A stretch of 64,000 nt of DNA from Planctomycetota bacterium (GTDB taxonomy: Bacteria > Planctomycetota > Planctomycetia > Isosphaerales > Isosphaeraceae), in contig JAJYWB010000023.1 in assembly GCA_021791715.1 (NCBI GenBank), positions 1 through 64,000 of the forward strand, given 5' to 3'. The position numbers were made by a program, and so were the translations under genes. Of the stretch, positions 1 to 64,000 are shown piece after piece. The notes beneath the pieces are model-generated. The model saw nothing but the letters and a program-made list of their open reading frames with translations. It was not told where the DNA came from and ran no database searches. Each line of letters begins with the position of its first letter. Within the stretch, counting starts at the first letter, position 1.

Positions 1-268
1 GTATTATGATGTTTATGATTATTGACTGAAAAAACAACCTCTTCGCCGGAGTTTACCAAAAGAGGCTCACCGGGAGGTTCGCCCTCCCAGATAGAAAAAA
101 CCGATATCTGGATATTTAACATGTAGTGGTTTTATCTGTAAAATGTTGCCGAGACCGGTCGAATAGATCCATTAGGGCGTCGAGAGCTTTTCGGATAGCC
201 TCTTACTTAGATGCTATCCGTAAAGGAAGCCACATATGCCGCGGGTTTTATCAGCGAAACCCGAAAAT

Positions 269-382
269 GGGGGGGCGAACCTCCTGGTGAGCCGCATTAT
301 GATGTTTATGATTATTGACTGAAAAAACAACCTCTTCGCCGGAGTTTACGAAAAGAGGCTCACCGGGAGGTTCGCCCTCCCA
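269..382 (+). repeat. Long-hairpin repeat core, copy A
   Basis: The left arm (269-293) and right arm (about 357-381) are nearly exact reverse complements over 25 bp, with the centre of the left arm reading CGAACCTCCTGGTGAGCC and the right arm GGCTCACCGGGAGGTTCG. The roughly 63-bp spacer carries the conserved words GCATTATGATGTTT, GATTATTGACTGAAAAAAC and TTCGCCGGAG. The same core recurs in the window at 562-675, 43783-43894, 44255-44367, 50004-50117 and, inverted, at 57041-57135. It resembles a MITE or REP-like hairpin; no protein is encoded. Confidence 0.85.
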
Positions 383-561
383 GATAGAAAAAACCGATAT
401 CTGGATATTTAACATGTAGTGGTTTCATCTGTAAAATGGCGCCGAGACCGGTCAAATAGAGCCGATAGGGTGTCGAGAGCATTTCGGATAGCCTCTTACT
501 TAAAAGCTATCCGTAAAGGAAGCCCCATATGTCGCGGATTTTATCAGCAAAACCCGAAAAT

Positions 562-675
562 GGGAGGGCGAACCTCCTGGTGAGCCGTATTATGATGTTT
601 ATGATTATTGACTGAAAAAACAACCTCTTCGCCGGAGTTTACCAAAAGAGGCTCACCGGGAGGTTCGCCCTCCCA
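562..675 (+). repeat. Long-hairpin repeat core, copy B
   Basis: Second complete copy of the hairpin core in the tandem array, with both 25-bp arms intact and the same spacer words. A third copy is truncated by the window edge (right half only, 1-89). Confidence 0.85.
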
Positions 676-828
676 GATGGAAAGAACCGATATCTGGATT
701 TAAGCATGTAGTGATTTCGACTGTAAGTTGGCGCCGAAACCGGTCAAATAGATCCAATAGGGCGTCGAGAGCTTTTCGGATAGCCTCTTAAACCAAACAC
801 TCGATGGCTATGCTATGAATTATGTATA

Positions 829-1392
829 CTATTCAAAGAATTGACGAATCAGGACACGAAAATCGCCGAGGATCTCGGGGATCGCGAGTTCGTCGTTGGC
901 CGCGAGCATACGCGTCGAGCCGTCGGCGGAGATGACGTTCGCGGTTCGTCGTTCGTCGTCGAGGATGACGACGACGGAAACCCCCGCGGCGAGGTATTCG
1001 GCGGCTTTGGCGAGTATCATGGGCCAACGTTCGGAGGGTGAACGGACCTCGACGATAAGATCGGGAACCTCGGGGCCGTAATTCGAGAGGATCGCGTTTT
1101 TCGGGAGTTTGGCGTAGCTATAAAACGCGAGATCGGGACCCCGAACGGTATCGGGATCGCGTTGGGTGATCACGCCCGCATCGTTAATCATGATATGTCC
1201 GAGATCATGATTTTCAATATAATTCCCCAGGATTCGCGCGAGTTTGGCGCATATTTTTCCATGAAGACGATTGGGCGGCGGCACGGGAACGATCCTCCCT
1301 CGAACCAGTTCGTCGAGGCGCCCCGAATCGGCAAGCTCGGCGTATTGCTCGGCGGTAAGCCGAGGTTCGGTCGTCGTCGAGGCAGTCGACAT
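829..1392 (-). CDS. Uma2 family endonuclease-like protein (copy 1)
   Basis: 187-aa cytoplasmic protein of the Uma2/DUF820 family, which has a PD-(D/E)xK nuclease fold; the biological role of the family is not established. Acidic residues expected for the fold are present: D87 in RGPDLAF, D111 and E115 in PDLIVEV. A GAGGA ribosome-binding site lies 9 bases upstream of the ATG. The next gene upstream (1441-2004) is a paralog. Residues 1-37 and 109-187 of the two are almost identical while residues 38-108 are strongly diverged, pointing to gene conversion or domain exchange. The 293-bp repeat array begins immediately downstream. Confidence 0.9.
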   Translation of the reverse strand: MSTASTTTEPRLTAEQYAELADSGRLDELVRGRIVPVPPPNRLHGKICAKLARILGNYIENHDLGHIMINDAGVITQRDPDTVRGPDLAFYSYAKLPKNAILSNYGPEVPDLIVEVRSPSERWPMILAKAAEYLAAGVSVVVILDDERRTANVISADGSTRMLAANDELAIPEILGDFRVLIRQFFE

Positions 1393-1440
1393 TTTATCAT
1401 TCCTCGTCTAAAAATTATATAAGAGGTCTAATTCTTTTTG

Positions 1441-2004
1441 TTATTCAAAGAATCTTCGAACGGGAACATGAAAATAGCCGAGGATCTCGGTGATCGCGAG
1501 TTCGTCGTCGGCCGCGAGCATACGCGTCGAGCCGTCGGCGGAGATGACGTTAGCGGATCGTCGTTCGTCGTCGAGGATGACGACGACGGACACCCCCGCG
1601 GCGAGGTATTCGGCGGCTTTGGCGAGTATCATCGGCCAACGATCGGAAGGTGAACGGACCTCGACGATGAGGTCGGGAACCTCGTTTCTCACTTCGGAAG
1701 GCAAAGGGCCATTGGGGAACTTGTTGTAGCTGTAGAATGCGATATCGGCGCCTCGAACAGTGTCGGGATCGCGTTCGGTGACGATCGCGGCGTCATTGGA
1801 TACAAGATGTCCAAGATTGTTCTTTTTAACGAATTCGGCGAGAATCAATCCCGCTTCGAAATAGATCTGGCCGTGACGTACGCTTGGTCGAGACACGGGA
1901 ACGATCCTCCCTCGAACCAGTTCGTCGAGGCGCCCCGAATCGGCAAGCTCGGCGTATTGCTCGGCGGTAAGCAGAGGTTCGGTCGTCGTCGAGGCCGTCG
2001 ACAT
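1441..2004 (-). CDS. Uma2 family endonuclease-like protein (copy 2)
   Basis: 187-aa paralog of the 829-1392 gene, same strand, 48 bp apart. The fold's acidic residues are kept (RGADIAF, PDLIVEV). The start has a strong GGAGGA site 8 bases upstream. The DNA of the first about 110 and last about 240 bases closely matches copy 1; the central third does not, and there only structural residues such as GH, ND, RDPDTVRG and FYSY are shared. Both genes end with Phe-Phe-Glu and the same ATTCAAAGAA-type 3' end. Tandem duplication followed by homogenisation of the ends is the simplest reading. Possible roles (defence nuclease, domesticated transposon nuclease) remain unproven. Confidence 0.9.
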   Translation of the reverse strand: MSTASTTTEPLLTAEQYAELADSGRLDELVRGRIVPVSRPSVRHGQIYFEAGLILAEFVKKNNLGHLVSNDAAIVTERDPDTVRGADIAFYSYNKFPNGPLPSEVRNEVPDLIVEVRSPSDRWPMILAKAAEYLAAGVSVVVILDDERRSANVISADGSTRMLAADDELAITEILGYFHVPVRRFFE

Positions 2005-2162
2005 GTCTCAATTCCTCCAAGGAACGTTTCTTGTCGATTATTATCCCGAAATCCGTCGCGATTAACAATCCCGACGAAGCTCGAGGAGCGTGATCTTCCG
2101 TTCCCGGTTGGCACGGTCCGCCGTTCGATTCTTATCGACTCCTTGCCGTTCGTCGCCGAGCT

Positions 2163-2210
2163 TATAAAAGAACATCAAAGGGATCGACCGCGACCCGCGG
2201 TTCTTTTATA
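2163..2210. promoter_or_regulatory. 11-bp perfect inverted repeat between divergent genes
   Basis: TATAAAAGAAC (2163-2173) and GTTCTTTTATA (2200-2210) are exact reverse complements separated by 26 bp, and the spacer contains a second small dyad (ACCGCGACCCGCGGT). The element sits between the divergently read Uma2 gene and the SDR gene, so it could be an operator or a structured leader. No T-run pattern makes it a clear terminator. Confidence 0.45.
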
Positions 2211-2286
2211 GGGATACGGTCGCGCGGCGCGTCCTTTTAATCGGTTCAATCCACTTTTATGATTATGTAATAGAAATTCATATTAT

Positions 2287-3762
2287 ATGAAAAATGACTT
2301 GATATTGACGACTGGGGCGACGGGCTACATCGGCGGTCGGCTCGTTCCGCGGCTGTTGGAGAAAGGTTATCGCGTTCGATGCCTGGCGCGCGATCCGAAT
2401 CGTCTGCGGGGACGAAGCTGGGCGGACCGCGTCGAGATTGTCGCGGGGGATCTCCTCGAAGCCGAATCGCTTAAGCCGGCGCTCGAGGGATGCCGTTTCG
2501 CGTATTACCTGGTTCATTCGATGGGAGGGGGAGAGAAATCGTTTCGCGAGTTCGATCTCCGCTCGGCGCGCAACTTCGCCGAGGCCGCGGCTTCGGCGGG
2601 GCTCGAACGGATCGTCTATCTGGGAGGGCTCGGGAATCGAAACGAACAATTGTCTAAGCATTTATCGAGTCGGCACGAGGTCGGCGACGAGCTGCGCCGC
2701 GGGGCTGTTCCGACGACCGAGCTTCGCGCCGCGATGATTATCGGCTCGGGAAGCGCCTCGTTCGAGATGTTGAGGGCGCTCGTTCTTCGGCTCCCGGCGA
2801 TGATCTGTCCGCGGTGGGTGAATAATCGAACCCAACCGATCGCGATTCGAGACGTGCTTTTGTATCTGGTCGGTTGTCTGGAAAATCCCGCGACCTCGGG
2901 ACTCGTCCTCGATATCGGCGGTCCCGATATCCTTACATACAAAGACATGATGACGCGATTTGCCAAGATTCTGGGATTGCGGCGGTGGATTTTGGTGGTG
3001 CCGGTGTTGACCCCGCGATTATCGGCTTACTGGGCGAACATGGTGACTCCCGTCCCCGCTTCGATCGCGTTTCCTCTGATCGAGGGATTGCGATCGGAGA
3101 CGATCTGTGAGGATGATCGTATTCTCACGCTGGTTCCTTTGGAACGATTCGGCTTCGAGGAGGCGGTGATCGCGGCGCTCGACAGGGTTTTGCAGCGTCG
3201 GGTTGAAACGCGGTGGACGAACGCGAGTTTACGGAGCGTCGATCGTCGACCGATTCGGTTCGATCCCGCCGAATTTCCGATTCACGATCGCCTTGAAGTC
3301 GGATGCTCGGCTTCGAGCGAGGCGCTTTTCGATCGCGTTCGAAGGGTCGGCGGCGAGGTCGGCTGGTACTTCGCCGACGCGCTCTGGAAGATTCGAGGCT
3401 GGATGGATCGGCTGATCGGCGGGGTGGGATTGAGGCGCGGTCGCCGCGATCCAGAGAACGTATACGTAGGCGACGCGATCGATTTTTGGCGGGTCGAGGA
3501 TTTCGTTCCCGGTCGTCGTTTGTTGTTGCACGCCGAGATGAAAGTTCCCGGCGATGCCTGGCTCGAGTTCGTCGCCGAACCCGCGGGCGAAAGAGGCGAG
3601 CGATCGGTTCTTGTCCAAACGGCTTATTTTAGGCCGTCGCCGTTCTGGGGACGATTGTACTGGTACGTTCTTTATCCGATTCATCGCGTGATTTTCGACG
3701 GGATGGCGCGGTCGATCGCGGCGTCGGCGGAGCGGTTTCAGAAGTCGGACGTCCAGGAATGA
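2287..3762 (+). CDS. SDR-family NAD(P)-binding protein with C-terminal DUF2867 domain
   Basis: 491-aa two-domain protein. Residues 4-300 form an atypical short-chain dehydrogenase/epimerase Rossmann domain with the nucleotide-binding loop TGATGYIGG at about residues 9-17 and the NmrA-like pattern RCLARDP. Residues about 330-480 match the DUF2867 extension found fused to this class of SDR in many bacteria. The true substrate is unknown; relatives are annotated as NAD-dependent epimerase or oxidoreductase. The ATG is preceded by an AT-rich leader without a clear Shine-Dalgarno sequence. It is the only plus-strand gene between the Uma2 pair and 4157. Confidence 0.88.
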   Translation: MKNDLILTTGATGYIGGRLVPRLLEKGYRVRCLARDPNRLRGRSWADRVEIVAGDLLEAESLKPALEGCRFAYYLVHSMGGGEKSFREFDLRSARNFAEAAASAGLERIVYLGGLGNRNEQLSKHLSSRHEVGDELRRGAVPTTELRAAMIIGSGSASFEMLRALVLRLPAMICPRWVNNRTQPIAIRDVLLYLVGCLENPATSGLVLDIGGPDILTYKDMMTRFAKILGLRRWILVVPVLTPRLSAYWANMVTPVPASIAFPLIEGLRSETICEDDRILTLVPLERFGFEEAVIAALDRVLQRRVETRWTNASLRSVDRRPIRFDPAEFPIHDRLEVGCSASSEALFDRVRRVGGEVGWYFADALWKIRGWMDRLIGGVGLRRGRRDPENVYVGDAIDFWRVEDFVPGRRLLLHAEMKVPGDAWLEFVAEPAGERGERSVLVQTAYFRPSPFWGRLYWYVLYPIHRVIFDGMARSIAASAERFQKSDVQE

Positions 3763-4156
3763 ATCAAGTCTCGAAGATGCGGCGCGCGGAGTCGATCCGG
3801 TTGGAATTCCGCGCATTCGACGGGGTTTCACGGTATATGTTCAGGCGGGCTAATTAATATAATTGTTATTAATGTAAATCAATACAAATCTTTAAGTTGT
3901 GGAAAAGCGCTTGATCGGACGTTTAAAAAGGGGCTCGGAAGGTTCGTCATTCAAATTATAAATGTTGACATGATATTAAATGCGGATGTCGGTTCCGTGG
4001 ATCAAAATCGGAGTTAAACGGAATTCGTTTAAACGGTCCACGGGTTGTACTCGATCCGAGCCGGCGAGACCGATTCGCGTTGTGTCGAAACCTCGGCGCG
4101 TGGTGTAAACTGGGATTCGGAATCTGGAAAGCGACCGCGTTTTGGGAGTCTTGATC
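3763..4156. other. Intergenic region, no gene seen
   Basis: About 390 bp between the SDR gene and the exported oxidoreductase. An AT-rich stretch lies at 3850-3900 and 3955-3990. I see no open frame with a ribosome-binding site, no hairpin with a T-run and no RNA gene. The promoter of the downstream gene should be here but no convincing -35/-10 pair was found. Confidence 0.5.
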
Positions 4157-5515
4157 ATGTCGGGAATCGATCGACGAGAGTTCGCCAGGCGATCGGCGAT
4201 GACGGGATTGGGAGGGATCGCGGCGTCGGTGTTCGCCTCGGGTCGTGTGATGGGGGCGGCGGATCGCGTACGTCTCGGCGTGATCGGAGTGGGGAATCGC
4301 GGCGATCAGGTGATCGACGCTTTTTTGCGCCATAAGGATTGCGAGATCATCGCGATCAGCGATCTTCACGAGCCGTATCTCGACGCCGCGAGCCGAAAGA
4401 TCGGCGGCGAACCTCAACGGTTCCACGATTATCGCAAGCTGCTCGATCTTAAGGAGGTCGACGCGGTCGTCGTCGCGACGCCCGATCACTGGCACGCTCT
4501 TCAAACGATTCACGCGTTTCAATCCGGCAAAGATGTATATGTGGAGAAGCCGCTCTCTTTGACGGTCGCGGAGGGGCGAAGGATGGCTGAAGCGGCGCGG
4601 CGGTACGATCGCGTGACGCAGGTGGGGATTATGCGGAGGTCGTCGCCGTATCATAAGGAAGCGGCCGAGATCGTTCGTTCGGGAGGGATCGGTCGCGTGA
4701 CGTTCGTTCGAGCGTTTCACCTGCGTAACGAATGGCCCAAGGGGATCGGTTCGTCCGCCGACGGCGATCCTCCCGCGGGTTTCGATTGGGATCGTTGGCT
4801 CGGGCCCGCGCCGCTGAAACGTTACAACAAGAATCGCACGTTTTATCGGTTTCGCTGGTTTTACGATTACTCGGGCGGGCAGTTGACGAATTTTGGGGTT
4901 CATTATTTGGATATGATTCATTGGGCGTTGGGACGCGATGCGCCTACGGCGGTCGCGGCGATGGGAGGGAAGTTCGCGATTCAGGATAATCGCGAGATTC
5001 CCGATACGCTTGAAGTGATCTGGCGGTATCCCGACGATACGCTCGTTACATTTACACAGATCAACACAAATGCCGCCGCGCCGGGAGCGAAACACGGCGA
5101 GATTGAATTTCGCGGAACGAAAGGGACGCTTTATGTGACGAACGGCGGCTATCAGGTCGTTCCGGAGGCGCTTTCGGCGAACGAGGTTCCCGCGCTCTCG
5201 CCGCTCGATCGTTCGCTCGAGCGCGGTCATAGGGCTGGAGCGAAGCCCGTGATTGAAGGGGTCGAGAAGAATTCCCCCGACGCGACGACGCTTCACGCGC
5301 GTAATTTCCTCGATTGCGTGAAGAGCCGAGAACGTTGTCATTGCGATATCGAGACGGGGCGGCGATCGACGAACGCGGCGCTCATCGGCAATATTGCGCT
5401 CAAAATGAACGCACTTCTCGAATGGGACGCCAAAGCGGAAAGGTTTACGAATCTCGAGGCGGCGAATAAACATCTTAGCTACACGTACCGAGCGCCTTAC
5501 GTTTTGCCCGAATGA
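4157..5515 (+). CDS. Tat-exported Gfo/Idh/MocA family oxidoreductase
   Basis: 452-aa NAD(P)-dependent sugar-type dehydrogenase. The N-terminus has a twin-arginine signal ([13 protein letters not shown], cleaved probably near VMGAA). A Rossmann motif GVGNRG follows at about residues 45-50, the family's catalytic EKP motif at about 130-132, and the C-terminal barrel half includes [15 protein letters not shown]. The ATG at 4157 is chosen over an upstream TTG at 4142 because it gives the usual Tat signal length and GGGA lies about 10 bases upstream. Planctomycetes carry many such exported paralogs. The substrate is unknown, presumably a sugar derivative. It stands alone, 108 bp before the sulfite oxidase operon. 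Confidence 0.9.
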
Positions 5516-5623
5516 CGGGGCGGGAACTTGATCGTTTCGGCTTGATGTGGGAATTCGATCCGTCGGGCTGAAATTCGAGCGGAAAGGTCGGCTTCGACCG
5601 ATATAAGATAATGGAGTGTTGTT

Positions 5624-6817
5624 ATGAATAGACGAGATTGGATTCGTGCGACGGCGGCGGCCGCGGCGGCGGGATTCGCGCCCGGCTTCGTGGGATGCGG
5701 CGTGCGAGAGTCTGGCTCGGGGGTCGATCCCGAGCCGACGGTGCGTTTTCCCGGCAAGGTCGAGATGCGGGTGATCAACGATCGTCCACCGTGCCTGGAA
5801 ACTCCGTGGCGATTTTATCGCGAGGATTTCACGCCCAATCACGCGTTTTACGTGCGCTGGCATTTACAAGCGTTTCCGACGTCGATCGATCTTGCGAGCT
5901 GGCGGCTGAGGATCGGCGGGAACGTGGAAAGGCCGCTCGAGCTTTCGATCGACGATCTCAAAAAGATGGATCGGACGACGATCGCCGCGGTCAACCAATG
6001 TTCGGGGAATTCTCGTTCGCTGTTTCAGCCGAGGGTTACGGGGGCGCAGTGGAGGAACGGCGCGATGGGAAACGCCAAATGGACGGGCGTTCGTCTCAGG
6101 GATTTGCTTAAGCGAGCGGGTTTGAAAGCGGGCGCGGTCGACGTCGTTTTCGACGGGCTCGACGAGGGGCCGTTGCCCGGCGTGCCCGATTTTCTCAAAT
6201 CGCTCAAGGCGGATCATGCGCTCGAGGCCGAGCCGCTCGTCGCTTTTGAGATGAACGGCGAGCCGCTTCCGGCGCTCAACGGTTTTCCCGCCAGGCTCGT
6301 TGTACCCGGCTGGTACGCCACGTATTGGGTTAAGGCGCTAACAAAAATTGAAGTTTGGGATAAATCATATGACGGCTATTGGATGGCGAAGGCTTATAAG
6401 ATTCCGGCGAACCCGCGCGCGAACGAATCGCCCGATCGACTCGACGCCAAAATTGAACCGATCAATCGTTTGAATGTTCGATCGTTCTTTACTTCACCCG
6501 ATCGCGGATCGATCGTCGTTTCGGGGACACCGATTACATTATCGGGAATCGCGTTCGACGGCGGGAGCGGGATCAAACGGGTGGAGGTTTCGTTTGACGA
6601 CGGTCGCACGTGGCGTGAAACGATGTTGGGAGAGGATCACGGACGGTTCTCGTTCCGCCGCTGGAAACTCGAATGGACGCCGACGGAGGCGGGAGAGCGT
6701 AAATTGCTGGTCCGCGCGACGAATCGGAGCGACGAGACGCAAACCGCCGATCCGATCTGGAATCGCGGAGGATTTATGCGTAACGTGATCGAATCGCTCG
6801 CGGTCGTCGTCGTGTAA
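5624..6817 (+). CDS. Sulfite oxidase-type molybdopterin oxidoreductase (SorA-like)
   Basis: 397-aa exported molybdoenzyme. Signal: MNRRDWIRAT followed by a run of alanines, i.e. twin-arginine, with FVGCG at 22-26 that could also serve as a lipobox. The catalytic oxidoreductase molybdopterin domain spans about 50-260, with the molybdenum-ligand cysteine at C126 in NQCSGNSR. The C-terminal Mo-co dimerisation (Ig-like) domain spans about 275-390. It probably oxidises sulfite, or a related substrate, in the periplasm and passes electrons to the cytochrome encoded 19 bp downstream. It heads a tight run SorA-like, SorB-like, oxidase, 42-aa peptide. Substrate specificity cannot be proved from sequence; sulfite is the family's best match. 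Confidence 0.88.
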   Translation: MNRRDWIRATAAAAAAGFAPGFVGCGVRESGSGVDPEPTVRFPGKVEMRVINDRPPCLETPWRFYREDFTPNHAFYVRWHLQAFPTSIDLASWRLRIGGNVERPLELSIDDLKKMDRTTIAAVNQCSGNSRSLFQPRVTGAQWRNGAMGNAKWTGVRLRDLLKRAGLKAGAVDVVFDGLDEGPLPGVPDFLKSLKADHALEAEPLVAFEMNGEPLPALNGFPARLVVPGWYATYWVKALTKIEVWDKSYDGYWMAKAYKIPANPRANESPDRLDAKIEPINRLNVRSFFTSPDRGSIVVSGTPITLSGIAFDGGSGIKRVEVSFDDGRTWRETMLGEDHGRFSFRRWKLEWTPTEAGERKLLVRATNRSDETQTADPIWNRGGFMRNVIESLAVVVV

Positions 6818-6836
6818 TTTGCTCAAGGATTTAAGA

Positions 6837-7226
6837 ATGAAAGAACGAATGAGGAACGCCGGCGGATTTCCGCTCGTCGCGACCGGGGCGCTGGGGATTC
6901 TGTCGGCGTGGGTCTCGTATCTGGGGGTGCGGGATTATTGGGATTCGTCGACGCCGAACGTTCCCGAGATCGTCGCGACGAACGTTTTATTACCTTATGA
7001 AGAGGTTCACATACCGGACGGGCCGAATCGCGTCGTTTTTCAAACTTCTTGCGTGATTTGTCATTCGCCGCGATTGATATTTGGACAGCCGACGATATCG
7101 GAGGCGAAATGGCTCGAGGTCGTGAATAAGATGGTCGCGACCTACGGCGCGCCGATTGAACCCGAGGACGAGCGTAAGATTGTCGCGTATCTGGTATCGG
7201 TTCAGGCCGATCGAGGTGATCGATGA
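6837..7226 (+). CDS. Membrane-anchored monohaem cytochrome c (SorB-like)
   Basis: 129-aa protein with one N-terminal hydrophobic segment (about 11-30) and one haem c site, CVICH at residues 72-76. The likely axial Met is in VNKMVATYG near 95. Size and position directly after the molybdoenzyme match the cytochrome subunit of SorAB-type sulfite dehydrogenases. The ATG at 6837 is chosen over TTG at 6819 because AAGGA lies 8 bases upstream. The stop codon overlaps the next start (ATGA at 7223-7226), so it is translationally coupled to the oxidase. It should pass electrons from the molybdoenzyme to the c-type haems of that oxidase. Confidence 0.85.
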   Translation: MKERMRNAGGFPLVATGALGILSAWVSYLGVRDYWDSSTPNVPEIVATNVLLPYEEVHIPDGPNRVVFQTSCVICHSPRLIFGQPTISEAKWLEVVNKMVATYGAPIEPEDERKIVAYLVSVQADRGDR

Positions 7227-9874
7227 ACGTTCGCACCGAAACGCGTTTGATCCGCGCCCACGCGATCGCGGCGCTCCTGGCGGTCGGCTACACGACTTTT
7301 TTGGGGCTGATGATCGCGATCAAGTTTCACGTTCCCGATTGGCTCGGGGGCGAGTCGTGGCTTACGTGGGGACGGTTACGATACGCGCACACGCAGGGAG
7401 TTTTCTTCGGCTGGTTGGGTAATGCTTTTTTGATGTTTTTATATTATGCCGTTCCGCGGCTCGCCGAACGGAATGTGACGAGCCGATCGCTCGGATACGC
7501 GATCTTTTTCGTCTGGAATTTCCTGGTGGTTTTGCCGGGCTGGGCTCTTGTTCAGATGGGGATCAGTCAACCGCTCGAATGGGCCGAGTTTCCGATTCCC
7601 GTCGACGCCGCGGTGATCGTCGCGTTTGTGTTCGCGTGCGTTCAATTCGTCGTCCCGCTGCTTCGATCAAAAATCTCCCATTTATATGTATCCGGTTGGT
7701 ATATCATGGGAGGGTTGATTTTCACGAGTCTCGCGTATCCGGTGGGCAATTTTGTTCCCGAGGTCGTTCCAGGTGCTCGGGGCGCGGCGTTCAGCGGGCT
7801 TTGGATTCACGATGCGATCGGCTTGTACGTCACTCCGCTCGCGCTCGCGATCGCGTATTTGGTGATTCCGATCTCGACGCGCAAGCCTATTTTTAGTCAT
7901 TTTCTCTCGATGATCGGTTTTTGGCTGCTGTTTTTGGTTTACCCGCTTAACGGAACGCATCATTATATTTTTTCTTCGATTCCGATGGAGGCGCAGAAGG
8001 GGGCGATCGTCGCTTCGGTTTACCTGGGGATGGACGTGATTTTGGTGGTCGCCAATCAGCTTCTCTCGTTGCGAGGTTCGGCGGCGAAGGTCGCTTCGGA
8101 CGCTCCGCTCCGGTTCGTGTGGGTCGGAGTCGTCTGTTATTTGATCGTCAGTCTTCAGGGTTCGCTCCAGGCGCTTATGCCTGTGAACCGATTTGTTCAT
8201 TTTAGCGATTGGGTGATCGCTCATGCGCATCTGGCTTTAATCGGTTTTGCTTCGTTCATCGCGATCGGCGGGATGTTGTTCGTTTGGAAGCGATTGGCGG
8301 GTTCGCGATACAATCCTCGCGCGGCTGATTGGGCGTTTTGGCTGCTCGCGATCGGGCTCGCGACGATGTTCCTTGACCTGACGATCGCGGGGCTCGTTCA
8401 GGCGCAATCGTGGTCGTCGCACGCTCCGTGGATCGATTCTGTTCGCGCGTCGCGACCTTATTGGATCGTTCGGTCGTTCTCGGGAGGAGCGATCATTTTG
8501 GCGTTCGTCGCGGTCGCGTTAAGCATGACGACGGGCGCGAGGGTGGAGGCCGAATCCGCCGTCGAGAACGAACCGAGCTCCGACGAGGCCGTGGCGGCTA
8601 TCGTAGGCGAGGACGAGTCCGAAACCGAATCGGACGTTCCGCGGGGTTTAAAAATCCTCACGCATTCTTATGTAGTTATTAGTATCGCGGGTTTGGCGTT
8701 TTTCGCGCTTTCGTTTTTGGTTTTGGCGGTTTTACCCAATCGAAGATTGGCGGACGAGATCGCTCGATCGCGGCCGATCGGCGGGCGGGGGCTTTCGGCG
8801 GCGGAGGCTCGAGGTCGCGCCGTTTACATACGCGAAGGTTGTGTGAATTGTCATTCGCAGTTCGTTCGGTTCGTCGAAGACGACGTCCGTCGGTTTGGAA
8901 TCGCGACCAGGGCTTGGGAGGCGGAACAGGATTCGCCTCAATTGTGGGGTACGAGGCGAGTCGGCCCCGATCTGGCGCGTGAACACGGCAAAAGATCGCT
9001 TGATTGGCATTTGGTGCATCTGTGGAATCCGCGTTACGTTGTTCCCGAATCGCCGATGCCGGGATATCGGAATCTTTTTGATGGATCGCCGAGTGCGCCG
9101 CGGCGCGAAGCGTACGATTTGGCGGCGTATCTCGAATCGCTTGGTCGCGAGGCTCATCTCGCGGGTTTGACTGGGCCTCAGCCTCTTCCTGGAGTCGACC
9201 CGAACGACGAGAAGCGGAAGGGGATGTTTTGCGATTGCGCGATTCCGCGGTCGATCGGCGCGGCGCCGGTTTTTTCGACTCGAGGGCTTGAAGCGAGCGA
9301 ACGTGAGCGATTCGCTCGATCGGGCGCCGAATCGTTCGAGCGGAATTGCGCGGGCTGCCACGGAGAGCGAGGCCGGGGCGACGGTCCCGCCGCGGTCGCG
9401 CTCTTGCCGCGGCCGCGCGATTTAACTTCGGCGCGTTTTTCCGATCGAACGATCGGCGAGGTTTTATGGAACGGTTCGAGGGGTTCGTCGATGCCGGCTT
9501 GGAACGAACTTCCGAGCGAGGAACTTCGCGGACTGACCGCGTTTGTTGGATCTTTATATAATCAAAAATCTGAACAAAAAGACTCTCCGTTACGAGTCGA
9601 CGAGGTCGCGAGGGCGCGGGGGTTGTTCGCGGCGAATTGCGTGGTGTGTCATGGTAAAGAGGGCGCGGGCGACGGGATATCGGCGACGAACCTGGCGCCG
9701 GCGCCTTCGAATTTCCATCGGATCGAGCCGACGCTCGGATACGCCGAGGGGGCGATCGAGCGAGGCGTACCGGGGACGGCGATGCCGACTTGGCGGGATA
9801 AACTTAAAGCGGAAGATCGTGCTTTGCTCGCGCGTTATGTTCGAACGCTTTTTCAACCGATCGAGAAGGATTGA
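7223..9874 (+). CDS. Single-chain cbb3-type cytochrome c oxidase: CcoN + CcoO + two cytochrome c domains
   Basis: 883-aa fusion. Residues 1-440 are a haem-copper oxidase subunit I: low-spin haem ligands H56 and H336/H334 (in HAHLALIG), CuB ligands H196, H246 and H247, and a Tyr at 240. The distances H196 to Y240 (44), to H246 (50) and to H334 (138) equal those I recall for Pseudomonas CcoN (H207, Y251, H257, H345), so the cross-linked Tyr is kept. Residues 480-640 are CcoO-like: one membrane helix, haem c site CVNCH (540-544) and Met ligand in PESPMPGY (612). Residues 690-883 hold two more haem sites, CAGCH (709-713) with M757 and CVVCH (806-810) with M854. An acidic linker lies at 440-475. 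It should reduce O2 at the membrane with electrons from the upstream cytochrome. Confidence 0.92.
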   Translation: MNVRTETRLIRAHAIAALLAVGYTTFLGLMIAIKFHVPDWLGGESWLTWGRLRYAHTQGVFFGWLGNAFLMFLYYAVPRLAERNVTSRSLGYAIFFVWNFLVVLPGWALVQMGISQPLEWAEFPIPVDAAVIVAFVFACVQFVVPLLRSKISHLYVSGWYIMGGLIFTSLAYPVGNFVPEVVPGARGAAFSGLWIHDAIGLYVTPLALAIAYLVIPISTRKPIFSHFLSMIGFWLLFLVYPLNGTHHYIFSSIPMEAQKGAIVASVYLGMDVILVVANQLLSLRGSAAKVASDAPLRFVWVGVVCYLIVSLQGSLQALMPVNRFVHFSDWVIAHAHLALIGFASFIAIGGMLFVWKRLAGSRYNPRAADWAFWLLAIGLATMFLDLTIAGLVQAQSWSSHAPWIDSVRASRPYWIVRSFSGGAIILAFVAVALSMTTGARVEAESAVENEPSSDEAVAAIVGEDESETESDVPRGLKILTHSYVVISIAGLAFFALSFLVLAVLPNRRLADEIARSRPIGGRGLSAAEARGRAVYIREGCVNCHSQFVRFVEDDVRRFGIATRAWEAEQDSPQLWGTRRVGPDLAREHGKRSLDWHLVHLWNPRYVVPESPMPGYRNLFDGSPSAPRREAYDLAAYLESLGREAHLAGLTGPQPLPGVDPNDEKRKGMFCDCAIPRSIGAAPVFSTRGLEASERERFARSGAESFERNCAGCHGERGRGDGPAAVALLPRPRDLTSARFSDRTIGEVLWNGSRGSSMPAWNELPSEELRGLTAFVGSLYNQKSEQKDSPLRVDEVARARGLFAANCVVCHGKEGAGDGISATNLAPAPSNFHRIEPTLGYAEGAIERGVPGTAMPTWRDKLKAEDRALLARYVRTLFQPIEKD

Positions 9875-9879
9875 TTCCG

Positions 9880-10008
9880 ATGGCGATCAATTGGATTATG
9901 ACGGCGATCACGGCGATGATGATCGGTTTCACGATCTTGTGGTCGCTCGGCGGCGAGACGAGGCGACGGATCGAGGCGCCGAAATATCGTCCGCTCAAAT
10001 GGAAATAA
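9880..10008 (+). CDS. 42-aa single-span membrane peptide, candidate oxidase subunit
   Basis: Short ORF beginning 5 bp after the oxidase stop codon, with GAAGGA about 9 bases upstream of its ATG. The product starts MAINWIMTAITAMMIGF, has one predicted membrane helix (about 5-23) and a basic tail ending PKYRPLKWK. Position and topology resemble CcoQ, the tiny subunit encoded between ccoO and ccoP in classical cbb3 operons, but I recognise no sequence signature; a role in oxidase assembly or stability is inferred from context. Confidence 0.6.
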   Translation: MAINWIMTAITAMMIGFTILWSLGGETRRRIEAPKYRPLKWK

Positions 10009-10159
10009 GAACGATTATCGATCTTGATTTTCCCGAGTCGAGTCGCCTTGAAGGCGGATCGCACGGATCGGTTCGGTTACGATCTTATGGTCGTTCGATC
10101 GGCGCGGGTCGGGCGTTCGTTCCCGCGGCGAAGAGCAAGATACATTGAGGAATACGCAC

Positions 10160-11425
10160 TTGAGCGAAGAGCGATCGATCATCCGGATCGTGGGGATCGG
10201 CGACGACGGGCTCGCGGGTCTGACCGAATCGGCGCGGCGGATCTTGGCCGAGGCCGATGTTTTACTGGCTTCGGCGGGAACGCTCGAGTTGCTGGGCTCG
10301 CTTCCGGGCAAGAAGGTGGCGCTCGCCGCCGAGATGCGCGACGCGGTGAAGCAGGTTTTGGAGATCGAACGATCGCGTCGACCGGTGCTGGTGACGGGGG
10401 GCGATCCGCTGTTTTACGGCGTCGCTCGATATTTGTGCGACCGACTGGGGAAGGATCGGTTCGAGGTCGTGCCGCATGTCAGCAGCATGCAGCTCGCGTT
10501 CGCGCGGATCAAAGAGAGCTGGGAAGACGCGTATCTGACGAACCTCGCGGGTCGACCGCTCGAAACCGTCGTCGATCGAATCCGCACGGCAGAAAAAGTC
10601 GGCATGTTTTCAAGTGATGAATGTTCGCCCGCGGTCGTGGCTCGCGCCCTGCTTGATCGCGGGATCGATTATTTTCGCGGTTATGTGTGCGAGAATTTGG
10701 GCTCTCCCGACGAGCGAGTGACGCAGGGGGAGCTCGGCGAGATCGCCGGGCTTGATTTCGCACCTTTGAATGTGATGATATTGGTTCGGAAGCCGAATCG
10801 TCCCGATCGCGCCGGTCGCGTCGGCCGGTATCGATTATTCGGGAATCCCGACGACGTTTTCGCGCAGAGCAAGCCCAAACGGGGGTTGATCACCCAGGCC
10901 GAGGTACGCGCAATCGCGCTTTCGCAATTGGATATTAGGCCGACGAGCGTCGTTTGGGACGTCGGCGCGGGTTCGGGGTCGGTCGCGATCGAGGCGGCGC
11001 AGTTGGCGAATCAGGGGATGGTTTACGCGATCGAGCCCGAGCCCGGCGATTTGGCGTTGATTCAGGCGAACGCCGAGGCGTTCGGCGTGCCGAACGTTCG
11101 GCCGATCGCGGGGAGGGCGCCCGAGGCTCTCGCGGGCTTGCCCGATCCCGACGCGATTTTTGTCGGCGGCACGGGTCGCCGGGTCGACGCGGTTTTGCGA
11201 GCGACTTTCGATCGCTTGAATCCCGGCGGCAAGCTTGCTGTTAACGTTGCGACGATCGACGGATTGGCGGCTTCGATCGCGACGTTGAAGGAGCTCGCGG
11301 GGCGTGTCGACGTTTGGAACGTGGCGATTTCGCGGGGGATCGAGCAGATGGATCGCGTCCGATTCGAGGCTGTGAACCCGACTTTTCTGCTCGCCGTGAT
11401 TAAGAATCCGCCGCCGACCGATTAA
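10160..11425 (+). CDS. cobL: Precorrin-6Y C5,15-methyltransferase (CbiE-CbiT fusion)
   Basis: 421-aa bifunctional enzyme of cobalamin (corrin) biosynthesis. It methylates precorrin-6B/cobalt-precorrin at C5 and C15 using SAM and decarboxylates the acetate side chain. N-terminal CbiE domain about 1-200 (GIGDDGL, SMQLAFARI, ENLGSPDERV); C-terminal CbiT domain about 215-421 with the SAM motif DVGAGSGSVAIEAA and GGTGRR. A TTG start at 10160 is preferred because GAGGAA lies 8 bases upstream; an in-frame TTG at 10145 is the alternative. No other corrin gene and no B12 riboswitch is visible in the window, so it is isolated from its pathway here. Confidence 0.9.
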   Translation: MSEERSIIRIVGIGDDGLAGLTESARRILAEADVLLASAGTLELLGSLPGKKVALAAEMRDAVKQVLEIERSRRPVLVTGGDPLFYGVARYLCDRLGKDRFEVVPHVSSMQLAFARIKESWEDAYLTNLAGRPLETVVDRIRTAEKVGMFSSDECSPAVVARALLDRGIDYFRGYVCENLGSPDERVTQGELGEIAGLDFAPLNVMILVRKPNRPDRAGRVGRYRLFGNPDDVFAQSKPKRGLITQAEVRAIALSQLDIRPTSVVWDVGAGSGSVAIEAAQLANQGMVYAIEPEPGDLALIQANAEAFGVPNVRPIAGRAPEALAGLPDPDAIFVGGTGRRVDAVLRATFDRLNPGGKLAVNVATIDGLAASIATLKELAGRVDVWNVAISRGIEQMDRVRFEAVNPTFLLAVIKNPPPTD

Positions 11426-11645
11426 CATATTTTTGGTCAGCATGGGCGTTGTGTTTCAGGCGCGGCGATATCGGCGCGAAATTCGGGTATCGCGATCGCC
11501 CCGGGGGATAAGAGACGGTTGGTCGCGATCGAGTTCGCGATGGAAGCGGGTTTTTCGATCTTGTGCGGGCGATCGATTTGCCGATTGAAACCGCTGTAGG
11601 TAAACTCAATAATTGCTCGCGAGACGATCGGCGGACGAGGGAAGA

Positions 11646-12422
11646 ATGGCGATGTGGATCGTGGGACATAAGGATATCGAGCTCGACCTGATCGCGGTCG
11701 GCGCTCATCCCGACGACGTCGAAATCGCTTGCGGTGGAACGCTGGCTCGTTTGGCGGGGATTGGTTACCGGATTGGGATCGTCGATTTAACCGACGGCGA
11801 GCCGACTCCCGCGTCGCCCGGCCCCGACGTTCGGCTCGAGGAATCGCGGTTGGCGGCGGTTGATTTGGGCGCGTTGGTGCGGATTAATCTCAACCTGCCG
11901 AATCGTCGGTTATTCGATGGATTTGAAGAGAGGGTGGCGCTTGCGACGGTGTTTCGTCGTCATCGTCCCAAGGTTGTGCTCGGATTCGCGGGAAAAACGG
12001 TGCTCGCATCGCCCGATCATTATCAGGCGATGCTGATCACGGACGCCGCGGTATTTTATAGTAGGCTAAGCAAGTGGGACGAATATTTCGACGGTTTACC
12101 GGTACATTCGATTAGTAATCAGCTTGGTTTTCCGATTTCGTTTCATGGGATGCGGGATCCGGAATCGGCGGGTTGTATTGTGGCGGATATAGGATCGACG
12201 TTGGCGGTGAAGTTGGCGGCGATCGGTCGGTATCAGACGCAGTTTCCGCCTTCCAAGGCCGGGGTGTTTCGCGCGGTGGAATCGATGAATCGGTATCACG
12301 GACATACGGCGGGATTCGAGGCGGGCGAGGTGTTTCTGACGTATCGCGCGGTGGGGGTTGACGATTTAATGCGGTGGGCGAGTCCTAAAGACGCCAGGCC
12401 GTCCGCGTCGGCGGGCGTTTAA
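11646..12422 (+). CDS. PIG-L/LmbE family deacetylase, probable BshB1 of bacillithiol synthesis
   Basis: 258-aa zinc-dependent deacetylase. The metal-binding motif AHPDDVE is at residues 20-26 and SPDHYQA near 125 supplies the second ligand set. Family members remove the N-acetyl group from GlcNAc-malate or related conjugates in the cytoplasm; overall length and motifs fit BshB1 best, but no bshA or bshC is nearby, so another LmbE-type substrate is possible. Start at ATG 11646, with a GAGGG site just upstream. The gene lies 7 bp before the PP2C phosphatase gene and may be cotranscribed with it. Confidence 0.85.
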   Translation: MAMWIVGHKDIELDLIAVGAHPDDVEIACGGTLARLAGIGYRIGIVDLTDGEPTPASPGPDVRLEESRLAAVDLGALVRINLNLPNRRLFDGFEERVALATVFRRHRPKVVLGFAGKTVLASPDHYQAMLITDAAVFYSRLSKWDEYFDGLPVHSISNQLGFPISFHGMRDPESAGCIVADIGSTLAVKLAAIGRYQTQFPPSKAGVFRAVESMNRYHGHTAGFEAGEVFLTYRAVGVDDLMRWASPKDARPSASAGV

Positions 12423-12428
12423 CTAGCA

Positions 12429-13421
12429 ATGTCCGTCGATCGGCGGACGAGGTGTTCCGTGTCTTCAAGTTTATGGGGATTCTGGAGAAAGTTTTGGCGA
12501 AAGCGCGACGCCGCGCCTTCGTCGCCGGCGGCGTCGGTCGCGTCCGCGGAATCTCCTCCGCCCGGAGCGAAGAGTTGGAAACTAAAGTTCGGTTATATGT
12601 CTATAGTGGGCGACGTGCGCGAACATAACGAAGATAATTATCATATCCCGATTGCTAGATCGATTCGCGGCGTCAACGGCGGGGGGGGGAACGGGAGGGG
12701 TACGACGACGACGATCGATTATCAACCCGAGGTTAACGAATCGGGATGCGAGCTTTTCATTGTGGCCGACGGGATGGGAGGTCAGCTCGCGGGGGAGCAG
12801 GCGAGCAAGATGGCGGTCGAGATAATTCCTCAGGAGATCGGCCGGAGACTGAGCTCCCGGGGCGAATCCGAAGAGATCGACGTCGTCGCCGCGGTGAGAG
12901 ACTCGATGGCCGAGGCGAACAAGCATATTCTCGCTCTTTCACATATTGAAACCGAATACACCAATATGGGGACGACCGTCGTCCTTTGTTTGTTTCGGTC
13001 GGATCGGGCGTATATCGCGGGGATCGGCGACTCGCGGGCGTATCGGCTGCGGGGGAACGAATTTAAGCAGTTGACGAAGGATCATTCGCTCGCCGACGCG
13101 CTTCTCGACGCGGGTACGATCTCGGCGGCGGAGGTTGAGAATCATCGTTTCAAGCATGTACTTTATTTATATTTAGGAAGTAAAGACGCCCGCACGGGAC
13201 CCGAGAACGTGCAGGTTCTCGACATTCAGGTGGGCGATCGTTTTTTGCTCGCGTCCGACGGACTGACGGGGGTGGTGCGCGACGAGCACATCGCCGAGAC
13301 GCTCGCGTCGATCGACGATCCTCAGAAATCCGCCGACGAACTGATTGAACTGGCGCGGCGGAATTTTTCCAAAGACAACATCACGTGCATTGTTATCCAC
13401 GTGGTTGAAGGCGGCGTTTGA
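12429..13421 (+). CDS. PP2C-family serine/threonine protein phosphatase
   Basis: 330-aa metal-dependent phosphatase. The PPM signatures are in order: GDVREHNEDN (61-70), VADGMGG (112-118), GDSRAYRL (200-207), SDGLTG (276-281) and KDNIT (315-319), so the metal-binding aspartates are kept. The first about 50 residues are a Pro/Ala/Ser-rich tail after a Trp-rich basic segment, and a Gly/Thr-rich insert occurs at 80-95. An in-frame GTG at 12459 has a better ribosome-binding site (ACGAGG) and may be the true start. Followed by a Ser/Thr kinase gene 71 bp later, the pair probably forms a reversible phosphorylation switch. Confidence 0.92.
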   Translation: MSVDRRTRCSVSSSLWGFWRKFWRKRDAAPSSPAASVASAESPPPGAKSWKLKFGYMSIVGDVREHNEDNYHIPIARSIRGVNGGGGNGRGTTTTIDYQPEVNESGCELFIVADGMGGQLAGEQASKMAVEIIPQEIGRRLSSRGESEEIDVVAAVRDSMAEANKHILALSHIETEYTNMGTTVVLCLFRSDRAYIAGIGDSRAYRLRGNEFKQLTKDHSLADALLDAGTISAAEVENHRFKHVLYLYLGSKDARTGPENVQVLDIQVGDRFLLASDGLTGVVRDEHIAETLASIDDPQKSADELIELARRNFSKDNITCIVIHVVEGGV

Positions 13422-13492
13422 TCCGCGGTTTCGAGGACGGTCGCGCGTTTCGATCGGCCGCCGCTCGGCGGCAAGGCGATAAGGATAAGTCG

Positions 13493-14548
13493 ATGCCCCG
13501 GCTCGCTCAGTTCGTCTCGGATCTGATCAAAAGCGGCCTGGTCGATCCCGCGGCGATCGGGCCCGCGGCGCGCGAGATCGCCGATCCCGAGTCGAGCGAA
13601 GCCGCGCAGGTCGTCGCCGATCGCCTTGTCGCGGGCGGTTTTTTAACTTCGTATCAATCGCGGAAATTGCTCGCGGGGGTGACGAAAGGCTTTATTCTCG
13701 GCGGATATCGGATCCTCGAACCGATCGGCAAAGGAGGATCGTCGAAGGTTTACCTCGCCGAGCGCGCCGACGATCGCCGACGGTTCGCGATCAAGGTTCT
13801 TCCGCCTCAATCGGGCGCCGATCGCAACAGGCTCGTCGAGACCTTTCGCCGCGAGATCGCCTTCTCGACGCGGATCAAACACGGCAACGTCGCCGCGGCG
13901 ATCGATCTCGGCTCTGCCGGTAATGTTCTTTATATCATAATGGAATATATCCCGGGATCGAGTCTCTACGATCTGGTGAAAATTCATCCCGGCCGTCCGC
14001 TCGCGGTCGCCGAGGCCGCGCCGATCTTTCAGAAGATCGTCGACGGAGTGATCGCGATCCACGAGGCGGGGATTATTCATCGTGATATCAAACCTTCCAA
14101 TATTATGATCACCCCCGAAGGAGACGTTCGCGTTCTCGACCTCGGGCTGGCGATTTCGATCGAGGAAACCGGCAAGGCGAGATCGAGCGACCCCGACGGA
14201 TTGATCGGCACAGCCGATTATGTGAGCCCCGAACAGGCCGACAATCCCTCCGCGGTCGACGCACGATCCGATCTTTACAGCCTGGGTTGTACGTTTTATT
14301 TCGCGCTTTCGGGGCGCGCGCCGTTCGACGGCGGCGACGCGCTCAATAAGATATATAAACACCATCTTGATAACCCCGAACCGCTCGAGCGTCTGGTCGG
14401 CGGAGTTCCGGCGGGGCTCGCGGCGCTCATCGCCAAGCTGATGGCCAAGCGTCCCGCGGATCGATACCCCTCGGCGCGCGCCGTGGCGGCCGATCTCGCG
14501 TATTTCGCCAAGCCCAAAACCTCGAAAGGACTGAGCGCTCGCGGATGA
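13493..14548 (+). CDS. Hanks-type serine/threonine protein kinase
   Basis: 351-aa soluble kinase without a membrane helix. Residues 1-70 are a small helical leader (LTSYQSRKLLAG at its end) seen ahead of many planctomycete kinases. The kinase domain starts near 73: glycine loop IGKGGSSKVY, VAIK-type lysine K101 (FAIK), catalytic HRDIKPSN (196-203), metal-binding Asp in LDLGLA (about 216; DLG replaces DFG), and GTADYVSPEQ (about 239-248). The ATG at 13493 is chosen for its AAGGA site 7 bases upstream; an in-frame TTG at 13418 overlaps the phosphatase stop. It probably acts opposite the adjacent PP2C. Confidence 0.92.
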   Translation: MPRLAQFVSDLIKSGLVDPAAIGPAAREIADPESSEAAQVVADRLVAGGFLTSYQSRKLLAGVTKGFILGGYRILEPIGKGGSSKVYLAERADDRRRFAIKVLPPQSGADRNRLVETFRREIAFSTRIKHGNVAAAIDLGSAGNVLYIIMEYIPGSSLYDLVKIHPGRPLAVAEAAPIFQKIVDGVIAIHEAGIIHRDIKPSNIMITPEGDVRVLDLGLAISIEETGKARSSDPDGLIGTADYVSPEQADNPSAVDARSDLYSLGCTFYFALSGRAPFDGGDALNKIYKHHLDNPEPLERLVGGVPAGLAALIAKLMAKRPADRYPSARAVAADLAYFAKPKTSKGLSARG

Positions 14549-14669
14549 TCGATCGAAGTCGAACCGAATCGATTCAAAGATCGGCGGATGATCGACGCGA
14601 ACTTCGCCCGGGCCGAAGCGAATCGTTCGCATAAAGTCGTTCGCCGATTCCCGGCTAAAGGTTATAAAC

Positions 14670-16178
14670 TTGTTTAAAAAAATATTCTATCTAATCCATT
14701 TAACTTTGGGATCATTATATCATGTTTCGGCGGCGCACGGCGAATATTTATACTTCAGCCGCGGCGGAGAGGCGATCCTCCCCGCTCGCGTGGAGGGATC
14801 GCGCGTGTTCGTTTCGGCGCCGACGGGAGAGATCGTTTTCAACAAAGCCGATTTCAGCGCGATCATACCCGGAGGAACGGTCGAAGCGGATTGGAACGAT
14901 CGTCTCGAGCGCGCCTTGAAAAATAAAAAAATGTCGACTCAAGAACGATTTGAAACCGCGTGGTTCGGCGTTGAAAACGGCTTCGCGATCGAGGCCGAGC
15001 CGCTCTTGCGAGCGATCGCCGCCGACGATCCTCAAAGTTCGCCGACGTCGCGCATGCTCGCGACGCTCGACAAGGCGAAACGCGCCGCGGCGATCGACCC
15101 CGATACCGCCGAACTCGCCGCGATCCTGCCGGGTCCGCCGGCCCGGATATCAAAAGGTCGGTTTATCGTTTTATTACACCAACTTGATGCGAAAGCCGCC
15201 GCCGAACGCGTCGACCTGCTCGATCGCGTCTTCACCACATATTATTTGGTGTTGTCGGCGTGGGGAATCGATCTTCGCGCGCCGCGATCCAAGCTCGTTT
15301 CGGTCGCGTTCGCGAACCGCTCGGATTATCTCGCGTTCCTCCACGACGAAGGCGACGCGATCGCGACGACGCAAGGACATTATCATCCCATTCGTCGGGT
15401 TTCATTTAGTTATAGCGGCCAAGATTCGGACGAGAGTCGTCGCGAGCGGGCGGCGATCGACCGCGAACGAACCGAGGTCGAGCGATTGGACGAAGCGATC
15501 CACAAGCTTCCCGCGAACGGTCGCCTGCGCGCCAAGATCGCGGGCGAATCGATGCGAACGCTCGATCGGCGAGCCGCGATCGAACTGCGCGATCGGCTCG
15601 AACGCGACCTTAACCGTCAAATTATGCTCAACGATCTTAGTAATCGATCCGTCGATATGGGGAACGCGGCGCACGAGTTGATCCACCAGCTCGTCGCGGT
15701 AAGCGGCGGACTTCCGGGCCGGGGCTTAACTCCGATCTGGCTTCAGGAGGGGCTCGCGATGCAGTTCGAGGTCGTTCGCGGCGGACGATGGGCGGGAGTC
15801 GGCCGCGTGCACGATACACGATTGCCGGTTTATCGATCGCAAAAGCCGTTTCCCAGGCTCGCGCCGCTGATCGCCGATCAGGGGTTCGGTCATGGATATC
15901 AATCGAATGCTTATGCGCAGGCTTGGGCTCTTGTTTACTTTTTGAGGCAAAAAAGGCCCCGCGAGTTCATCGCGTTTCTTGATCGCCTGCGCGGCGAAAC
16001 CGAATTCGAGGGGGAGCGCGCGGCGTCCGCCGAACGCTATGTCGAGGCGTTCAAGGCCGCGTTCGGCGATGATCTTGAATCGCTCGAGATCGAATGGCGC
16101 GAGACGATCAAATCGCTTGAAACACCGCTCGATTCGCATCGACCCGACCCGCGACATCGAGATAAAAAGGTTCCCTAG
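14670..16178 (+). CDS. Secreted DUF1570 metallopeptidase-like protein
   Basis: 502-aa exported protein. N-terminal signal peptide (about 1-22, KKIFYLIHLTLGSLYHVSAA) is encoded by unusually AT-rich codons. The C-terminal half carries a gluzincin zinc-peptidase pattern, HELIH at 335-339 and a downstream Glu in WLQEGLA (E360), typical of DUF1570. A long central helical region (about 250-320) is rich in Arg/Glu. Start is TTG with AAAGG 8 bases upstream; no ATG fits. Substrate unknown; peptidase activity is predicted only from the motif. Confidence 0.82.
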   Translation: MFKKIFYLIHLTLGSLYHVSAAHGEYLYFSRGGEAILPARVEGSRVFVSAPTGEIVFNKADFSAIIPGGTVEADWNDRLERALKNKKMSTQERFETAWFGVENGFAIEAEPLLRAIAADDPQSSPTSRMLATLDKAKRAAAIDPDTAELAAILPGPPARISKGRFIVLLHQLDAKAAAERVDLLDRVFTTYYLVLSAWGIDLRAPRSKLVSVAFANRSDYLAFLHDEGDAIATTQGHYHPIRRVSFSYSGQDSDESRRERAAIDRERTEVERLDEAIHKLPANGRLRAKIAGESMRTLDRRAAIELRDRLERDLNRQIMLNDLSNRSVDMGNAAHELIHQLVAVSGGLPGRGLTPIWLQEGLAMQFEVVRGGRWAGVGRVHDTRLPVYRSQKPFPRLAPLIADQGFGHGYQSNAYAQAWALVYFLRQKRPREFIAFLDRLRGETEFEGERAASAERYVEAFKAAFGDDLESLEIEWRETIKSLETPLDSHRPDPRHRDKKVP

Positions 16179-16423
16179 CCGTCGGCCGAGTTCGAACGCT
16201 CGACCGATTCGGCTTGTTTAAAAGACGAACATGGATACGATTGATAACTCTCGCGAGTCGGGTTCGGCGCGAGAAGAACGATTGTAAGCGAGGCGTCGCC
16301 GATTGATCGCCGACGGGATGAAACGCTCCCGATCGGAAACCGATAAGGCGTGATCGTGCGAGGTTTTGTGAGCGTGTTTTTTTCAACGAAGACGACTTCG
16401 GGTTCTTGAGGGGCTTCTTGCCG

Positions 16424-17734
16424 ATGCGACGCGTGGCGGTCGGGTTGATGGGATTGGGGACGGTCGGCGGCGGCGTCGCTCGGCTCTTATTGGGCGAGGC
16501 CGATCGCATCGCGCGTCGCGCAGGCAAACGGATCGAACTGAAAGGAATTCTCGTTCGCGACCGCACCAAACAGCGAACCGTCGAAGGGGTGAGCGACCTT
16601 CTCACGACCGATCCACATCGGTTGATCGACGATCCCGAGATCGAAGTGATCATCGAGACGATCGGAGGCACCGATCGCGCACTCGAATGGATCCTCGCGG
16701 CGCTCTCGGCGGGGAAACACGTCGTCACCGCGAACAAGGCGGTCCTCGCCGAGCACGGCGGGCTCATCTTCGATCAGGCGCGGCGGTTCGGCCGCGCCGT
16801 CGCGTTTGAAGGCGCGGTCGGCGGCGGGATTCCGATCATCCAGGCGCTCGGCGTCGCGCTCGCCGCGAACGAGATCCGTTCGATCTCGGCGATCCTTAAT
16901 GGAACATGTAATTTTATTCTAACATCGATGGATCAGGGAGGTCTTACGTATTCCGCGGCGCTTTCCGAGGCGCAGGCGCGAGGATACGCAGAGGCCGATC
17001 CGACGCTCGACGTCGACGGAACCGACACGGCGCATAAGCTGGCGATTTTGGCTCAATTGGCTTTCGGCGTGAACGTGACGATCGATCAAATTCCGCGGGG
17101 CGGGATCGACAAGTTGCAGGCGGCGGACGTTCGTTACGCGGGGGAGCTCGGCTATACGGTTAAGCTGCTGGCGTTGGCCAGGCTTTCGACCGCGGGGCTT
17201 GCGTTGCGGGTGGCGCCGACGCTGGTACGTCGTGGAACGCCGCTCGCGGAGGTCGGCGGCGCCTTTAACGCGATCCGCGTATTCGGCGACGCGGTCGGCG
17301 AAACGCTGTTTTACGGCCGAGGAGCGGGGATGCTTCCGACGGCGTCGGCGGTCGTCGGCGATCTGATCGATGTCGTCGTCGGTCGCGCCGAGTTAACATC
17401 AAACATTCTGAATTTATGGTCGAATGATCGATGTGCGCCTTCGCATCGGCAGGCGCGGTCCGACGAGGTTCGGAGCCGTTATTATTTAAGGTTCACGATC
17501 GCCGACCGTCCCGGCGTGCTGGCGAGCCTGGCCCGCGTTCTCGGCGATTACGCGATCAGCATCGCGAGCGTGATTCAGCACGATCCTGGAGAGAACGACG
17601 GCCCCGGATCTCCCGTGCCGCTCGTCATCATGACGCACCAGGCGACCGAGGCGGGCGTCGTCGCCGCGCTTGAGCATATCGATAAGCTTGATGTCGTTTA
17701 CGCTCCGAGCGTTCGACTCGGAGTCGAGGAGTGA
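16424..17734 (+). CDS. hom: Homoserine dehydrogenase with ACT domain
   Basis: 436-aa enzyme that reduces aspartate semialdehyde to homoserine with NAD(P)H, the branch point to threonine and methionine. N-terminal Rossmann motif GLGTVGGGV (about 9-17); homoserine dehydrogenase catalytic domain about 130-310 with GTCNFIL and EAQARGYAEADPTLDVDG; C-terminal ACT regulatory domain about 350-430 (RFTIADRPGVLASLARVLG), which usually mediates threonine feedback. ATG 16424 has GAGGGG about 10 bases upstream. The 3' end and the hairpin overlapping its stop codon recur in degenerate form about 130 bp downstream. Confidence 0.95.
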   Translation: MRRVAVGLMGLGTVGGGVARLLLGEADRIARRAGKRIELKGILVRDRTKQRTVEGVSDLLTTDPHRLIDDPEIEVIIETIGGTDRALEWILAALSAGKHVVTANKAVLAEHGGLIFDQARRFGRAVAFEGAVGGGIPIIQALGVALAANEIRSISAILNGTCNFILTSMDQGGLTYSAALSEAQARGYAEADPTLDVDGTDTAHKLAILAQLAFGVNVTIDQIPRGGIDKLQAADVRYAGELGYTVKLLALARLSTAGLALRVAPTLVRRGTPLAEVGGAFNAIRVFGDAVGETLFYGRGAGMLPTASAVVGDLIDVVVGRAELTSNILNLWSNDRCAPSHRQARSDEVRSRYYLRFTIADRPGVLASLARVLGDYAISIASVIQHDPGENDGPGSPVPLVIMTHQATEAGVVAALEHIDKLDVVYAPSVRLGVEE

Positions 17735-17768
17735 ACGGATTTGAAACCTCGCGGAATCCGAATCCGTT
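17734..17768 (+). terminator. Hairpin at the hom stop codon
   Basis: AACGGATT (17734-17741) pairs with AATCCGTT (17761-17768); the stem starts in the stop codon of hom. No strong T-run follows, so intrinsic termination would be weak. Confidence 0.4.
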
Positions 17769-17872
17769 TAAAGGAAAGCGATTGATATTATCTGTGAGAT
17801 TGTTTTAATATAATTTGTCGATTTGTTTGAATTCGTTTACGCGCCGAGCGTTCGACTGCACGCCCATGATTG

Positions 17873-17907
17873 AACGGATTCGAGGCCTTGCGGGTCTCGA
17901 ATCCGTT
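17873..17907 (+). terminator. Second hairpin, duplicate of the hom 3' hairpin
   Basis: AACGGATTCGAG (17873-17884) and CTCGAATCCGTT (17896-17907) form a perfect 12-bp stem with an 11-base loop. Together with preceding words such as GAGCGTTCGACT (shared with the last codons of hom) it is a diverged second copy of the gene's 3' end. Confidence 0.45.
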
Positions 17908-18105
17908 CCAAGGAATGCGATCCGTGATTCAGGGGACGATCGACTCGCGATCGTTCGTCTTCTTCGACGAGTTTTGAGCCTCGATCGATTGCGAGCCGGG
18001 CTTTGAGATCCAATCGTCGTCGTCATCCCATCGCATCGGATTAGAACCATGTGACGAATCGGAACGTTCTTCGACGCGCGGCGACGCCGCGCAGGTGTTC
18101 GCCAT

Positions 18106-18195
18106 TCAAGTCGGTACGCCCATACGGGGTAGCACCCATTTCGACACCACGAACCAAAGCGTCATGGCGCCGAAGAGAACCAAAGCTTCCTTCAT
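18106..18195 (-). CDS. 29-aa single-span membrane peptide
   Basis: Short ORF starting MKEALVLFGAMTLWFVVSKW and ending with PRMGVPT. One hydrophobic helix (about 5-18) is followed by a basic segment. GAGGGAGGG lies 9 bases upstream, a strong ribosome-binding site, and a good promoter (TTGACG-N16-TAAAAT) ends 43 bases before the start. From memory, similar about 30-residue peptides with a W-V-L-P-R-x-G-V-P-T ending occur in other planctomycetes, but I cannot verify that here. Function unknown. Confidence 0.6.
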   Translation of the reverse strand: MKEALVLFGAMTLWFVVSKWVLPRMGVPT

Positions 18196-18238
18196 CCGAA
18201 AACCCTCCCTCGGCGGTCGAAACGACCGTCGACTATAC

Positions 18239-18266
18239 ATTTTAGCACATGGCTTTGGTTCGTCAA
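18239..18266 (-). promoter_or_regulatory. Sigma70-type promoter for the 29-aa peptide gene
   Basis: On the minus strand TTGACG (18266-18261) and TAAAAT (18244-18239) are separated by 16 bp; the start codon follows 43 bases downstream. Confidence 0.6.
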
Positions 18267-18671
18267 GGGGGTTCGGCGAAGCGGCGAGTAGATAGCGACC
18301 TACGGCGTTACTCGTTCATAACGCTTAGAAAAAAATAATTATAAATATTATATTAAATTTAATTATTTATAAGAGTTTTTTCTGTAAGCCGGGGCGTTCG
18401 CTCGGCTTCAAACCCCTCGGCCTGAGCCCGAACGCGGGGCTCGAACTCGCTCTCCATGACGCCACGATAAAAGGAAATCGCTTCGGAGGAGAATTCCTCG
18501 CTCGGACTTTAAAGTAAATATCTTTATATAATTCTAAAAACAATTGTAACGACCTCCGGCAAGCCGGAAGCGCGACGAATCGGCGACCCGATGCAAATCA
18601 GATCGAGCCGGATAAAAATCGCGTTTCGTCGCTCGTCGATTTCGGTTCCATTCGCTATCAGATCGATCGGA
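18267..18671. other. Gene-poor, partly very AT-rich region
   Basis: An AT-rich stretch (18330-18375) precedes a GC-rich segment (18390-18510). On the minus strand the latter is open for about 50 codons (peptide containing SEEFSSEAISFYRG and EGFEAERTPRLTEK, ending near 18360), which could be a gene remnant or a very short gene; no ribosome-binding site precedes its ATG. GAGGAGAATTCCTC near 18495-18508 is a near palindrome. I do not call a gene here. Confidence 0.4.
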
Positions 18672-18700
18672 TTGACGAAACATAGATCCTTTGTTAAAAT
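18672..18700 (+). promoter_or_regulatory. Sigma70-type promoter upstream of the haem-binding-like gene
   Basis: TTGACG (18672-18677), 17-bp spacer, TAAAAT (18695-18700). It has the same two hexamers as the 18239-18266 promoter on the other strand. The coding start is about 108 bases downstream, leaving a roughly 100-base leader. Confidence 0.65.
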
Positions 18701-18807
18701 TAGAAGTGTCGTGCATCGAGATGGTTTGTATTCACTGAACCGTTCTCGAATAATCAACGTCCGTTCGTCATGTCGATCCATTCGATCTAAAGAGAAAGAG
18801 GCGATCG

Positions 18808-19836
18808 ATGAGCCGGTTACAGAGCGATGAGAATCGGCGAGGAAGTCGACGCGATTTCCTCGGCGTCGCGGGGGCCGGGGCGTGTGGATTGGCGTTCGTC
18901 GGCGGCGAAGGACTCGCCGGCGAGCAAGACCCGAAACCGAATCCCCCCGTCCAAATCGTCGATAAAAATCGAGCCGACGGTCACAAGCCGCAACTTCGTC
19001 GATCGGCGCCGATGAAGCTCCAAAATGAACAACTTGGCCCGTTGCGAGAACTCGACGGAGTGTGGGTTGGATGCGGATTCAACCTGATTTCACTTCCCGA
19101 TTTCGACAATCCCGACGGTCCTCAAACTTTCCGACTGAAACTCAACGGAACGCGAGAAGTTCTTGAATTTCATCGGATCGGCGGGCCGATCCCGAATCGC
19201 GGTTCCACGGATCAAAAGGATATCAACCTTTTCGGCGTCACTTATTTGCAACGGATCTCAGACAATCTGACGAACGAGCCGTTGCACATCGAACCCGGGC
19301 TCTGGCTCAACGTTCTTCAAACCACGGTTCCCGCTCAAAAGCCGACGGTCGTTCGTCAGGGAGCGATTCCCCACGGAACTTCGTTCGCGGCGCAGGGCGA
19401 ACGAAAAGATCCGTTCCCGGGGGCGCCGACGTTTAAGCCGATCGACTCGACCCCGTTCGATTCGAAAGGCACTCGTGTGAATGATCCCATATATTTTTTT
19501 CCATTCAACTCCGCGGTTTCGCCTCCAGGTTTCGCTCAGCCCTTTTTGCGGAATCCCAATCTCGCGCTCGAGCGAGCGATCGTCGGGCAAAACATCGTCA
19601 ACACCGATGTGCTCGACGTCTCGGCGTCAAACCCCACGGGTATCTGCAACATTCCATTCGTCGACAAAAACGCCAAGGTGACACGGATCGACTCGACCTT
19701 CTGGATCGAAACGATTCGACCCGACGGCGATCCCGGACAAGACTTTCTTCAACTGCAATACACCCAGACCGTGATTCTCTTTTTCAAGGATCTTTTCTGG
19801 CCGCATATCTCGGTCGCCACGCTGCTGAAGCAATGA
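18808..19836 (+). CDS. Tat-exported haem-binding-like protein
   Basis: 342-aa protein. A twin-arginine signal (RRGSRRDFLGVAGAGACGLAF) is followed by a hydrophilic linker and, from about residue 75, a beta-rich domain with the patterns WVGCGFNLISLPDF, LEFHRIGGPIPNRG, LFGVTYLQRISD and IEPGLWLNV..IPHGT. These resemble a bacterial family annotated as haem-binding protein; the assignment is from memory of that pattern and is moderately sure. AAAGAGG lies just upstream of the ATG. It stands alone, with its own promoter (18672-18700) and a possible terminator at 19854-19909. Confidence 0.72.
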   Translation: MSRLQSDENRRGSRRDFLGVAGAGACGLAFVGGEGLAGEQDPKPNPPVQIVDKNRADGHKPQLRRSAPMKLQNEQLGPLRELDGVWVGCGFNLISLPDFDNPDGPQTFRLKLNGTREVLEFHRIGGPIPNRGSTDQKDINLFGVTYLQRISDNLTNEPLHIEPGLWLNVLQTTVPAQKPTVVRQGAIPHGTSFAAQGERKDPFPGAPTFKPIDSTPFDSKGTRVNDPIYFFPFNSAVSPPGFAQPFLRNPNLALERAIVGQNIVNTDVLDVSASNPTGICNIPFVDKNAKVTRIDSTFWIETIRPDGDPGQDFLQLQYTQTVILFFKDLFWPHISVATLLKQ

Positions 19837-19853
19837 CGCCCATAATTCAAATC

Positions 19854-19909
19854 GAGACGTTCGAGATCTTTTCTTCGCTCGGATCGCAAAGAAAACCCGC
19901 GAACGTCTC
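19854..19909 (+). terminator. Extended hairpin after the haem-binding-like gene
   Basis: GAGACGTTCG (19854-19863) pairs with CGAACGTCTC (19900-19909), and an inner TTTTCTT/AAAGAAAA stem extends it. It is followed by CTCTTAT rather than a pure T-run. Confidence 0.45.
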
Positions 19910-20058
19910 CTCTTATCGCTTTGAAGTTATACATAATAATATTTTATGAATAATAATATGATCTGAATTGGAAATTATTTTGAGCGCGGCGTGAAATCGA
20001 GGAGGTCTGGTTCGCCGGCTCGGTTTCGACGATGATGGAACGCGGGAGGGGATCGAAA

Positions 20059-20430
20059 ATGATGAGCGCTGTACAACCTCGAAGGTTTCATCTTCGGACG
20101 ATTTTTGAGCAGAAGTGTTCGGAATGCGGCGAGGGGCGCGTTTTCCGCGGCAGGTTCCAGATGAATGAACGATGCCCCGTGTGCGGCTACAAATTCGAAC
20201 GCGGTCCCGGTTATTTCACGGGTGCCATGTATTTCAGTTATGCGATCGGCATGCCGATCATCGCGGTCGGCGTACTGATCGGTAAATTGCTGATCGTCCC
20301 CAAATGGCCGCTTCATTGGATTTTGCTCGCGGCGTGGGCGGCGTTCGTTCCGCTCGGACCCGCGGTGTTCCGATATTCGCGCGTGCTATTTATTCACTTT
20401 GATCGATATTTTGATCCCGACGGCGATTGA
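20059..20430 (+). CDS. DUF983 family membrane protein
   Basis: 123-aa protein with two zinc-ribbon-like pairs, CSECG and CPVCG, followed by two membrane helices (about 62-82 and 87-107), the standard DUF983 layout. Function of the family is unknown; members sit near respiratory or phosphate genes in some bacteria. ATG 20059 is chosen over 20032 because GGGAGGGG lies about 8 bases upstream. It is convergent with polyphosphate kinase, with only 45 bp between the stop codons. Confidence 0.88.
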   Translation: MMSAVQPRRFHLRTIFEQKCSECGEGRVFRGRFQMNERCPVCGYKFERGPGYFTGAMYFSYAIGMPIIAVGVLIGKLLIVPKWPLHWILLAAWAAFVPLGPAVFRYSRVLFIHFDRYFDPDGD

Positions 20431-20475
20431 GCCGAGTGAACGCATAAAAGCATAATTGCATGATGATGTCGACGC

Positions 20476-22671
20476 TTAAAAGCGAGCGTTGGTAAGCGAG
20501 GCGGGCGCGGGAGCGGGTCGAATGGGGAGATCGACCGTCGACGAAAGCTCTTTGGCCATGTTCTGAAATTCGACCTGGCAGCGAACGAGAGGTTCACCGG
20601 GGTTGGGTACGACCCGCACGTAAGAGCCGTCGGGCTGAAGTTTGCGCGCCTTGACGTTGTCTGAAAGCGTGACGCCGAGGATTCCCTCGATGATTCGGTT
20701 TTTGAGTCTCGAATCTTCGATCGGGAAGAGGATTTCGACGCGGCGGCGGAAATTCCGCGGCATCCAGTCCGCCGACGAAAGGAAAACCTCGGGATCGTCG
20801 TTGTTTTGAAAGTACATGATGCGCGAGTGTTCCAGATACTTATCGACGATGCTGATCACTTGAATATTTTCACTAACTCCGGGGATTCCGGGCCTGAGGC
20901 AGCAGATGCCGCGGACGATCAGGTCGACGCGCACCCCCGCGCGGCTCGCGTTGTAAAGCGCCTCGATCGCGAAGGGATCGACGAGCGCGTTGATCTTTGC
21001 GATGATTCGCGCCGGAAGCCCCTTGGCGGCGTTGCGGCGCTCGCGATCGATCAATTCGAGAACGCGGTCGGCGAGATCGAGCGGCGCCACGACGAGCTTA
21101 TTCCACGACCTTCCCTGCGAATACCCAGTCAACAAATTGAACAGCGCCGTCGCGTCTTCGCCGAATTCGGGTCGACTCGTCATCAAACATAAATCGGTAT
21201 AAATGCGTGCGGTGATCGTATTATAATTACCCGTCGCCAAATGGACGTAACGGCGGATGCCGTCGGTTTCGCGACGGACGACGAGAGCCGCCTTGCAGTG
21301 CGTTTTGAGCCCCACCATGCCGTATACCACGTGCACTCCGGCTTTTTGCAGCACGCGCGCCTTGACGATGTTGTTCTCCTCGTCGAGCCGCGCCTGAAGT
21401 TCGACGAGCGCGGTCACCTGCTTGCCGTTCTCGGCGGCGCGCGTTAAAGCCATAATGATGCGATTATCTTCCGACGTGCGATAGAGGGTGATTTTGATCG
21501 CGAGAACCTGGGGATCTTCGGCGGCTTGTTCGATGAATTGAACGACCGCGCCGAAGGATTCGTAAGGGTGATGAACGAGCAGATCTTGTTCGCGCAAGAC
21601 CGAGAAGATATTGGCGCGATTGGCGAGAGCCGCGGGCATTTGGGGTTCGAAGGGAACGTCTTTGAGATCGCGAAAGCCGTCGATTTTGTACAGAGCCGAG
21701 AGCGCCGAGAGGTCGATCGGGCCGGGAACTTTGTAAACGTCGCGATCGTCGAGATCGAGCGCGGGAGCGGTTTGAAGTTGTTCAAGAAAGCCGTCGTCGG
21801 TGCGTTCGGCGATTTCGAGGCGGACCGCGGCGCCCCATTTTCGTTGCCGGAGCGTCTCTTGAATCGTCGACAGCAGGCTCGCCTTCACCTCGGTTTCCTG
21901 AATCGTCAGATCGCTGTTGCGAGTGACTCGGAACGGCACCCAGTCGACGACCCTGAATCCGCCGAAAAGCGATGCGAGCCGAGGCCCCACGACGTCTTCG
22001 AGCAGCACAAAACGATGAACCCCGTCTCCCTCGTCGGGGAGCGGAACCAGACGATTGAGGACCGCCGGAACCTGAAGCACCGCGTACAACTGACGGATCG
22101 GGTCCTGGTCGATCGGTTCAATACGTAATATAATATTCAGGCTTTTGTTATGAAGGTGCGGGAACGGATGCGCGGGGTCGATCGCGAGCGGGGTGAGGAC
22201 CGGGAAAACTTGTTCGTCAAAGTATTTATTGAGAAATTCGGATCGAAGTCCGACGATCGATTCGGAATCGAGGATCACGATTCCGTGATCGGCGAGTTTG
22301 GGTTTGATCTCGCCGTTCCAGACGGCGTATTGCCGGGCGACGTGTTCGCGGGCCCTGCGAGCGATTTCGGTCAATTGCGCCACGGGGCCGAGGCCGTCGG
22401 GAGGGAGATCTTGCGGTTCAAGATTATCATACAATTGCGCTTGCAACCCGGCGACGCGAACTTCGAAGAATTCGTCGAGGTTCGACGCCGAGATCGCGAC
22501 GAAGCGGAGCCGTTCGAGGAGGGGGTTCGTCGGGTCTCGAGCTTCTTCGAGCACGCGTTCGTTGAAGCTCAGCCAGCTTAGCTCGCGATTGATGAACAAG
22601 CCGGGCTCGATCGTCACGCGCGGCAAGATCGGTTCGGTCCGCGCCGCTCCGTTGTTCTGGATTTCAGCCAT
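20476..22671 (-). CDS. ppk1: Polyphosphate kinase 1
   Basis: 731-aa enzyme that reversibly polymerises the gamma-phosphate of ATP into polyphosphate. N-terminal domain starts INRELSWLSFNERVLEEA; head domain and two PLD-like C-terminal domains follow. The autophosphorylated histidine is H458 (LKTHCK) and the second essential histidine H615 (LEHSRI); their separation, 157 residues, equals that of E. coli H435/H592. GAAGGGA precedes the ATG. The following gene in the same direction upstream is endonuclease IV, 46 bp away, so the two may be cotranscribed. Confidence 0.97.
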   Translation of the reverse strand: MAEIQNNGAARTEPILPRVTIEPGLFINRELSWLSFNERVLEEARDPTNPLLERLRFVAISASNLDEFFEVRVAGLQAQLYDNLEPQDLPPDGLGPVAQLTEIARRAREHVARQYAVWNGEIKPKLADHGIVILDSESIVGLRSEFLNKYFDEQVFPVLTPLAIDPAHPFPHLHNKSLNIILRIEPIDQDPIRQLYAVLQVPAVLNRLVPLPDEGDGVHRFVLLEDVVGPRLASLFGGFRVVDWVPFRVTRNSDLTIQETEVKASLLSTIQETLRQRKWGAAVRLEIAERTDDGFLEQLQTAPALDLDDRDVYKVPGPIDLSALSALYKIDGFRDLKDVPFEPQMPAALANRANIFSVLREQDLLVHHPYESFGAVVQFIEQAAEDPQVLAIKITLYRTSEDNRIIMALTRAAENGKQVTALVELQARLDEENNIVKARVLQKAGVHVVYGMVGLKTHCKAALVVRRETDGIRRYVHLATGNYNTITARIYTDLCLMTSRPEFGEDATALFNLLTGYSQGRSWNKLVVAPLDLADRVLELIDRERRNAAKGLPARIIAKINALVDPFAIEALYNASRAGVRVDLIVRGICCLRPGIPGVSENIQVISIVDKYLEHSRIMYFQNNDDPEVFLSSADWMPRNFRRRVEILFPIEDSRLKNRIIEGILGVTLSDNVKARKLQPDGSYVRVVPNPGEPLVRCQVEFQNMAKELSSTVDLPIRPAPAPASLTNARF

Positions 22672-22717
22672 GAGATCCCTTCTCCCTCCGATTCCTAAAC
22701 CGATTTATTCTCTTATA

Positions 22718-23743
22718 TTATGACACAAGCTTTCGCTTGTCGACCAGAAGCGAACGGAGCGTTCGAAAATTGACGGCGTCGAGATCTTCTCCCGTCGCGT
22801 CGACTCCTTTGGGCGTTTCGAGGATCAGCGGGATCGAGTCGAAGCGCGGGTCGTTGACGATGTTTCGAAACGGTTCGAGCCCCATCATGCCGAGTCCGAT
22901 TCCGGCGTGTCGATCGACTCGGCTTCCCAGAGCTTTGAGGCTGTCGTTCAAATGCCATACGCGAACGCGGTTTAACCCGACGCTTCGTTCCAGATCGTCG
23001 ATCATCTTATTGTAATCGTCGACTTCGGCGAGCGGATAGCCCGCGGCGAAGAGATGGCACGAATCGAGACAGACGCCGAGCCGATCGGGACGCTTCACGC
23101 GATCGACGATCGAACCCAGATGCTCGAGCCGATAACCCAGGCCGCTCCCCTGCCCCGCGGTCGATTCGAGATCGATAAAGACTGAAGATTTCTTCGTGCG
23201 ATCATGAACTTCGTCGAGTCCGCGTGCGACCCGAATCAAACCGGCTTCTTCTCCCGAATCGATATGCGAGCCTGGATGGACGACGAGATCGACGATCCCG
23301 AGTTGATCGCACCGTTCAACCTCGACGACGAGAGCGTCGATCGATTTTCGCCAGAGGGTGTCGTCGGGGCTCGCGAGGTTGATCAGGTACGAATCATGAG
23401 CCGTCGGTCGAACGATTTCGTTCGTTTCGAGCGCGTCGCGAAACGCCTTGATTCCCTCGGGATCGAGCGGAGGCGCGTTCCACTGGTTGTTGTTCTTGGT
23501 GAAGAGCTGAACGGTCCGAAAGCCGACGCGAGCCGCGGTGAGCGCCGCGTTCACATGCCCTCCGGCGATCGACATGTGCGCGCCGAATAAGCGATCGCAT
23601 GTCTTATGTTGTTCGATGCGATCGATCGCTTGAGGTTTTGATCGGGAGGGATCGGTCGGTTCGGCGGGCCTGATCGCTTTCGGTTTCGACCTTGGCGATT
23701 GATCCTTGGATTTGGCTTGCGATCGCGTTGCGCTCGGTTTCAT
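22718..23743 (-). CDS. nfo: Deoxyribonuclease IV (AP endonuclease family 2)
   Basis: 341 aa from the chosen ATG. Residues 1-50 are a Lys/Arg/Pro/Ser-rich basic tail (SQAKSKDQSPRSKPKAIRP); the TIM-barrel domain begins GAHMSIAGG and contains AHDSYLINLASP, VVHPGSH, VCLDSCHLFAAGYP and WHLNDSLKALGSRVDRHAGIG, the zinc-ligand motifs of the family. It cleaves DNA 5' to abasic sites in base-excision repair. An in-frame ATG at 23863 would add 40 residues but would leave only 21 bp to the divergent gene at 23885, so the internal start is preferred. The basic N-terminal tail is absent from E. coli Nfo. Confidence 0.93.
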   Translation of the reverse strand: MKPSATRSQAKSKDQSPRSKPKAIRPAEPTDPSRSKPQAIDRIEQHKTCDRLFGAHMSIAGGHVNAALTAARVGFRTVQLFTKNNNQWNAPPLDPEGIKAFRDALETNEIVRPTAHDSYLINLASPDDTLWRKSIDALVVEVERCDQLGIVDLVVHPGSHIDSGEEAGLIRVARGLDEVHDRTKKSSVFIDLESTAGQGSGLGYRLEHLGSIVDRVKRPDRLGVCLDSCHLFAAGYPLAEVDDYNKMIDDLERSVGLNRVRVWHLNDSLKALGSRVDRHAGIGLGMMGLEPFRNIVNDPRFDSIPLILETPKGVDATGEDLDAVNFRTLRSLLVDKRKLVS

Positions 23744-23884
23744 GTGGCTTCGGCTCAAGAACGGAATCGGCTCGGTACGAATAGCTGATAGACGTTGCGT
23801 CGGCCTCTTGTTCGGAGGCGTTTGGGCGCTATAAATTCGACATCGGGGAACGTGATCGATCATCCATGACGAGGAGGCGAGGGC

Positions 23885-24337
23885 ATGTGGTGGATCGTTT
23901 GGGTCGGCGTCTTGCTCGCCGCGTTCGGCCTGGGATGGATCGTCGTGGTGCGGCCGTTTCTCGAACTCTCGGCCCGAGCCCGGTTCGATCGCGCCCGCGG
24001 CTTGTTCCGCATGCGGAGAGAGCGTCTTGAAGCGTGTTTCGTCACACGCATCGGCGCCGATTCTCCCGCCGAGCGAAGGCTATGGGAAGACGCGACCTGG
24101 GAAGACGCCGTCGTCTGGGCGCGGAATCGTTCGTCGCGCCGCCTCACCGCGTTGATCGGCGTTCGGTTTCGGCCGCGACCGGGAGAGACGCGATCGCGCC
24201 GCGCCACCGCGGTGTTCGAATTCCGCGGCGGAGCGTGGCACGCCGAGGGAAAACGGCTCGACGCGATCGGCCCCGACGAAGTTTGTGAACGCATCAGATC
24301 TTTCGAGCTCGTCGCCCTTCCTCGAAACCCGGTGTAA
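23885..24337 (+). CDS. Hypothetical membrane-anchored protein
   Basis: 150 aa, not recognised. The first about 25 residues (WWIVWVGVLLAAFGLGWIVVV) form one membrane helix; the rest is an Arg-rich soluble domain with WEDATWEDAVVWARN and a C-terminal beta-rich part (VFEFRGGAWHAEGKRLDAIG). A good ribosome-binding site (GAGGAGGCGAGGG) precedes the ATG, and codon use matches the neighbouring genes, so it is very likely real. It is divergent from endonuclease IV. Confidence 0.75.
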   Translation: MWWIVWVGVLLAAFGLGWIVVVRPFLELSARARFDRARGLFRMRRERLEACFVTRIGADSPAERRLWEDATWEDAVVWARNRSSRRLTALIGVRFRPRPGETRSRRATAVFEFRGGAWHAEGKRLDAIGPDEVCERIRSFELVALPRNPV

Positions 24338-24372
24338 TCGCGAAAATATTGCATCCTAGAATCTTAAAATGA

Positions 24373-24407
24373 GCGAACGTCGATCATATCGCCGGATCGA
24401 CGTTCGC
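24373..24407. terminator. Bidirectional hairpin between convergent genes
   Basis: GCGAACGTCGATC (24373-24385) and GATCGACGTTCGC (24395-24407) are a perfect 13-bp inverted repeat with a 9-base loop. It lies between the convergent genes ending at 24337 and 24433. Confidence 0.65.
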
Positions 24408-24432
24408 TTGCGTTTAAAGACTCAATATTTCG

Positions 24433-25440
24433 TTATTTCTTGGCTTGGGCTTCGGCGAACGCCGAATCGAAACCGCGACCCGAAGCCTTGAAATCGATTT
24501 TCTCCCGGGTGAATTTGGCGGCCTCGGCGGCGCCGTATTCGCGATCCATCCCCGAGTCTTCCCATTCGACCGAGAGCGGTCCGTCGTAGCCGATGACGTT
24601 GAGAGCCCTTGCGATCGACTCGAAATCGACCTGGCCGCGTCCCGGCGAGCGGAAATCCCAACCCCTTCTGGGATCGCCGAAATTGAGATGCGAGGCGAGG
24701 ATGCCTGAACGGCCGTCGAGCGTGCGGGCCGCGTCTTTCACGTGGACGTGGTAGATCCGATCGGGAAAGGCGCGGATGAACTCGACCGAATCGACCATTT
24801 GCCAATGCAAGTGCGACGGGTCGAAGTTAAAGCCGAATTCGGGACGGCGACCGAGCGCGTCGAGCGCCCGTTGCGCCGAGTGGAGATCGAAGGCGATTTC
24901 GGTGGGATGAACTTCGAGCGCGAACTTAACTCCGCATTCTTTAAAGACGTCTAAAATCGGATTCCAGCGTTCGGCGAGGAGTTTGTAGCCGTCGTCGATC
25001 CACGAATCGGGAACGGGAGGGAACGAATAGAGCAAGTGCCAGATCGACGAACCCGTGAAGCCGTTGACGACCTTGACCCCCAATTTTTGGGCGGCGCGGG
25101 CGGTGTCTTTCATCTCCTGAATCGCCCAGGCGCGTTTTTTCTCGGAGTCGCCGCGGATCGCATCGGGAACCCAATCGTCGGTGCGGGCGTCGAGAACGTC
25201 GAGGACGAGCTGGCCCGTCAGGTGATTCGAGATCGCCCAGCACTTGAGCCCGTACTTGGCGAGGAGCGCGATCCTGTTTTTGCAGTAATTATCATCCTTG
25301 AGCGCCTGCTGAACGTTGAAGTGATCCCCCCAGCACGGGAGCTCGATCCCGTCGTAACCCCAGGCGCTCGCTTTTTTGCATATATCTTCGAGCGTCATAT
25401 CCGCCCATTGGCCCGTGAACAAAGTGACGGGTCGCGCCAT
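24433..25440 (-). CDS. Sugar phosphate isomerase/epimerase (xylose isomerase-like TIM barrel)
   Basis: 335-aa cytoplasmic TIM-barrel protein of the AP-endonuclease-2 superfamily. Metal-ligand-like patterns are visible: [41 protein letters not shown] and [12 protein letters not shown]. The substrate is unknown, probably a sugar or inositol derivative. The ATG at 25440 has GAGGAGA about 6 bases upstream and gives the usual family N-terminus ([15 protein letters not shown]); upstream in-frame codons up to 25533 are ignored for that reason. Divergent from the HAD hydrolase gene. Confidence 0.9.
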
Positions 25441-25616
25441 CGTGCTCTCCTCGTGAACATATTGAGATCGGTTAGAAATCAAAACGAGCCGCGCGACGTC
25501 GTTCGTCTTGCCTCGGCGCGGTCGGGCTTCCATACTGGGCGAAAATACGAACGCCGGGGGTCGAAGTCAACGGTTTGACGCGCGGGCGGCGGGTCGGTGT
25601 CGAGCGGGTGGATTCG

Positions 25617-26333
25617 ATGGCGGACAATCCGACGAGCCTGGGTTTCGATCGTTTTCGACCGGCGCGCAGCGCCCCTCCCGACGCTGTGTTTTTCGACTTC
25701 GACGGCGTGATCGCCGACACCGAAAACATTCACATCGCGGCGTGGGAGGAGACTCTCGGCGAGATCGGCTGGGAACTCGACGACATTGATTGTTCGCCCG
25801 CGGCTTCGATCGACGACCGCGTGTTTTTCGCCGAGTTTTTGGCGTCGCGCGGGGTGACCGACGGCGATATTGAAGGATGGACGGCGCGGAAACAGCGGCG
25901 GACGATCGAGGCGCTTTCCCGCGACCCCCGCATCTTTCCGGGAGTCGTCGAAATCGTTCGGGCGCTTTACGACATCATTCCCCTCGCGGTCGTCACGGGT
26001 ACGTGGCGAGAGAATGTGGAAACCGCGCTCCGCACCGCGGGGATTCTCGACGCGTTCCTGATGATCGTCGCCAAAGACGATGTGAAACGTCCCAAGCCCG
26101 CGCCCGATTGTTACCGACTGGCGCTCAGCAGCCTGGGAGTCGCGTCGTTTCGCGCCGCGGCGATCGAAGATTCGATCACGGGATACGAATCGGCGACCGC
26201 CGCGGGAATGACCTGCTATTTGGTCGGAGATCGAATCGCCGCCGAGGATCGCCCGCCGGGAGCTCCCGTTCTGGAATCGCTCGCCGATCCTCGGTATGTT
26301 TTACGAACACTCGGATTTACAGATCTTCAATAA
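25617..26333 (+). CDS. HAD-superfamily hydrolase (phosphoglucomutase/phosphatase-like)
   Basis: 238-aa haloacid-dehalogenase-type phosphohydrolase. Motif I FFDFDGVIADTENIH gives the nucleophile DxD pair; motif II is VVTGTWREN; motif III includes KRPKPAPDCY; motif IV is IEDSITGYESA. The cap domain insert follows motif I, as in subclass IA (beta-phosphoglucomutase, phosphoglycolate phosphatase). The exact substrate cannot be told. ATG 25617 is preferred; an in-frame TTG at 25575 is possible. Confidence 0.9.
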   Translation: MADNPTSLGFDRFRPARSAPPDAVFFDFDGVIADTENIHIAAWEETLGEIGWELDDIDCSPAASIDDRVFFAEFLASRGVTDGDIEGWTARKQRRTIEALSRDPRIFPGVVEIVRALYDIIPLAVVTGTWRENVETALRTAGILDAFLMIVAKDDVKRPKPAPDCYRLALSSLGVASFRAAAIEDSITGYESATAAGMTCYLVGDRIAAEDRPPGAPVLESLADPRYVLRTLGFTDLQ

Positions 26334-26479
26334 GCGATCCCGTTGTTCCTGATTCGAGATTTCTCGCGAGGAAACGAGGTTGAACGATCGAGGAATGCGG
26401 GAGCTTGCTTGATTGCGGTCGCTCGAGTAGGCTTCATGAATTGTCGAATACATCGATCGACGACGGTTCGGAGGTCGCT

Positions 26480-29083
26480 ATGATGACGATCGTCATCGGA
26501 ATAGCGCTTGTGATCGCGCAAGCGAATCTTGGCGGAGAAACTCGACCGGCGGGGAACGTCGTCGACGGCGAGGGGAAGCCGATCGCGGGCGCGGGCGTTT
26601 TTCTTTCCGTCGGGATGAACGTCGAGGGTTCCACGCCCGTCGTCGCTCGGACGAAAACCGACGACAAGGGAGCGTTTTCATTCGATCTCCCCGCCGAAAT
26701 CGCCGACGCGAACTTGAAACAAGGAATCAAGATTTGGGCGTATGATCGCGCCAAGGGATTCACGGGCGTTTACGTTTGGCCGACCTCGAAGATTCCGAAA
26801 TTGGAATTGGTTCTCGAGCGGAGACGCGGCAGAACGTTCGTCGTCAGAGGTCCAGGCGATAAGCCGATCGTCGGGGCGAGGATCGCTCCCCGATTCGTCT
26901 CGATCGGTTCGGCTCTTGGAGGTGGATTTTTCGAACGAATCCCCGATGAACTCGCGGAATCGATTACGGTTACGACGAACGCCGAAGGCAAGGCCGAGGT
27001 TTTCGACCCCCCTCCTTCGCATTCGATCCATGCGGCGACGATCGATTCGAGTCTCACGGCTTGTCAGATTCTGAACCTCACGAATTTTCCGTCGAAAACG
27101 GCGGTTTTTGAATGGAAGCTTGAACCCGCGGGATCGCTTGCGGGATCGGTGTTTGATCAGGCGGGATCGCCGCTCGCGGGTCGAATCGTGTCGATCTGGG
27201 CGCGCGACGAGAATTCGAAACCCGCGCCGGTGCGTTTCGCCTCGGGACCGATCAAAACGGGCGCCGACGGCAAGTTCAAAACGCCGGCGGTTCTATTACT
27301 TAATCATGAATATCGAGTTTTTATCCAGGCCGAGGGAACGACCGACGCGTTTCTCTCGAATTGGATCAAGCCCGATAAGCCGGGAGATCGAACGATCGAG
27401 CTTCCGCCGATCAAGATCGGCGGGTTGAGATCGATATCCGGCAAGGTATTTGACGTTCGAGGAAACCCCGTCGCGGACGCCGAGGTGTTCCAGACGTGCG
27501 ACGGTCCGTATGACACGGCGACTCGCACCGCAGCCGACGGTTCGTTCCGCCTCGAAGGTTTGCGCTCGGGCGCTTTCTTCCTTTTTGTTCGACACGATCG
27601 TTTCCGATTTTTTGGCGGATTGTATCATAAAAATGATCAGAATATTAAAATAGCGCTGGTAAAAACAACGGAGCCTCCCCTCGCTTCGATGCCGACGATC
27701 AGGCGTACGCTCGGCGACGACGAACGGAAAAGGCTCGCGCGGCGATTGCTCGATCCCTGTTTGCAAGACATGAAAAAACAATCGGTTTCCAGTAGTTACA
27801 AGCGATGGATATTATTTTCGCTGATACAGATTGATCCCGCCGAGGTGTTGATCGAGATCGAGCGCCCCGGCTTTGATCGCCGCGACCGCGATTATTTGCT
27901 TTCCAGAACCGGGCTCAAGCTCGCCGAGACCGACCTCGCCGAGGCGACGACGGTTGTCGAGACGATCTCGGACGCCGACGGCCGAGCGAGCGCTTTGCTC
28001 GATTTGATCGACGCGATTTCCGCCGATCGTCGCGCCGATCGTCGCGCGTTATTCGATCGAGCGATCGTCGAGGCGCGGGCCGCGACGAAACCTCAAATTC
28101 GGTGTGTCTTGCTGGGGGATATCGCCGAACGGCTTGTCGAGGCGGGCGAGATCGAGCGAGCACGACCGTTGTTTGAGGAAGGTCGAGCGATCGCCGAACG
28201 GCTTCCGGAAAACCTCGATTTATCGGCCGGATTGTTCGCGGCTCGGCTCGCTTCGATCGATTATCCCGCGGCGATGAAGATCGTCTCGTCGGTTCCAACT
28301 TTTATAAAACGAAAACAATCGTCGCTCAATGTTTTGTATCACGCGGTGATGACGAATCCCGATCGAGCCGAGGAAACGCTCGCGAAGGTCGACGATTCGG
28401 TCGTTCGCGATCAAATCTCGCGAAGATTCGCGGTGCGTCGGGCGGGGGATCGTCTCGACGTTTGTGAACGTCTGGCCGCGGGGATCGATCATCCGACGCA
28501 GCGTGCGATCGCTCGAGTCTTTATCGCTCGAGGTTTGTCGAAAACGGACCCGAAGGCCGCCGCGAAATCGTTTTCGGCGGCGGTTCGCGATATCGATTTG
28601 GGGATAAAGGATAAGCGATCCATCAATATTGATTGCGCGATGATATTGCCCACCGTCGAGGAGTTCGATCCCGCTTATGTACCCGAGATTTTTTGGCGGT
28701 CCGTCTCGGTCAACAAACCGGACAACGATCCGCGCGATTTATTGAATGATCCAGGTGTTTTTAAGCCGTTATTGTTAGCGCGATACGATCGCGAGGTCGC
28801 GCGCGAGTTGCTCGATCGTTACGCGTTACGATCGGGGGCGAATTCGAGTGAGGAATTGGGTATTCCGTATTATATGGCCGAGGCGATGGTTGATCCGCGT
28901 CGCGCGGTCGAGTTGATCGAGGCTTTGCCCGCGCCTCGATCGATTTTGGACGATCTCGACGGGTCGAATTGGCTTCGGATTAAGATTTCCGAGCTCCTGG
29001 CGCGAAGCGATGAATCGGCTTGGCGAACGATTTGGGCGCGAAGTTCGGGAATGGGGGACGAACGACGGAGGGATTTTCCGTGA
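26480..29083 (+). CDS. Secreted carboxypeptidase-regulatory-domain protein with helical C-terminal repeats
   Basis: 867 aa. A short signal (MMTIVIGIALVIAQA) is followed by several CarboxypepD_reg/Big-like beta domains: GNVVDGEGKPIAGAGVFL (about 22-), PAGSLAGSVFDQAGSPLAG and ISGKVFDVRGNPVADAEVF. From about residue 420 the protein is helical, with TPR/HEAT-like character (LAEATTVVETISDADGRASALLDLID, VEAGEIERARPLFEEG). No catalytic motif was seen. CGGAGG lies 5-8 bases before the ATG pair at 26480/26483. Such fusions are common in planctomycetes; function unknown. It is convergent with the Mrr-like gene. Confidence 0.8.
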   Translation: MMTIVIGIALVIAQANLGGETRPAGNVVDGEGKPIAGAGVFLSVGMNVEGSTPVVARTKTDDKGAFSFDLPAEIADANLKQGIKIWAYDRAKGFTGVYVWPTSKIPKLELVLERRRGRTFVVRGPGDKPIVGARIAPRFVSIGSALGGGFFERIPDELAESITVTTNAEGKAEVFDPPPSHSIHAATIDSSLTACQILNLTNFPSKTAVFEWKLEPAGSLAGSVFDQAGSPLAGRIVSIWARDENSKPAPVRFASGPIKTGADGKFKTPAVLLLNHEYRVFIQAEGTTDAFLSNWIKPDKPGDRTIELPPIKIGGLRSISGKVFDVRGNPVADAEVFQTCDGPYDTATRTAADGSFRLEGLRSGAFFLFVRHDRFRFFGGLYHKNDQNIKIALVKTTEPPLASMPTIRRTLGDDERKRLARRLLDPCLQDMKKQSVSSSYKRWILFSLIQIDPAEVLIEIERPGFDRRDRDYLLSRTGLKLAETDLAEATTVVETISDADGRASALLDLIDAISADRRADRRALFDRAIVEARAATKPQIRCVLLGDIAERLVEAGEIERARPLFEEGRAIAERLPENLDLSAGLFAARLASIDYPAAMKIVSSVPTFIKRKQSSLNVLYHAVMTNPDRAEETLAKVDDSVVRDQISRRFAVRRAGDRLDVCERLAAGIDHPTQRAIARVFIARGLSKTDPKAAAKSFSAAVRDIDLGIKDKRSINIDCAMILPTVEEFDPAYVPEIFWRSVSVNKPDNDPRDLLNDPGVFKPLLLARYDREVARELLDRYALRSGANSSEELGIPYYMAEAMVDPRRAVELIEALPAPRSILDDLDGSNWLRIKISELLARSDESAWRTIWARSSGMGDERRRDFP

Positions 29084-29104
29084 AGACATGTTGCTGTTTA
29101 ATAT

Positions 29105-30121
29105 TCAGTTGTTCATTCCATATCGTCTGATTAGAGACGCCAATTCACGACCGTTGATCAGCGCGATTGGAACTTTTCCGTGGCTCGAAGCCTCGGCGAC
29201 GGCGGCGTGCGAGTAATAACTCGTCGTGACGATGCATCCGATTGAATTCGGGAGAATACTACCTCGAAGCTCCGCGACTTCACGCCTGCCGACAGTGTGC
29301 AGCCAGCGCTTGGCTTGAATCTGAACCAATATGTGTCGCATCGGCCAAGAAGCCAAACCTGGGCGTGCGTTAATATCGATTCCGCCGTCCTGGCTATATC
29401 GAGTTACCTTTACATCATTAAAACCCGTACGCAATAGCAATTCGCTGATCGTGTTCTCGAATTGCTTGGGGTCTTGTTTGAGAAGAAGACTTCGCACCTG
29501 TTCAAGTTCCGCCGAATCATCGAGACGATCGCCGACGATCGGAGGTTCCGTGAGTTCAATCTGTCGATCGGCGATTTCAATGCGTTCTTCAATACTGTGA
29601 TTATTAAACAACATAGCAATCGTCTCTCTGTCAAACGCCACTGCGATCTCTTTTTGTTGATCATGAATATAGAGTTCGAAGACGAACGCGGAACGCTTCG
29701 AACCGGAAGCGTCGATCTGTATTTCGGCGTAAGAACGTATATGTTGCAGTAAACCGAGGAACTTCCATCGTTTTGGTCCCGAGGTGCGATCACGTCGGCC
29801 GGATTGCAACTGAAACGCCCAGATGGGGAAGAATTCTGTCGATTGTCGAGGGATGGCGGCGTTACGACCCGAAATTTCCTGATCGCCCATTCGACCCGCC
29901 GCCGTATACACCAAGATGTTCCCCTCCACGCGATCGTGATACGGATTTTCGGCGAGAGCTTTCGCGTCAGGGAGGGATGTCATGACGACGATTCTCCGAG
30001 TTTTTCCGTCGGCCGAAGTTTTTATACGAATACCTCCGGCGTTACCGACTTCCAAAGATCGATAAATTTCTTCATTCGAGTAAAGCGAGTCGATTAAGAA
30101 CGAATCGAGACACTTGATCAT
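29105..30121 (-). CDS. Probable type IV restriction endonuclease (SRA-like reader + Mrr nuclease)
   Basis: 338 aa from ATG 30121 (GTG 30130 also possible). The N-terminal about 160 residues have a pattern reminiscent of SRA/YDG-type modified-base readers: NAGGIRIK, a VEGNILVYTAAGRMGDQ stretch, GRNAAI, and FLGLL..FELYIHD. The C-terminal 120 residues are an Mrr-type PD-(D/E)xK nuclease: FENTISELLLRTGF, DGGIDI (D about 245-249) and VQIQAK (Q-x-K variant), then GCIVTTSYYSHAA. It would cut modified foreign DNA. No methyltransferase is adjacent. Its codon use and base composition are more AT-rich and less GATC-rich than neighbours, suggesting transfer. Confidence 0.78.
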   Translation of the reverse strand: MIKCLDSFLIDSLYSNEEIYRSLEVGNAGGIRIKTSADGKTRRIVVMTSLPDAKALAENPYHDRVEGNILVYTAAGRMGDQEISGRNAAIPRQSTEFFPIWAFQLQSGRRDRTSGPKRWKFLGLLQHIRSYAEIQIDASGSKRSAFVFELYIHDQQKEIAVAFDRETIAMLFNNHSIEERIEIADRQIELTEPPIVGDRLDDSAELEQVRSLLLKQDPKQFENTISELLLRTGFNDVKVTRYSQDGGIDINARPGLASWPMRHILVQIQAKRWLHTVGRREVAELRGSILPNSIGCIVTTSYYSHAAVAEASSHGKVPIALINGRELASLIRRYGMNN

Positions 30122-30130
30122 TAGGATCAC

Positions 30131-30373
30131 CGAATATCGGATGAATTGATCGCTTTTTTCACGACTAATTGAACGCTCGCAGAAAAGGAGATCGGCTTAT
30201 CGGTCCGAGCCCGAGGCATTATCCGACGGCGAGACGGGAAGATCAATAAGCGACTTAATGGAAATGAGAGAACCGGGAACATCTTCATTTCGCTTTGACG
30301 ACAAATAAATATTCAATATATGATTGATACAGTAGATTTGTAATTTAGGTGATCAATCTCGGCCCCCCGCCGA
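30131..30373. other. Intergenic region, no gene seen
   Basis: Together with the following promoter this makes about 340 bp between the Mrr-like gene and aldehyde dehydrogenase. It is AT-rich around 30300-30345; no open frame with a ribosome-binding site, no hairpin and no repeat was found. Confidence 0.45.
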
Positions 30374-30402
30374 TTGTCTCTCGATCCGATCGGGGCTAGG
30401 AT
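30374..30402 (+). promoter_or_regulatory. Probable promoter of the aldehyde dehydrogenase gene
   Basis: TTGTCT (30374-30379), 17-bp spacer, TAGGAT (30397-30402), about 60 bases before the start codon. Confidence 0.5.
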
Positions 30403-30461
30403 AAACTTTCGAGGAACGAGGTTTACCTTCTCCGACCGACGATTCCACAAGGAGGCTTGAA

Positions 30462-31937
30462 ATGGCGACCGCGACCAAACCGCGACGCGCGACCCCGAAA
30501 ACGCATCAAACCCAAATGCTGATCGACGGTAAGTGGCGTTCGAGCGCGAGCGGCAAAACGTTCGCGACGATCAATCCAGCGACCGAGGAGGTGATCGCCG
30601 AGGTCGCCGAGGGGGACGCCGCCGATATCGACGCCGCGGTCAAGGCGGCGCGAAAGGCGTTCGATTCGGGTCCCTGGCGCAAAACCGACGCTCGCGATCG
30701 AGGTCGGCTTATGAATAAACTCGCCGATCTGATCGAAAGCCATATCGACGAACTCGCCGAGCTTGAAACGCTCGATAACGGCAAACCCCTTCGCGAAAGC
30801 CGCAACGCCGATCTGCCGCTCGTGATCGATTGCTTTCGATATTTCGCGGGCTGGGCCGATAAAATCCACGGCCAAACGATCCCGATTCGCGGCGATTATT
30901 TCTGCTACACCAAGCTCGAACCCGTCGGCGTCGCCGGGCAGATTATCCCCTGGAATTTCCCGATGCTGATGGTCGCGTGGAAGTGGGCGCCGGCTCTCGC
31001 CGCGGGTTGTACCGTCGTGCTCAAACCCGCCGAACAAACGCCGCTCACGGCTCTTCGGCTCGGCGAATTGGCTCTTGAAGCGGGTTATCCCGCGGGGGTC
31101 GTCAACATCGTTCCCGGTTACGGAGAGACCGCGGGCGCGGCGCTCGTCAATCATCCCGGCGTCGATAAAATCGCTTTCACGGGCGAGGGTCGGACCGCCA
31201 AGATCATCATGCGGAACGCCGCCGAGACTCTCAAAAGGATCACGTTCGAGCTCGGCGGAAAGAGCCCGAACATCGTCTTCGCCGACGCCGATCTTGATAA
31301 AGCGGTCGACGGCGCGGTGCTGGGTCTGTTCCTCAATCAGGGGCAATGCTGCTGCGCCGGCAGTCGCTTGTTCGTGCAGGAAAGCGCGCACGCCGAGTTC
31401 GTCGAGCGTCTTGTGGACAAGGTGAAAAAGCGGAAAGTGGGCGATCCGTTCGAATCCGACACCGATCAGGGGCCTCAAGTCGATCAAGCTCAATTTGATA
31501 AGATCATGTCTTACATTGAGAAGGGTCGGAACGAGGGAGCGAAGTGCGTCGCGGGGGGATCGCGGGTGGGCGAACGGGGCTATTTCGTCGCTCCGACGGT
31601 GTTCGACGACGTGACCGACCGGATGGCGATCGCGCGCGACGAGATTTTCGGGCCTGTGCTTTCGGTGATCAAATTCCGCGAGATCGACGAGGTCGTCGAG
31701 CGAGCCAACGCGACCGATTACGGCCTCGCCGCGGCGGTTTGGACCCGCGATATCGGCAAGGCGCACGCGATCGCCGACCGGGTTCGAGCGGGAACGGTTT
31801 GGGTGAACTGTTACGACGTTTTCGACGCCGCGGCGCCTTTCGGCGGGTTCAAACAGAGCGGAATCGGCCGCGAACTCGGCCAGAAGGCTCTCGACGTTTA
31901 CACCGAGAGCAAAACCGTCACCGTCTCGCTTGATTAA
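30462..31937 (+). CDS. NAD(P)-dependent aldehyde dehydrogenase
   Basis: 491-aa enzyme of the ALDH superfamily, oxidising aldehydes to carboxylic acids. NAD-binding motif [20 protein letters not shown]; catalytic Glu in [11 protein letters not shown] (about 264); catalytic Cys in [11 protein letters not shown] (about 298-300). Length and motifs fit the ALDH1/2 or betaine-aldehyde-type group; the natural aldehyde is unknown. A strong AAGGAGG site lies 7 bases upstream of the ATG, a promoter at 30374-30402 and an intrinsic terminator at 31951-31985, so it is probably monocistronic. Confidence 0.95.
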
Positions 31938-31950
31938 ACATGAACTTACC

Positions 31951-31985
31951 GGAGCGCGGAGAGATTCCGCGCTCCCGATCTTTTC
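31951..31985 (+). terminator. Intrinsic terminator after aldehyde dehydrogenase
   Basis: GGAGCGCGGA (31951-31960) and TCCGCGCTCC (31966-31975) form a perfect 10-bp stem with a 5-base loop, followed by CGATCTTTTC. Confidence 0.75.
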
Positions 31986-32051
31986 ATGCCAAACGCGCTT
32001 CGATTCGTTATCAGCCGTTCGATTTCAATCCGGAAATAGGGTTTCGGCCTC

Positions 32052-34013
32052 ATGCGCTTCGATCGACGAACGGCGACAACCTATCCTTTTATAACCGCAT
32101 GTTTGATCGTTTTGACGTTGTCTCGCCCGTCTCCCGGTCGAGCCGCGGTGGACGTCGATCGCGTGCGGTCGCGGTATGAGAAGAAGGAATATCGGATTCC
32201 GATGCGCGACGGTGTGAAGTTGTTCACAATCGTTTACGCTCCGCGCGACGGCTCGAAAAAATATCCGATTCTGCTCGAACGGACTCCGTACGGAATCGGC
32301 CCCTACGGCGCGGACGCTTATCGCGAGGCGCTCGGTCCGTCGCGTTTGTTCGAGGAATCCGGGTATATCTTCGTCTATCAAGATGTACGCGGATGTTACA
32401 TGTCGGAGGGGGAGTTCGAGGACGTTCGTCCGTGTCTTATCGATCGGCGCGACGCTCGCGCGATCGACGAATCGACCGACGCTTACGATACGGTCGATTG
32501 GCTGATCAAAACGACGCCGAACTCGAACGGCAAGGTCGGCCTTTGGGGGATCTCGTATCCAGGGTTTTACGCGGCCGCGGCTCTCGTCGAGGCGCATCCC
32601 GCGATCGCCGCGGTTTCGCCTCAGGCGCCGATCGTCGACTGGTTCGTCGGCGACGACACGCATCACAACGGAGCGCTCTTTCTTCAGCAAGAGTTCAATT
32701 TCGACGCGGTTTTTGGAATTCCAAGGTCGGGGCCGACGACCGAATCGAATCCCGCGTTCCATCACGGGACCGACGACGCGTATCGGTTTTTTCTCGACCT
32801 CGGGCCGATCGCGCGAGCGAACGAATTATACTTTCACGGCAAACATAAGTTTTGGAATGATGTGATGAATCATGGAACCTACGATTTATTTTGGAAGCGG
32901 CGCGATCTTTCGCGGCATATCGATCGCGTGAAATCGCCCGTGTTGACCGTGGGGGGCTGGTACGACGCCGAGGATTTGTACGGATCGCTTCATGTTTTTC
33001 AGCGGATCGAAGTGACGAGCCCTGGAACCGAGAACGTGCTGGCGATGGGGCCCTGGGCGCACGGCGCCTGGAACGACCCCGACGGCGGCTCGTCGCTCGG
33101 GCCGATTTTGTTCGGGTCGTCGACTTCGCGATATTATCAAACCGAAATCGAGTTTCCTTTTTTTGAAAAGCATCTGAAGAATCGAGGATCATGGAATCCC
33201 GCCAAGGCGATCGTTTTTGAGACGGGGCGGAACGCGTGGAGAGAACTCGACGCGTGGCCGCCGCGGACCGCTCGTCGTCGTTCGTTGTACCCGGGTTCGG
33301 CTGGGACGCTCGGATTTGAAGAACCGCGCAGTCGCGCGATGTCGTTCGACGAATTCGTGAGCGATCCCGCCGACCCAGTCCCGTACACGTCGAAAATCTC
33401 GATCGATTATCCCGCGAGTTTCATGATCGAGGATCAGCGATTCGTCGCGGGGCGAGCCGACGTCGTTTCTTATCGCTCGGCGCCGCTTGAAAATGATCTG
33501 ACGATCGCCGGACCGATCGAGGTCGACTTGTATGTTTCCACCTCGGGGACCGATTCGGACTGGGTGGTGAAGGTGATCGACGAATATCCCGATCGACTCG
33601 ATCGCAAAGCCTCCGACGCCGCACGCGACCGGCCCTCGCCCGATCGTGCTCCGGCCGTTCCCGGACGCGATCCGTCACACGCTCCGCTCGATCGCCTCGC
33701 GGGTTATCAACGCCTCGTTCGCGGCGACGTGATGCGGGGTAAATTTCGCGAGAGCCTGGAAAACCCCAAACCGTTCGAGCCGAACCGACCGACTCGCGTT
33801 CGCTTTGACATGCAAGACGTTTATCACACGTTTTTGCGCGGGCATCGATTGATGATTCAGATCCAGGGAAGTTGGTTCCCGCTCGTCGATCGTAATCCAC
33901 AGACGTTCGTCGATATTTATCACGCCCGCGCCGGCGATTTTCATAGGGCGACGCAACGCGTTTATCACGACCGCGATCGCCCTTCTCGAATCAATGTTCG
34001 TGTTTTTCCATAG
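32052..34013 (+). CDS. Secreted CocE/NonD family hydrolase (X-Pro dipeptidyl-peptidase-like)
   Basis: 653-aa alpha/beta hydrolase. An N-terminal signal peptide (about 8-31) is followed by the S15/CocE catalytic domain: MRDGVKLFT, LERTPYG, VYQDVRGC, and the nucleophile S168 in GISYPGF; Asp and His of the triad are expected near GGWYDAEDLYGSL and MGPWAHGAW. A C-terminal beta-sandwich (from about 440; LTIAGPIEVDLYVSTSGTDSDWVVK) matches the XPD C-terminal domain. Family members cleave acyl esters or X-Pro peptides; the substrate is unknown. Confidence 0.92.
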   Translation: MRFDRRTATTYPFITACLIVLTLSRPSPGRAAVDVDRVRSRYEKKEYRIPMRDGVKLFTIVYAPRDGSKKYPILLERTPYGIGPYGADAYREALGPSRLFEESGYIFVYQDVRGCYMSEGEFEDVRPCLIDRRDARAIDESTDAYDTVDWLIKTTPNSNGKVGLWGISYPGFYAAAALVEAHPAIAAVSPQAPIVDWFVGDDTHHNGALFLQQEFNFDAVFGIPRSGPTTESNPAFHHGTDDAYRFFLDLGPIARANELYFHGKHKFWNDVMNHGTYDLFWKRRDLSRHIDRVKSPVLTVGGWYDAEDLYGSLHVFQRIEVTSPGTENVLAMGPWAHGAWNDPDGGSSLGPILFGSSTSRYYQTEIEFPFFEKHLKNRGSWNPAKAIVFETGRNAWRELDAWPPRTARRRSLYPGSAGTLGFEEPRSRAMSFDEFVSDPADPVPYTSKISIDYPASFMIEDQRFVAGRADVVSYRSAPLENDLTIAGPIEVDLYVSTSGTDSDWVVKVIDEYPDRLDRKASDAARDRPSPDRAPAVPGRDPSHAPLDRLAGYQRLVRGDVMRGKFRESLENPKPFEPNRPTRVRFDMQDVYHTFLRGHRLMIQIQGSWFPLVDRNPQTFVDIYHARAGDFHRATQRVYHDRDRPSRINVRVFP

Positions 34014-34160
34014 GGATAAGAATCTTTATGGTATAAATACCGGATTCTCGGCTCGGCGTGCGTCTTAAATGCGACCCGCGACTTGCGGATCGGCCGACCG
34101 CCGGCGAAGATGTTCGGTCGTGAATCGTTTCCATTCGGTAGGAATCAGGGAGCACGCGTG

Positions 34161-34571
34161 ATGAAGATTGTTTTGACGGTATCCGCGCTCTGTTTCGTGG
34201 GGGTCGCGGTTTTGGGGGCGATCGCCTCGACCCGCGGCGAGCACGGCGCCAAGCTGGCGCACATGGTGTTTTTCAAGCTCAAGGACAGGTCCGAGGAATC
34301 GCGCGATAAGTTTGTCGCGTCGTGTCTTAAGTATTTGTCGAATCATGAGGGGACGGTCTATTTTTCGGTTGGAACGCTGACCGACGAGACGATCGAGCCC
34401 GCGGTGAACGATCGCGATTACGACGTCGCTTTGCACGCGGTGTTCGAGAGCAAGGAAGCCGAGGGGAAATACCTCAAGAATCCGCGTCATTTGAAGTTCG
34501 TCGATGAGAACAAGGCGAACTTCGCCAAAGTGCGCGTGTTCGATTCTTACATCGTCGAAGCCGGCAAATGA
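34161..34571 (+). CDS. Secreted Dabb (stress-responsive A/B barrel) domain protein
   Basis: 136 aa. A signal peptide or anchor (MKIVLTVSALCFVGVAVLG) is followed by a dimeric alpha-beta barrel domain beginning LAHMVFFKLKDRSEES and ending FAKVRVFDSYI, the usual Dabb pattern. Function of exported Dabb proteins is not known. The ATG at 34161 is preferred over 34083 because CAGGGAG lies 8 bases upstream and the signal sequence then starts at Met 1. Confidence 0.86.
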   Translation: MKIVLTVSALCFVGVAVLGAIASTRGEHGAKLAHMVFFKLKDRSEESRDKFVASCLKYLSNHEGTVYFSVGTLTDETIEPAVNDRDYDVALHAVFESKEAEGKYLKNPRHLKFVDENKANFAKVRVFDSYIVEAGK

Positions 34572-34891
34572 TCGATCGCGCCGACGAGCGAGCGTCGAGC
34601 GATTGCGATCGATCGGCGCCGCGTCGCCGCGCATCGGGGGTTTGATCGACGCGATCGCTCGCCGCGACGATCGCTTCGCGAGCGCATCGCTTTGTTATGA
34701 AGTGATGTGGATTTTTGGAATCGAGACGATCGATCGAAAAATCGAACCCGCGGATGCGCTTCGCGACGCTCTTTTACGATACTGTCTCTTACATGGATGT
34801 TCGTTTTGGAACGGTGATCCTGTTTTTAGGGAATCTTTTCGGTTTGGGCGTGAAGGTCGGCCGCGGGTAACGACGCCAAGGCTCGGTCGGC
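34572..34891. other. Intergenic region, no gene seen
   Basis: About 320 bp rich in CGATCG words in its first half. One plus-strand frame stays open through most of it (peptide containing SLCYEVMWIFGIETIDRK), but no ribosome-binding site or family resemblance supports a gene. Confidence 0.4.
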
Positions 34892-34920
34892 TTGCCTTTA
34901 GACGCGCGAACTCCTATCAT
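34892..34920 (+). promoter_or_regulatory. Possible promoter of the squalene-cyclase-like gene
   Basis: TTGCCT (34892-34897), 17-bp spacer, TATCAT (34915-34920), 75 bases before the start codon. Confidence 0.45.
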
Positions 34921-34994
34921 AATAGTCGTTCGCCCTCTCGATCTTTTGAGTCGCAGGTCATGATTCGCGACCATCTCCGCTCGGATGCTCATTT

Positions 34995-36962
34995 ATGAAA
35001 ACCGTTGAGCCGATTTCCGTTCCCCGAGTCGCTCCGCGGCGGACGATGCCGGTTTTACTGCTTTCTCCCGTTCGCGAGCGCGTATCGTGGCGCAGGCGGT
35101 TGGAAACGTGGGGAGTGAGCGTCGCGATCCACGTTTTGATGCTGATCGTACTCGCTTTGATTTTTTCGGCGAACGGTCGTCGTGTCGGCGAAACGGTCCT
35201 CGAATCGCGGGCGATCGGACAACTTCGCGACGACGTGACGAGTTTGGTTCCCTCGGATCACGCCGGCGATCCGTTCACGCAAACGCGATCAAGGGATGCG
35301 ATTTCGATCGGTAAGGACCCGAATTCGACCGAGGTTCACCTGGGTGAGATTGAGGATCGTCCGATCGCCGCCGATATTCGGATCGAACCACCGAGTTCGC
35401 TCGATCGCATGCCGATCCGAACCGAGATCAATCCTGGATTTTCAGGGGTGCGTGGCATCTTGGGCGGAGGGGACGATTCTTCGGCGGGCGAAGGTCGCGA
35501 CGCCGCGGCCGGGAAGGGATCCGGCGCGGCGCGATCGCGCGGGCGCGGCAAATCGGGAGCGATCGATATCGGCAAAGGGCGCGGAACGGGCTCGGGGGGT
35601 GTGGCGCTGAGCGACGAGATCGCGATCGCCGTCGGTCCCGCGACGCCGTTCAAGGGGCGAGGCGCCGATATGAAGGCGAAGCTCTTGCGGAGCCAAGGCG
35701 GGACGGTTGAATCCGAGAAGGCCGTTGAACTCGGGCTCGATTGGATTGCTCGGCATCAACGACGCGACGGCGGGTGGGGGCTCGATACTTCGCCCGAGTG
35801 CAAAGGAGGCGGATGTCCTGAGCGTCCCGCGGCGGAATCGGATACCGCTGCGACGGGGCTGGCGCTTTTGCCTTTCTTGGCCGCGGGGCACACGCATTTG
35901 GTTAAAGATCGATATACCGCGACGATGCGTAAAGGATTGAGCCGATTGATCAAATATCAAGATTCAACGGGTCAATTATTCACCGGCGGTATGAGCATCT
36001 CGGGGATGTACAGCCACGCGATCGCGACGATCACTTTGTGCGAGGCTTATGGATTGACGGGAGATCCTCAGCTTAAGAAGCCGGCGCAGCGGGGTATCGA
36101 TTTTATCGCGCGGTCGCAGAATCTTGACGACGGGGGCTGGCGTTATTCTCCGGGAATGCCCGGCGACACCTCGGTTTTCGGTTGGCAGATGTTTGCGCTT
36201 CGGAGCGGAGCGCTCGCTCGGCTGGCCGTTCCCAAAACGACGATCGCGGGAGCGCGCAAGTATCTCGATTTCGCCGCGGCGGACGATATGGGCGTGACGT
36301 ACGCGTATCGTCCGGGACGCTCCGCCGACCCTGTGATGACCGCCGAGGCGCTTTTGGGCAGGCAGTATTTCGGCTGGAGCCGCGACAATCCTTCGCTCGT
36401 CAAAGGAGCGTCGCTCGTCGTCGCGCACCTGCGCGAATCACAAGATCGCAACATGTATTATTGGTATTATGCGACACAAATGTTGCACAATATGGGAGGT
36501 GAAGATTGGAACCAGTGGAATACGTTTATCCGCGATACGCTCGTCAACACGCAGATCACGGGGCGGGGATGCGACCGGGGGAGTTGGGATCCGATGTTTC
36601 CGACGCCCGATCGTTGGGGACGGCGCATCGGCCGGATGTACGTGACCTCGCTTTCGCTACTAACGCTTGAAGTTTATTATCGATATTTGCCGCTGTATGA
36701 AAATCCCGGGGGCGTCGCCGATCCCTCCGCCGAATCCGAGCCGCTTAAGCCCGAAGGCGCTGCGGCGGGAGGGATGAACCCCGACGACGCGAAGGGGGCT
36801 CGGCCGCGGGCGAATAACGATCGCGTTCTCGGCGATCGTCCCGCGGGCAGGAATCGCGTCGCGGTCAATAAGTTTTCGGGAACGACGCGAGACCCCGCCG
36901 ATCAAGATCCCGCCGACGCCCCGCCCCAGGGAGGAGCGACGACGACGAAAAAGGCGAAGTGA
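34995..36962 (+). CDS. Prenyltransferase/squalene-oxidase repeat protein with N-terminal membrane anchor
   Basis: 655 aa. One membrane helix (about 42-62), a long Gly/Arg/Ser-rich linker (about 130-215) and an alpha/alpha-barrel of squalene-cyclase-like repeats from about 235 to 560 (GLDWIARHQRRDGGWG, GIDFIARSQNLDDGGWRYSP, SSVFGW-like and MYYWYYATQML). The C-terminal about 95 residues are Pro/Ala/Gly-rich and disordered. The DxDD cyclase motif is not seen, so cyclase activity is doubtful; such proteins are common in planctomycetes with no known role. The last codons and stop form unit 1 of the 73-bp tandem array. Confidence 0.86.
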   Translation: MKTVEPISVPRVAPRRTMPVLLLSPVRERVSWRRRLETWGVSVAIHVLMLIVLALIFSANGRRVGETVLESRAIGQLRDDVTSLVPSDHAGDPFTQTRSRDAISIGKDPNSTEVHLGEIEDRPIAADIRIEPPSSLDRMPIRTEINPGFSGVRGILGGGDDSSAGEGRDAAAGKGSGAARSRGRGKSGAIDIGKGRGTGSGGVALSDEIAIAVGPATPFKGRGADMKAKLLRSQGGTVESEKAVELGLDWIARHQRRDGGWGLDTSPECKGGGCPERPAAESDTAATGLALLPFLAAGHTHLVKDRYTATMRKGLSRLIKYQDSTGQLFTGGMSISGMYSHAIATITLCEAYGLTGDPQLKKPAQRGIDFIARSQNLDDGGWRYSPGMPGDTSVFGWQMFALRSGALARLAVPKTTIAGARKYLDFAAADDMGVTYAYRPGRSADPVMTAEALLGRQYFGWSRDNPSLVKGASLVVAHLRESQDRNMYYWYYATQMLHNMGGEDWNQWNTFIRDTLVNTQITGRGCDRGSWDPMFPTPDRWGRRIGRMYVTSLSLLTLEVYYRYLPLYENPGGVADPSAESEPLKPEGAAAGGMNPDDAKGARPRANNDRVLGDRPAGRNRVAVNKFSGTTRDPADQDPADAPPQGGATTTKKAK

Positions 36963-37192
36963 TTCACATCTTGATCAAGATCCCGCCGACGCCCCGCCCC
37001 AGGGAGGAGCGGCGACGACGAAAAAGGCGAAGTGATTCACATCTTGATCAAGATCCCGCCGGCGCTCCGCCCCAGAGAGGAGCGGCGACGACGAAAAAGG
37101 CGAAGTGATTCACATCTTGATCAAGATCCCGCCGGCGCCCCGCCCCAGGGAGGAGCGGCGATGACGAAAAAGGCGAAGTGATTTATATCTGA
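36901..37192 (+). repeat. 73-bp tandem repeat, four copies, first copy inside the gene end
   Basis: Units start at 36901, 36974, 37047 and 37120, exactly 73 bp apart, differing by only a few bases. Unit 1 contains the last about 20 codons and the stop codon of the squalene-cyclase-like gene; because 73 is not a multiple of three and every unit keeps the TGA, the array lies downstream of the stop and does not extend the protein. The unit junctions create the perfect palindrome ATCTTGATCAAGAT. Each unit also has a GGAGGAG word. It appears to have arisen by slippage or unequal crossing-over. Confidence 0.95.
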
Positions 37193-37229
37193 GTTTATGT
37201 TATTTAGTATGGCTCAAAGTGTTCGCCGA

Positions 37230-37270
37230 AAATAAAAGAAGCGAAGCCCGCTCGCACGAGGCTTCGCTTA
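37230..37270 (-). terminator. Intrinsic terminator of the lipoprotein gene
   Basis: AAGCGAAGCC (37240-37249) and GGCTTCGCTT (37261-37270) form a perfect 10-bp stem; read on the minus strand it is followed by CTTTTATTTT. Confidence 0.8.
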
Positions 37271-37300
37271 ATATCGGTTCGGTCGCGATCGACGGATCGA

Positions 37301-38014
37301 TCAGAACTTGTTCCCCTGGATGTCTTCGCCCATCGGTCGATTGACGAACAGATAAGCGACTTCCGTGGCGACGAGTTCGATATATCCCTTCAGGAATTTC
37401 GATCGTCCGTTGGCGGTATCCATCGGGATTGGACCCGTCTTGGGGAACGAAGGCTCGACATAATTATCGAAGACCTCATTCTCCTCTTTGGGTTGATCCT
37501 TCATCGGTTTGCCTTTGTCGTCTTTGGGATGAGCCCATTCGGTGACGACGACATGGATCCTCGAATCTCCGTGCAGCATCTGCGGGCTCGACGGATCGGT
37601 CACCTTGAACGATTCGATCTCAAGAAAGATCACATATTCGGCGTCGAACGTCTCGGCGAGTTCGGAGTGCTTCGTCCACGACGGATGTCCTTCAACCCAT
37701 GTGGATACTTTTGAAATCGGCACAATTTCAATTTTAGGGATTTTTTCTTTGAGGATCGCGGCGAGGCCTTTGGAGACGTCGCGGCCGAGGTTCGGCGTTT
37801 CACCGAGCGACGTCGGTGAGGCGTTGGCGACGATCACGACCTTCTTCCCTTTGAAGCTCGTCCGGCACGGCGGGGGCGTCGACGGATCCTCGCCTTGAAG
37901 GAAGAAGAAAAGGGTGCGCGGGTCGCATCCGGCGATTGAAATAAGACTGAGAGTCGCGAGCGCGATTGAAAGCGCGGTGTAGCGCGCTCGAGACGACGGC
38001 CGAGGGATCTTCAT
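37301..38014 (-). CDS. Hypothetical lipoprotein
   Basis: 237 aa. The signal peptide ends in a lipobox, SIAGC, with the lipidated cysteine at residue 30. The mature part includes KKVVIVANASPT, DVSKGLAAILKEK and EYVIFLEIESF, and ends NRPMGEDIQGNKF. I do not recognise a named family, though similar planctomycete lipoproteins are known to me. GGAGG lies about 7 bases upstream of the ATG. Its 5' end overlaps the 3' end of the DUF2752 frame by 215 bases. A clear intrinsic terminator follows at 37230-37270. Confidence 0.8.
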   Translation of the reverse strand: MKIPRPSSRARYTALSIALATLSLISIAGCDPRTLFFFLQGEDPSTPPPCRTSFKGKKVVIVANASPTSLGETPNLGRDVSKGLAAILKEKIPKIEIVPISKVSTWVEGHPSWTKHSELAETFDAEYVIFLEIESFKVTDPSSPQMLHGDSRIHVVVTEWAHPKDDKGKPMKDQPKEENEVFDNYVEPSFPKTGPIPMDTANGRSKFLKGYIELVATEVAYLFVNRPMGEDIQGNKF

Positions 38015-38504
38015 GACGTCCTCCGAAAATCCGGCGATATGTCCAATTCATCACGCTCAGCGCGGCGACGACCGTGACGACGCCGAGCAAGGGGACGCGA
38101 AGCGTTCGCGTCGGCCAGGATCGGCCGCGAACCGCCGTAACGACGAGCGAGGGAAACATTCCCACGCACGCCAAAGCGAACGCGACTCCCGCGGCGTTGG
38201 CTTCGAGCGAACCTCGAAGATCACCGCGAACGAGCCGACAGATCGCCGTCGTCATCCCGCAGGTCGGGCACGGCTCTCCCGTCAGCCTCAAAAAGGCGCA
38301 CGGGGCTAGGCCGAGTTGAACATGCGTGCCGCGTCCCGATGGATCGGGCGCCAATCGAATCGCGACGACAAAGACGAATCCGATCGCCGCGATCAGACCG
38401 ATCGCGACCAAACGCGTCTTGCGATCGCCGCGAGTCGCTCCGGCGATGAAACCCGATCCCGCTCGCAACCATTTCCGAGCGGTATTCCATCCAAAAAGCG
38501 CCAC
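37800..38504 (-). CDS. DUF2752 membrane protein
   Basis: 234 aa from a GTG start with AAGGA 8 bases upstream. Membrane helices lie at about 32-52, 105-125 and 135-155. The family signature CAFLRLTGEPCPTCGMTTA is at about 69-87. Function unknown. The recognisable domain ends near residue 165; the remaining about 70 residues are Arg/Ser-rich and are read in a different frame from the overlapping lipoprotein gene, so the extension is probably an accident of a missing stop codon or the result of a frameshift. Confidence 0.78.
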   Translation of the reverse strand: MALFGWNTARKWLRAGSGFIAGATRGDRKTRLVAIGLIAAIGFVFVVAIRLAPDPSGRGTHVQLGLAPCAFLRLTGEPCPTCGMTTAICRLVRGDLRGSLEANAAGVAFALACVGMFPSLVVTAVRGRSWPTRTLRVPLLGVVTVVAALSVMNWTYRRIFGGRHEDPSAVVSSALHRAFNRARDSQSYFNRRMRPAHPFLLPSRRGSVDAPAVPDELQREEGRDRRQRLTDVAR

Positions 38505-38540
38505 GAAACCGTTCCTTGCGAGACGACGCGAGAAGCGCCG

Positions 38541-38627
38541 TCACGACGTGCGATGAACTAGATACCCCAATCCCAAAAACACGACAAGGCCGATTCGCCG
38601 ATTTTTCCTGGTGAAAACGATCGCCAT
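38541..38627 (-). CDS. Possible 28-aa membrane peptide
   Basis: Short ORF reading MAIVFTRKNRRIGLVVFLGL and ending YLVHRTS, with a basic N-terminus and one hydrophobic segment (about 12-23). GGAGAG lies about 9 bases upstream, and the gene ends 37 bp before the DUF2752 start on the same strand. It is too short to classify; called mainly on context and topology. Confidence 0.35.
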   Translation of the reverse strand: MAIVFTRKNRRIGLVVFLGLGYLVHRTS

Positions 38628-38983
38628 CGGCCGACTCTCCGTCGCCGACGCTTTGGGATCTCTGACGCCGAATGAAAAGCCTCGAATTCATCTTAAAACC
38701 TCCATCCGATCTCGTCGAGCGGTCCGAAACGCTTCCGTAAGGTCAATTTAATCAATTGATAAATATATATCATAAATTTACTTACTTATTCAAATTTTTG
38801 ATCTTCGGCGCGTCGCGGCTCGGCGCTCTTCGGTTTTCGGCGTCCGCCGAGCGGTCGGTTCTTTCGCGAATCGAGCGGGGGGAGTAAAGTCGAAGGCGGG
38901 TCGCCGAGCGGGCTCGCCGCGAACTTTCGCGTGCCGAGGATCGGCGAAAGACTTCTTATCCTTAACGGTTTGAGGGCGTCGAG
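38628..38983. other. Divergent intergenic region with an AT-rich centre
   Basis: About 350 bp between the divergent DUF2752 cluster and the Hyi-like operon. A strongly AT-rich, easily melted stretch lies at 38745-38800 and probably contains promoters for both directions, but no clean -35/-10 pair could be fixed. No gene is seen. Confidence 0.45.
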
Positions 38984-39934
38984 ATGAACGAGGAACAACG
39001 CGCGCCGGGGCGATCGTCGTCGACCGATCGGCGAACGTGGATGAAAACGGCGGGGGCGGCCGCGGTCGGGCTCGCGGCGCTTCATGAAACGGGCGTCGAT
39101 CTCGGCGACGCGCGAGCCGCGGCGGCGTCCGGCACAGTGATCAAGAACGGCCGAATCAAGCAATCGCTCGTTCATTGGTGTTTCGAAAAATACTGGAACG
39201 TCGAAGAGATGATCCAGGTCGCCAAAAAGCTCGGCTGCGAAAGCATCGAGTTGATCCCTCCCAAATATTTCCCGCTTCTCAAACAACACGGGCTCAAGTG
39301 CGCGATCGGCACGATCGACATGGCGCCCGATCCGCCGTTCGTCAAAGGGTTCAATAACCCCAAATATCATGATCAAGTTTTTAAGGCGACGCGCGATTCG
39401 ATCGACGCGTGTTCCCAATTCGGCTTTCCCAGCGTCATCTGCTTCACGGGGATGAGCGAGGGGATTCCAGCCGAAGTCGGCGCGGCGAACTGCGTCGAAG
39501 CGTACAAGAAGATCGTCGGCCACGCCGAGAAGAAGAACGTCGTGTTGTGCCTCGAGATGCTCAACACCCGCGATCGATCGCACCCGATGAAGGGACATCC
39601 GGGATATCAGGGCGATCACATCGATTATTGTGTCGATATTATCAAACGCGTCGGTTCGCCGCATCTGAAGCTGTTGTTCGATATTTATCACGCGCAGATC
39701 ATGGACGGCGACATCATCCGCAGGCTCCGCGAACATCGCGAGGTGATCGGCCACGTTCACACCGCGGGGAATCCGGGGCGGGGCGAACTCGACGACAAAC
39801 AAGAGATCGCTTACAAGCCGATCATGGAGGCGCTGATCGAAATCGGCTACAAGGGATATGTGGGACAAGAGTTCATCCCCACCCGCGATCCTCTCGCCGG
39901 GCTCGAACAGGCGGTCGCGCTTTGCGACGTTTAA
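38984..39934 (+). CDS. Tat-signal hydroxypyruvate isomerase-like TIM-barrel protein
   Basis: 316 aa. The N-terminus has STDRRTWMKTAGAAAVGLAAL, a twin-arginine signal, then a TIM barrel with Hyi-like motifs: LCLEMLNTR, LLFDIYHAQIMDGD, GHVHTAGNPGRGELDDKQE and YVGQEF. Relatives interconvert hydroxypyruvate and tartronate semialdehyde or epimerise ketoses; the real substrate is unknown. GAGGG lies 8 bases before the ATG. It is the first of four co-directional genes (to 43641) that look like one sugar or sugar-acid utilisation operon. Confidence 0.88.
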   Translation: MNEEQRAPGRSSSTDRRTWMKTAGAAAVGLAALHETGVDLGDARAAAASGTVIKNGRIKQSLVHWCFEKYWNVEEMIQVAKKLGCESIELIPPKYFPLLKQHGLKCAIGTIDMAPDPPFVKGFNNPKYHDQVFKATRDSIDACSQFGFPSVICFTGMSEGIPAEVGAANCVEAYKKIVGHAEKKNVVLCLEMLNTRDRSHPMKGHPGYQGDHIDYCVDIIKRVGSPHLKLLFDIYHAQIMDGDIIRRLREHREVIGHVHTAGNPGRGELDDKQEIAYKPIMEALIEIGYKGYVGQEFIPTRDPLAGLEQAVALCDV

Positions 39935-40031
39935 CCCGAAGAAATCGGCGTGGCAAGATTTGGACATGAATCGATCGGATCGATTCGCCGCCGCCGCGGC
40001 GAGTTAAGCCGAAGTGAGACGGGAGAACGCG

Positions 40032-41174
40032 ATGGCGATCGATCTTGAACGCGTCGATCTCAAACCGACGCCCGATCCCCCCAAAAACATGAAGAGGGGG
40101 ATCGGGATCGTCGGCGCGGGTTTCATCACCCGCGATTGCCATATCCCCGCGTATCAACAAGCGGGCTTTCACGTTCATGCGATCACTTCTCGAACAATCG
40201 AGCGGGCTCGCGAGGTCGCGACCGCGCGCGGCGTTCGGCGCGTTTATCAATCGATTGAAGAGATGCTCGACGATGAATCGATTGAGATCGTCGACGTCGC
40301 GGTTCCTCCCGGCGAGCAACCCGGCGTGATCGAACGGATTGCGGCGCATCGGCGTCGCGTGCGCGGGATCTTGGCGCAAAAGCCGCTCGCGATGTCGTAT
40401 CGTGAAGCGCGACGGATCGTCGACACGTGCGCTCGCGCCGGGATCGCGCTGCAGGTGAATCAGAACATGCGTTACGATCAATCGATTCGCGCACTTAAAA
40501 CGCTGCTCGATCTCGGGGTTTTGGGCGAGCCGGTGTTGGCGACGATCGAGCTCCGCGCGATCCCTCACTGGATGCCGTGGGCGCGCGACGGTCGATCGCT
40601 GTCGTCGTTTGTGATGAGCATTCATCATATCGACACGTTCCGGTATTGGTTGGGCGATCCGATACGGGTTTTGGCGAGCGCGCGACCCGATCCTCGCACG
40701 CGATTCGATCATCTCGACGGGATCAATTTGTACATTTTTGAATTTATAGATGGATCGAGGGCGTCGGCCTGGGACGACGTTTGGGCGGGCCCGGCGCGCG
40801 AGGGGGCGGGCGCCGATCTTTCGGTTCGGTGGCGTTTCGAGGGGACCCGGGGCGCGGCTTTGGGGACGATCGGCTGGCCCAAATGGCCCGAACACGCGCC
40901 GAGCACGATCGACTTCACCTCGATCGACGACACGTCTCCGGGGGTTTGGCGTCGTCCCCGTTGGAACGAGGCCTGGTTTCCCGAGGCGTTCGCCGGAACG
41001 ATGGGAGGGCTGCTCCACGCGATCGAGAACGAAACCGAGCCCGATATCTCGGGCGCCGACAACCTCGGGACGATCGCCGCGTGCGAGGCCGTGCTCGAGG
41101 CGGCGCAATCGCATCGCGTAATCGATATGCCTGAATTCCGTGAATATCTTAATGGTGAGAGTAATCGCATATGA
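40032..41174 (+). CDS. Gfo/Idh/MocA family oxidoreductase (cytoplasmic)
   Basis: 380-aa NAD(P)-dependent dehydrogenase without a signal peptide. Rossmann motif GIVGAGFITRDCHIPAY at about 23-39; the family's EKP motif is AQKP here (Gln for Glu, Lys kept); barrel-half motif SIHHIDTFRYWLG. ATG 40032 is chosen over GTG 40014 because GGGAG lies just upstream. Its stop overlaps the next start (ATGA at 41171-41174), so the downstream isomerase is translationally coupled; together they may oxidise and isomerise the same sugar. Confidence 0.9.
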   Translation: MAIDLERVDLKPTPDPPKNMKRGIGIVGAGFITRDCHIPAYQQAGFHVHAITSRTIERAREVATARGVRRVYQSIEEMLDDESIEIVDVAVPPGEQPGVIERIAAHRRRVRGILAQKPLAMSYREARRIVDTCARAGIALQVNQNMRYDQSIRALKTLLDLGVLGEPVLATIELRAIPHWMPWARDGRSLSSFVMSIHHIDTFRYWLGDPIRVLASARPDPRTRFDHLDGINLYIFEFIDGSRASAWDDVWAGPAREGAGADLSVRWRFEGTRGAALGTIGWPKWPEHAPSTIDFTSIDDTSPGVWRRPRWNEAWFPEAFAGTMGGLLHAIENETEPDISGADNLGTIAACEAVLEAAQSHRVIDMPEFREYLNGESNRI

Positions 41175-41995
41175 AACTCGGCTTGATCAATTCGGCGTGG
41201 GCTCAAACGGGGGGCGAGACGGCGCGCGGGATCGAGCTCACGCGTTCGATCGGCTTCGATTCGATCGATATCTTCGCCGATCCGCTCGATATCGACGTTC
41301 GCGAACGCAAGTTGATTCGCGACGAATGCCGCCGCGCCGGATTGCCGATCGTAAGCGTGGCGTGTGTGGCGCTCGGGCTCGTCGATTTCAATCCCAGCGT
41401 CCGTCGTTTTCATGTCGATCGCGTTCGCGCGTATCTCGAAATGGCGTATGAATTCGAGGCGCGGAACGTGCTGCTCGTTCTCGGCGAATACATCTGGCGC
41501 AAAGAGGTGATTCCGCCGAGCGATCAATGGAATTGGGGAGTCGAGGAGGTTCGCGCGCTCGGCTATTACGCCGAAACGCTCGGCCTCGAAATCGCTCTCG
41601 AACTCGAACCGTTCGAGCTCTCGCTCCTCAATAATATCGATCGTATGAAAAAATTCCTTGACGACGTCGATCTGAAGTCGGTGAAGGCGAATCTCGACGT
41701 CTCGCATCTGGCGCTCGCAGGAGAATCCGCCGAGGCGATCGATCGACTTCACGGTAAAGTCGCCCATGTGCATATTTCAGATTGCGACGGTAAAGTTCAC
41801 GGCGATTTGCCGCCGGGACGCGGAGTCGTCGACTTTTCCGGATATCTTAGCGCGATTAAACGGCTCGATATCCCCGACGCGGCGATTTCGGTCGAACTCG
41901 AATATTCGCCCGAGCCCGATCGGATCGTCGAATGGGTGACCGAGGCGTATCAATCGACCGCTCGCCTGATGCGCGACGCGGGGTTGCGGGGATGA
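41171..41995 (+). CDS. Sugar phosphate isomerase/epimerase (TIM barrel)
   Basis: 274-aa cytoplasmic AP-endonuclease-2-superfamily protein. Metal-binding patterns include EIALELEPFEL, KANLDVSHLALAGE, VAHVHISDCDGK, HGDLPPGRGVVDF and SVELEYSPEPD, the order seen in ketose 3-epimerase-like enzymes. The substrate is not known. The gene overlaps both neighbours by the ATGA arrangement (41171-41174 and 41992-41995), which implies coordinated translation of oxidoreductase, isomerase and permease. Confidence 0.9.
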   Translation: MKLGLINSAWAQTGGETARGIELTRSIGFDSIDIFADPLDIDVRERKLIRDECRRAGLPIVSVACVALGLVDFNPSVRRFHVDRVRAYLEMAYEFEARNVLLVLGEYIWRKEVIPPSDQWNWGVEEVRALGYYAETLGLEIALELEPFELSLLNNIDRMKKFLDDVDLKSVKANLDVSHLALAGESAEAIDRLHGKVAHVHISDCDGKVHGDLPPGRGVVDFSGYLSAIKRLDIPDAAISVELEYSPEPDRIVEWVTEAYQSTARLMRDAGLRG

Positions 41996-43641
41996 ACCGC
42001 GACTCCGCGATCAAATTCGGCGCTTCGATCGCGGTCGTCGTCGCATTATTCGTGATCTTATACTGGCCTGCGATCGCGTCGATCCGTTGGTCGTTCATCG
42101 CTCCTCACGCCGCGATCGATCCCGATTCGGCGCCCGTTCCGGGAATGAGCCGGCAAGCGTGGACTAGGCCGATCGGATTGGGTCGAACGACGATCGAACT
42201 CGTCGGTCTCGTCGAGCTGATCGCCGTTCCGATCGGCGTCGCGCTCGCGTTCGCGCTTTACCGAACCGATGCGTTCGGAACTCGTTATTTGATCGCGCTA
42301 TTGATTTTAGACGCTTTTATTCCGACTCCGCTCCACGCGACGGCTTGGCTGGGCGCGTTCGGCAACGTCGGGCGGGCGCAGGCGATCGGTTCAAGGCCGA
42401 TCCTTACCGGGCTTTGGGGCGCCGCGATCGTTCACGCGACCGCGGCGATTCCGTGGATCGTCGTGATCGCGGGGCTCGGATTTCGCTCGGTCGAGCGCGA
42501 ACTCGAAGAACTCGCGCTGCTCGACCGTCCCGGTCTTTCGGTCGCCTTCGCCGTCACTCTCCGTCGCGCAGCCTCCGCGCTCGCCGCGGCGGCGCTCGCG
42601 GTCGCTGTGCTCGTCGCGGGGGATATGACCGTAACCGATCTCCTTTCGATCCGCACCTATGCCGAGGAATCGTATCTTCAATTTCAAATGGGAGACGACG
42701 CCGCCGCGGCCTCGGTTTCGCTTCCTCCTTTTTTATGTTTAGGAATTTTGATCTTTTTGGGCGGTCGGCGCGTACTCGCCGCCGAACCCGAACGATTACC
42801 CTCGGTCGATCGATCGGCTCGCACGTGGCGGCTCGGCGCTTGGCGCTTCCCGGTCGGACTGATCGCGGCGTTCGTCGTTTTGTTTTTGACCGCGGTTCCG
42901 ATCGGAACGCTCGTTTGGCGCGCCGGGAGGGTCGGCGGAAACGCCGCCGCGGGAATCGCCCCTCATTGGTCGGTTGAAGGATTCGTTCAAACAATCAAAG
43001 ACTCGAACGGAGATATGATCGATCCTTTGAAGACGAGCGTCGTTCTTTGCGGTTCGGGCGCCGCGATCGCGGTCGTCGTCGCGTGGGCGATCGCGTGGGG
43101 AAGCCGATCGTCGCGGTTTTGGCGGATCGGCGCCGCGGTTTCGCTCGCGCTCGCGTTCGCCGCGCCGGGGCCGGTCGCGGGATCGGCGATCGTCGTCGCT
43201 TATCGCGATATTGCATTGATATATGATAATCCTGTAATTATGATTCTGGCGTACGCGGCGCGGTCGTTTCCCTACGCGTTCCTCACGCTTTGGCCCGCGG
43301 TTCGCGGGCTTCCCGAGGCGTATTTCGACGTCGCCCGAGTGAGCGGATTGGGATCCGTCGAGAGCGTGTGGCGGATCGCAATACCCTTGACGCGGGGATC
43401 GATCGCCCTCGCGTGGTGTGTCGCGTTCATCGTTTCGCTCGGCGAGCTCCCCGCTTCGCACCTCGTTGAGGTTCCCGGTTATACGACGCTCGCCAAACGC
43501 ATCTGGGAATTGCTCCACACCGGGGTCGAAAGCCGCCTCGCGGGCTCGGCTCTCGTCTATCTCGCGTTCCTCGCGTTTTGCGGAACGATTTGCCTCTTTA
43601 TTATAAAAAATAAAATAATATATAAAAAATACTATGCGTGA
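41992..43641 (+). CDS. Fused two-module ABC transporter permease (iron/thiamine type)
   Basis: 549 aa with about 12 membrane helices. Two permease modules are fused, each with an EAA-like loop: ERELEELALLDRPG (about 163-176) and YFDVARVSGLGSVESVWRIAIPL (about 444-466). This layout is typical of ferric-iron, thiamine or phosphonate-type importers (FbpB/ThiP), not of sugar importers. No ATPase or binding-protein gene is adjacent, so partners must be elsewhere. The last about 15 codons are very AT-rich and the tail (NKIIYKKYYA) is basic. The start overlaps the isomerase stop. Confidence 0.87.
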   Translation: MNRDSAIKFGASIAVVVALFVILYWPAIASIRWSFIAPHAAIDPDSAPVPGMSRQAWTRPIGLGRTTIELVGLVELIAVPIGVALAFALYRTDAFGTRYLIALLILDAFIPTPLHATAWLGAFGNVGRAQAIGSRPILTGLWGAAIVHATAAIPWIVVIAGLGFRSVERELEELALLDRPGLSVAFAVTLRRAASALAAAALAVAVLVAGDMTVTDLLSIRTYAEESYLQFQMGDDAAAASVSLPPFLCLGILIFLGGRRVLAAEPERLPSVDRSARTWRLGAWRFPVGLIAAFVVLFLTAVPIGTLVWRAGRVGGNAAAGIAPHWSVEGFVQTIKDSNGDMIDPLKTSVVLCGSGAAIAVVVAWAIAWGSRSSRFWRIGAAVSLALAFAAPGPVAGSAIVVAYRDIALIYDNPVIMILAYAARSFPYAFLTLWPAVRGLPEAYFDVARVSGLGSVESVWRIAIPLTRGSIALAWCVAFIVSLGELPASHLVEVPGYTTLAKRIWELLHTGVESRLAGSALVYLAFLAFCGTICLFIIKNKIIYKKYYA

Positions 43642-43715
43642 AACGCCGTTGTATCCGGCCTCCGTGATCGACGAATCGAAAGCAACCTTGTCGATTGTCT
43701 GTCGATCATTTGAGA

Positions 43716-43982
43716 GCCGATTGAGACGCTATCCGGAAAGTAACCCGGATATTTGAAGGGATTGGACGGCGAACGACAAAACGGGAGGGCGAACCTCCTG
43801 GTGAGCCGCATTATGATGTTTACGATTATTGACCAAAAAGCGACCTTTTTGCCGGAGATTTCGATAAGAGGCTCACCGGGAGGTTCGCCCATCCAAAAAG
43901 AATAAATCGATATCTAGATGTGTTGTCCTTATTTTTAAATCGGCGCCAGAACCTGTAAAATCGAACCGAATTCAGCAGGTCG
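43716..43982 (+). repeat. Composite repeat copy with intact hairpin core (43783-43894)
   Basis: Left module GCTATCCGGAAAGTAA (43722-43737), hairpin core 43783-43894 with both arms, and right module with GATATCTAGAT and a GTAAAAT word. The same three-part order is seen in the 1-790 array. Confidence 0.8.
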
Positions 43983-43993
43983 AAGCCGAAATT

Positions 43994-44207
43994 GGGCAGG
44001 CGAACCTCCTGGTGAGCCGCATTATCATAATTTGTCAGGGCGCGGTAATTTGGGAGGGCGAACCTCCTGGTGAGCCGTATTATCATAATTTGGCAGGGCG
44101 CGGTAATTTGGGAGGGCGAACCTCCTGGTAAGCCGCATTATGATGTTTACGATTATTGACCGAAAAAACGGCCTCGTCGCCGGAGATTTCGATATGAGGC
44201 GATCGCA
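43994..44207 (+). repeat. 58-bp tandem repeat of the hairpin left arm
   Basis: The left-arm word CGAACCTCCTGGTRAGCC recurs with arm starts at 43994, 44052 and 44110, exactly 58 bp apart. The first two are followed by TATTATCATAATTT and CAGGGCGCGGTAA instead of the usual core; the third leads into the normal core (to about 44207) but has lost its right arm. Confidence 0.88.
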
Positions 44208-44254
44208 AAAGAAACCTGGGAATTCGGCTGCATTTGAGGGCGAAGCCGTAATTT

Positions 44255-44460
44255 GGGAGGGCGAACCTCCTGGTGAGCCGCATAATGATGTTTGCGATTA
44301 TTGACCGGAAAACCGTCGTCGTCGCCGGAGATTTCGATAAGAGACTCACCGGGAGGTTCGCCCGACCAAACAGAAAGAACCGACATCTAGATTCTTAACA
44401 TATAGTAGTTTTATTGGTAAATTGACGGCGAATCCGTTAAAATCGAGTCGATAGGGTTTC
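44255..44460 (+). repeat. Composite repeat copy with intact hairpin core (44255-44367)
   Basis: Both arms are present (left 44255-44279, right about 44343-44367). The right module has GACATCTAGATTCTTAACAT and TTGGTAAATTGACGGCGAA, matching the array at 1-790 with substitutions. Confidence 0.8.
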
Positions 44461-44580
44461 GCAAGTCATTACATAAATCCTCCGCATGCGGGCCGCTAAC
44501 ACCCGCTTCCGATCGGCTCGATGAATTCTTATCCGCATGAATATTTGCGATTACAGTTCGATCTGTTCAAGCGACGGAGT

Positions 44581-44613
44581 CGATCGAAACCCTTCGCTTC
44601 GGGGTTTCGATCG
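44581..44613 (-). terminator. Strong hairpin downstream of the YHS-domain gene
   Basis: CGATCGAAACCC (44581-44592) and GGGTTTCGATCG (44602-44613) form a perfect 12-bp stem with a 9-base loop, about 20 bases after the minus-strand gene's stop. No T-run follows. Confidence 0.55.
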
Positions 44614-44633
44614 TCTCGCTTCGCTTTCGTGCG

Positions 44634-45773
44634 TCATTCGTCGCCGAGCGCTTTGATCCGCGCCTTGGCGGTTTTGGCCTGAGGGGTGTCGCCGTATTCT
44701 TTAACGATGCGTTTATAATACCCGAGCGCCGCCGCCGATTTCCCCGATTTTTCGAGCGATTGCGCGATTCTCAGATAAGAAGCAGCCTTCGACGCCGCGT
44801 CTTTCGCCGGAGCCCCCTTCTTGGTTTTTTCGGCCTTGGTCGAGCTCGAATCGTCGCTCTCGGCTTCGGCGGTTTCTTCCGCCTTGTTCGAGGCTTTGGA
44901 GTTCTCGGCGCTCTTGGTCGAAGTTTTCGGCGTCCCTTTTTTCGATGCGCCCGCGGCCTTCGATTTCGCCGGTTTTTCCTCGTCGACGAGTCCCGAGAAC
45001 GTGCCGTCGTCGGGCGCCGACGAAGCACCGACCGATTTCGCCGCGCCCCCCTTCGAAGCCTCGGTCTGCGCTCGCATCGCAAACTTTTTCACATATTTTT
45101 CGGGGTTATCATTGAATTCGTCGCGGCATCCCGTGCAACAGAGCGGATACGTTTTGCCCTGATAGCTGACGCTCAGCGCCGCGGCGCCCCCGGTGACGAT
45201 GCACTTGGGAAGATCGGCCGCCGAGCTCCCCGCGGCGAACGCCTCTCCCTCTTTTGTCAGGCCCGAGTCGATCACGCGCTTGTATTGCGGCGCTCCCGCG
45301 TCTTTTTGATCGAGCCAAACCGAGTAACGAATCTTGTTATCATTAAGCATAATGGAGATGCGATCTTTCGGAGCGTCGGTCGCTCCGCCGACCTGGTCGA
45401 GAGTCAGCAACTTGCCGTTCGCGTTGATTTTGCCCACGAACGAGACGCTCTTGCCCGAGGGATCCTCGCCGTCGAGTCGGTACGTTTTGGTCGAATCGTC
45501 GTAGCCGAGGCGACCCGATTTGAGGGTCTTTCCTCCTTCGATCGTCACGGTCATCCCGACGGGAACGCCTTTCTGGAATTTCCAAGCCCATTGATGTTTT
45601 TCGGGCCAGCCTTTCAAGCGATTCGCGGTCGGGATTCCCGTTCCTTTCCACGATCCGATCAGGTACTCGAACGCGGCGAACGCCGACGGCGTTTCCTTGT
45701 CGTCGCCGCGCACGGCGAGCAAAATCGAAGTCGTTCCCAGGAGCAGCGACAACCAGATCGTCCGTTTCGCCAT
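44634..45773 (-). CDS. Exported multidomain protein: DUF1579-like + YHS domain + TPR-like tail
   Basis: 379 aa. A signal peptide (about 1-24) is followed by a lipocalin-like domain resembling DUF1579/THAP4 types (FEYLIGSWKGTG, about 34-190), a YHS metal-binding domain (CIVTGGAAALSVSYQGKTYPLCCTGC region, about 200-245), a Lys/Ala/Ser-rich low-complexity linker (about 255-330) and a final helical TPR-like pair (YLRIAQSLEKSGKSAAALGYYKRIVKEYG). The YHS domain suggests a metal or haem-linked role. GAGGGGA precedes the ATG; the 72 upstream in-frame codons (to 45989) look noncoding. Confidence 0.85.
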   Translation of the reverse strand: MAKRTIWLSLLLGTTSILLAVRGDDKETPSAFAAFEYLIGSWKGTGIPTANRLKGWPEKHQWAWKFQKGVPVGMTVTIEGGKTLKSGRLGYDDSTKTYRLDGEDPSGKSVSFVGKINANGKLLTLDQVGGATDAPKDRISIMLNDNKIRYSVWLDQKDAGAPQYKRVIDSGLTKEGEAFAAGSSAADLPKCIVTGGAAALSVSYQGKTYPLCCTGCRDEFNDNPEKYVKKFAMRAQTEASKGGAAKSVGASSAPDDGTFSGLVDEEKPAKSKAAGASKKGTPKTSTKSAENSKASNKAEETAEAESDDSSSTKAEKTKKGAPAKDAASKAASYLRIAQSLEKSGKSAAALGYYKRIVKEYGDTPQAKTAKARIKALGDE

Positions 45774-46346
45774 CGTTTCGTCCCCTCGCTTGATCGCCGT
45801 GGCGGGAAATTCCAAGCCTATCAATTCATCGTAGCATGATCCGCGGCGCGTGTCGGCGCTGAGTCTGGAAAATACTCGATTGATCGATTGGAGCGACATT
45901 CGCCATTTTCGTTCGCGGCGTCTTGAATTCGACCGGGATTCTCGATCGGAATCGAATCCGGGATTCGAAAACGCCTCCGGAGATCTCAAACGACGCTTCG
46001 ATCGCTCCTAACGCCGCCGAGCCGCAATCACACCAACCCGACACGCGAGCGAGCATCTTGTTATAATAATATGAAAACATTAAATCGATCATTTGATTAA
46101 GCCCTCGCTTGCGCGGGGGGTTGGTATAATTTCAAAACCCTCCGCTTCAAAGATGCGCGCACGGCGCGTGGAAGCGGCGGACGAAGACTCAAATACGAGA
46201 CGGTAAACCTCGTGATGTCCGGATGAACCCCGCGGTGATAAATTTTTTGTCGATGGGGCGTTTTCCGGAACGAGGCGTTCTCGCAGTTCTTATCGATAAA
46301 TCAATATTCTAAATAATTATAGACGCGAATAGCCGTTTTCCCCCGT
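45774..46346. other. Intergenic region with a possible orphan transcription unit
   Basis: A perfect TATAAT lies at 46125-46130 on the plus strand, though no good -35 precedes it. Downstream is a hairpin-rich segment with CCGCTTC and GAAGCGG enclosing a GCGCGC-type stem (46140-46176), then AAATTTTTTG near 46240. This could be a small noncoding RNA. No protein gene is seen; frames here lack ribosome-binding sites. Confidence 0.3.
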
Positions 46347-46799
46347 TCAGGCATTCGACGACTTCACGATCAACGCGAGCGTCTTTTCGTCGCGTTCGCC
46401 GTTGTAATATTTGTCGAGCAACCGGGAGAAGACCGAATCGGGCGGAGATACTTTTTCGAATAAAGTGGCGGAGGATTTGAGCTTCATGTCGTCGGGAGAG
46501 CCGAAAATCGCGAAAGCCGATCGACCGTCGACGCCCAAAACAGCCTCGGCGCAAGCGATCAGGCGTTTCCCGAGCACGGGGTGATTGAGATAAGCTTGGG
46601 CCTCGTCGATCGATTTGATCGAATATCGACGCGAGGTCGAGCTGAATCCCAAGCCCTCAAACTGTGGGAAGATAAACCACATCCAGTGCGATGACTTGCG
46701 GCCGCGCTTGATCTCGGCGAGCGCTCGGTCGTAAACGGCCTCTTGTGCGTTTAAAAAGCGGCTCAGATCGTGTCGATCGTCGACTGATGGATCCTGCAA
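46347..46799 (-). CDS. DUF1810 family protein
   Basis: 150-aa soluble protein. The family pattern is clear: DLSRFLNAQEAVYDRALAEI, the conserved HWMWFIFPQFEGLG, SRRYSIKSIDEAQAYLNHP and the closing KSSATLFEKVSP. Function of DUF1810 is unknown. It is one of three small minus-strand genes, 81 bp upstream of which the SGNH esterase gene ends. Confidence 0.92.
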   Translation of the reverse strand: MQDPSVDDRHDLSRFLNAQEAVYDRALAEIKRGRKSSHWMWFIFPQFEGLGFSSTSRRYSIKSIDEAQAYLNHPVLGKRLIACAEAVLGVDGRSAFAIFGSPDDMKLKSSATLFEKVSPPDSVFSRLLDKYYNGERDEKTLALIVKSSNA

Positions 46800-46880
46800 G
46801 ATCGGTCTCCGATCAATCGCGGGGTGTCTTCACCCCGAAGCCGTTTCGATCACAACGTCGATATATGGATATTTAAGCGG

Positions 46881-47576
46881 CTACCACGCGAGGAACGGCC
46901 TAACTCGTTCGGTTTGGAGACGGTATCCCTCGGCCGAGAAATGGAGGCCGTCTTTGACGAAAAGCTCGCTCCTGGCGCTTCCACCGGGCCCTAAAACCAT
47001 GTCGAACGTTTCGACGAAGCCGACACGAGGCAGATCGAGAGACATCTCGCGAATAAGCCGATTCAATTCGCGATACTTATCCGATTCGCCCCATCGCGAA
47101 GGCGCCGGGCTCACGCCGATGTAAATGATTTCGGTTTTGGGCAATTTCGCGTGGACGACGCGGACGAAATCGGCGAAATCGGCGGCGACTTGCTTAGGCG
47201 TCCGACCGTTGTGAATGTCGTTCCCTCCGGCCCTCAGGAAGATTTGTTTGGGTTCGTGAGGGAAGATCAGGCGATCGGCGAAGTGGGTGGAATCGACGAT
47301 CTCCGTCCCGCCGAAACCTCGATTAATCACCTTGTGATCGGGGAAGTCTTCGGCGAGCGTCTTCCAGAGCCTGATTGTCGAGGAACCGATGAAAAGGATT
47401 CCCCGCTTGGGAGGAGGGTTGAGCCGATCGGCCGCCTCGTACGCCGCGACCTCCTTCTCCCATCTCGAGTAGTCGCGAGCCTCGGCGTAACCGCGCGGAG
47501 CGTCCTGGCAAAACGCACGCGGTATCATCGCCGGAACGGCGAGGACGACGAACACAAAAATTGCCGATTTCTTCAT
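46881..47576 (-). CDS. Secreted SGNH/GDSL-family esterase
   Basis: 231 aa with a signal peptide (KKSAIFVFVVLAVPAMIPRAFC). SGNH blocks: block I GSSTIRLW with S65, block II NRGFGGTEI, block III AGGNDIHNG with the Asn, and block V DGLHFSAEGY with Asp and His. The substrate is probably an acyl ester on a carbohydrate or lipid, as in platelet-activating-factor acetylhydrolase-like members, but not determinable here. The gene is preceded by a 790-bp region without recognised genes. Confidence 0.92.
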   Translation of the reverse strand: MKKSAIFVFVVLAVPAMIPRAFCQDAPRGYAEARDYSRWEKEVAAYEAADRLNPPPKRGILFIGSSTIRLWKTLAEDFPDHKVINRGFGGTEIVDSTHFADRLIFPHEPKQIFLRAGGNDIHNGRTPKQVAADFADFVRVVHAKLPKTEIIYIGVSPAPSRWGESDKYRELNRLIREMSLDLPRVGFVETFDMVLGPGGSARSELFVKDGLHFSAEGYRLQTERVRPFLAW

Positions 47577-48415
47577 GCTTAGGCGCCCCGGGAGTGAATC
47601 GCGACTTTCGGATCATTTTTGGAAATCGGATTCATCGTACAAGTTCGGCGTCGCGCGGCAAGAGGTCGGGCGATCCGATCGATCGAACCTCGGCGAGCAA
47701 AGAATCGCTTTAAATCTTATATATCATATTAAATGAATCCTGAAATCGGGTCGATCTTCACGGCGACTCCCCCGCCCCGACCGCGACGTCAAGAATCCGA
47801 GAGCGTCGATAACGATACGCTCGTTTGGCCGATACGGAATTCCACTTATGTTGGATTTTATGGGATCGCAAGGTTTCGATCGCCGACCGATCGTCGCATT
47901 AAACCGGAGAAAAGTTCCATGCGACGCGTTCGCGGCGCCGACGGCCGCGAATTCGAGGCTCCGGAGTTTCTGATAATTGTTGATATTCAACACTTAAGTT
48001 AAAGATTGTTTTTGTTGATTTCCACCCGTCCGGCGTGAAGGCGAGTTTCCGCCGAGCGGGTGAACGACGCTTTTGATCCGAGAACGTCGGCGTTTCGTCG
48101 GGATCGCGATTTCTTCGACGAATCGAGGTTCGGCGCGGCTCGATTGAAAATGCCGACGGGATAAACGATCGGCGTAAAAATGTGCATCGACCCATTCTCA
48201 AGCCGATCGTGCGTGCGTGTCGTGATCGCGACGTTCGAATTCCGCGAACCTTGGCGTATGCTGGTTTGCTAATAAATTAAAATATTTAATATAAAGACAA
48301 GATTTTTTTTAGCCTCGGCTCTCCGGAAACGGCGTCGTTGATCGCTTCTTGAACGCGCGTTATATTTTGAGGTCGGTTTGAAATCCCGCCCGTAATTCGC
48401 CGAGGCGCGCCCGCC
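47577..48415. other. Long intergenic region, no convincing gene
   Basis: About 840 bp between divergent genes. A plus-strand frame at 47733-48002 and minus-strand frames around 47900-48200 are open but have no ribosome-binding site, low-quality codon use and no recognisable family. 48268-48310 is AT-rich. No hairpin repeat core is present. Confidence 0.5.
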
Positions 48416-49849
48416 ATGCCGCGTACCTTCGCCGCGTACGATTCGAATCGCAACGATTCCCTCGGCGAATCGCTTTTCCCATTGTCGTCTCGGATAACCC
48501 GGCGCGACTGGATCAGGATCGGAGGGATCGGCCTCGGGGGGTTGAGTCTTCCGGGTTTGATCGCCGCCGATTCGGCTCGATCGAGCCAGGGAGATCCGAT
48601 TCGAGCGGGTAAGGCCAAAGCCGCGATCATCCTCTTTTTGAACGGCGGGCCGTCTCAGCTCGACATGTGGGATCTCAAACCCGACGCGCCCGAGGAGATT
48701 CGCGGAACGTTCCGCCCGATCGCGACGAGCACGCCCGGGGTCCTGATCTCCGAAGGCTTGCCGAGGACGGCTCGACTATCAGACAAATATTCAATTATTC
48801 GTTCACTTTGTCATGAAGACGCCGATCATCCGACCGCGGCTTACTGGATGATGATCGGTTCGCCGATCGGCCGTCGCGGCGGCGCCGACGTGACGATGAA
48901 CCGTGTCGATCGTCCTCATCCGGGGTCGGTCGTCGCCAAGTTCAGGGGATCGATCGGCGGGATGCCTCCGTTCGTTCTCGTTCCCGAGGCGATCTCGCCG
49001 ATCGGCGTCGAGCGCCCCGGCCAGTTCGCGGGATTCCTCGGCCCGGCTTACGATCCGTGGCGGATCGTCGGCGATCCGATTCACGCACGGTTTCATGTCG
49101 GCGCCTTGTCGCTTCCCGAGGGGGTGGGAGTCGAGAGGTTGGCGGATCGACGCGGCCTGCTCGCCGCGCTCGACGCGTGTTCCAAGGCGCTCGCCGATTC
49201 TCCCTCCGCCGTCACGCTCGATTCGGCGCAGGCTCGCGCGTTTGATTTGATCACCTCCAGTCGTGTTCAAAAAGCGTTGGATTTATCCGCCGAATCGTCC
49301 GCGACCCACGACCGATACGGTCGGACGATTTTCGGTCAATCGACTCTGCTCGCGCGGAGGCTGATTGAATCGGGCGTTCGGCTCGTACATGTGAACTGGG
49401 TTCGGCACGACGACGGCCCGGGAGGACAGGGGTACGACACTCACCGTAATCATTTGTCGTTTTGTAAATCCGACCTCTTTCCGCCGACCGACGCGGCGTT
49501 CGGCTCGTTGATCGAGGATTTATCGGATCGCGGTCTACTGGATGAGACTCTTGTCGTTTTGATGGGAGAATTCGGCCGCACGCCGAGGTTCAACAAGGAC
49601 GGCGGACGCGACCACTGGCCGCGATGTTTCAGCGCGATCCTGGCTGGCGGGGGAGTTCGCGGCGGTTACGTGCACGGCGCGTCGGACCGGATTGGAGCGT
49701 CGGCGACGCGCGACCCCGCGACCCCGGCGGATCTCATCGCCACGCTTTATCACGCGCTCGGGGTCGATCACCACGCTTGGCTTCGAGACCTGCAAAACCG
49801 CCCCCTCAGAATCGCCGAGGGTGAACCGATAGCCGATTTAATGGCGTAA
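48416..49849 (+). CDS. DUF1501 domain protein (Tat-exported, alkaline-phosphatase-like fold)
   Basis: 477 aa. A twin-arginine signal is set back from the N-terminus (SRITRRDWIRIGGIGLGG, about 25-42). The DUF1501 domain includes IILFLNGGPSQLDMWDLKPDAP, DKYSIIRSLCHEDADHPTA and the late motif VVLMGEFGRTPRFNKDGGRDHW. The fold resembles sulfatases/phosphatases but the catalytic Ser/Cys is not evident. In planctomycetes these proteins usually accompany DUF1549/DUF1553 cytochrome-like partners; no such partner is adjacent here. A related gene lies at 61281-62609. Confidence 0.92.
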   Translation: MPRTFAAYDSNRNDSLGESLFPLSSRITRRDWIRIGGIGLGGLSLPGLIAADSARSSQGDPIRAGKAKAAIILFLNGGPSQLDMWDLKPDAPEEIRGTFRPIATSTPGVLISEGLPRTARLSDKYSIIRSLCHEDADHPTAAYWMMIGSPIGRRGGADVTMNRVDRPHPGSVVAKFRGSIGGMPPFVLVPEAISPIGVERPGQFAGFLGPAYDPWRIVGDPIHARFHVGALSLPEGVGVERLADRRGLLAALDACSKALADSPSAVTLDSAQARAFDLITSSRVQKALDLSAESSATHDRYGRTIFGQSTLLARRLIESGVRLVHVNWVRHDDGPGGQGYDTHRNHLSFCKSDLFPPTDAAFGSLIEDLSDRGLLDETLVVLMGEFGRTPRFNKDGGRDHWPRCFSAILAGGGVRGGYVHGASDRIGASATRDPATPADLIATLYHALGVDHHAWLRDLQNRPLRIAEGEPIADLMA

Positions 49850-49937
49850 ATAAATGATGATGCCTGATGGCGTTTCGTCCTCTTTCGTCGCCCCTTCGTC
49901 GTTAATTATATTATGCATAAATTTCGATTATTAAACT

Positions 49938-50150
49938 ATCAGTAAAAGTCTATCCGGAATGAAATCGGCGATTTCGTCGGTATTCGCGGCGGAATCGGAT
50001 ATCGGTGGAGCGAGCTTCCTGGTGAGTCGTTTTGATATATTTTATACTTGAAGCGAGAAAAACCGCCGATTTCAGAGGGTTTTTCTAAAGAGGAACGCCG
50101 GGAGGTTTCCCCTCCCAAAAAAAGAGTCAGAAAATATTATCAGTTATCAA
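49938..50150 (+). repeat. Diverged composite repeat copy (core 50004-50117)
   Basis: Left module GTCTATCCGGAATGAAAT near 49949; arms GAGCTTCCTGGTGAGTC-like at 50004-50028 and CGCCGGGAGGTTTCCCCTCC at about 50096-50116. The spacer has lost the usual words, but both arms are still recognisable. Confidence 0.65.
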
Positions 50151-50290
50151 ACATGCCGATCCGGCTGATGTTTCGGGCTTCAAATCGGCGTAATCCAACC
50201 AAGAACGTCCGGCGGAGAAATACCGGATCGTCTCCAAATGCACTCGCATTCGCTCCGGGCGGGTGAAGATTTCGGCTTCGCCGGTTTGGT

Positions 50291-50773
50291 TTAGGAGACC
50301 TCGATGAATTCGAGTCGATTGCTGGATAAATCGAGGATCGCGACGGTCCATTGTCGCGAACGATGGAGCGCTCCGGGGTTGATTCGACGGGTCGATTCCT
50401 CGCCGTCGTCGAACGCGACATGCGTATGGCCGTAAAACAAATAATCGGGTTTTTCGCCGATGAGACGCCGGTATTCGCGCGCCAGATGACCGTGAGTGAC
50501 GCCGATGCGTTTGCCGTCGAGCGTGATTAAACCGCCGTATTCGAGGCACGTTCCGTCGATTTCTTGGATCGCCTCGCGGATCGCTTCTTCTTCAAAATCA
50601 TTATTACCGAAAACGAAAAACGTCGGTATGCCCGCGAACGTCGCGATGATATCGGGTTGAGTGAGATCGCCGCAATGAATGATCGTCTCGGCGCCGTAAC
50701 CAGCGAGTAGAGCGACCGCCGCGGCGGTCCTTCGATACTGATCGTGCGTGTCCGAAATGATGCCGAGACGCAT
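50291..50773 (-). CDS. YfcE/MJ0936-family metallophosphoesterase
   Basis: 160-aa calcineurin-like phosphoesterase. All metal-binding motifs are in place: GIISDTHDQ (D-x-H), HCGDLTQPD (GD), FVFGNNDFEEE (GN-D), GVTHGHLAREY (GH) and YGHTHV (GHxH). Members hydrolyse phosphodiesters; the physiological substrate is unknown. The gene is single, with an unassigned stretch on either side. Confidence 0.93.
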   Translation of the reverse strand: MRLGIISDTHDQYRRTAAAVALLAGYGAETIIHCGDLTQPDIIATFAGIPTFFVFGNNDFEEEAIREAIQEIDGTCLEYGGLITLDGKRIGVTHGHLAREYRRLIGEKPDYLFYGHTHVAFDDGEESTRRINPGALHRSRQWTVAILDLSSNRLEFIEVS

Positions 50774-51094
50774 CGAGCCGACCCTCGAAAAGGAAAATTG
50801 AATGAGGAATGACGACGGCGGCGGAAATAATGGACGCGAATTCGCCGAAACACTGGCTCGAGACGAGCCGATCTGTTAAGATCTTATATGAGTCATCAGA
50901 TCGCGAACCCGTAATCACGCGAATCGCGTCGGGACGCGGGATGAGAAGGCTCGGCGCTCGATCCTGTCGATTGGGACGCGCGATCGGCCGAGTGAAAACG
51001 GTCGGTCGCGGGGAGGATTGCGAAACGCCGCCTAGCACGCGGATATCGCGAAGCCCTTCCCAGTTTTCTCCCGCGATGCGCGGGGAGGTTAGCC
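50774..51094. other. Intergenic region, no gene seen
   Basis: About 320 bp. A perfect TAAGATCTTA palindrome occurs at 50877-50886. Overlapping open frames on both strands have Arg/Ser-rich translations typical of noncoding GATC-rich DNA. Confidence 0.4.
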
Positions 51095-51319
51095 ATGTCG
51101 CTTTTAACACGTATCCCTCCGACCATTCTTCCGTTTCGTTCGGAATTTCCCCACGAAACCAAGTCTTTAATCCCTTCCGGCCGACCCGTCCGCCACGCCG
51201 AAGCCCCCGACCGCGGCTACCATACCGATCAGTCGGAAGCTCCCGACTCGGGAACATCGCTCGATCGCGAGCAGCCCGACGCCGGAATCGATCGTGGCGA
51301 TTGGGCCTGCGACGCCTGA
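51095..51319 (+). CDS. Hypothetical 74-aa acidic protein
   Basis: Starts MSLLTRIPPTILPFRSEFPH and ends GIDRGDWACDA; the second half is rich in Asp, Glu and Pro. GGGGAGG lies 6 bases upstream, the best ribosome-binding site in this stretch, and third positions are GC-rich as in neighbouring genes. No family recognised and no membrane segment. Likely but not certain to be real. Confidence 0.45.
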   Translation: MSLLTRIPPTILPFRSEFPHETKSLIPSGRPVRHAEAPDRGYHTDQSEAPDSGTSLDREQPDAGIDRGDWACDA

Positions 51320-51503
51320 TTCGCTAGAGCGGAGCGGTAAGGCCAGGAAACGGGACGTTCCTGGACCCCGAAGGCCCCACCGCACCATTCTATCAAGTTC
51401 CCACGCACGACGCCGGAATCAAAACCGGCGTCGCGCCGTTTCATTCGCAACCATTCCCACCGATCCGACGATTCCAACCGACTCTCGTCGATCAACCGAT
51501 ATG

Positions 51504-53240
51504 TTAAATCCGCGCCTCGATCCAGACGATCAACCCCACCAATAAAGCGAGCGCCAAACTGTGACGAAACACCACCCGCAACAGCTTCCCCTCGTGCCCG
51601 TGCTCCCCCGTCGCCGCCGCCGCGACAACGATTGATTGCGCGTCGATCATTTTACCCATCACCCCCCCCGCCGAATTCGCCGAGGCCATCAAAATCGGGC
51701 TCAACGCCAGCGCCTTCGCCGTCACAACCTGCAAATTGCCGAATAAAACGTTACTCGACGTGTCCGATCCCGTCAGCGCCACCCCAAGCCAACCCAAAAG
51801 CGTGCCGAAGATCGGGTACAGATCTCGTCCCACGCGTGTAAAGGCAAGTCCCAACACCGCGTCCATCCCCGAATACTTGGTGACAAATCCGAGCGCAAGC
51901 ATCGCCGCGATCGCGCCGATCGCCGGAATGAGCCGACGCACCGTCGCGGCGAACGTCAGAGCCATCCGACCGGGACGCACTCCCAGAATCGAACCGCTCA
52001 CCACCGCGGCGATGAAGATCGCCGTCCCTGTCGAGGAAATCGGCGTGATATCGATCGTCGCGGTCTCGGCGGTCTCCGGGGTCGGATTCGCGGGGCCTCC
52101 CGCCTCGACTCCTTTGACAACCTTCAAATGCAACGAAGGCGCCGCGGGCTTCCACGAAGTTCGTTCGTCGAGCCAGGGCTTAACCCCCTTGATACCGAGT
52201 TCCTTGATCGCGGGCGTTCCCCAAATCAGCACAGTGAGCGTCAACACGCCGAACGGCGACCACGCCCGCGCGATCGCCCCCGGCGTTAATCGAGCCGATC
52301 CCCCGCGCTCAAGATGGACCGAACCGACCTCGCGAAGCGGAGGCGATTGAAGACCGCATTGCGCGTGAACATCTTTATCAATCGCGGCTTCCAAAACCGC
52401 GTCTTCACCGGGAAAACGCCAGACTTCGCGCGGTCGCCAAAATTTGAGCAGCACGATCCCCGCGACGAGGCTCGCGACCGAAGCGGCGATATCGACGAGT
52501 TCGAATCCGACATAATTCGACCAGGCGAATTGCGTGAGCGCGAACGTTCCCCCGACGACCACGAGAATCGGCCAAACAGCCGACGCCCCCTCGACTCCCG
52601 CGAGAGTTATAACAAGCCATGCGGGTATGATTAAAGATAATGGAGGTAAGATTCGACCCGTCGTCGCGCTTAACAATTCGACGTCGATCTTTGTCAATTT
52701 GGCGAGCGTTCGGATCGGAGTGCCGATCGACCCCCACGCGACGGGGGCGGTGTTGGCGATCAGGCAAAGCAGAGCCGCCTGAAACGGTTGAAAGCCGAGC
52801 CCCACCAGAAACGCAGCCGATATCGCCACCGGAGCGCCGAAACCCGCGGCGCCCTCGATGAACGCGCCGAAACAGAACGCGACCAACACCACCTGAACCC
52901 TTCGATCCGCCGAAAGCCCCGCGATCGAAGCCTTCATCACGTCGAATCGACCCGTGTCGACGACAATCTGATAAAGAAAGACCGCGGCGACGATCAACCA
53001 GATGATCTGGAAGATCGCGAACACGATCCCGCACACCCCGCTCATCACCGCGGGAACGAACGGCATCCCAAATCCAAGCACCGCGACCGTGAACGCCGCG
53101 AGAAACCCGCCCGTCGCCGCCAGCCACGCGGGAACGCGACCGCTCGCCAATAAACCCAATAATGTCAGCACGGGAAGCGCCGCGAGCGCCGTCGACCCGA
53201 ACCGCCAATGAAGCGGATCGTAATTTTGAATCCAATACAT
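51504..53240 (-). CDS. lctP: L-lactate permease
   Basis: 578-aa membrane transporter of the LctP family (proton-coupled lactate/glycolate uptake) with about 13-14 helices. Typical stretches: YDPLHWRFGSTALAALPVL at the start, FGAFIEGAAGFGAPVAI, NTAPVAWGSIGTPI, ALTGSDTSSNVLFGNLQV and ANSAGGVMGKMIDAQSIVVA near the end. A soluble loop at about 300-380 contains the only hydrophilic insert. The ATG lacks an obvious ribosome-binding site. The neighbours do not include lactate dehydrogenase genes. Confidence 0.95.
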   Translation of the reverse strand: MYWIQNYDPLHWRFGSTALAALPVLTLLGLLASGRVPAWLAATGGFLAAFTVAVLGFGMPFVPAVMSGVCGIVFAIFQIIWLIVAAVFLYQIVVDTGRFDVMKASIAGLSADRRVQVVLVAFCFGAFIEGAAGFGAPVAISAAFLVGLGFQPFQAALLCLIANTAPVAWGSIGTPIRTLAKLTKIDVELLSATTGRILPPLSLIIPAWLVITLAGVEGASAVWPILVVVGGTFALTQFAWSNYVGFELVDIAASVASLVAGIVLLKFWRPREVWRFPGEDAVLEAAIDKDVHAQCGLQSPPLREVGSVHLERGGSARLTPGAIARAWSPFGVLTLTVLIWGTPAIKELGIKGVKPWLDERTSWKPAAPSLHLKVVKGVEAGGPANPTPETAETATIDITPISSTGTAIFIAAVVSGSILGVRPGRMALTFAATVRRLIPAIGAIAAMLALGFVTKYSGMDAVLGLAFTRVGRDLYPIFGTLLGWLGVALTGSDTSSNVLFGNLQVVTAKALALSPILMASANSAGGVMGKMIDAQSIVVAAAATGEHGHEGKLLRVVFRHSLALALLVGLIVWIEARI

Positions 53241-53431
53241 CGATGTTCATTACTCGATTGCCGGGAAGGAACGAACGAGCCCATATCTTCGTTAAACCCG
53301 CCGCGCCGAACAAGACCCGCGATTCGGATCGACCCGATTCAATCAAACGCGTAAACATGCAAAGATTTTATTGTTATCGGCGAAATATATAATATGAAAA
53401 AGATATGATATTGATTTGTGGAGACTCGATT

Positions 53432-53471
53432 CAAAAAAAGATCGCCCCGAGGTTTAAGCCTCGAGGCGATC
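53432..53471 (-). terminator. Intrinsic terminator of the Gly/Met-rich protein gene
   Basis: GATCGCCCCGAGG (53440-53452) and CCTCGAGGCGATC (53459-53471) pair over 13 bp with one mismatch and a 6-base loop; read on the minus strand the hairpin is followed by seven T residues. Confidence 0.85.
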
Positions 53472-53511
53472 GCGGGGGAAGGTTGTATCCGACAGGTTCT
53501 TTACTCTGCGA

Positions 53512-55266
53512 TTATAAACCGCTCAGGTCGACCGCGAGGACGCGGACGCCGTTTTTGAGGCCGAGCGATTCGACGATTTGAGCCGTCGCGGGAACCGAGA
53601 TTCCGCGCCTGGGCCCGATGCAGACTCCCGACAATACGCTCGGGTGTTGATCTTTGGCGTCGACCCCGCCGATCGCCAATCCGTTCAAAATCAGCGGCGA
53701 AGCGTTGAGAATCTGAATCCGATGCGTCGGTTTGCCCTTATATTTGGGTCCGTTCTTCAATTCGACATGAACGAGCCGGCCGAGAACGCCTTCGCCGATC
53801 GATGTCGCGATCTCGTCGGCTTTGAGTTCGTCTTGCGACGGCTTGGAATCGGCGAGGGTGAACTTGCCGCCCGGCGCCCAGTTCGTTCCCTTGCCGTCGC
53901 TGATCAAGATCGAAACGACCGCGTCGAGCTTCCGCCCGTGACGTTTCCCGAGTCGAACCTTACACAACACCGACGGATCGGCGGGACGAGAGGGAACCGT
54001 CGTCGTCGATTTGAGCCCGAACACGCGTTTGCCTTCAAACATATCTCGCAATTCTTTGGCGATCGCCGCCGATGAAGCGTCGGTCGATTCAAACTCGAAA
54101 TAAATCGAGCCGAACTTGTCGGGTACGCCCGATTTGGAATCGCGCGGGAGATCCCCCTGGGATGCGTCGAGACGAGCGACAAACCCGCGAGCCATCGCCA
54201 TCTCATGAACGTTCGCCCATTCTTTTGAAAGAACCGCGATCGCCTCCCACGATAAATGTCCGGCGACGTTCCACATCACGAGCTGAGAGACGACGGTCGG
54301 CGCCTTGTCTTCGGCGAGCCTGCGTAAAGCGGCTTGCGAGCGGGCGTCGAAACGCGTTTGGGAAACCTCGCCGAGCTCGAGTTTTTCGCCCTCGGCGGGG
54401 AAAACGACGAGCCCGTCTTGATCGGGAGGCGCGAGACTAACCAACCGCGTGTTCAATCGGCTCGTTTGGCCGGGATCGATCGGCGCGTAGGGAAGACCCG
54501 TCGGAGGAACCGACATCATGCCGCCCCCCATCATACCGCCTCCCATGCCGCCCCCCATCATACCGCCTCCCATGCCGCCCCCCATACCGCCTCCCATACC
54601 CCCCATACCGCCCCCCATCATCCCCCCCATCCGCCAGCTATTGGGATCGCCGACCAACTGACGGATGATCATCGTAAGCATCATCATCCCCATCATGGGA
54701 GGCATCGTTCCGCCGCCGCCTCCCATGCCGCCGCCTCCCATGCCGCCGCCTCCCATGCCGCCGCCCCCCATGCCGCCGCCCATACCTCCGCCCATACCTC
54801 CGCCCATCATACCGCCGCCCATGCCGCCGCCCATGCCGCCCATCATGCCGCCGCCCATACCGCCGCCCATCATACCGCCGCCCATGCCGCCGCCCATGCC
54901 GCCCATGCCCCCCATCATTTGGCCGGTCGCGTTCGACGCGACGACGCCGGGAGGAAGAACCACGCGCAAGCGCCTATTGCCGTTATTCGTTACCGCGACG
55001 ACCATTTTGCCGTCGCCCGTTCCCTCGGCTTGAACCGCGAGTTCGCCCGAGCGCAACCCGACCAAAAGGTCGACCTCGGGGAGTTCCTCGTCGGGAACCT
55101 GTGGCTTTACCTTGCCGGCTCGCTTCTTCGAAGGTTTGACGCTCGATTTCGCCGACTTCTCGGCTTTATCGCCCGCGCCGAACGATGTGGAATGAAAACC
55201 CGCGAATAGACCCAATGCGAACGCTCCAGCCACGGCCGGGGCGAGCTTCCGCGCGATCGAATACAT
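53512..55266 (-). CDS. Exported Gly/Met-rich low-complexity protein
   Basis: 584 aa. A signal peptide (about 8-31) is followed by a Lys/Ser-rich segment, a small beta-rich stretch (LLVGLRSGELAVQAEGTGDG), and then two long blocks of GGM/GGGM repeats (about 113-185 and 212-250) separated by a Met-rich hydrophobic segment (MMGMMMLTMIIRQL). The C-terminal about 330 residues form a normal-complexity domain (SQAALRRLAEDKAPTVVSQL, GVCIGPRRGISVP) that I cannot assign. The repeat DNA (about 54510-54925) is a minisatellite prone to slippage. Possible surface, metal-binding or condensate-forming role is speculation. Confidence 0.82.
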   Translation of the reverse strand: MYSIARKLAPAVAGAFALGLFAGFHSTSFGAGDKAEKSAKSSVKPSKKRAGKVKPQVPDEELPEVDLLVGLRSGELAVQAEGTGDGKMVVAVTNNGNRRLRVVLPPGVVASNATGQMMGGMGGMGGGMGGGMMGGGMGGGMMGGMGGGMGGGMMGGGMGGGMGGGMGGGGMGGGGMGGGGMGGGGGTMPPMMGMMMLTMIIRQLVGDPNSWRMGGMMGGGMGGMGGGMGGGMGGGMMGGGMGGGMMGGGMMSVPPTGLPYAPIDPGQTSRLNTRLVSLAPPDQDGLVVFPAEGEKLELGEVSQTRFDARSQAALRRLAEDKAPTVVSQLVMWNVAGHLSWEAIAVLSKEWANVHEMAMARGFVARLDASQGDLPRDSKSGVPDKFGSIYFEFESTDASSAAIAKELRDMFEGKRVFGLKSTTTVPSRPADPSVLCKVRLGKRHGRKLDAVVSILISDGKGTNWAPGGKFTLADSKPSQDELKADEIATSIGEGVLGRLVHVELKNGPKYKGKPTHRIQILNASPLILNGLAIGGVDAKDQHPSVLSGVCIGPRRGISVPATAQIVESLGLKNGVRVLAVDLSGL

Positions 55267-56219
55267 AATGTCGAAACTTTCAAGAAGAGAAGGGGGAGAA
55301 ACGAAACGGCCTCCTCGGCCGTTCCACCCGCGAACCGAAAATCGAACCTTCTTGGATCAAGAGGAGAATCGAGACGATCCGAGTCGAGACGATTTCGTGA
55401 AGACGAACTATAGACGAACGAGACTAACGATTTATTCGATGTTCAGTCAATAATTTTTTCGCCATGATCACACGAACCGACGGGCCGCGATTTTCAACGC
55501 CGCGTCACGACGCCGTCCCCCCTCGCTCGCCCGCCGCCGCGCTCCACGACACGCATTTGTGATCGATTACACCAACGATCTCAATCCAATCCTTATTATT
55601 AAATGTATCATCCGAATTCTCAAATCGCTCCGCCGCCGACCTCGCCGATCGCTCCAAAGCCCCCTTTTCGTCCGGGGCGGCGATCGCTCACGCGCTCTCA
55701 CGATATCCGGCGCTCACGATATCCCGAGCTCACAAAAACCGCGGCGAAACGAATCAACGTCGCGAGTCTTAAGATTGATCGAAGTCCCGATATGTGATTA
55801 TTCAAGTCGATTCTACAAAGACCCGCCGGGGGAACACGCCCGTTCCGACGGTCGACGCGTCCGCTCGATCCGTCGCGCGTCGCGCAAACGATCGAGAGTC
55901 GCCGTCCTCGTCGTCTAGTAAACAAAAAATAATATATTAAGCAAATATTAATCGTTAAGCCGATGGATTTCACGAACGACTTAGGCGAAATAATTATATA
56001 TATTTATAATTTCTGTCAGGCGATCACGGTCGATTTCGTCAGACGAACGCGTCGCCGCTCGGGATGGAAAGGTTTAATTCGATCGTCGCGATGATTCGAG
56101 ACTCAAACGAACGAATGGAGGCGCAAGGTCGCCTTCGGGTTTCGGATTGGTTCCGAGGATTTTGAAGGGAATGCGCCGGTTCGGCTCCGTTCGGACGTTC
56201 GGCGGGTCGAGAGATCCTC
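55267..56219. other. Long intergenic region, no convincing gene
   Basis: About 950 bp. Two overlapping plus-strand frames (55559-55918 and 55603-55797) are open but without ribosome-binding sites and with Arg-rich translations. TTGACT on the minus strand near 55445 may belong to the promoter of the Gly/Met-rich gene. 55915-55950 and 55985-56020 are extremely AT-rich. Confidence 0.45.
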
Positions 56220-56248
56220 TTGAATCTCGAGCTCGGCGACGTCATAAT
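56220..56248 (+). promoter_or_regulatory. Probable promoter of the small basic protein gene
   Basis: TTGAAT (56220-56225), 17-bp spacer, CATAAT (56243-56248), 41 bases before the start codon. Confidence 0.5.
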
Positions 56249-56289
56249 ACGCGTCTAAACGTCAATCCATTCCCGTTACGGGTTCGATC

Positions 56290-56433
56290 ATGAAAGTCAA
56301 AACAAAGCATCGTAAAAGTTACAAATGGCGCAAGCGGGCCGATAGCTCGCCGATCGCGAAGGGCCGCAGACCCAAGCGACAAGGCCGTAACCCGAGCAAA
56401 ACCAAACATTTGGGTGGAGCGGGGCTGAAGTGA
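56290..56433 (+). CDS. 47-aa highly basic protein, probably nucleic-acid binding
   Basis: Reads MKVKTKHRKSYKWRKRADSS, then GRRPKRQGRNPSKTKH and ends GAGLK. About 40 percent of residues are Lys, Arg or His, with almost no acidic residues. Composition and length resemble small ribosome-associated or chromosomal proteins, but it does not match the PVC-superphylum signature small basic protein as I remember it. It has its own promoter-like sequence and a GC-rich dyad downstream (CCGCGGCGA/TCGTCGCGG near 56460-56479). The ribosome-binding site is weak. Confidence 0.6.
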   Translation: MKVKTKHRKSYKWRKRADSSPIAKGRRPKRQGRNPSKTKHLGGAGLK

Positions 56434-57000
56434 CGCGGCGCCGCCTCAAGCGCATCGCTCCGCGGCGAATCGTCGCGGCTTAACGGATACTTTAAGTCGT
56501 CGAGGCGCGCCGACGGCCGATCATTCGTTCGGCCTCAATCGATCCGAATCATCGCGAAGCATCGAACGTGAACGCCCGACCCAATAAATGGTCGGGTGTT
56601 CGTGTTTCGAATACCTCGAATAAACGATATCGACGGAGGCGTGTCGAACGGCCGCAATCGCAACGATCGTTCACGATCAAGTTACCTCAGCGGACGAACC
56701 TCAAGAGTCATCGTCTCGAGTCGGCATTCGACGTGCGCGCTCCTTCGAGAGAACGGATGTTGTGTGATACCAACGCACCGTACACGCAAACGAGGTTCCA
56801 ATAAAATGATCAATCAAAAGATCTATTGAAATGAACAGATTTTCCTCGCGAGAGCGTCGGGTCGGCGTGATCGCGGCTTCATCGCGTTAGGTCGTTCGCT
56901 CCCCCTCGGCTTAGGAGTGGCTCGCGGGCGATCCGGAAAAGCGATCGAGACCTGATCGGCTCAATTAGATCGGTTTCAGAGCCGATTCGCCAATAAAACG
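56434..57000. other. Intergenic region with a strong isolated hairpin
   Basis: GAACGCCCGACC (56570-56581 region) pairs fully with GGTCGGGTGTTC (56590-56601), one G-T pair, loop of about 8 bases. No T-run follows. The open frames at 56568-56829 run across this hairpin and look noncoding (Arg/Ser-rich, no ribosome-binding site). Confidence 0.45.
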
Positions 57001-57215
57001 ATTACCTGTTCAATATTGAGATGTAAGTGTTTTCCGTTTAGGAGGGCCGACCTCCCGGCGAGCCTCTATTGTTAAACTTCGGCGACGAGGCCTTTTTTTA
57101 ACAATCAATGATCGCAAACATCATAATGGGGCTTTCTAGAAGGATCGATCATTCCGGATCGGGTTCGCCTTCGAATCCCGCCGAATGTCGCGGTTTTCCT
57201 TCCGGATAGCCTTTG
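57000..57215 (-). repeat. Composite repeat copy in inverse orientation (core 57041-57135)
   Basis: Read on the minus strand: left module GGCTATCCGGAAGGAAAA (57195-57212), core words GCCCCATTATGATGTTTGCG and GGCCTCGTCGCCG, right arm GGCTCGCCGGGAGGTCGGCC (about 57043-57065), then the AT-rich right module. The left arm has been lost. Confidence 0.72.
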
Positions 57216-57358
57216 ATCATTTGTTCCGCGCATCCGAGAAGATTCGACGCGTTCGTGGAATCGAGAGGAACGAAGCGAAGGCGATCGGTCGGCTCGTCCG
57301 AAGTCGCAACGTCGCTCGAGCCTCGTTCCGCTCTCGATTCATCGTGAATCAGTCGATT

Positions 57359-57802
57359 TCAAGACGTTTCAAGCATCTCCTCGGGCTCGAATTCGTGCTC
57401 GTCGGTGTAAAACTGGAAAAACCGCTGCCCAGCCACGTAATCGAGCATCGCTCGGCGCACCGTCTGAATCCGCTTGAGGAACTTGCGGTATTGATCGAGC
57501 ATTCGTTTCCGCTCGTCGGCGGGCATGTCGAGGATATCGACATAAGCGCGCTTGCCCGTGTCGGGATCGCGGACGCTCCAAAGCCGCTTGAATCGCTCTC
57601 CAGTCTCGTCGTCCTCAAAACACAGCATACGAGCGTATTGACGCGCTTTCATCTTTTTGGCGAACGCGATCAGCTCGATTTCCGGGCCGAATCCGCCGTT
57701 CGCCTCGATCCACGCGACGATTCGCTCGGTCTCGAGCCGAGGGCCCTCGGAGGCGCACAATTCCTTCAATCCGGAAACGATCTCGGCGGGTCCCATCTCC
57801 AT
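57359..57802 (-). CDS. Hypothetical 147-aa soluble protein
   Basis: Not recognised as a named family. The sequence is helical and charged, with LIAFAKKMKARQYARMLCFED, RFKRLWSVRDPDTGKRAYVDIL, MPADERKRMLDQYRKFLKRIQ and an acidic end FYTDEHEFEPEEMLE. Codon use is normal for the window and GAGGG lies about 9 bases before ATG 57802 (an in-frame ATG at 57817 lacks such a site). Very likely a real, probably DNA- or ribosome-associated protein, but that is only a guess from composition. Confidence 0.78.
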   Translation of the reverse strand: MEMGPAEIVSGLKELCASEGPRLETERIVAWIEANGGFGPEIELIAFAKKMKARQYARMLCFEDDETGERFKRLWSVRDPDTGKRAYVDILDMPADERKRMLDQYRKFLKRIQTVRRAMLDYVAGQRFFQFYTDEHEFEPEEMLETS

Positions 57803-58034
57803 AAAGCGATCCCTCAAGTACGCGAACGTTCCGATCCTTTATCCCGCACGCGGGCCGATATGATTGGAAATGTAACATCACAGTCTCCGCTTGTCGATGC
57901 ACTCGCGTACAAATCTCGACGAAATTTCACCGCGGAGATCAAACCCGCGATCGTCGTTCAACTGTCGATTCCCGCGCGGGCTTCGACGACGACGCGGATC
58001 GGGTCGATTCATCCTCCCCCCCTTTTCAAGAACG
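57803..58034. other. Divergent intergenic region, no gene seen
   Basis: With the adjoining promoter it makes about 450 bp between divergent genes. Open frames are Arg/Ser-rich and lack ribosome-binding sites; no repeat core is present. Confidence 0.4.
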
Positions 58035-58063
58035 TTGACGCGGACTACTTCAGGCGATAGCGT
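58035..58063 (+). promoter_or_regulatory. Possible promoter of the DUF1080 gene
   Basis: TTGACG (58035-58040), 17-bp spacer, TAGCGT (58058-58063); the start codon is about 190 bases downstream. Confidence 0.4.
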
Positions 58064-58252
58064 GGCCTATCGATCGATGCGTTCCGCGCGTTCGGTCCCG
58101 CGGCGATTCGGCTCTCCGCGACCACGACGACCGCGAACCTTCCGCGCGGGAAATCGACGAGCGACCCGGCACACGCTCGACCCTCCCCACGAACGCCGAA
58201 TAAGACGCGGATCGGATCAAACCGAATGATTCTTCAAACAAAGGAACATGCC

Positions 58253-59014
58253 ATGAAACGTTTAGTGATCGCGGCGGCGACCGCGGTCGTCGCGCTCGGA
58301 GTTTGGGCTTCGAGCCGGGGCGTCGTCGCGGCCAAAGGCGAAGGCGACGGATTCGTTTCGCTCTTCGACGGCAAGAATCTCGACGAATGGAAGATCCCCG
58401 AGGGGGACGGCGGCCATTGGAAAATCGTCGACGGAGTGATCGATTACGACGCACGCAGCGAAGCCAAAGGCGAAAAAAGCCTCGTCAGCAAGCGAACGTT
58501 CGGCGATTTCATCCTCTCGCTCGATTGGAGGTTGAAAGAAACGCCTTACATCAACCCCAACATCGCCTACATCTTACCCGACGGCACGCACGCTCGAGGA
58601 GTCGACGGTAAAGAGCTCAAACTCGCTCTTCCCGACAGCGATTCGGGCGTTTATCTTCGCGATATCAACGGCAAAAGCCAGGTGAATATGTGGTGTTGGC
58701 CGATCGGTTCGGGCGAGGTTTACGGCTACCGAATGGATAAAAGCATGCCGGCGGCGGTGCGCGCCGGTGTGACGCCGAAAACCCAGGCCGATAAGCCCGT
58801 GGGTCAGTGGAATCATTTCGACATCACGCTCAAGGGAGATCGCCTCACGGTCGTTTTAAACGGGATCACGGTGATCGAGCACGCGCAACTCCCGGGCATT
58901 CCCGCCAAAGGTCCGATCGTTTTACAACATCACGGCGGTTACAAAGACGGCAAATATCTGGGACCTCCCAGCCTCGTTCAATTTCGTAATATCAAGATCA
59001 AGTCGCTAGATTGA
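58253..59014 (+). CDS. Secreted DUF1080 (3-keto-disaccharide hydrolase-type) protein
   Basis: 253 aa. A signal peptide (KRLVIAAATAVVALGVWA) is followed by a concanavalin-like jelly-roll of the DUF1080 family: FVSLFDGKNLDEWKIPEG at the start, DFILSLDWRLKETPYINPNI, SDSGVYLRDINGKSQVNMW, WNHFDITLKGDRLTVVLNG and the closing IVLQHHGGYKDG..VQFRNIKIKSLD. Relatives act on 3-keto-glycosides or bind polysaccharides; extremely expanded in planctomycetes. AAAGGA lies 7 bases before the ATG. Confidence 0.93.
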   Translation: MKRLVIAAATAVVALGVWASSRGVVAAKGEGDGFVSLFDGKNLDEWKIPEGDGGHWKIVDGVIDYDARSEAKGEKSLVSKRTFGDFILSLDWRLKETPYINPNIAYILPDGTHARGVDGKELKLALPDSDSGVYLRDINGKSQVNMWCWPIGSGEVYGYRMDKSMPAAVRAGVTPKTQADKPVGQWNHFDITLKGDRLTVVLNGITVIEHAQLPGIPAKGPIVLQHHGGYKDGKYLGPPSLVQFRNIKIKSLD

Positions 59015-59109
59015 TCTTTGTTCCACGGCGAGCGAAAAATCTCGATCGTCGTTCACCGAATGTCGGGGGGCCGATCCGCTTTGGCCGAATCTCTTTTTTT
59101 CCAGTTCGT

Positions 59110-59134
59110 CCCGCCTTGCGTAACTCAAGGCGGG
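59110..59134 (+). terminator. Hairpin after the DUF1080 gene
   Basis: CCCGCCTTG (59110-59118) and CAAGGCGGG (59126-59134) form a perfect 9-bp stem; there is no T-run after it. Confidence 0.45.
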
Positions 59135-59191
59135 ATATCGCTCCGACTCGCGCAGGATCGACCGGCTCGCTCGCGACCGTGAACTCGGCTT

Positions 59192-59218
59192 TTGCCCCCG
59201 TTCCCCCCCGCCTATAAA
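59192..59218 (+). promoter_or_regulatory. Possible promoter of the dihaem cytochrome gene
   Basis: TTGCCC (59192-59197), 15-bp spacer (16 if TTTGCC is used), TATAAA (59213-59218), about 37 bases before the start codon. Confidence 0.4.
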
Positions 59219-59255
59219 ATGGTGGATAATGAAGCGCGGCGGAAGGGGGAAACCG

Positions 59256-60638
59256 ATGACCCGCAAACGATGGATGAGATTTGTATTTTTAGCCTCTTGG
59301 ATCTTCTGCGGCTCGGCTGAGCGATTGATCGCGAGTGACGACGATTCGGCCGCCGCGGCCGAGCGCGGCAGGATCGCTCTTACTTTGGGAAGCTTTCTCG
59401 CCCCCGAATGGAAGTCTTCGGCGTACGCGGCCACGGCGTCTTTCCTGGGCATGGCGCCGAGCGACGCCGAAACCAAGCCCGAGGCGTTTTCGGCTGCGTT
59501 TCGAGCGCGTTACGGCCTGCACGAGGCGCCCTACCCTAACGACGGCCTGCCGATGGGGATCCGTCGCGGCAAAGGCGCCGACGGCCGAAAACAAGGCTTG
59601 CAAATCGATTGCATGGTTTGTCACGGAGGATCGATCGGCGGACAAAGCTATGTGGGTTTAGGCAATACGACGCTCGATCTCGACACGCTCTTACGCGAGA
59701 TGACGCTCGCCGACGGTCGCAGGCCGCCGCCTCGCGTCTTCACACTCAATTCGACCCGAGGGACGGTGAACGCGGGGCAAATCGCGGCGATCTTGCTGAG
59801 CCTGAGGAATCCCGATCTTTCGCGCTCGAGGATTCCGATTCCGCTCGGCGCGAACCTTCCCGAACTCGACGTTCCGCCGTGGTGGCGGCTCGCCAAAAAA
59901 ACGACGATCTATTACGACGGCCGAACCGACGCTCGTTCCGTTCGCACAAACATGCAATTTCTTCTGGGTGAATTCACACTGGAAGATTTCAAACGTATGG
60001 AACCGACGTTTCGCGATATCCGTGAATATTTTAAAAGCATCAAGCCGCCGAAATACCCGTTCACGATCGATCGAGAGCGCGCCGTGATCGGTCGAGTCGT
60101 CTTTGAAAAATCGTGCTCGAAGTGTCATGGAACTTACGGCGCCGACGGCGAATACCCCAACGTGATTGTTGAGCTTGATAAGATCGGCACCGATCCCAAA
60201 CGCGCCCTGGGGCTTTCGGATCGCCTGATCGCGCATTACAACTCGACTTGGCTCGGCGAGGAATATCCCGCCGATACGAAGATGATCGGCTACCAGGCGC
60301 CTCCGCTCGACGGAATCTGGGCGACCGCTCCCTTCCTGCACAACGGGTCGGTCCCCACGCTCGACGCGCTTCTCGATTCCTCAAAACGACCGATCCGCTT
60401 TCGAAAACCTCCGACGACAGACTTTCAATATTATGATCAGATGAACGTTGGTTGGAAGGTCGAGACGATCGATCCGAGCGAGACCGATCGCGATATCCCC
60501 AAAGACGCTCCGCCGACCGAGGCTCGTCGAATTTACGATACAAGACGCTTCGGCCTGGGAAACCAGGGGCATTTGTACGGCGACAAGCTGAAAGACGCCG
60601 ACCGCCGCGCCTTGATTGAATATCTTAAAACGCTCTGA
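59256..60638 (+). CDS. Exported dihaem cytochrome c protein
   Basis: 460 aa. A signal peptide (RWMRFVFLASWIFCGSA) is followed by two CxxCH haem c sites, CMVCH (about 125) and CSKCH (about 285), plus the closing motif APPLDGIWATAPFLHNGSVPTLDALL that is typical of di-haem peroxidase/RoxA-like cytochromes. A peroxidase- or dehydrogenase-coupled electron-transfer role in the periplasm is likely; the partner is unknown. ATG 59256 is chosen over 59229 because GGAAGGGGG lies about 6 bases upstream. The MsrA gene follows 37 bp after the stop. Confidence 0.9.
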   Translation: MTRKRWMRFVFLASWIFCGSAERLIASDDDSAAAAERGRIALTLGSFLAPEWKSSAYAATASFLGMAPSDAETKPEAFSAAFRARYGLHEAPYPNDGLPMGIRRGKGADGRKQGLQIDCMVCHGGSIGGQSYVGLGNTTLDLDTLLREMTLADGRRPPPRVFTLNSTRGTVNAGQIAAILLSLRNPDLSRSRIPIPLGANLPELDVPPWWRLAKKTTIYYDGRTDARSVRTNMQFLLGEFTLEDFKRMEPTFRDIREYFKSIKPPKYPFTIDRERAVIGRVVFEKSCSKCHGTYGADGEYPNVIVELDKIGTDPKRALGLSDRLIAHYNSTWLGEEYPADTKMIGYQAPPLDGIWATAPFLHNGSVPTLDALLDSSKRPIRFRKPPTTDFQYYDQMNVGWKVETIDPSETDRDIPKDAPPTEARRIYDTRRFGLGNQGHLYGDKLKDADRRALIEYLKTL

Positions 60639-60675
60639 TTCGATCTTTCTTTTATAAGAAATGGAACGTGATACG

Positions 60676-61158
60676 ATGAGCGATTCTCGACAAGCGATGT
60701 TCGGAGCGGGTTGTTTTTGGGGGGTCGAAGAGACGTTCCGCGGGGTCGACGGAGTCGTTTCCACCGCGGTCGGCTATTCGGGAGGAAAAACGAGCAATCC
60801 GACCTATCAAGATGTCTGTTCAGACGAAACGGGGCACGCCGAGGTCGTTTTGGTCGATTACGACCCCGAGCGGGTCTCTTATGAAAAGCTGCTCGACGTG
60901 TTTTGGGCGAGCCACGATCCGACGACTCTCAACCGTCAGGGGCCCGATTTCGGCTCGCAATATCGATCGGCGATCTTTTATTTTAGCGACGATCAGCGCG
61001 AGGTCGCTCTCGCCTCCAAAGAGCGCGAGCAAGCGAGCGGTCGATTCCGCAGGCCGATCGTCACCGAGATCTCGCCGGCGAAGCCGTTTTATCGCGCCGA
61101 GGAGTATCATCAAAGGTATCTCGCGAAACGCGGTCAATCGAGCTGCGGAACGCATTGA
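60676..61158 (+). CDS. msrA: Peptide-methionine (S)-S-oxide reductase
   Basis: 160-aa repair enzyme reducing Met-S-sulfoxide in proteins. The catalytic motif GCFWGVEE has its cysteine at residue 13; [15 protein letters not shown], the GHAEVV stretch and [11 protein letters not shown] near the end complete the family pattern, and a resolving cysteine is in SSCGTH. An in-frame ATG at 60661 would add five residues. No signal peptide, so cytoplasmic. It lies 37 bp after the dihaem cytochrome gene and may be cotranscribed. Confidence 0.96.
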
Positions 61159-61280
61159 AGCGCGATTCGCCGATCGATTCGTCAAGACGATCCGGTCGCG
61201 ACGATTCAATCGCCTCGACCGATCGTTTGATCGCATGAAAAGTTCCTGCTCTATTATTTGATCAATTGTAAGCGATCGAT

Positions 61281-62609
61281 TCAGATAAGCTTATCGATCG
61301 GTCGCGCGGTGAGGGGAAGGATCGACACGGGTCGATCGGTTTTATCGACGATGAAGCTCGCGGGATCGATTCCGAGGTTGTGGTAGATCGTCGCGAGGAT
61401 ATCGAGGTAATGGATCGGATTCGTCGCGGCGTAGGCGCCGAGTTTATCGGTCGAGCCGATCACCTGGCCGGTTTTCATTCCGCCGCACGCGAGCAGCGCC
61501 GAGTTGACGGGCGCCCAGTGGTCGCGTCCCGCGTCTTTATTAATTTTGGGAGTGCGGCCGAATTCGCCCCAGACGACGACGGTGACGTCGCGATCGAGCC
61601 CGCGCTGGTGAATATCTTCGATCAAAGCCGAGATCCCCCGATCAAAGAGCGGAAGGTGCTCGCGCAACCAATTGAAGTTTTGTCCGTGCGTGTCCCAGAA
61701 GCCGTACGCCACCGTGACGCACCTCGCTCCCGCCTCGACGAGCCTGCGAGCCGTCAGGAGCTGATCGTTCCACGTCGGCGCGCCGTCCCCCCAGTGCCGC
61801 GAACTCCCCCGACCGTAACGATCGCGCAGCCGAGGATCCTCGCGGTCGAGATCGAGCGCCTTCGCGACTTTGTCTGAAGTTAAAACTGTAAAAGCGCGAT
61901 CATAAAATTGATCAAGACCTTGAATCGACGACGAATCGACCTCGCGACGGAAGCGGTCGAATTCGGCGAGGAGCGAACGCCTGCCGCGGAAGCGGTCGTC
62001 GCTCACCGCGGTTTGTTTGAGCAGCGCCAGATCCTCTCCGCTCATCTTCGACGCCGCGTACGATTGTCCCAAGGCGCCTGGGCCTGGGGTGTTGTACGGT
62101 TTGTGCACCATCGTCGGCGAAAGATCGATGTACGGCGGTACCACGGGATCGGCGTAACCCTTCACCCGCGCGATCACCGAGCCGAAATTGGGCTTCCCCT
62201 CGCGCTCGGCGACCGACATCGGAAAACCCGTCAAATTTTGGAAGCTGCTGTGCTCGTCGCGCAGGCCGACGATCGATCGAATGATTGAATATTTGTCGGT
62301 GATCGACGCGAGCCTGGGCAGAAGTTCGCCGATCGAGATACCGGGGACGCGCGTCGCGATCGGTTGGAACTCGCCGCGAACTTCTTTGGGGGCCTCGGGC
62401 TTAAGGTCGAAGGTGTCTTGATGAGCAAGTCCCCCCGTCAGATACACCATGATGACCGATTTGTGAGAGCCCCTCTTACCCGAGCGATCCTCGGCGCGGA
62501 GGAGTTCAGGAAGCGAGAGCCCGCCGAGCGTGAGTCCGCCGATCGTTAAAAACGAGCGTCGCGTCATTCCGTCGCAGTAGCGCGATCCAGGCCCGAAGAC
62601 GTTGATCAT
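61281..62609 (-). CDS. DUF1501 domain protein (Tat-exported)
   Basis: 442 aa. A twin-arginine signal lies within the first 35 residues (DGMTRRSFLTIGGLTLGGLSL). Family motifs: SVIMVYLTGGLAHQDTFDLK, DKYSIIRSIVGLRDEHSS, TVAYGFWDTHGQNF and VVVWGEFGRTPKINKDAGRDHW. It is a diverged paralog of the 48416-49849 protein. ATG 62609 is preferred, with GAGGGGAAG about 10 bases upstream; the 27 further in-frame codons look noncoding. The expected DUF1549/DUF1553 partner is not in the window. Confidence 0.92.
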   Translation of the reverse strand: MINVFGPGSRYCDGMTRRSFLTIGGLTLGGLSLPELLRAEDRSGKRGSHKSVIMVYLTGGLAHQDTFDLKPEAPKEVRGEFQPIATRVPGISIGELLPRLASITDKYSIIRSIVGLRDEHSSFQNLTGFPMSVAEREGKPNFGSVIARVKGYADPVVPPYIDLSPTMVHKPYNTPGPGALGQSYAASKMSGEDLALLKQTAVSDDRFRGRRSLLAEFDRFRREVDSSSIQGLDQFYDRAFTVLTSDKVAKALDLDREDPRLRDRYGRGSSRHWGDGAPTWNDQLLTARRLVEAGARCVTVAYGFWDTHGQNFNWLREHLPLFDRGISALIEDIHQRGLDRDVTVVVWGEFGRTPKINKDAGRDHWAPVNSALLACGGMKTGQVIGSTDKLGAYAATNPIHYLDILATIYHNLGIDPASFIVDKTDRPVSILPLTARPIDKLI

Positions 62610-62721
62610 GGCGTAAACTTCCCCTCGAAACACACCCGGTTGGGGTCGATTTCCAACAAGAGTATAACATTCCCAGGTCGAGGAATACACCCTTGATCGC
62701 GATTCGGCGAGGCTCGGCGGA

Positions 62722-62875
62722 TCGACGTATCCCGATCGCCTTTCGATTCAATCGCCCGATCATTCGTCGAGGGCGTGTCTCACCGTTGTCGACGTATCCC
62801 GATCGCCTTTCGATTCAATCGCCCGATCATTCGTCGAGGGCGTGTCTCACCGTTGTCGATGTATCCCGATCGTCA
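62722..62875. repeat. 67-bp tandem repeat, 2.3 copies
   Basis: Units start at 62722, 62789 and 62856, exactly 67 bp apart; the first two are identical or nearly so, and the third is cut after about 20 bases, just before the stop codon of the next minus-strand gene (62882). The unit includes GTATCCCGATCGCC and CGAGGGCGTGTCTCACCG. Confidence 0.93.
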
Positions 62876-62881
62876 TGCGCT

Positions 62882-63226
62882 TCAATCTCCCGTCTCGCTC
62901 AGCTTGCGATCGATCGATTTGAGTAATTCGACGATTTCCTTGGAACGCGATTCAATGATGTCCATATGATCACATCGTCTTTTTCTTTGAATGATGGTTT
63001 GTTCCATCTCGACCGCCGCTTTGGCCATGTATTTCAGGTTTCGCTTCACTTCCGCTCGTCGCGCGATCCCTATGTAAAATATCCATGCGATAAACATCGC
63101 CATAAAAACAAGAAGAATCACCGGGAACGATTCGGGCGCCTTCTTACTCGCCTCGTCGGCGAACGCGATCGTCGGAATCATGGAGATAACGATGAACGAA
63201 GCAAGCTTGTTTAAATAACGTTTCAT
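62882..63226 (-). CDS. Small membrane protein with signal peptide and helical tail
   Basis: 114 aa, unrecognised. An N-terminal signal peptide (YLNKLASFIVISMIPTIAFA) is followed by a second hydrophobic helix (about 34-55, FPVILLVFMAMFIAWIFYIG) and a basic, coiled-coil-like C-terminal tail (EMEQTIIQRKRRCDHMDIIESRSKEIVELLKSIDRKL). Unlike its neighbours it uses many A/T-ending codons, which may mean recent acquisition. It lies between the 67-bp repeat and another small membrane gene. Confidence 0.68.
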   Translation of the reverse strand: MKRYLNKLASFIVISMIPTIAFADEASKKAPESFPVILLVFMAMFIAWIFYIGIARRAEVKRNLKYMAKAAVEMEQTIIQRKRRCDHMDIIESRSKEIVELLKSIDRKLSETGD

Positions 63227-63300
63227 GCTTATATTCCCGAATCAATGAACGAGAGGATAACGAATAACACGTCGCCGGCGATCGAAACATTCTCCGCGTT

Positions 63301-63846
63301 TCAAGGCTCGGGCGCGGGCTCTTCGCTTTCCAGGTCGACCGACCCGCCGATCTCGCCGTTCTTCATCAGCATGCCCACCGCGCCGTCGAAACGCCACTTT
63401 TTTCCCTCTCGGGCGAATTGAAACACCGGACCCATACGGTCCCCCGTGCAAACCCAAATCCGATCCGAACCCCGCCGCCACGTTCGAAAATTCTTGCTGA
63501 TCATTCGAGGGATCCCGACGATTCCCCCCCGAGGCGCGAGCCGAAGCGGATGCTTGCTTAGATACCTACTTGTGCATAATTCTTGAGCCGTTTTTAGATC
63601 GGCGGTGTTCGCCGCGTTCAAGAGCCGTTGAAACGCGATCATCGAATCGCGTTCGGGAGCGGTCCACCAGATTTCCAGAATCAAGAGCGAAGCCGCGGCG
63701 ATCGTCACCGCCGCGGCGATCGCGATCAACCGATTTCGAGAAGATCCGCTCGGCTCGATTCCGCCTGAAACCCCGTCTCCAATCCCGGGAACAGACCCGG
63801 AGGGATCGAGCGAAGATGCGAAAGAAAAAGACATAACATCAATCAT
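63301..63846 (-). CDS. Hypothetical protein with one membrane helix
   Basis: 181 aa (in-frame ATG at 63834 also possible). A Ser/Gly/Pro-rich cytoplasmic stretch precedes one helix (about 40-59, LIAIAAAVTIAAASLLILEI); the outer domain contains AFQRLLNAANTADLKTAQELCT and FAREGKKWRFDGAVGMLMKNGE, a pattern reminiscent of NTF2-like/lumazine-binding DUF4878 domains, though not certain. The acidic tail is DLESEEPAPEP. The same strand as the previous gene and the partial gene after it. Confidence 0.7.
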   Translation of the reverse strand: MIDVMSFSFASSLDPSGSVPGIGDGVSGGIEPSGSSRNRLIAIAAAVTIAAASLLILEIWWTAPERDSMIAFQRLLNAANTADLKTAQELCTSRYLSKHPLRLAPRGGIVGIPRMISKNFRTWRRGSDRIWVCTGDRMGPVFQFAREGKKWRFDGAVGMLMKNGEIGGSVDLESEEPAPEP

Positions 63847-63871
63847 TTCTATCTAAATCTTGATTACGTTC

Positions 63872-64000
63872 TTAAACCCCGGTGCGAAGTTTGCGTTTCA
63901 GTTCGTCGCGGATGCGATCGAGCACCGAATCGGCTTTCGCCTGTTCGAGGATCTCGTGGACGACGGTTTTAATGCCTCTCGGGCCCCATTGACACCCCTG
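63872..64000 (-). CDS. 3' end of a gene entering from the right edge
   Basis: The last 42 codons and the TAA stop of a minus-strand gene whose start is beyond 64000. The visible C-terminus includes GPRGIKTVVHEILEQAK, then DSVLDRIRDELKRKL and ends RTGV. Codon use is normal. Too short to identify. Confidence 0.6.
   Translation of the reverse strand, partial: QGCQWGPRGIKTVVHEILEQAKADSVLDRIRDELKRKLRTGV

Follow-up and report, generated by a model that had tools for sequence, protein, structure and literature searches.

We consider it probable that four consecutive genes of a Planctomycetota bacterium constitute one operon for a membrane-tethered sulfite:O2 chain, whose oxidase would represent a subfamily dedicated to periplasmic sulfur dehydrogenases. 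The genes lie in the window, that is, the whole stretch of 64,000 nucleotides that was analysed, taken from an assembly of 6.5 Mb in 145 contigs whose closest named kin are planctomycetes, and comprise the following features.

5624-6817, + strand: SorA-like molybdopterin subunit of a periplasmic sulfite dehydrogenase (397 aa; Oxidored_molyb and Mo-co_dimer domains; assigned from NCBIfam and PDB)
ATG at 6837 to stop at 7226, + strand: SorB-like monoheme cytochrome c (CVICH; assigned from NCBIfam SorB and 2blf_B)
7223-9874, + strand: CcoN-CcoO-CcoP fusion, a C-type (cbb3-like) haem-copper oxidase (883 aa; assigned from domains and Foldseek)
7793-7813, + strand: codons of the CuB-loop signature S191-G-L-W-I-H-D197 (from the alignment to P. 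stutzeri, QWWYGHN)
9880-10008, + strand: single-helix peptide, candidate CcoQ-like small subunit with a conserved ExPK motif (42 aa; weak FixQ match)

The four genes run head to tail on the + strand, with 19 bp between the first two, an overlap of 4 bases (7223-7226) between the second and the third, and 5 bp before the peptide gene, and the open reading frames and the sequence agree exactly with the arrangement claimed in the earlier note. A purine-rich, ribosome-binding-like stretch can be recognised by eye before each of the four starts. Neither neighbour of the block looks related to it: on the 5' side the gene of a Gfo/Idh/MocA oxidoreductase stops at 5515, and just 3' of the block CbiE and CbiT (cobalamin C5,15-methyltransferase) share a single ORF (10145-11425). 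Elsewhere in the window, two adjacent and nearly alike ORFs of 187 aa on the - strand (829-1392 and 1441-2004), both starting with MSTASTTTEP, are an apparent tandem duplication. The four genes would be co-transcribed in the proposed operon; a promoter and terminator scan returned 2 promoter-like sites (1.4 in shuffles) and 13 terminator-like sites (9.4 in shuffles), none of which was reliable at the operon ends.

The order of the electron carriers is known for SorAB and for cbb3 systems, and the path from sulfite to O2 proposed here is inferred from them. SorA, exported by Tat and probably lipid-anchored, would oxidise periplasmic sulfite to sulfate at its Mo centre, and the electrons would pass from Mo to the haem c of a membrane-anchored SorB. 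From SorB, either in a direct step or across a very small gap within a presumed complex, they would go on to the CcoP and CcoO parts with their three haems c, and continue through haem b to the b3/CuB site, where O2 would be reduced, possibly with proton pumping. The 42-aa peptide would serve as a CcoQ-like small subunit, and the partners of the oxidase subfamily would be SorAB in most sampled lineages and TsdA(B) in two others.

The fused oxidase carries, in order, COX1 (CcoN), FixO (CcoO) and two cytochrome c domains, with the Pfam cut-offs for COX1 and FixO passed and a score of 191.2 bits to TIGR00780 (CcoN), below the cut-off of 583. Its CxxCH motifs at residues 540, 709 and 806 define monoheme and diheme cytochrome c parts, and three such motifs are found in all 44 family rows in which N, O and P are readable (32 fused NOP and 12 N/OP). 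The haem and CuB histidine ligands and the catalytic tyrosine occupy the cbb3 positions (H56, H196, Y240, H246, H247, H334 and H336). We take this tyrosine to be the criterion that separates O2 reductases from NO reductase, and its presence rules out the latter identity. An AlphaFold2 model built from 26 sequences (mean pLDDT 78.8) has cbb3 CcoN chains as its top Foldseek matches, with a target TM of 0.86-0.88. In the model a long helix (474-516) precedes the CcoO part, and no equally long one connects CcoO to the diheme part; as modelled, the diheme part therefore seems to have no membrane helix of its own. The enzyme thus shares its fold, metal ligands, catalytic tyrosine and subunit types with canonical cbb3 (CcoNOQP, P. 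stutzeri 3mk7), but differs from it in being fused, in having, as modelled, no long helix before the diheme part, in its long tree branch, far from the ordinary cbb3 enzymes of the same genome, and in its CuB loop, SGLWIHD instead of the QWWYGHN of P. stutzeri CcoN. Loop positions 202-205, 207 and 208 (P. stutzeri numbering; I195 lies outside the tally) show no variation among the aligned family rows (50 of 50), and all seven positions are likewise constant in a 26-row alignment; these residue counts, like the CcoN trees below, leave out L038 (same contig as L073) and the fragments L109 and L115. Except for the histidine, the six tallied positions differ from those in this genome's two ordinary cbb3 proteins, one of which has Thr at 202. 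A Glu323-to-Gln replacement (Q312) was dropped as a family trait, one canonical enzyme of the same genome also having Q.

The altered loop, constant across the family and absent from the two cbb3 enzymes of the same genome, is what would be expected if the block mainly detoxified sulfite, with an oxidase resistant to sulfur species sparing the main oxidases. We regard this explanation as rather unlikely, the three haems c and the complete O2-reducing site fitting energy conservation too; it would in any case be compatible with a dedicated chain.

Downstream of the oxidase, an ORF of 30-110 aa that combines a hydrophobic run with P[KNR][YHFQ], a motif which the search itself required, was found in 41 of the 45 loci examined, and one of the four misses has just 116 bases left. 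An alignment of 12 members shows no variation at the E, P and K of ExPK. FixQ (PF05545) is matched weakly by two of these 12 (best E 0.0022), and the window peptide itself has no FixQ match; since these matches are weak, the CcoQ-like label is a guess from position and size.

Both subunits of the dehydrogenase bear signs of membrane anchoring. The SorA-like protein begins with a Tat signal, after which comes a lipobox-like Cys (RR...GFVGC). Scored with a simple pattern of our own rather than a signal-peptide program, the combination of a Tat-like RR with a downstream small residue plus Cys is present in 27 of 30 oxidase-linked rows, in one of 13 unlinked SorA-clade rows, namely the contig-cut L039, and in none of seven SorT-like rows; the lipobox-like Cys is absent from SorA of three oxidase-linked loci (L097, L098 and L109). 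To judge from these N-termini, SorA is probably exported by Tat and lipid-anchored. The SorB-like protein has a single CxxCH and an N-terminal hydrophobic stretch, and by eye many SorB rows have either such a stretch or a lipobox-like Cys. It scores 62 bits to NCBIfam SorB, under the cut-off of 93 and still clearly its best match, and its best solved relative is S. novella SorB (2blf_B, E 2.2e-5). An additional monoheme cytochrome c gene lies between sorB and the oxidase gene in many loci of Acidobacteriota, Melainabacteria and Pseudomonas (for example L079 7417-7926, L084 7409-7951 and L098 7436-7942); it has no tblastn match in the planctomycete loci.

The conservation of the gene order was examined from both ends. 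A search of 392 Planctomycetota genomes with the SorA model matched 158, mostly weakly, with 20 over 400 bits, and wider flanks were inspected for part of these matches. Besides the window, the full four-gene block occurs in G377, which is of the same family, and in G048, from a different family within the class. It is absent at the SorA flanks of G302, G149, G178, G106, G168, G316, G122, G370, G292, G195, G382 and G308, and in G097 the contig ends just after SorB. Judged by eye from the matches listed, no contig with a SorA match above 400 bits also carries an ordinary CcoN. In the mostly 3-5 Mb planctomycete genomes of family f46 (L042-L049 and L059), SorA and SorB are present but this oxidase is not, the SorA of L059 being in two pieces. 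Searching 384 Planctomycetota genomes with the oxidase alignment, we found that three reach the family score (over 1700 bits; next best 460), and SorAB stands beside the oxidase in all three.

Beyond this phylum, a scan of GTDB contigs with the oxidase alignment and two 8-residue peptide patterns, blind to the partner, gathered 51 loci; divergent members will have been missed owing to the short patterns. SorA and SorB precede the oxidase on the same strand in 32 of the 51 (13 Planctomycetota, 10 Melainabacteria or related Cyanobacteriota, 6 Acidobacteriota, 2 Pseudomonas and 1 Carideicomes, Paracoccaceae), with SorA cut by the contig start in L082, L088 and L114. At 16 of the remaining 19 loci tblastn identified TsdA, an assignment borne out by Pfam SoxA-TsdA in four of four tested and by PDB TsdA/TsdBA in two of two tested; in eight of these 16 a TsdB-like diheme cytochrome is encoded upstream as well. 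The other three are undecidable, since the sequences of L080 and L085 start within the oxidase or shortly before it and that of L100 stops within it. Each of the 48 decidable loci therefore has exactly one partner, none having both or neither. The 16 TsdA loci amount to about 13 independent ones, and the 48 to about 45, because L107/L108/L117 and L094/L113 are near-identical. This gene order is not due to chance, given that it recurs in loci gathered regardless of partner and in each of the three Planctomycetota genomes, among the 384 searched, that have the oxidase. The earlier note had pointed to SorAB with its own oxidase as unusual, and the pairing is indeed notable and conserved well beyond planctomycetes; the association of the same oxidase family with TsdA extends the picture past what that note had envisaged.

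At the evolutionary level, the likeliest reading is that the dehydrogenase partner of the oxidase subfamily changed at least twice. In a careful CcoN tree of 50 rows, prepared also without the near-copies L108, L117 and L094 and with L080, L085 and L100 uncounted as undecidable, the partner label needs two changes, and among 200 bootstrap trees 0% can do with a single one; support for the order of the deep branches is weak, several values being 50-60. TsdA falls into two groups in this tree, in line with its two positions, either ahead of the oxidase together with TsdB or behind the peptide. In a quick SorA tree, made without bootstrap, the oxidase-linked rows also need two changes, and the oxidase-less planctomycete L037 and the contig-cut L039 lie inside them. 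The Carideicomes locus (L097) pairs with planctomycete G048 (L036) in quick trees of both CcoN (95) and SorA (99), as would be expected if the block had moved as a unit; in the careful tree the bootstrap value of the oxidase pair is just 64%. The distances among SorA rows correlate with those among CcoN rows, with r 0.868 (n 27; 0 of 2000 permutations as high; L038, L082, L088, L102, L109, L112, L114 and L115 left out), and with r 0.88 among planctomycete rows (n 15), a correlation that alone is no proof of coupling because shared species history contributes to it.

In its classical form, SorAB acts as a soluble sulfite:cytochrome c oxidoreductase. It could accordingly be argued that the present SorAB feeds a general periplasmic cytochrome c pool, which the oxidase serves as a whole, and that the genes are linked for co-regulation, for example under sulfite stress. 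For S. novella the locus is given as sigE-orf1-sorAB (PMC3797975), whereas the SorAB of the window is linked to an oxidase. The distribution in Planctomycetota also speaks for a shared pool, as this oxidase is present in just three of the 20 genomes with SorA over 400 bits, and in 11 further such genomes with examined flanks uncut after SorB no such oxidase follows. Against it stand the partner counts (32 SorAB, 16 TsdA, 0 neither), the correlated distances and the anchoring signs on SorA and SorB. Moreover, four further COX1 proteins are encoded in the same genome, so the fused oxidase is an extra one, probably not needed for general respiration. On balance we judge the shared pool to be improbable, and we retain the dedicated chain as the preferred reading.

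That reading presupposes that the molybdoenzyme is a sulfite dehydrogenase. Among all NCBIfam models SorA matches best (505.5 bits), ahead of SorT (183.9), SoxC (161.2) and MsrP/YedY (45.7); the score is under the curated cut-off of NF052245 (600 bits), which is exceeded in none of the 392 Planctomycetota genomes. The best PDB match is S. novella SorA (2blf, E 4.9e-108). Residues R78, H80, C126, R131 and Y258 correspond to R55, H57, C104, R109 and Y236 of S. novella SorA, which we take to be catalytic or active-site residues, and all five are kept. In a quick tree both proteins lie inside the 48-row SorA side (branch value 97). A YedY/MsrP-like methionine sulfoxide reductase or a nitrate reductase, which would make the block unrelated to sulfite, shares the Oxidored_molyb fold, but this identity can be discarded with near certainty, given the gap between the SorA and MsrP scores, E values of only about 1e-19 for nitrate reductase entries, the position in the tree and the adjoining SorB partner. 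The SorA-like identity given in the earlier note is thus borne out and, together with the conserved gene order, lends support to its idea of a self-contained sulfite-to-oxygen chain; neither of the two outcomes which that note named as refuting it, an unconserved order or a grouping with YedY/nitrate reductase, was observed. With S. novella SorAB the window pair has in common the two-subunit Mo and haem c architecture; it differs in scoring below both NCBIfam cut-offs, in the Tat signal and lipobox-like Cys of SorA and in the hydrophobic N-terminus of SorB.

Parts of the system are already in print, since Nitrospina gracilis is reported to have both a triple-fused CcoNOP cbb3 oxidase and SorAB (PMC3578206, PMC10839748). 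As described in the available sections, the former likewise has three fused subunits, one plus two haem c sites and Gly at P. stutzeri position 203 (PMC3578206); its CuB loop is reported with H202, G203 and Y208, whereas the window oxidase has S202, G203 and D208, a comparison made by published residues. The same sections of the two accounts draw no link between the fused oxidase and SorAB. Direct electron donation from TsdB to cbb3 has been proposed as possible (PMC9237845); the accessible part of that work does not describe gene linkage, and the window has SorAB, not TsdA. No description of a SorAB- or TsdA-linked oxidase subfamily was found in the literature searched, a silence that is weak evidence of novelty because most subscription papers fall outside the search. 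What appears to be new here is the conserved pairing of known enzyme types with a divergent oxidase subfamily.

In the usual scheme, sulfite and thiosulfate oxidation delivers its electrons to a common cytochrome pool, and a periplasmic sulfur dehydrogenase beside the oxidase in all 48 decidable loci suggests closed, substrate-specific electron chains. The wider proposition that the subfamily as such is dedicated to sulfur dehydrogenases would draw on these same loci, collected with two short patterns. It can be hypothesised, tentatively, that the subfamily, recognised by SGLWxHD, by three haems c that are fused or linked and by the ExPK peptide, works as a dedicated terminal oxidase for periplasmic sulfur oxyanions in solid-state supercomplexes with interchangeable SorAB or TsdA, its active site altered for inhibitory sulfur species, and that it brings overlooked sulfite/thiosulfate respiration to planctomycetes, acidobacteria and non-photosynthetic cyanobacterial relatives. 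The SGLWxHD loop would then be a sequence marker for sulfur respiration in lineages not usually seen as sulfur oxidisers, and the system lends itself to testing direct dehydrogenase-to-oxidase electron transfer.

A search for a sulfite source in the same genome gave matches below cut-off for the Xsc and SoxB models, and cysteine dioxygenase was absent. The SoxB-like protein (286.7 bits, cut-off 550) is encoded beside a small secreted protein that appears DsrE-like by eye (L130, 8603-10237 and 10253-10837, - strand). In Pseudomonas khorasanensis the oxidase gene (L109, about 7941-9387) seems frame-broken, with matches in three pieces in different frames. In Acetobacteraceae and Paraburkholderia (L107, L108, L117; L132, L133), TsdBA-linked oxidase copies are located on plasmids or on contigs resembling plasmids, near DsrE-family and substrate-binding genes and, in Paraburkholderia, YeeE/YedE. 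For Paraburkholderia fungorum and Acetobacter ascendens, the plasmid records have the order cytochrome-cytochrome-CcoN-CcoO(P)-peptide, and the annotation of these genes there names no more than c-type cytochromes, cbb3 subunits and a hypothetical protein.

Follow-up and report, generated by a model that had tools for sequence, protein, structure and literature searches.

Gene organisation of the locus

The window (the whole stretch of DNA analysed, 64,000 nucleotides) carries a tight operon in which genes for a SorA-like and a SorB-like protein are followed by the oxidase gene, in third place, and by an unannotated gene for a 42-aa membrane protein. The genes and features are as follows.

5624..6817, + strand: SorA-like molybdenum sulfite dehydrogenase, catalytic subunit (Pfam Oxidored_molyb, E 2e-56; Mo-co_dimer)
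6837..7226, + strand: SorB-like cytochrome c with a single haem site (one CxxCH) and one hydrophobic segment; membrane anchor or signal at the N-terminus
7223..9874, + strand: single-chain CcoN-CcoO-(cytochrome c)2 oxygen reductase, 883 aa, stop-free open frame
7247..8485, + strand: CcoN-like domain of the oxidase, residues 9-421 (Pfam COX1; 12 predicted membrane helices)
8555..8641, + strand: acidic linker, about residues 445-473, modelled with low confidence; two-gene relatives have their ccoN/ccoOP gene boundary here
8642..9082, + strand: CcoO-like domain, with a membrane helix at 474-516 (model) and a mono-haem cytochrome c (C540xxCH, M612)
9221..9247, + strand: MFCDCAIPR linker motif, about residues 667-675, a low-confidence loop in the model
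9314..9850, + strand: two CcoP-like cytochrome c domains, residues 698-775 and 796-876, without the CcoP membrane helix
9880..10008, + strand: 42-aa membrane protein (MAINWIMTAITAMMIGFTILWSLGGETRRRIEAPKYRPLKWK) with one helix, resembling CcoQ in position and topology

Among PDB entries, the SorA-like protein matched Starkeya novella SorA (2blf) best (E 5e-108), in an alignment that included the NQCSGNSR motif, and its score against the NCBIfam SorA model NF052245 was 505 bits (equivalog cut-off 600). A twin-arginine-like RRDW and a lipobox-like FVGC were read by eye at its N-terminus. The SorB-like protein matched the NCBIfam SorB model NF052246 (E 4e-17, 62 bits; equivalog cut-off 93). Thus, the best family and structure matches of the pair are SorA and SorB, although under the equivalog cut-offs. 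The stop codon of the SorB-like gene overlaps the oxidase start by four bases (ATGA, 7223-7226); for the SorB-like gene itself, an alternative upstream start at a TTG (6819) is possible. Starkeya novella SorAB (2blf) contains the closest solved relative of this SorA and also has a SorB-family cytochrome partner, whereas in the window the oxidase gene is directly joined to the pair and SorB appears membrane-anchored. The original prediction had recognised the fusion in the oxidase gene but had left out this SorAB operon context. PADLOC returned no match.

Domain architecture of the oxidase

Pfam searches of the 883-aa protein identified COX1 at residues 9-421 (E 8e-61), FixO at 502-620 (E 8e-36) and cytochrome c domains at 698-775 and 796-876. 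The COX1 score (207-209 bits against a cut-off of 34.8) assigns the protein to the haem-copper oxidase superfamily. The stop-free frame and these domains bear out the earlier proposal that CcoN, CcoO and two cytochrome c domains are joined in one polypeptide. Full-length one-frame homologues with approximately 46-87% identity were found in independent genomes, and the existence of more than 40 homologues excluded both a stop or frameshift artefact at the junctions and a sequencing artefact or chance frame for 7223-9874 as a whole. The three predicted c-type haem sites were confirmed by three CxxCH motifs (540-544, 709-713 and 806-810), whose Met partners (612, 757 and 854) were each kept in 45/45 clade members.

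A structure model built from 26 homologues (mean pLDDT 78.5, pTM 0.78) contained 12 membrane helices for the CcoN part and one for the CcoO part, and neither hydropathy nor the model placed a membrane helix beyond residue 516. A complete cbb3 oxidase in one polypeptide, as initially described, therefore holds for the CcoN, CcoO and two cytochrome c parts but not for the CcoP membrane helix, which is absent, nor for the small partner, which is encoded separately. Among solved structures, the model was most similar to cbb3 CcoN chains (TM 0.85-0.88 of the target, E ~1e-18), with a TM of 0.88 to 3mk7.

The single-chain cbb3-type fusion is real here, but its architecture had already been published: in Nitrospina gracilis, three cbb3 subunits are fused in one 954-aa protein (PMC3578206, published in 2013), and this CcoNOP fusion was cited again in 2024 (PMC10839748). 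In both cases a single gene encodes the CcoN, CcoO and CcoP parts, and both proteins have three c-haems and Gly in place of Trp203, a replacement described for the Nitrospina fusion together with His202 and Tyr208, which it has in common with Sinorhizobium (PMC3578206). In contrast to His202 and Tyr208, the window clade has Ser191 and Asp197. SorAB is also encoded by some Nitrospinia genomes (PMC10839748).

Active site and separation from canonical cbb3 oxidases

The alignment of the 883-aa protein with Pseudomonas stutzeri CcoN (PDB 3mk7) was ungapped between H196 and a point beyond H336, the residue numbers differing by 11 throughout. H196, Y240, H246, H247, H334 and H336 corresponded to P. 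stutzeri H207, Y251, H257, H258, H345 and H347. All haem and CuB ligands and the active-site Tyr were thus present, and the ligand spacing was equal to that of P. stutzeri CcoN through the active site, in agreement with the original prediction on both points. The ligand positions for haem b, haem b3 and CuB were all conserved in the clade alignment, and Y240 with H246/H247, i.e., the helix-VII Tyr six residues ahead of the HH pair, was found in 45/45 clade members.

Enzymes of the cbb3 type and NO reductases are relatives, and NO reductase structures were the second-best fold match of the model (TM 0.81-0.82, E ~1e-9). Both points would be compatible with a nitric oxide reductase or with NO/O2 detoxification as the main role of the protein during sulfur oxidation, O2 scavenging being possible within such a role. 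However, the sequence match to NOR 3o0r reached only E 0.09, no NOR family was found among the Pfam and NCBIfam matches of the 883-aa protein, and Y240 and the HH pair at 246/247 occur in all members. NO reductase identity was ruled out by the presence of the Tyr, the HMM matches and the fold, which support the O2-reductase type proposed earlier, and the alternative as a whole appears extremely unlikely.

The alignment with 3mk7 also revealed two substitutions that the original prediction had passed over, with Q312 at the position of P. stutzeri E323 and G192 at that of W203. The E323-equivalent was Gln in 45/45 aligned full-length clade members and Glu in 12/12 canonical sequences; a partial member (L069) with Glu was an exception. 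A passage in PMC5492636, citing Muntyan 2015, describes this active-site Glu as mandatory for authentic cbb3 oxidases. Trp203 was replaced by Gly in the clade and its closest sister branches. Loss of the active-site Glu could change or lower activity.

In phylogenetic analyses, the clade sat on a long stem (SH-aLRT 100); the Gln-rich group that contains it is distinct from canonical CcoN and the common Planctomycete CcoNO fusions alike. The two broad trees were quick searches with some long branches, and deep relations inside the Gln-rich group are therefore tentative; both trees gave full support to a monophyletic clade lying apart from canonical CcoN. Sinorhizobium/Rhizobium sequences with FHGLYLHY or FHGLYIHY fell in the Gln-rich group outside the window clade (SGLWIHD). 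With these as stand-ins for Nitrospina, which is known by description, the Nitrospina lineage would indirectly be placed outside the window clade as well.

The original prediction regarded the protein as a canonical cbb3 oxidase with merely fused subunits. Compared with canonical CcoNOQP (P. stutzeri 3mk7), the protein shares the CcoN fold, the haem and CuB ligands, the Tyr, a mono-haem CcoO and two CcoP-type haems, and canonical Planctomycete CcoNO fusions do exist. It differs in its low CcoN identity (ca. 25%), Q312 for the Glu held to be mandatory, G192 for W203, the fused subunits, the absent CcoP membrane helix and the adjoining sulfur dehydrogenase. Furthermore, its NCBIfam scores for ccoN, ccoO and ccoP (191, 114 and 55 bits) were far below the curated cut-offs (583, 201 and 180 bits), and it branches apart from the E323-bearing canonical CcoN clade. 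A canonical enzyme is thus very unlikely; the cbb3-type designation holds for the fold, ligands and Tyr. Because of the separate branch, the Gln at the E323 position and the sub-cut-off scores, the oxidase is best described, on sequence criteria, as an oxygen reductase that resembles the C family but lies outside canonical cbb3. It probably functions in the manner of a cbb3 oxidase.

The Planctomycete CcoNO fusions (NCBIfam PRK14485 type, ca. 710-820 aa, one CxxCH) resemble the window protein in that CcoN and CcoO are joined, but theirs is a canonical E323 CcoN, and their CcoN-CcoO fusion therefore looks independent. An origin of the window oxidase from this common fusion was ruled out by the tree and by residue 312.

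Distribution of the clade

A scan of named genomes retrieved 51 relatives of the window oxidase; the search used two peptide patterns from the CcoN part, and the list is therefore not an unbiased sample. The one-gene CcoN-O-P fusion is the form found in Planctomycetota, Acidobacteriota, Obscuribacterales/Melainabacteria and some Pseudomonadota. In Paraburkholderia, Acetobacter, Komagataeibacter, Pseudomonas, Hydrogenophilales and some Acidobacteriota, two genes were found instead, ccoN and a three-haem ccoO-c-c. Cultured bacteria with the SorAB type of locus include the Planctomycete Pan216 and, with two genes, Pseudomonas spelaei. The locus was patchy even in the window's own family, with a same-genus relative carrying it and most other sampled members lacking it. 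One genome of this family (G409) retained a ccoO-P fragment and the small gene only, with no CcoN or SorAB match within the 8 kb examined. The host genome (6.5 Mb, a 92%-complete draft in 145 contigs) has five COX1 genes, of which 7223-9874 alone belongs to this clade.

Association with sulfite and thiosulfate dehydrogenases

Among the 51 named clade loci, SorA and/or SorB lay upstream of the oxidase in 32 and a TsdA-like gene was adjacent in 16, none having both; the remaining three, without either sulfur enzyme, were cut off by contig ends. A SorA/SorB or TsdA-like neighbour was therefore present in 48/48 decidable named relatives, although this is not a count of independent events because near-copies (Acetobacter, Komagataeibacter; L063/L082) are included. 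Two TsdA-like representatives matched solved thiosulfate dehydrogenases (4v2k, 4wq7 and 5lo9) with E-values of 1e-40 or better; thus, a clear TsdA homologue lies beside the oxidase in 16 relatives, whereas SorAB takes this place in the window. No SorA, SorB or TsdA match above 60 bits was found in the 20 control loci, which represent other divergent C-type branches with flanks of ca. 8 kb.

A more careful tree of 35 full-length rows contained, on supported branches, at least two changes of donor type and three changes of fusion state. One proteobacterial branch has the TsdA gene ahead of the oxidase, whereas in the Acidobacteriota/Woeseia branch it follows the oxidase, and these opposite placements point to separate recruitment. 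Given the donor and fusion changes on the supported tree and the two TsdA placements, the association has been re-formed and is more than inherited. On RefSeq plasmids of Paraburkholderia fungorum and Acetobacter ascendens, genes for a cytochrome c, a TsdA-like protein, ccoN, ccoO-c-c and a small ORF lie beside DsrE, and the Paraburkholderia cluster additionally contains YeeE/YedE genes. These plasmid clusters are annotated merely as c-type cytochromes and cbb3 subunits.

The clade-wide pairing suggests that these oxidases are devoted to the oxidation of sulfur compounds. Enzymes of the cbb3 type normally receive electrons from soluble or anchored cytochromes, and the three c-haems are retained in the chain. 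These features would fit a terminal oxidase of high affinity and general use that draws on the cytochrome pool (complex III or alternative complex III), with the sulfur dehydrogenase merely co-regulated. However, such an oxidase does not readily explain SorAB or TsdA at all decidable loci, in an association re-formed more than once, against 0/20 controls, and the patchy distribution at the genus and family level together with four other COX1 genes in the genome would suit an accessory oxidase better than a main one. A general role is therefore considered unlikely. A search of the open literature, outside which most subscription journals lie, returned no account of oxidases that form a clade linked to SorAB or TsdA; the clade and its genomic context appear new, whereas the single-chain architecture was already known.

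The small downstream membrane protein

The 42-aa protein consists of one hydrophobic segment and an EAPKYR-type tail, and no Pfam or NCBIfam family scored above cut-off. Wherever the sequence continued beyond the oxidase (47/47 loci), a homologue followed it directly, on the oxidase strand and usually within tens of bases of the oxidase end. The profile used for detection was built from 11 loci, so that 36 of the 47 matches were outside the seeds, 34 of them non-identical to a seed; in control loci, matches did not exceed 21.6 bits. In hhalign comparisons with small samples of each family, the profile had a weak match to CcoQ (79%) and a weaker one to CcoS (26%), and a FixQ hit (E 0.007) was obtained for one member only. 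An assignment to CcoS, prompted by the EAPKYR-like tail, was disfavoured by the lower profile match.

A putative sulfite:oxygen electron-transfer unit

The operon at 5624-10008 is probably a dedicated sulfite:oxygen electron-transfer unit. SorA would use its molybdenum cofactor to oxidise periplasmic sulfite to sulfate, and SorB, probably membrane-anchored, would accept the electrons from SorA. From SorB, electrons may pass to the two C-terminal cytochrome c domains and then to the CcoO-like haem. The CcoN-like domain would carry them on via haem b to its haem b3-CuB site for the reduction of O2 to water. The 42-aa protein might serve as a CcoQ-like subunit or an assembly factor. Whereas sequence, domains, ligands, gene order, conservation, phylogeny and association were established by the analysis, we infer the substrates and the electron path with each of its steps, as well as direct coupling, proton pumping and the consequence of Gln in place of E323. 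Coupling may be direct or run via a soluble cytochrome, adjacency being no proof of direct transfer, and the oxidase may take electrons from other cytochromes too.

In the wider clade, the oxidase is shared by SorAB and TsdA loci and would therefore be the constant part, with the SorAB (sulfite) or TsdA-like (thiosulfate) dehydrogenase exchangeable. A broader proposition, which we regard as evenly balanced, is that the clade represents a distinct C-type-like O2 reductase subfamily, with Gln at the E323 position, a three-haem CcoO-P without the CcoP helix and a new small subunit. This subfamily could have specialised as the invariable electron-accepting half of units in which electrons from sulfite or thiosulfate reach O2 without passing through the quinone pool and complex III, and might have spread with exchangeable sulfur dehydrogenases over Planctomycetota, Acidobacteriota, Obscuribacterales and Pseudomonadota, plasmids included.

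Annotated records of the clade genes read plainly "cbb3-type cytochrome c oxidase subunit I/II", which implies low-oxygen respiration off the general cytochrome pool. If the association is functional, the genes would instead mark sulfite or thiosulfate oxidation coupled directly to O2, and soil Acidobacteriota, Obscuribacterales, Planctomycetes and, through plasmids, acetic acid bacteria would be unexpected sulfur oxidisers. In addition, the clade is a natural experiment on whether O2 reduction or proton pumping depends on the E323 carboxylate, which is held to be mandatory in cbb3 enzymes. Most deserving of follow-up are the link to sulfite or thiosulfate dehydrogenases across the clade, Gln at the E323 position and the small gene that accompanies the oxidase throughout.

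Interdomain linkers

Two low-confidence loops in the model (445-472 and 667-677) coincide with stretches that had been listed as unexplained. The acidic linker is present, but it varies in length and sequence among relatives and coincides exactly with the gene boundary of the two-gene forms. A conserved role was thus ruled out, and no special function is required for what appears to be a variable junction. The CxC of the odd MFCDCAIP stretch is real but was kept in Planctomycete members only (13/45), which ruled out a universal cofactor site; the remaining members have a different CxC or none.

Variation among the clade members and their loci

An alignment of members of the divergent CcoN clade showed that a CxC motif in the linker of the single-chain oxidase varies between lineages.

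9221-9247, CxC motif in the linker between the CcoO and cytochrome c domains

The motif reads FCDCAIPR in the Planctomycete members and differs from this in Obscuribacterales and some Acidobacteriota, and the linkers of the aligned Proteobacterial members carry no CxC motif. A metal or disulfide site is possible.

At two plasmid loci, a gene for a TsdA-like thiosulfate dehydrogenase replaces sorAB (TsdA-form).

L137:1-3857 and L138:1798-4222, plasmid-borne TsdA-form loci of Paraburkholderia and Acetobacter

Both also encode DsrE-family and solute-binding proteins, and YeeE/YedE genes are additionally present in Paraburkholderia. This accompanying gene content suggests that the plasmid loci are part of a larger sulfur-compound island.

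In Pseudomonas khorasanensis (L078:7941-9387), the clade ccoN is spread over three overlapping frames and thus looks broken; SorA and SorB have open frames. In another genome of the source family (G409, L181:2486-4236), only the ccoO-P part and the homologue of the operon's 42-aa ORF were found, with no CcoN or SorAB match within 8 kb. This partial locus is possibly a relic or a misassembly. An ORF at 4702-5433 of L181 was judged by eye to be transposase-like.

The source genome has two more divergent CcoN-like genes, on contigs C64 (L002) and C125 (L003), both with separate CcoO genes; a weak FixS/CcoS-like match lies near the C125 copy.

Other genes near the operon

10145-11425, +, fused tetrapyrrole methylase and second methyltransferase domain, next gene past the operon
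2287-3762, +, fused NAD(P)-binding domain and DUF2867
829-1392 and 1441-2004, -, tandem pair of closely similar 187-aa ORFs

The methylase-methyltransferase fusion resembles CobL in domain arrangement. The tandem pair is apparently a recent duplication; its two products share the N-terminal start MSTASTTTEP.LTAEQYAELADSGRLDELVRGRIVPV
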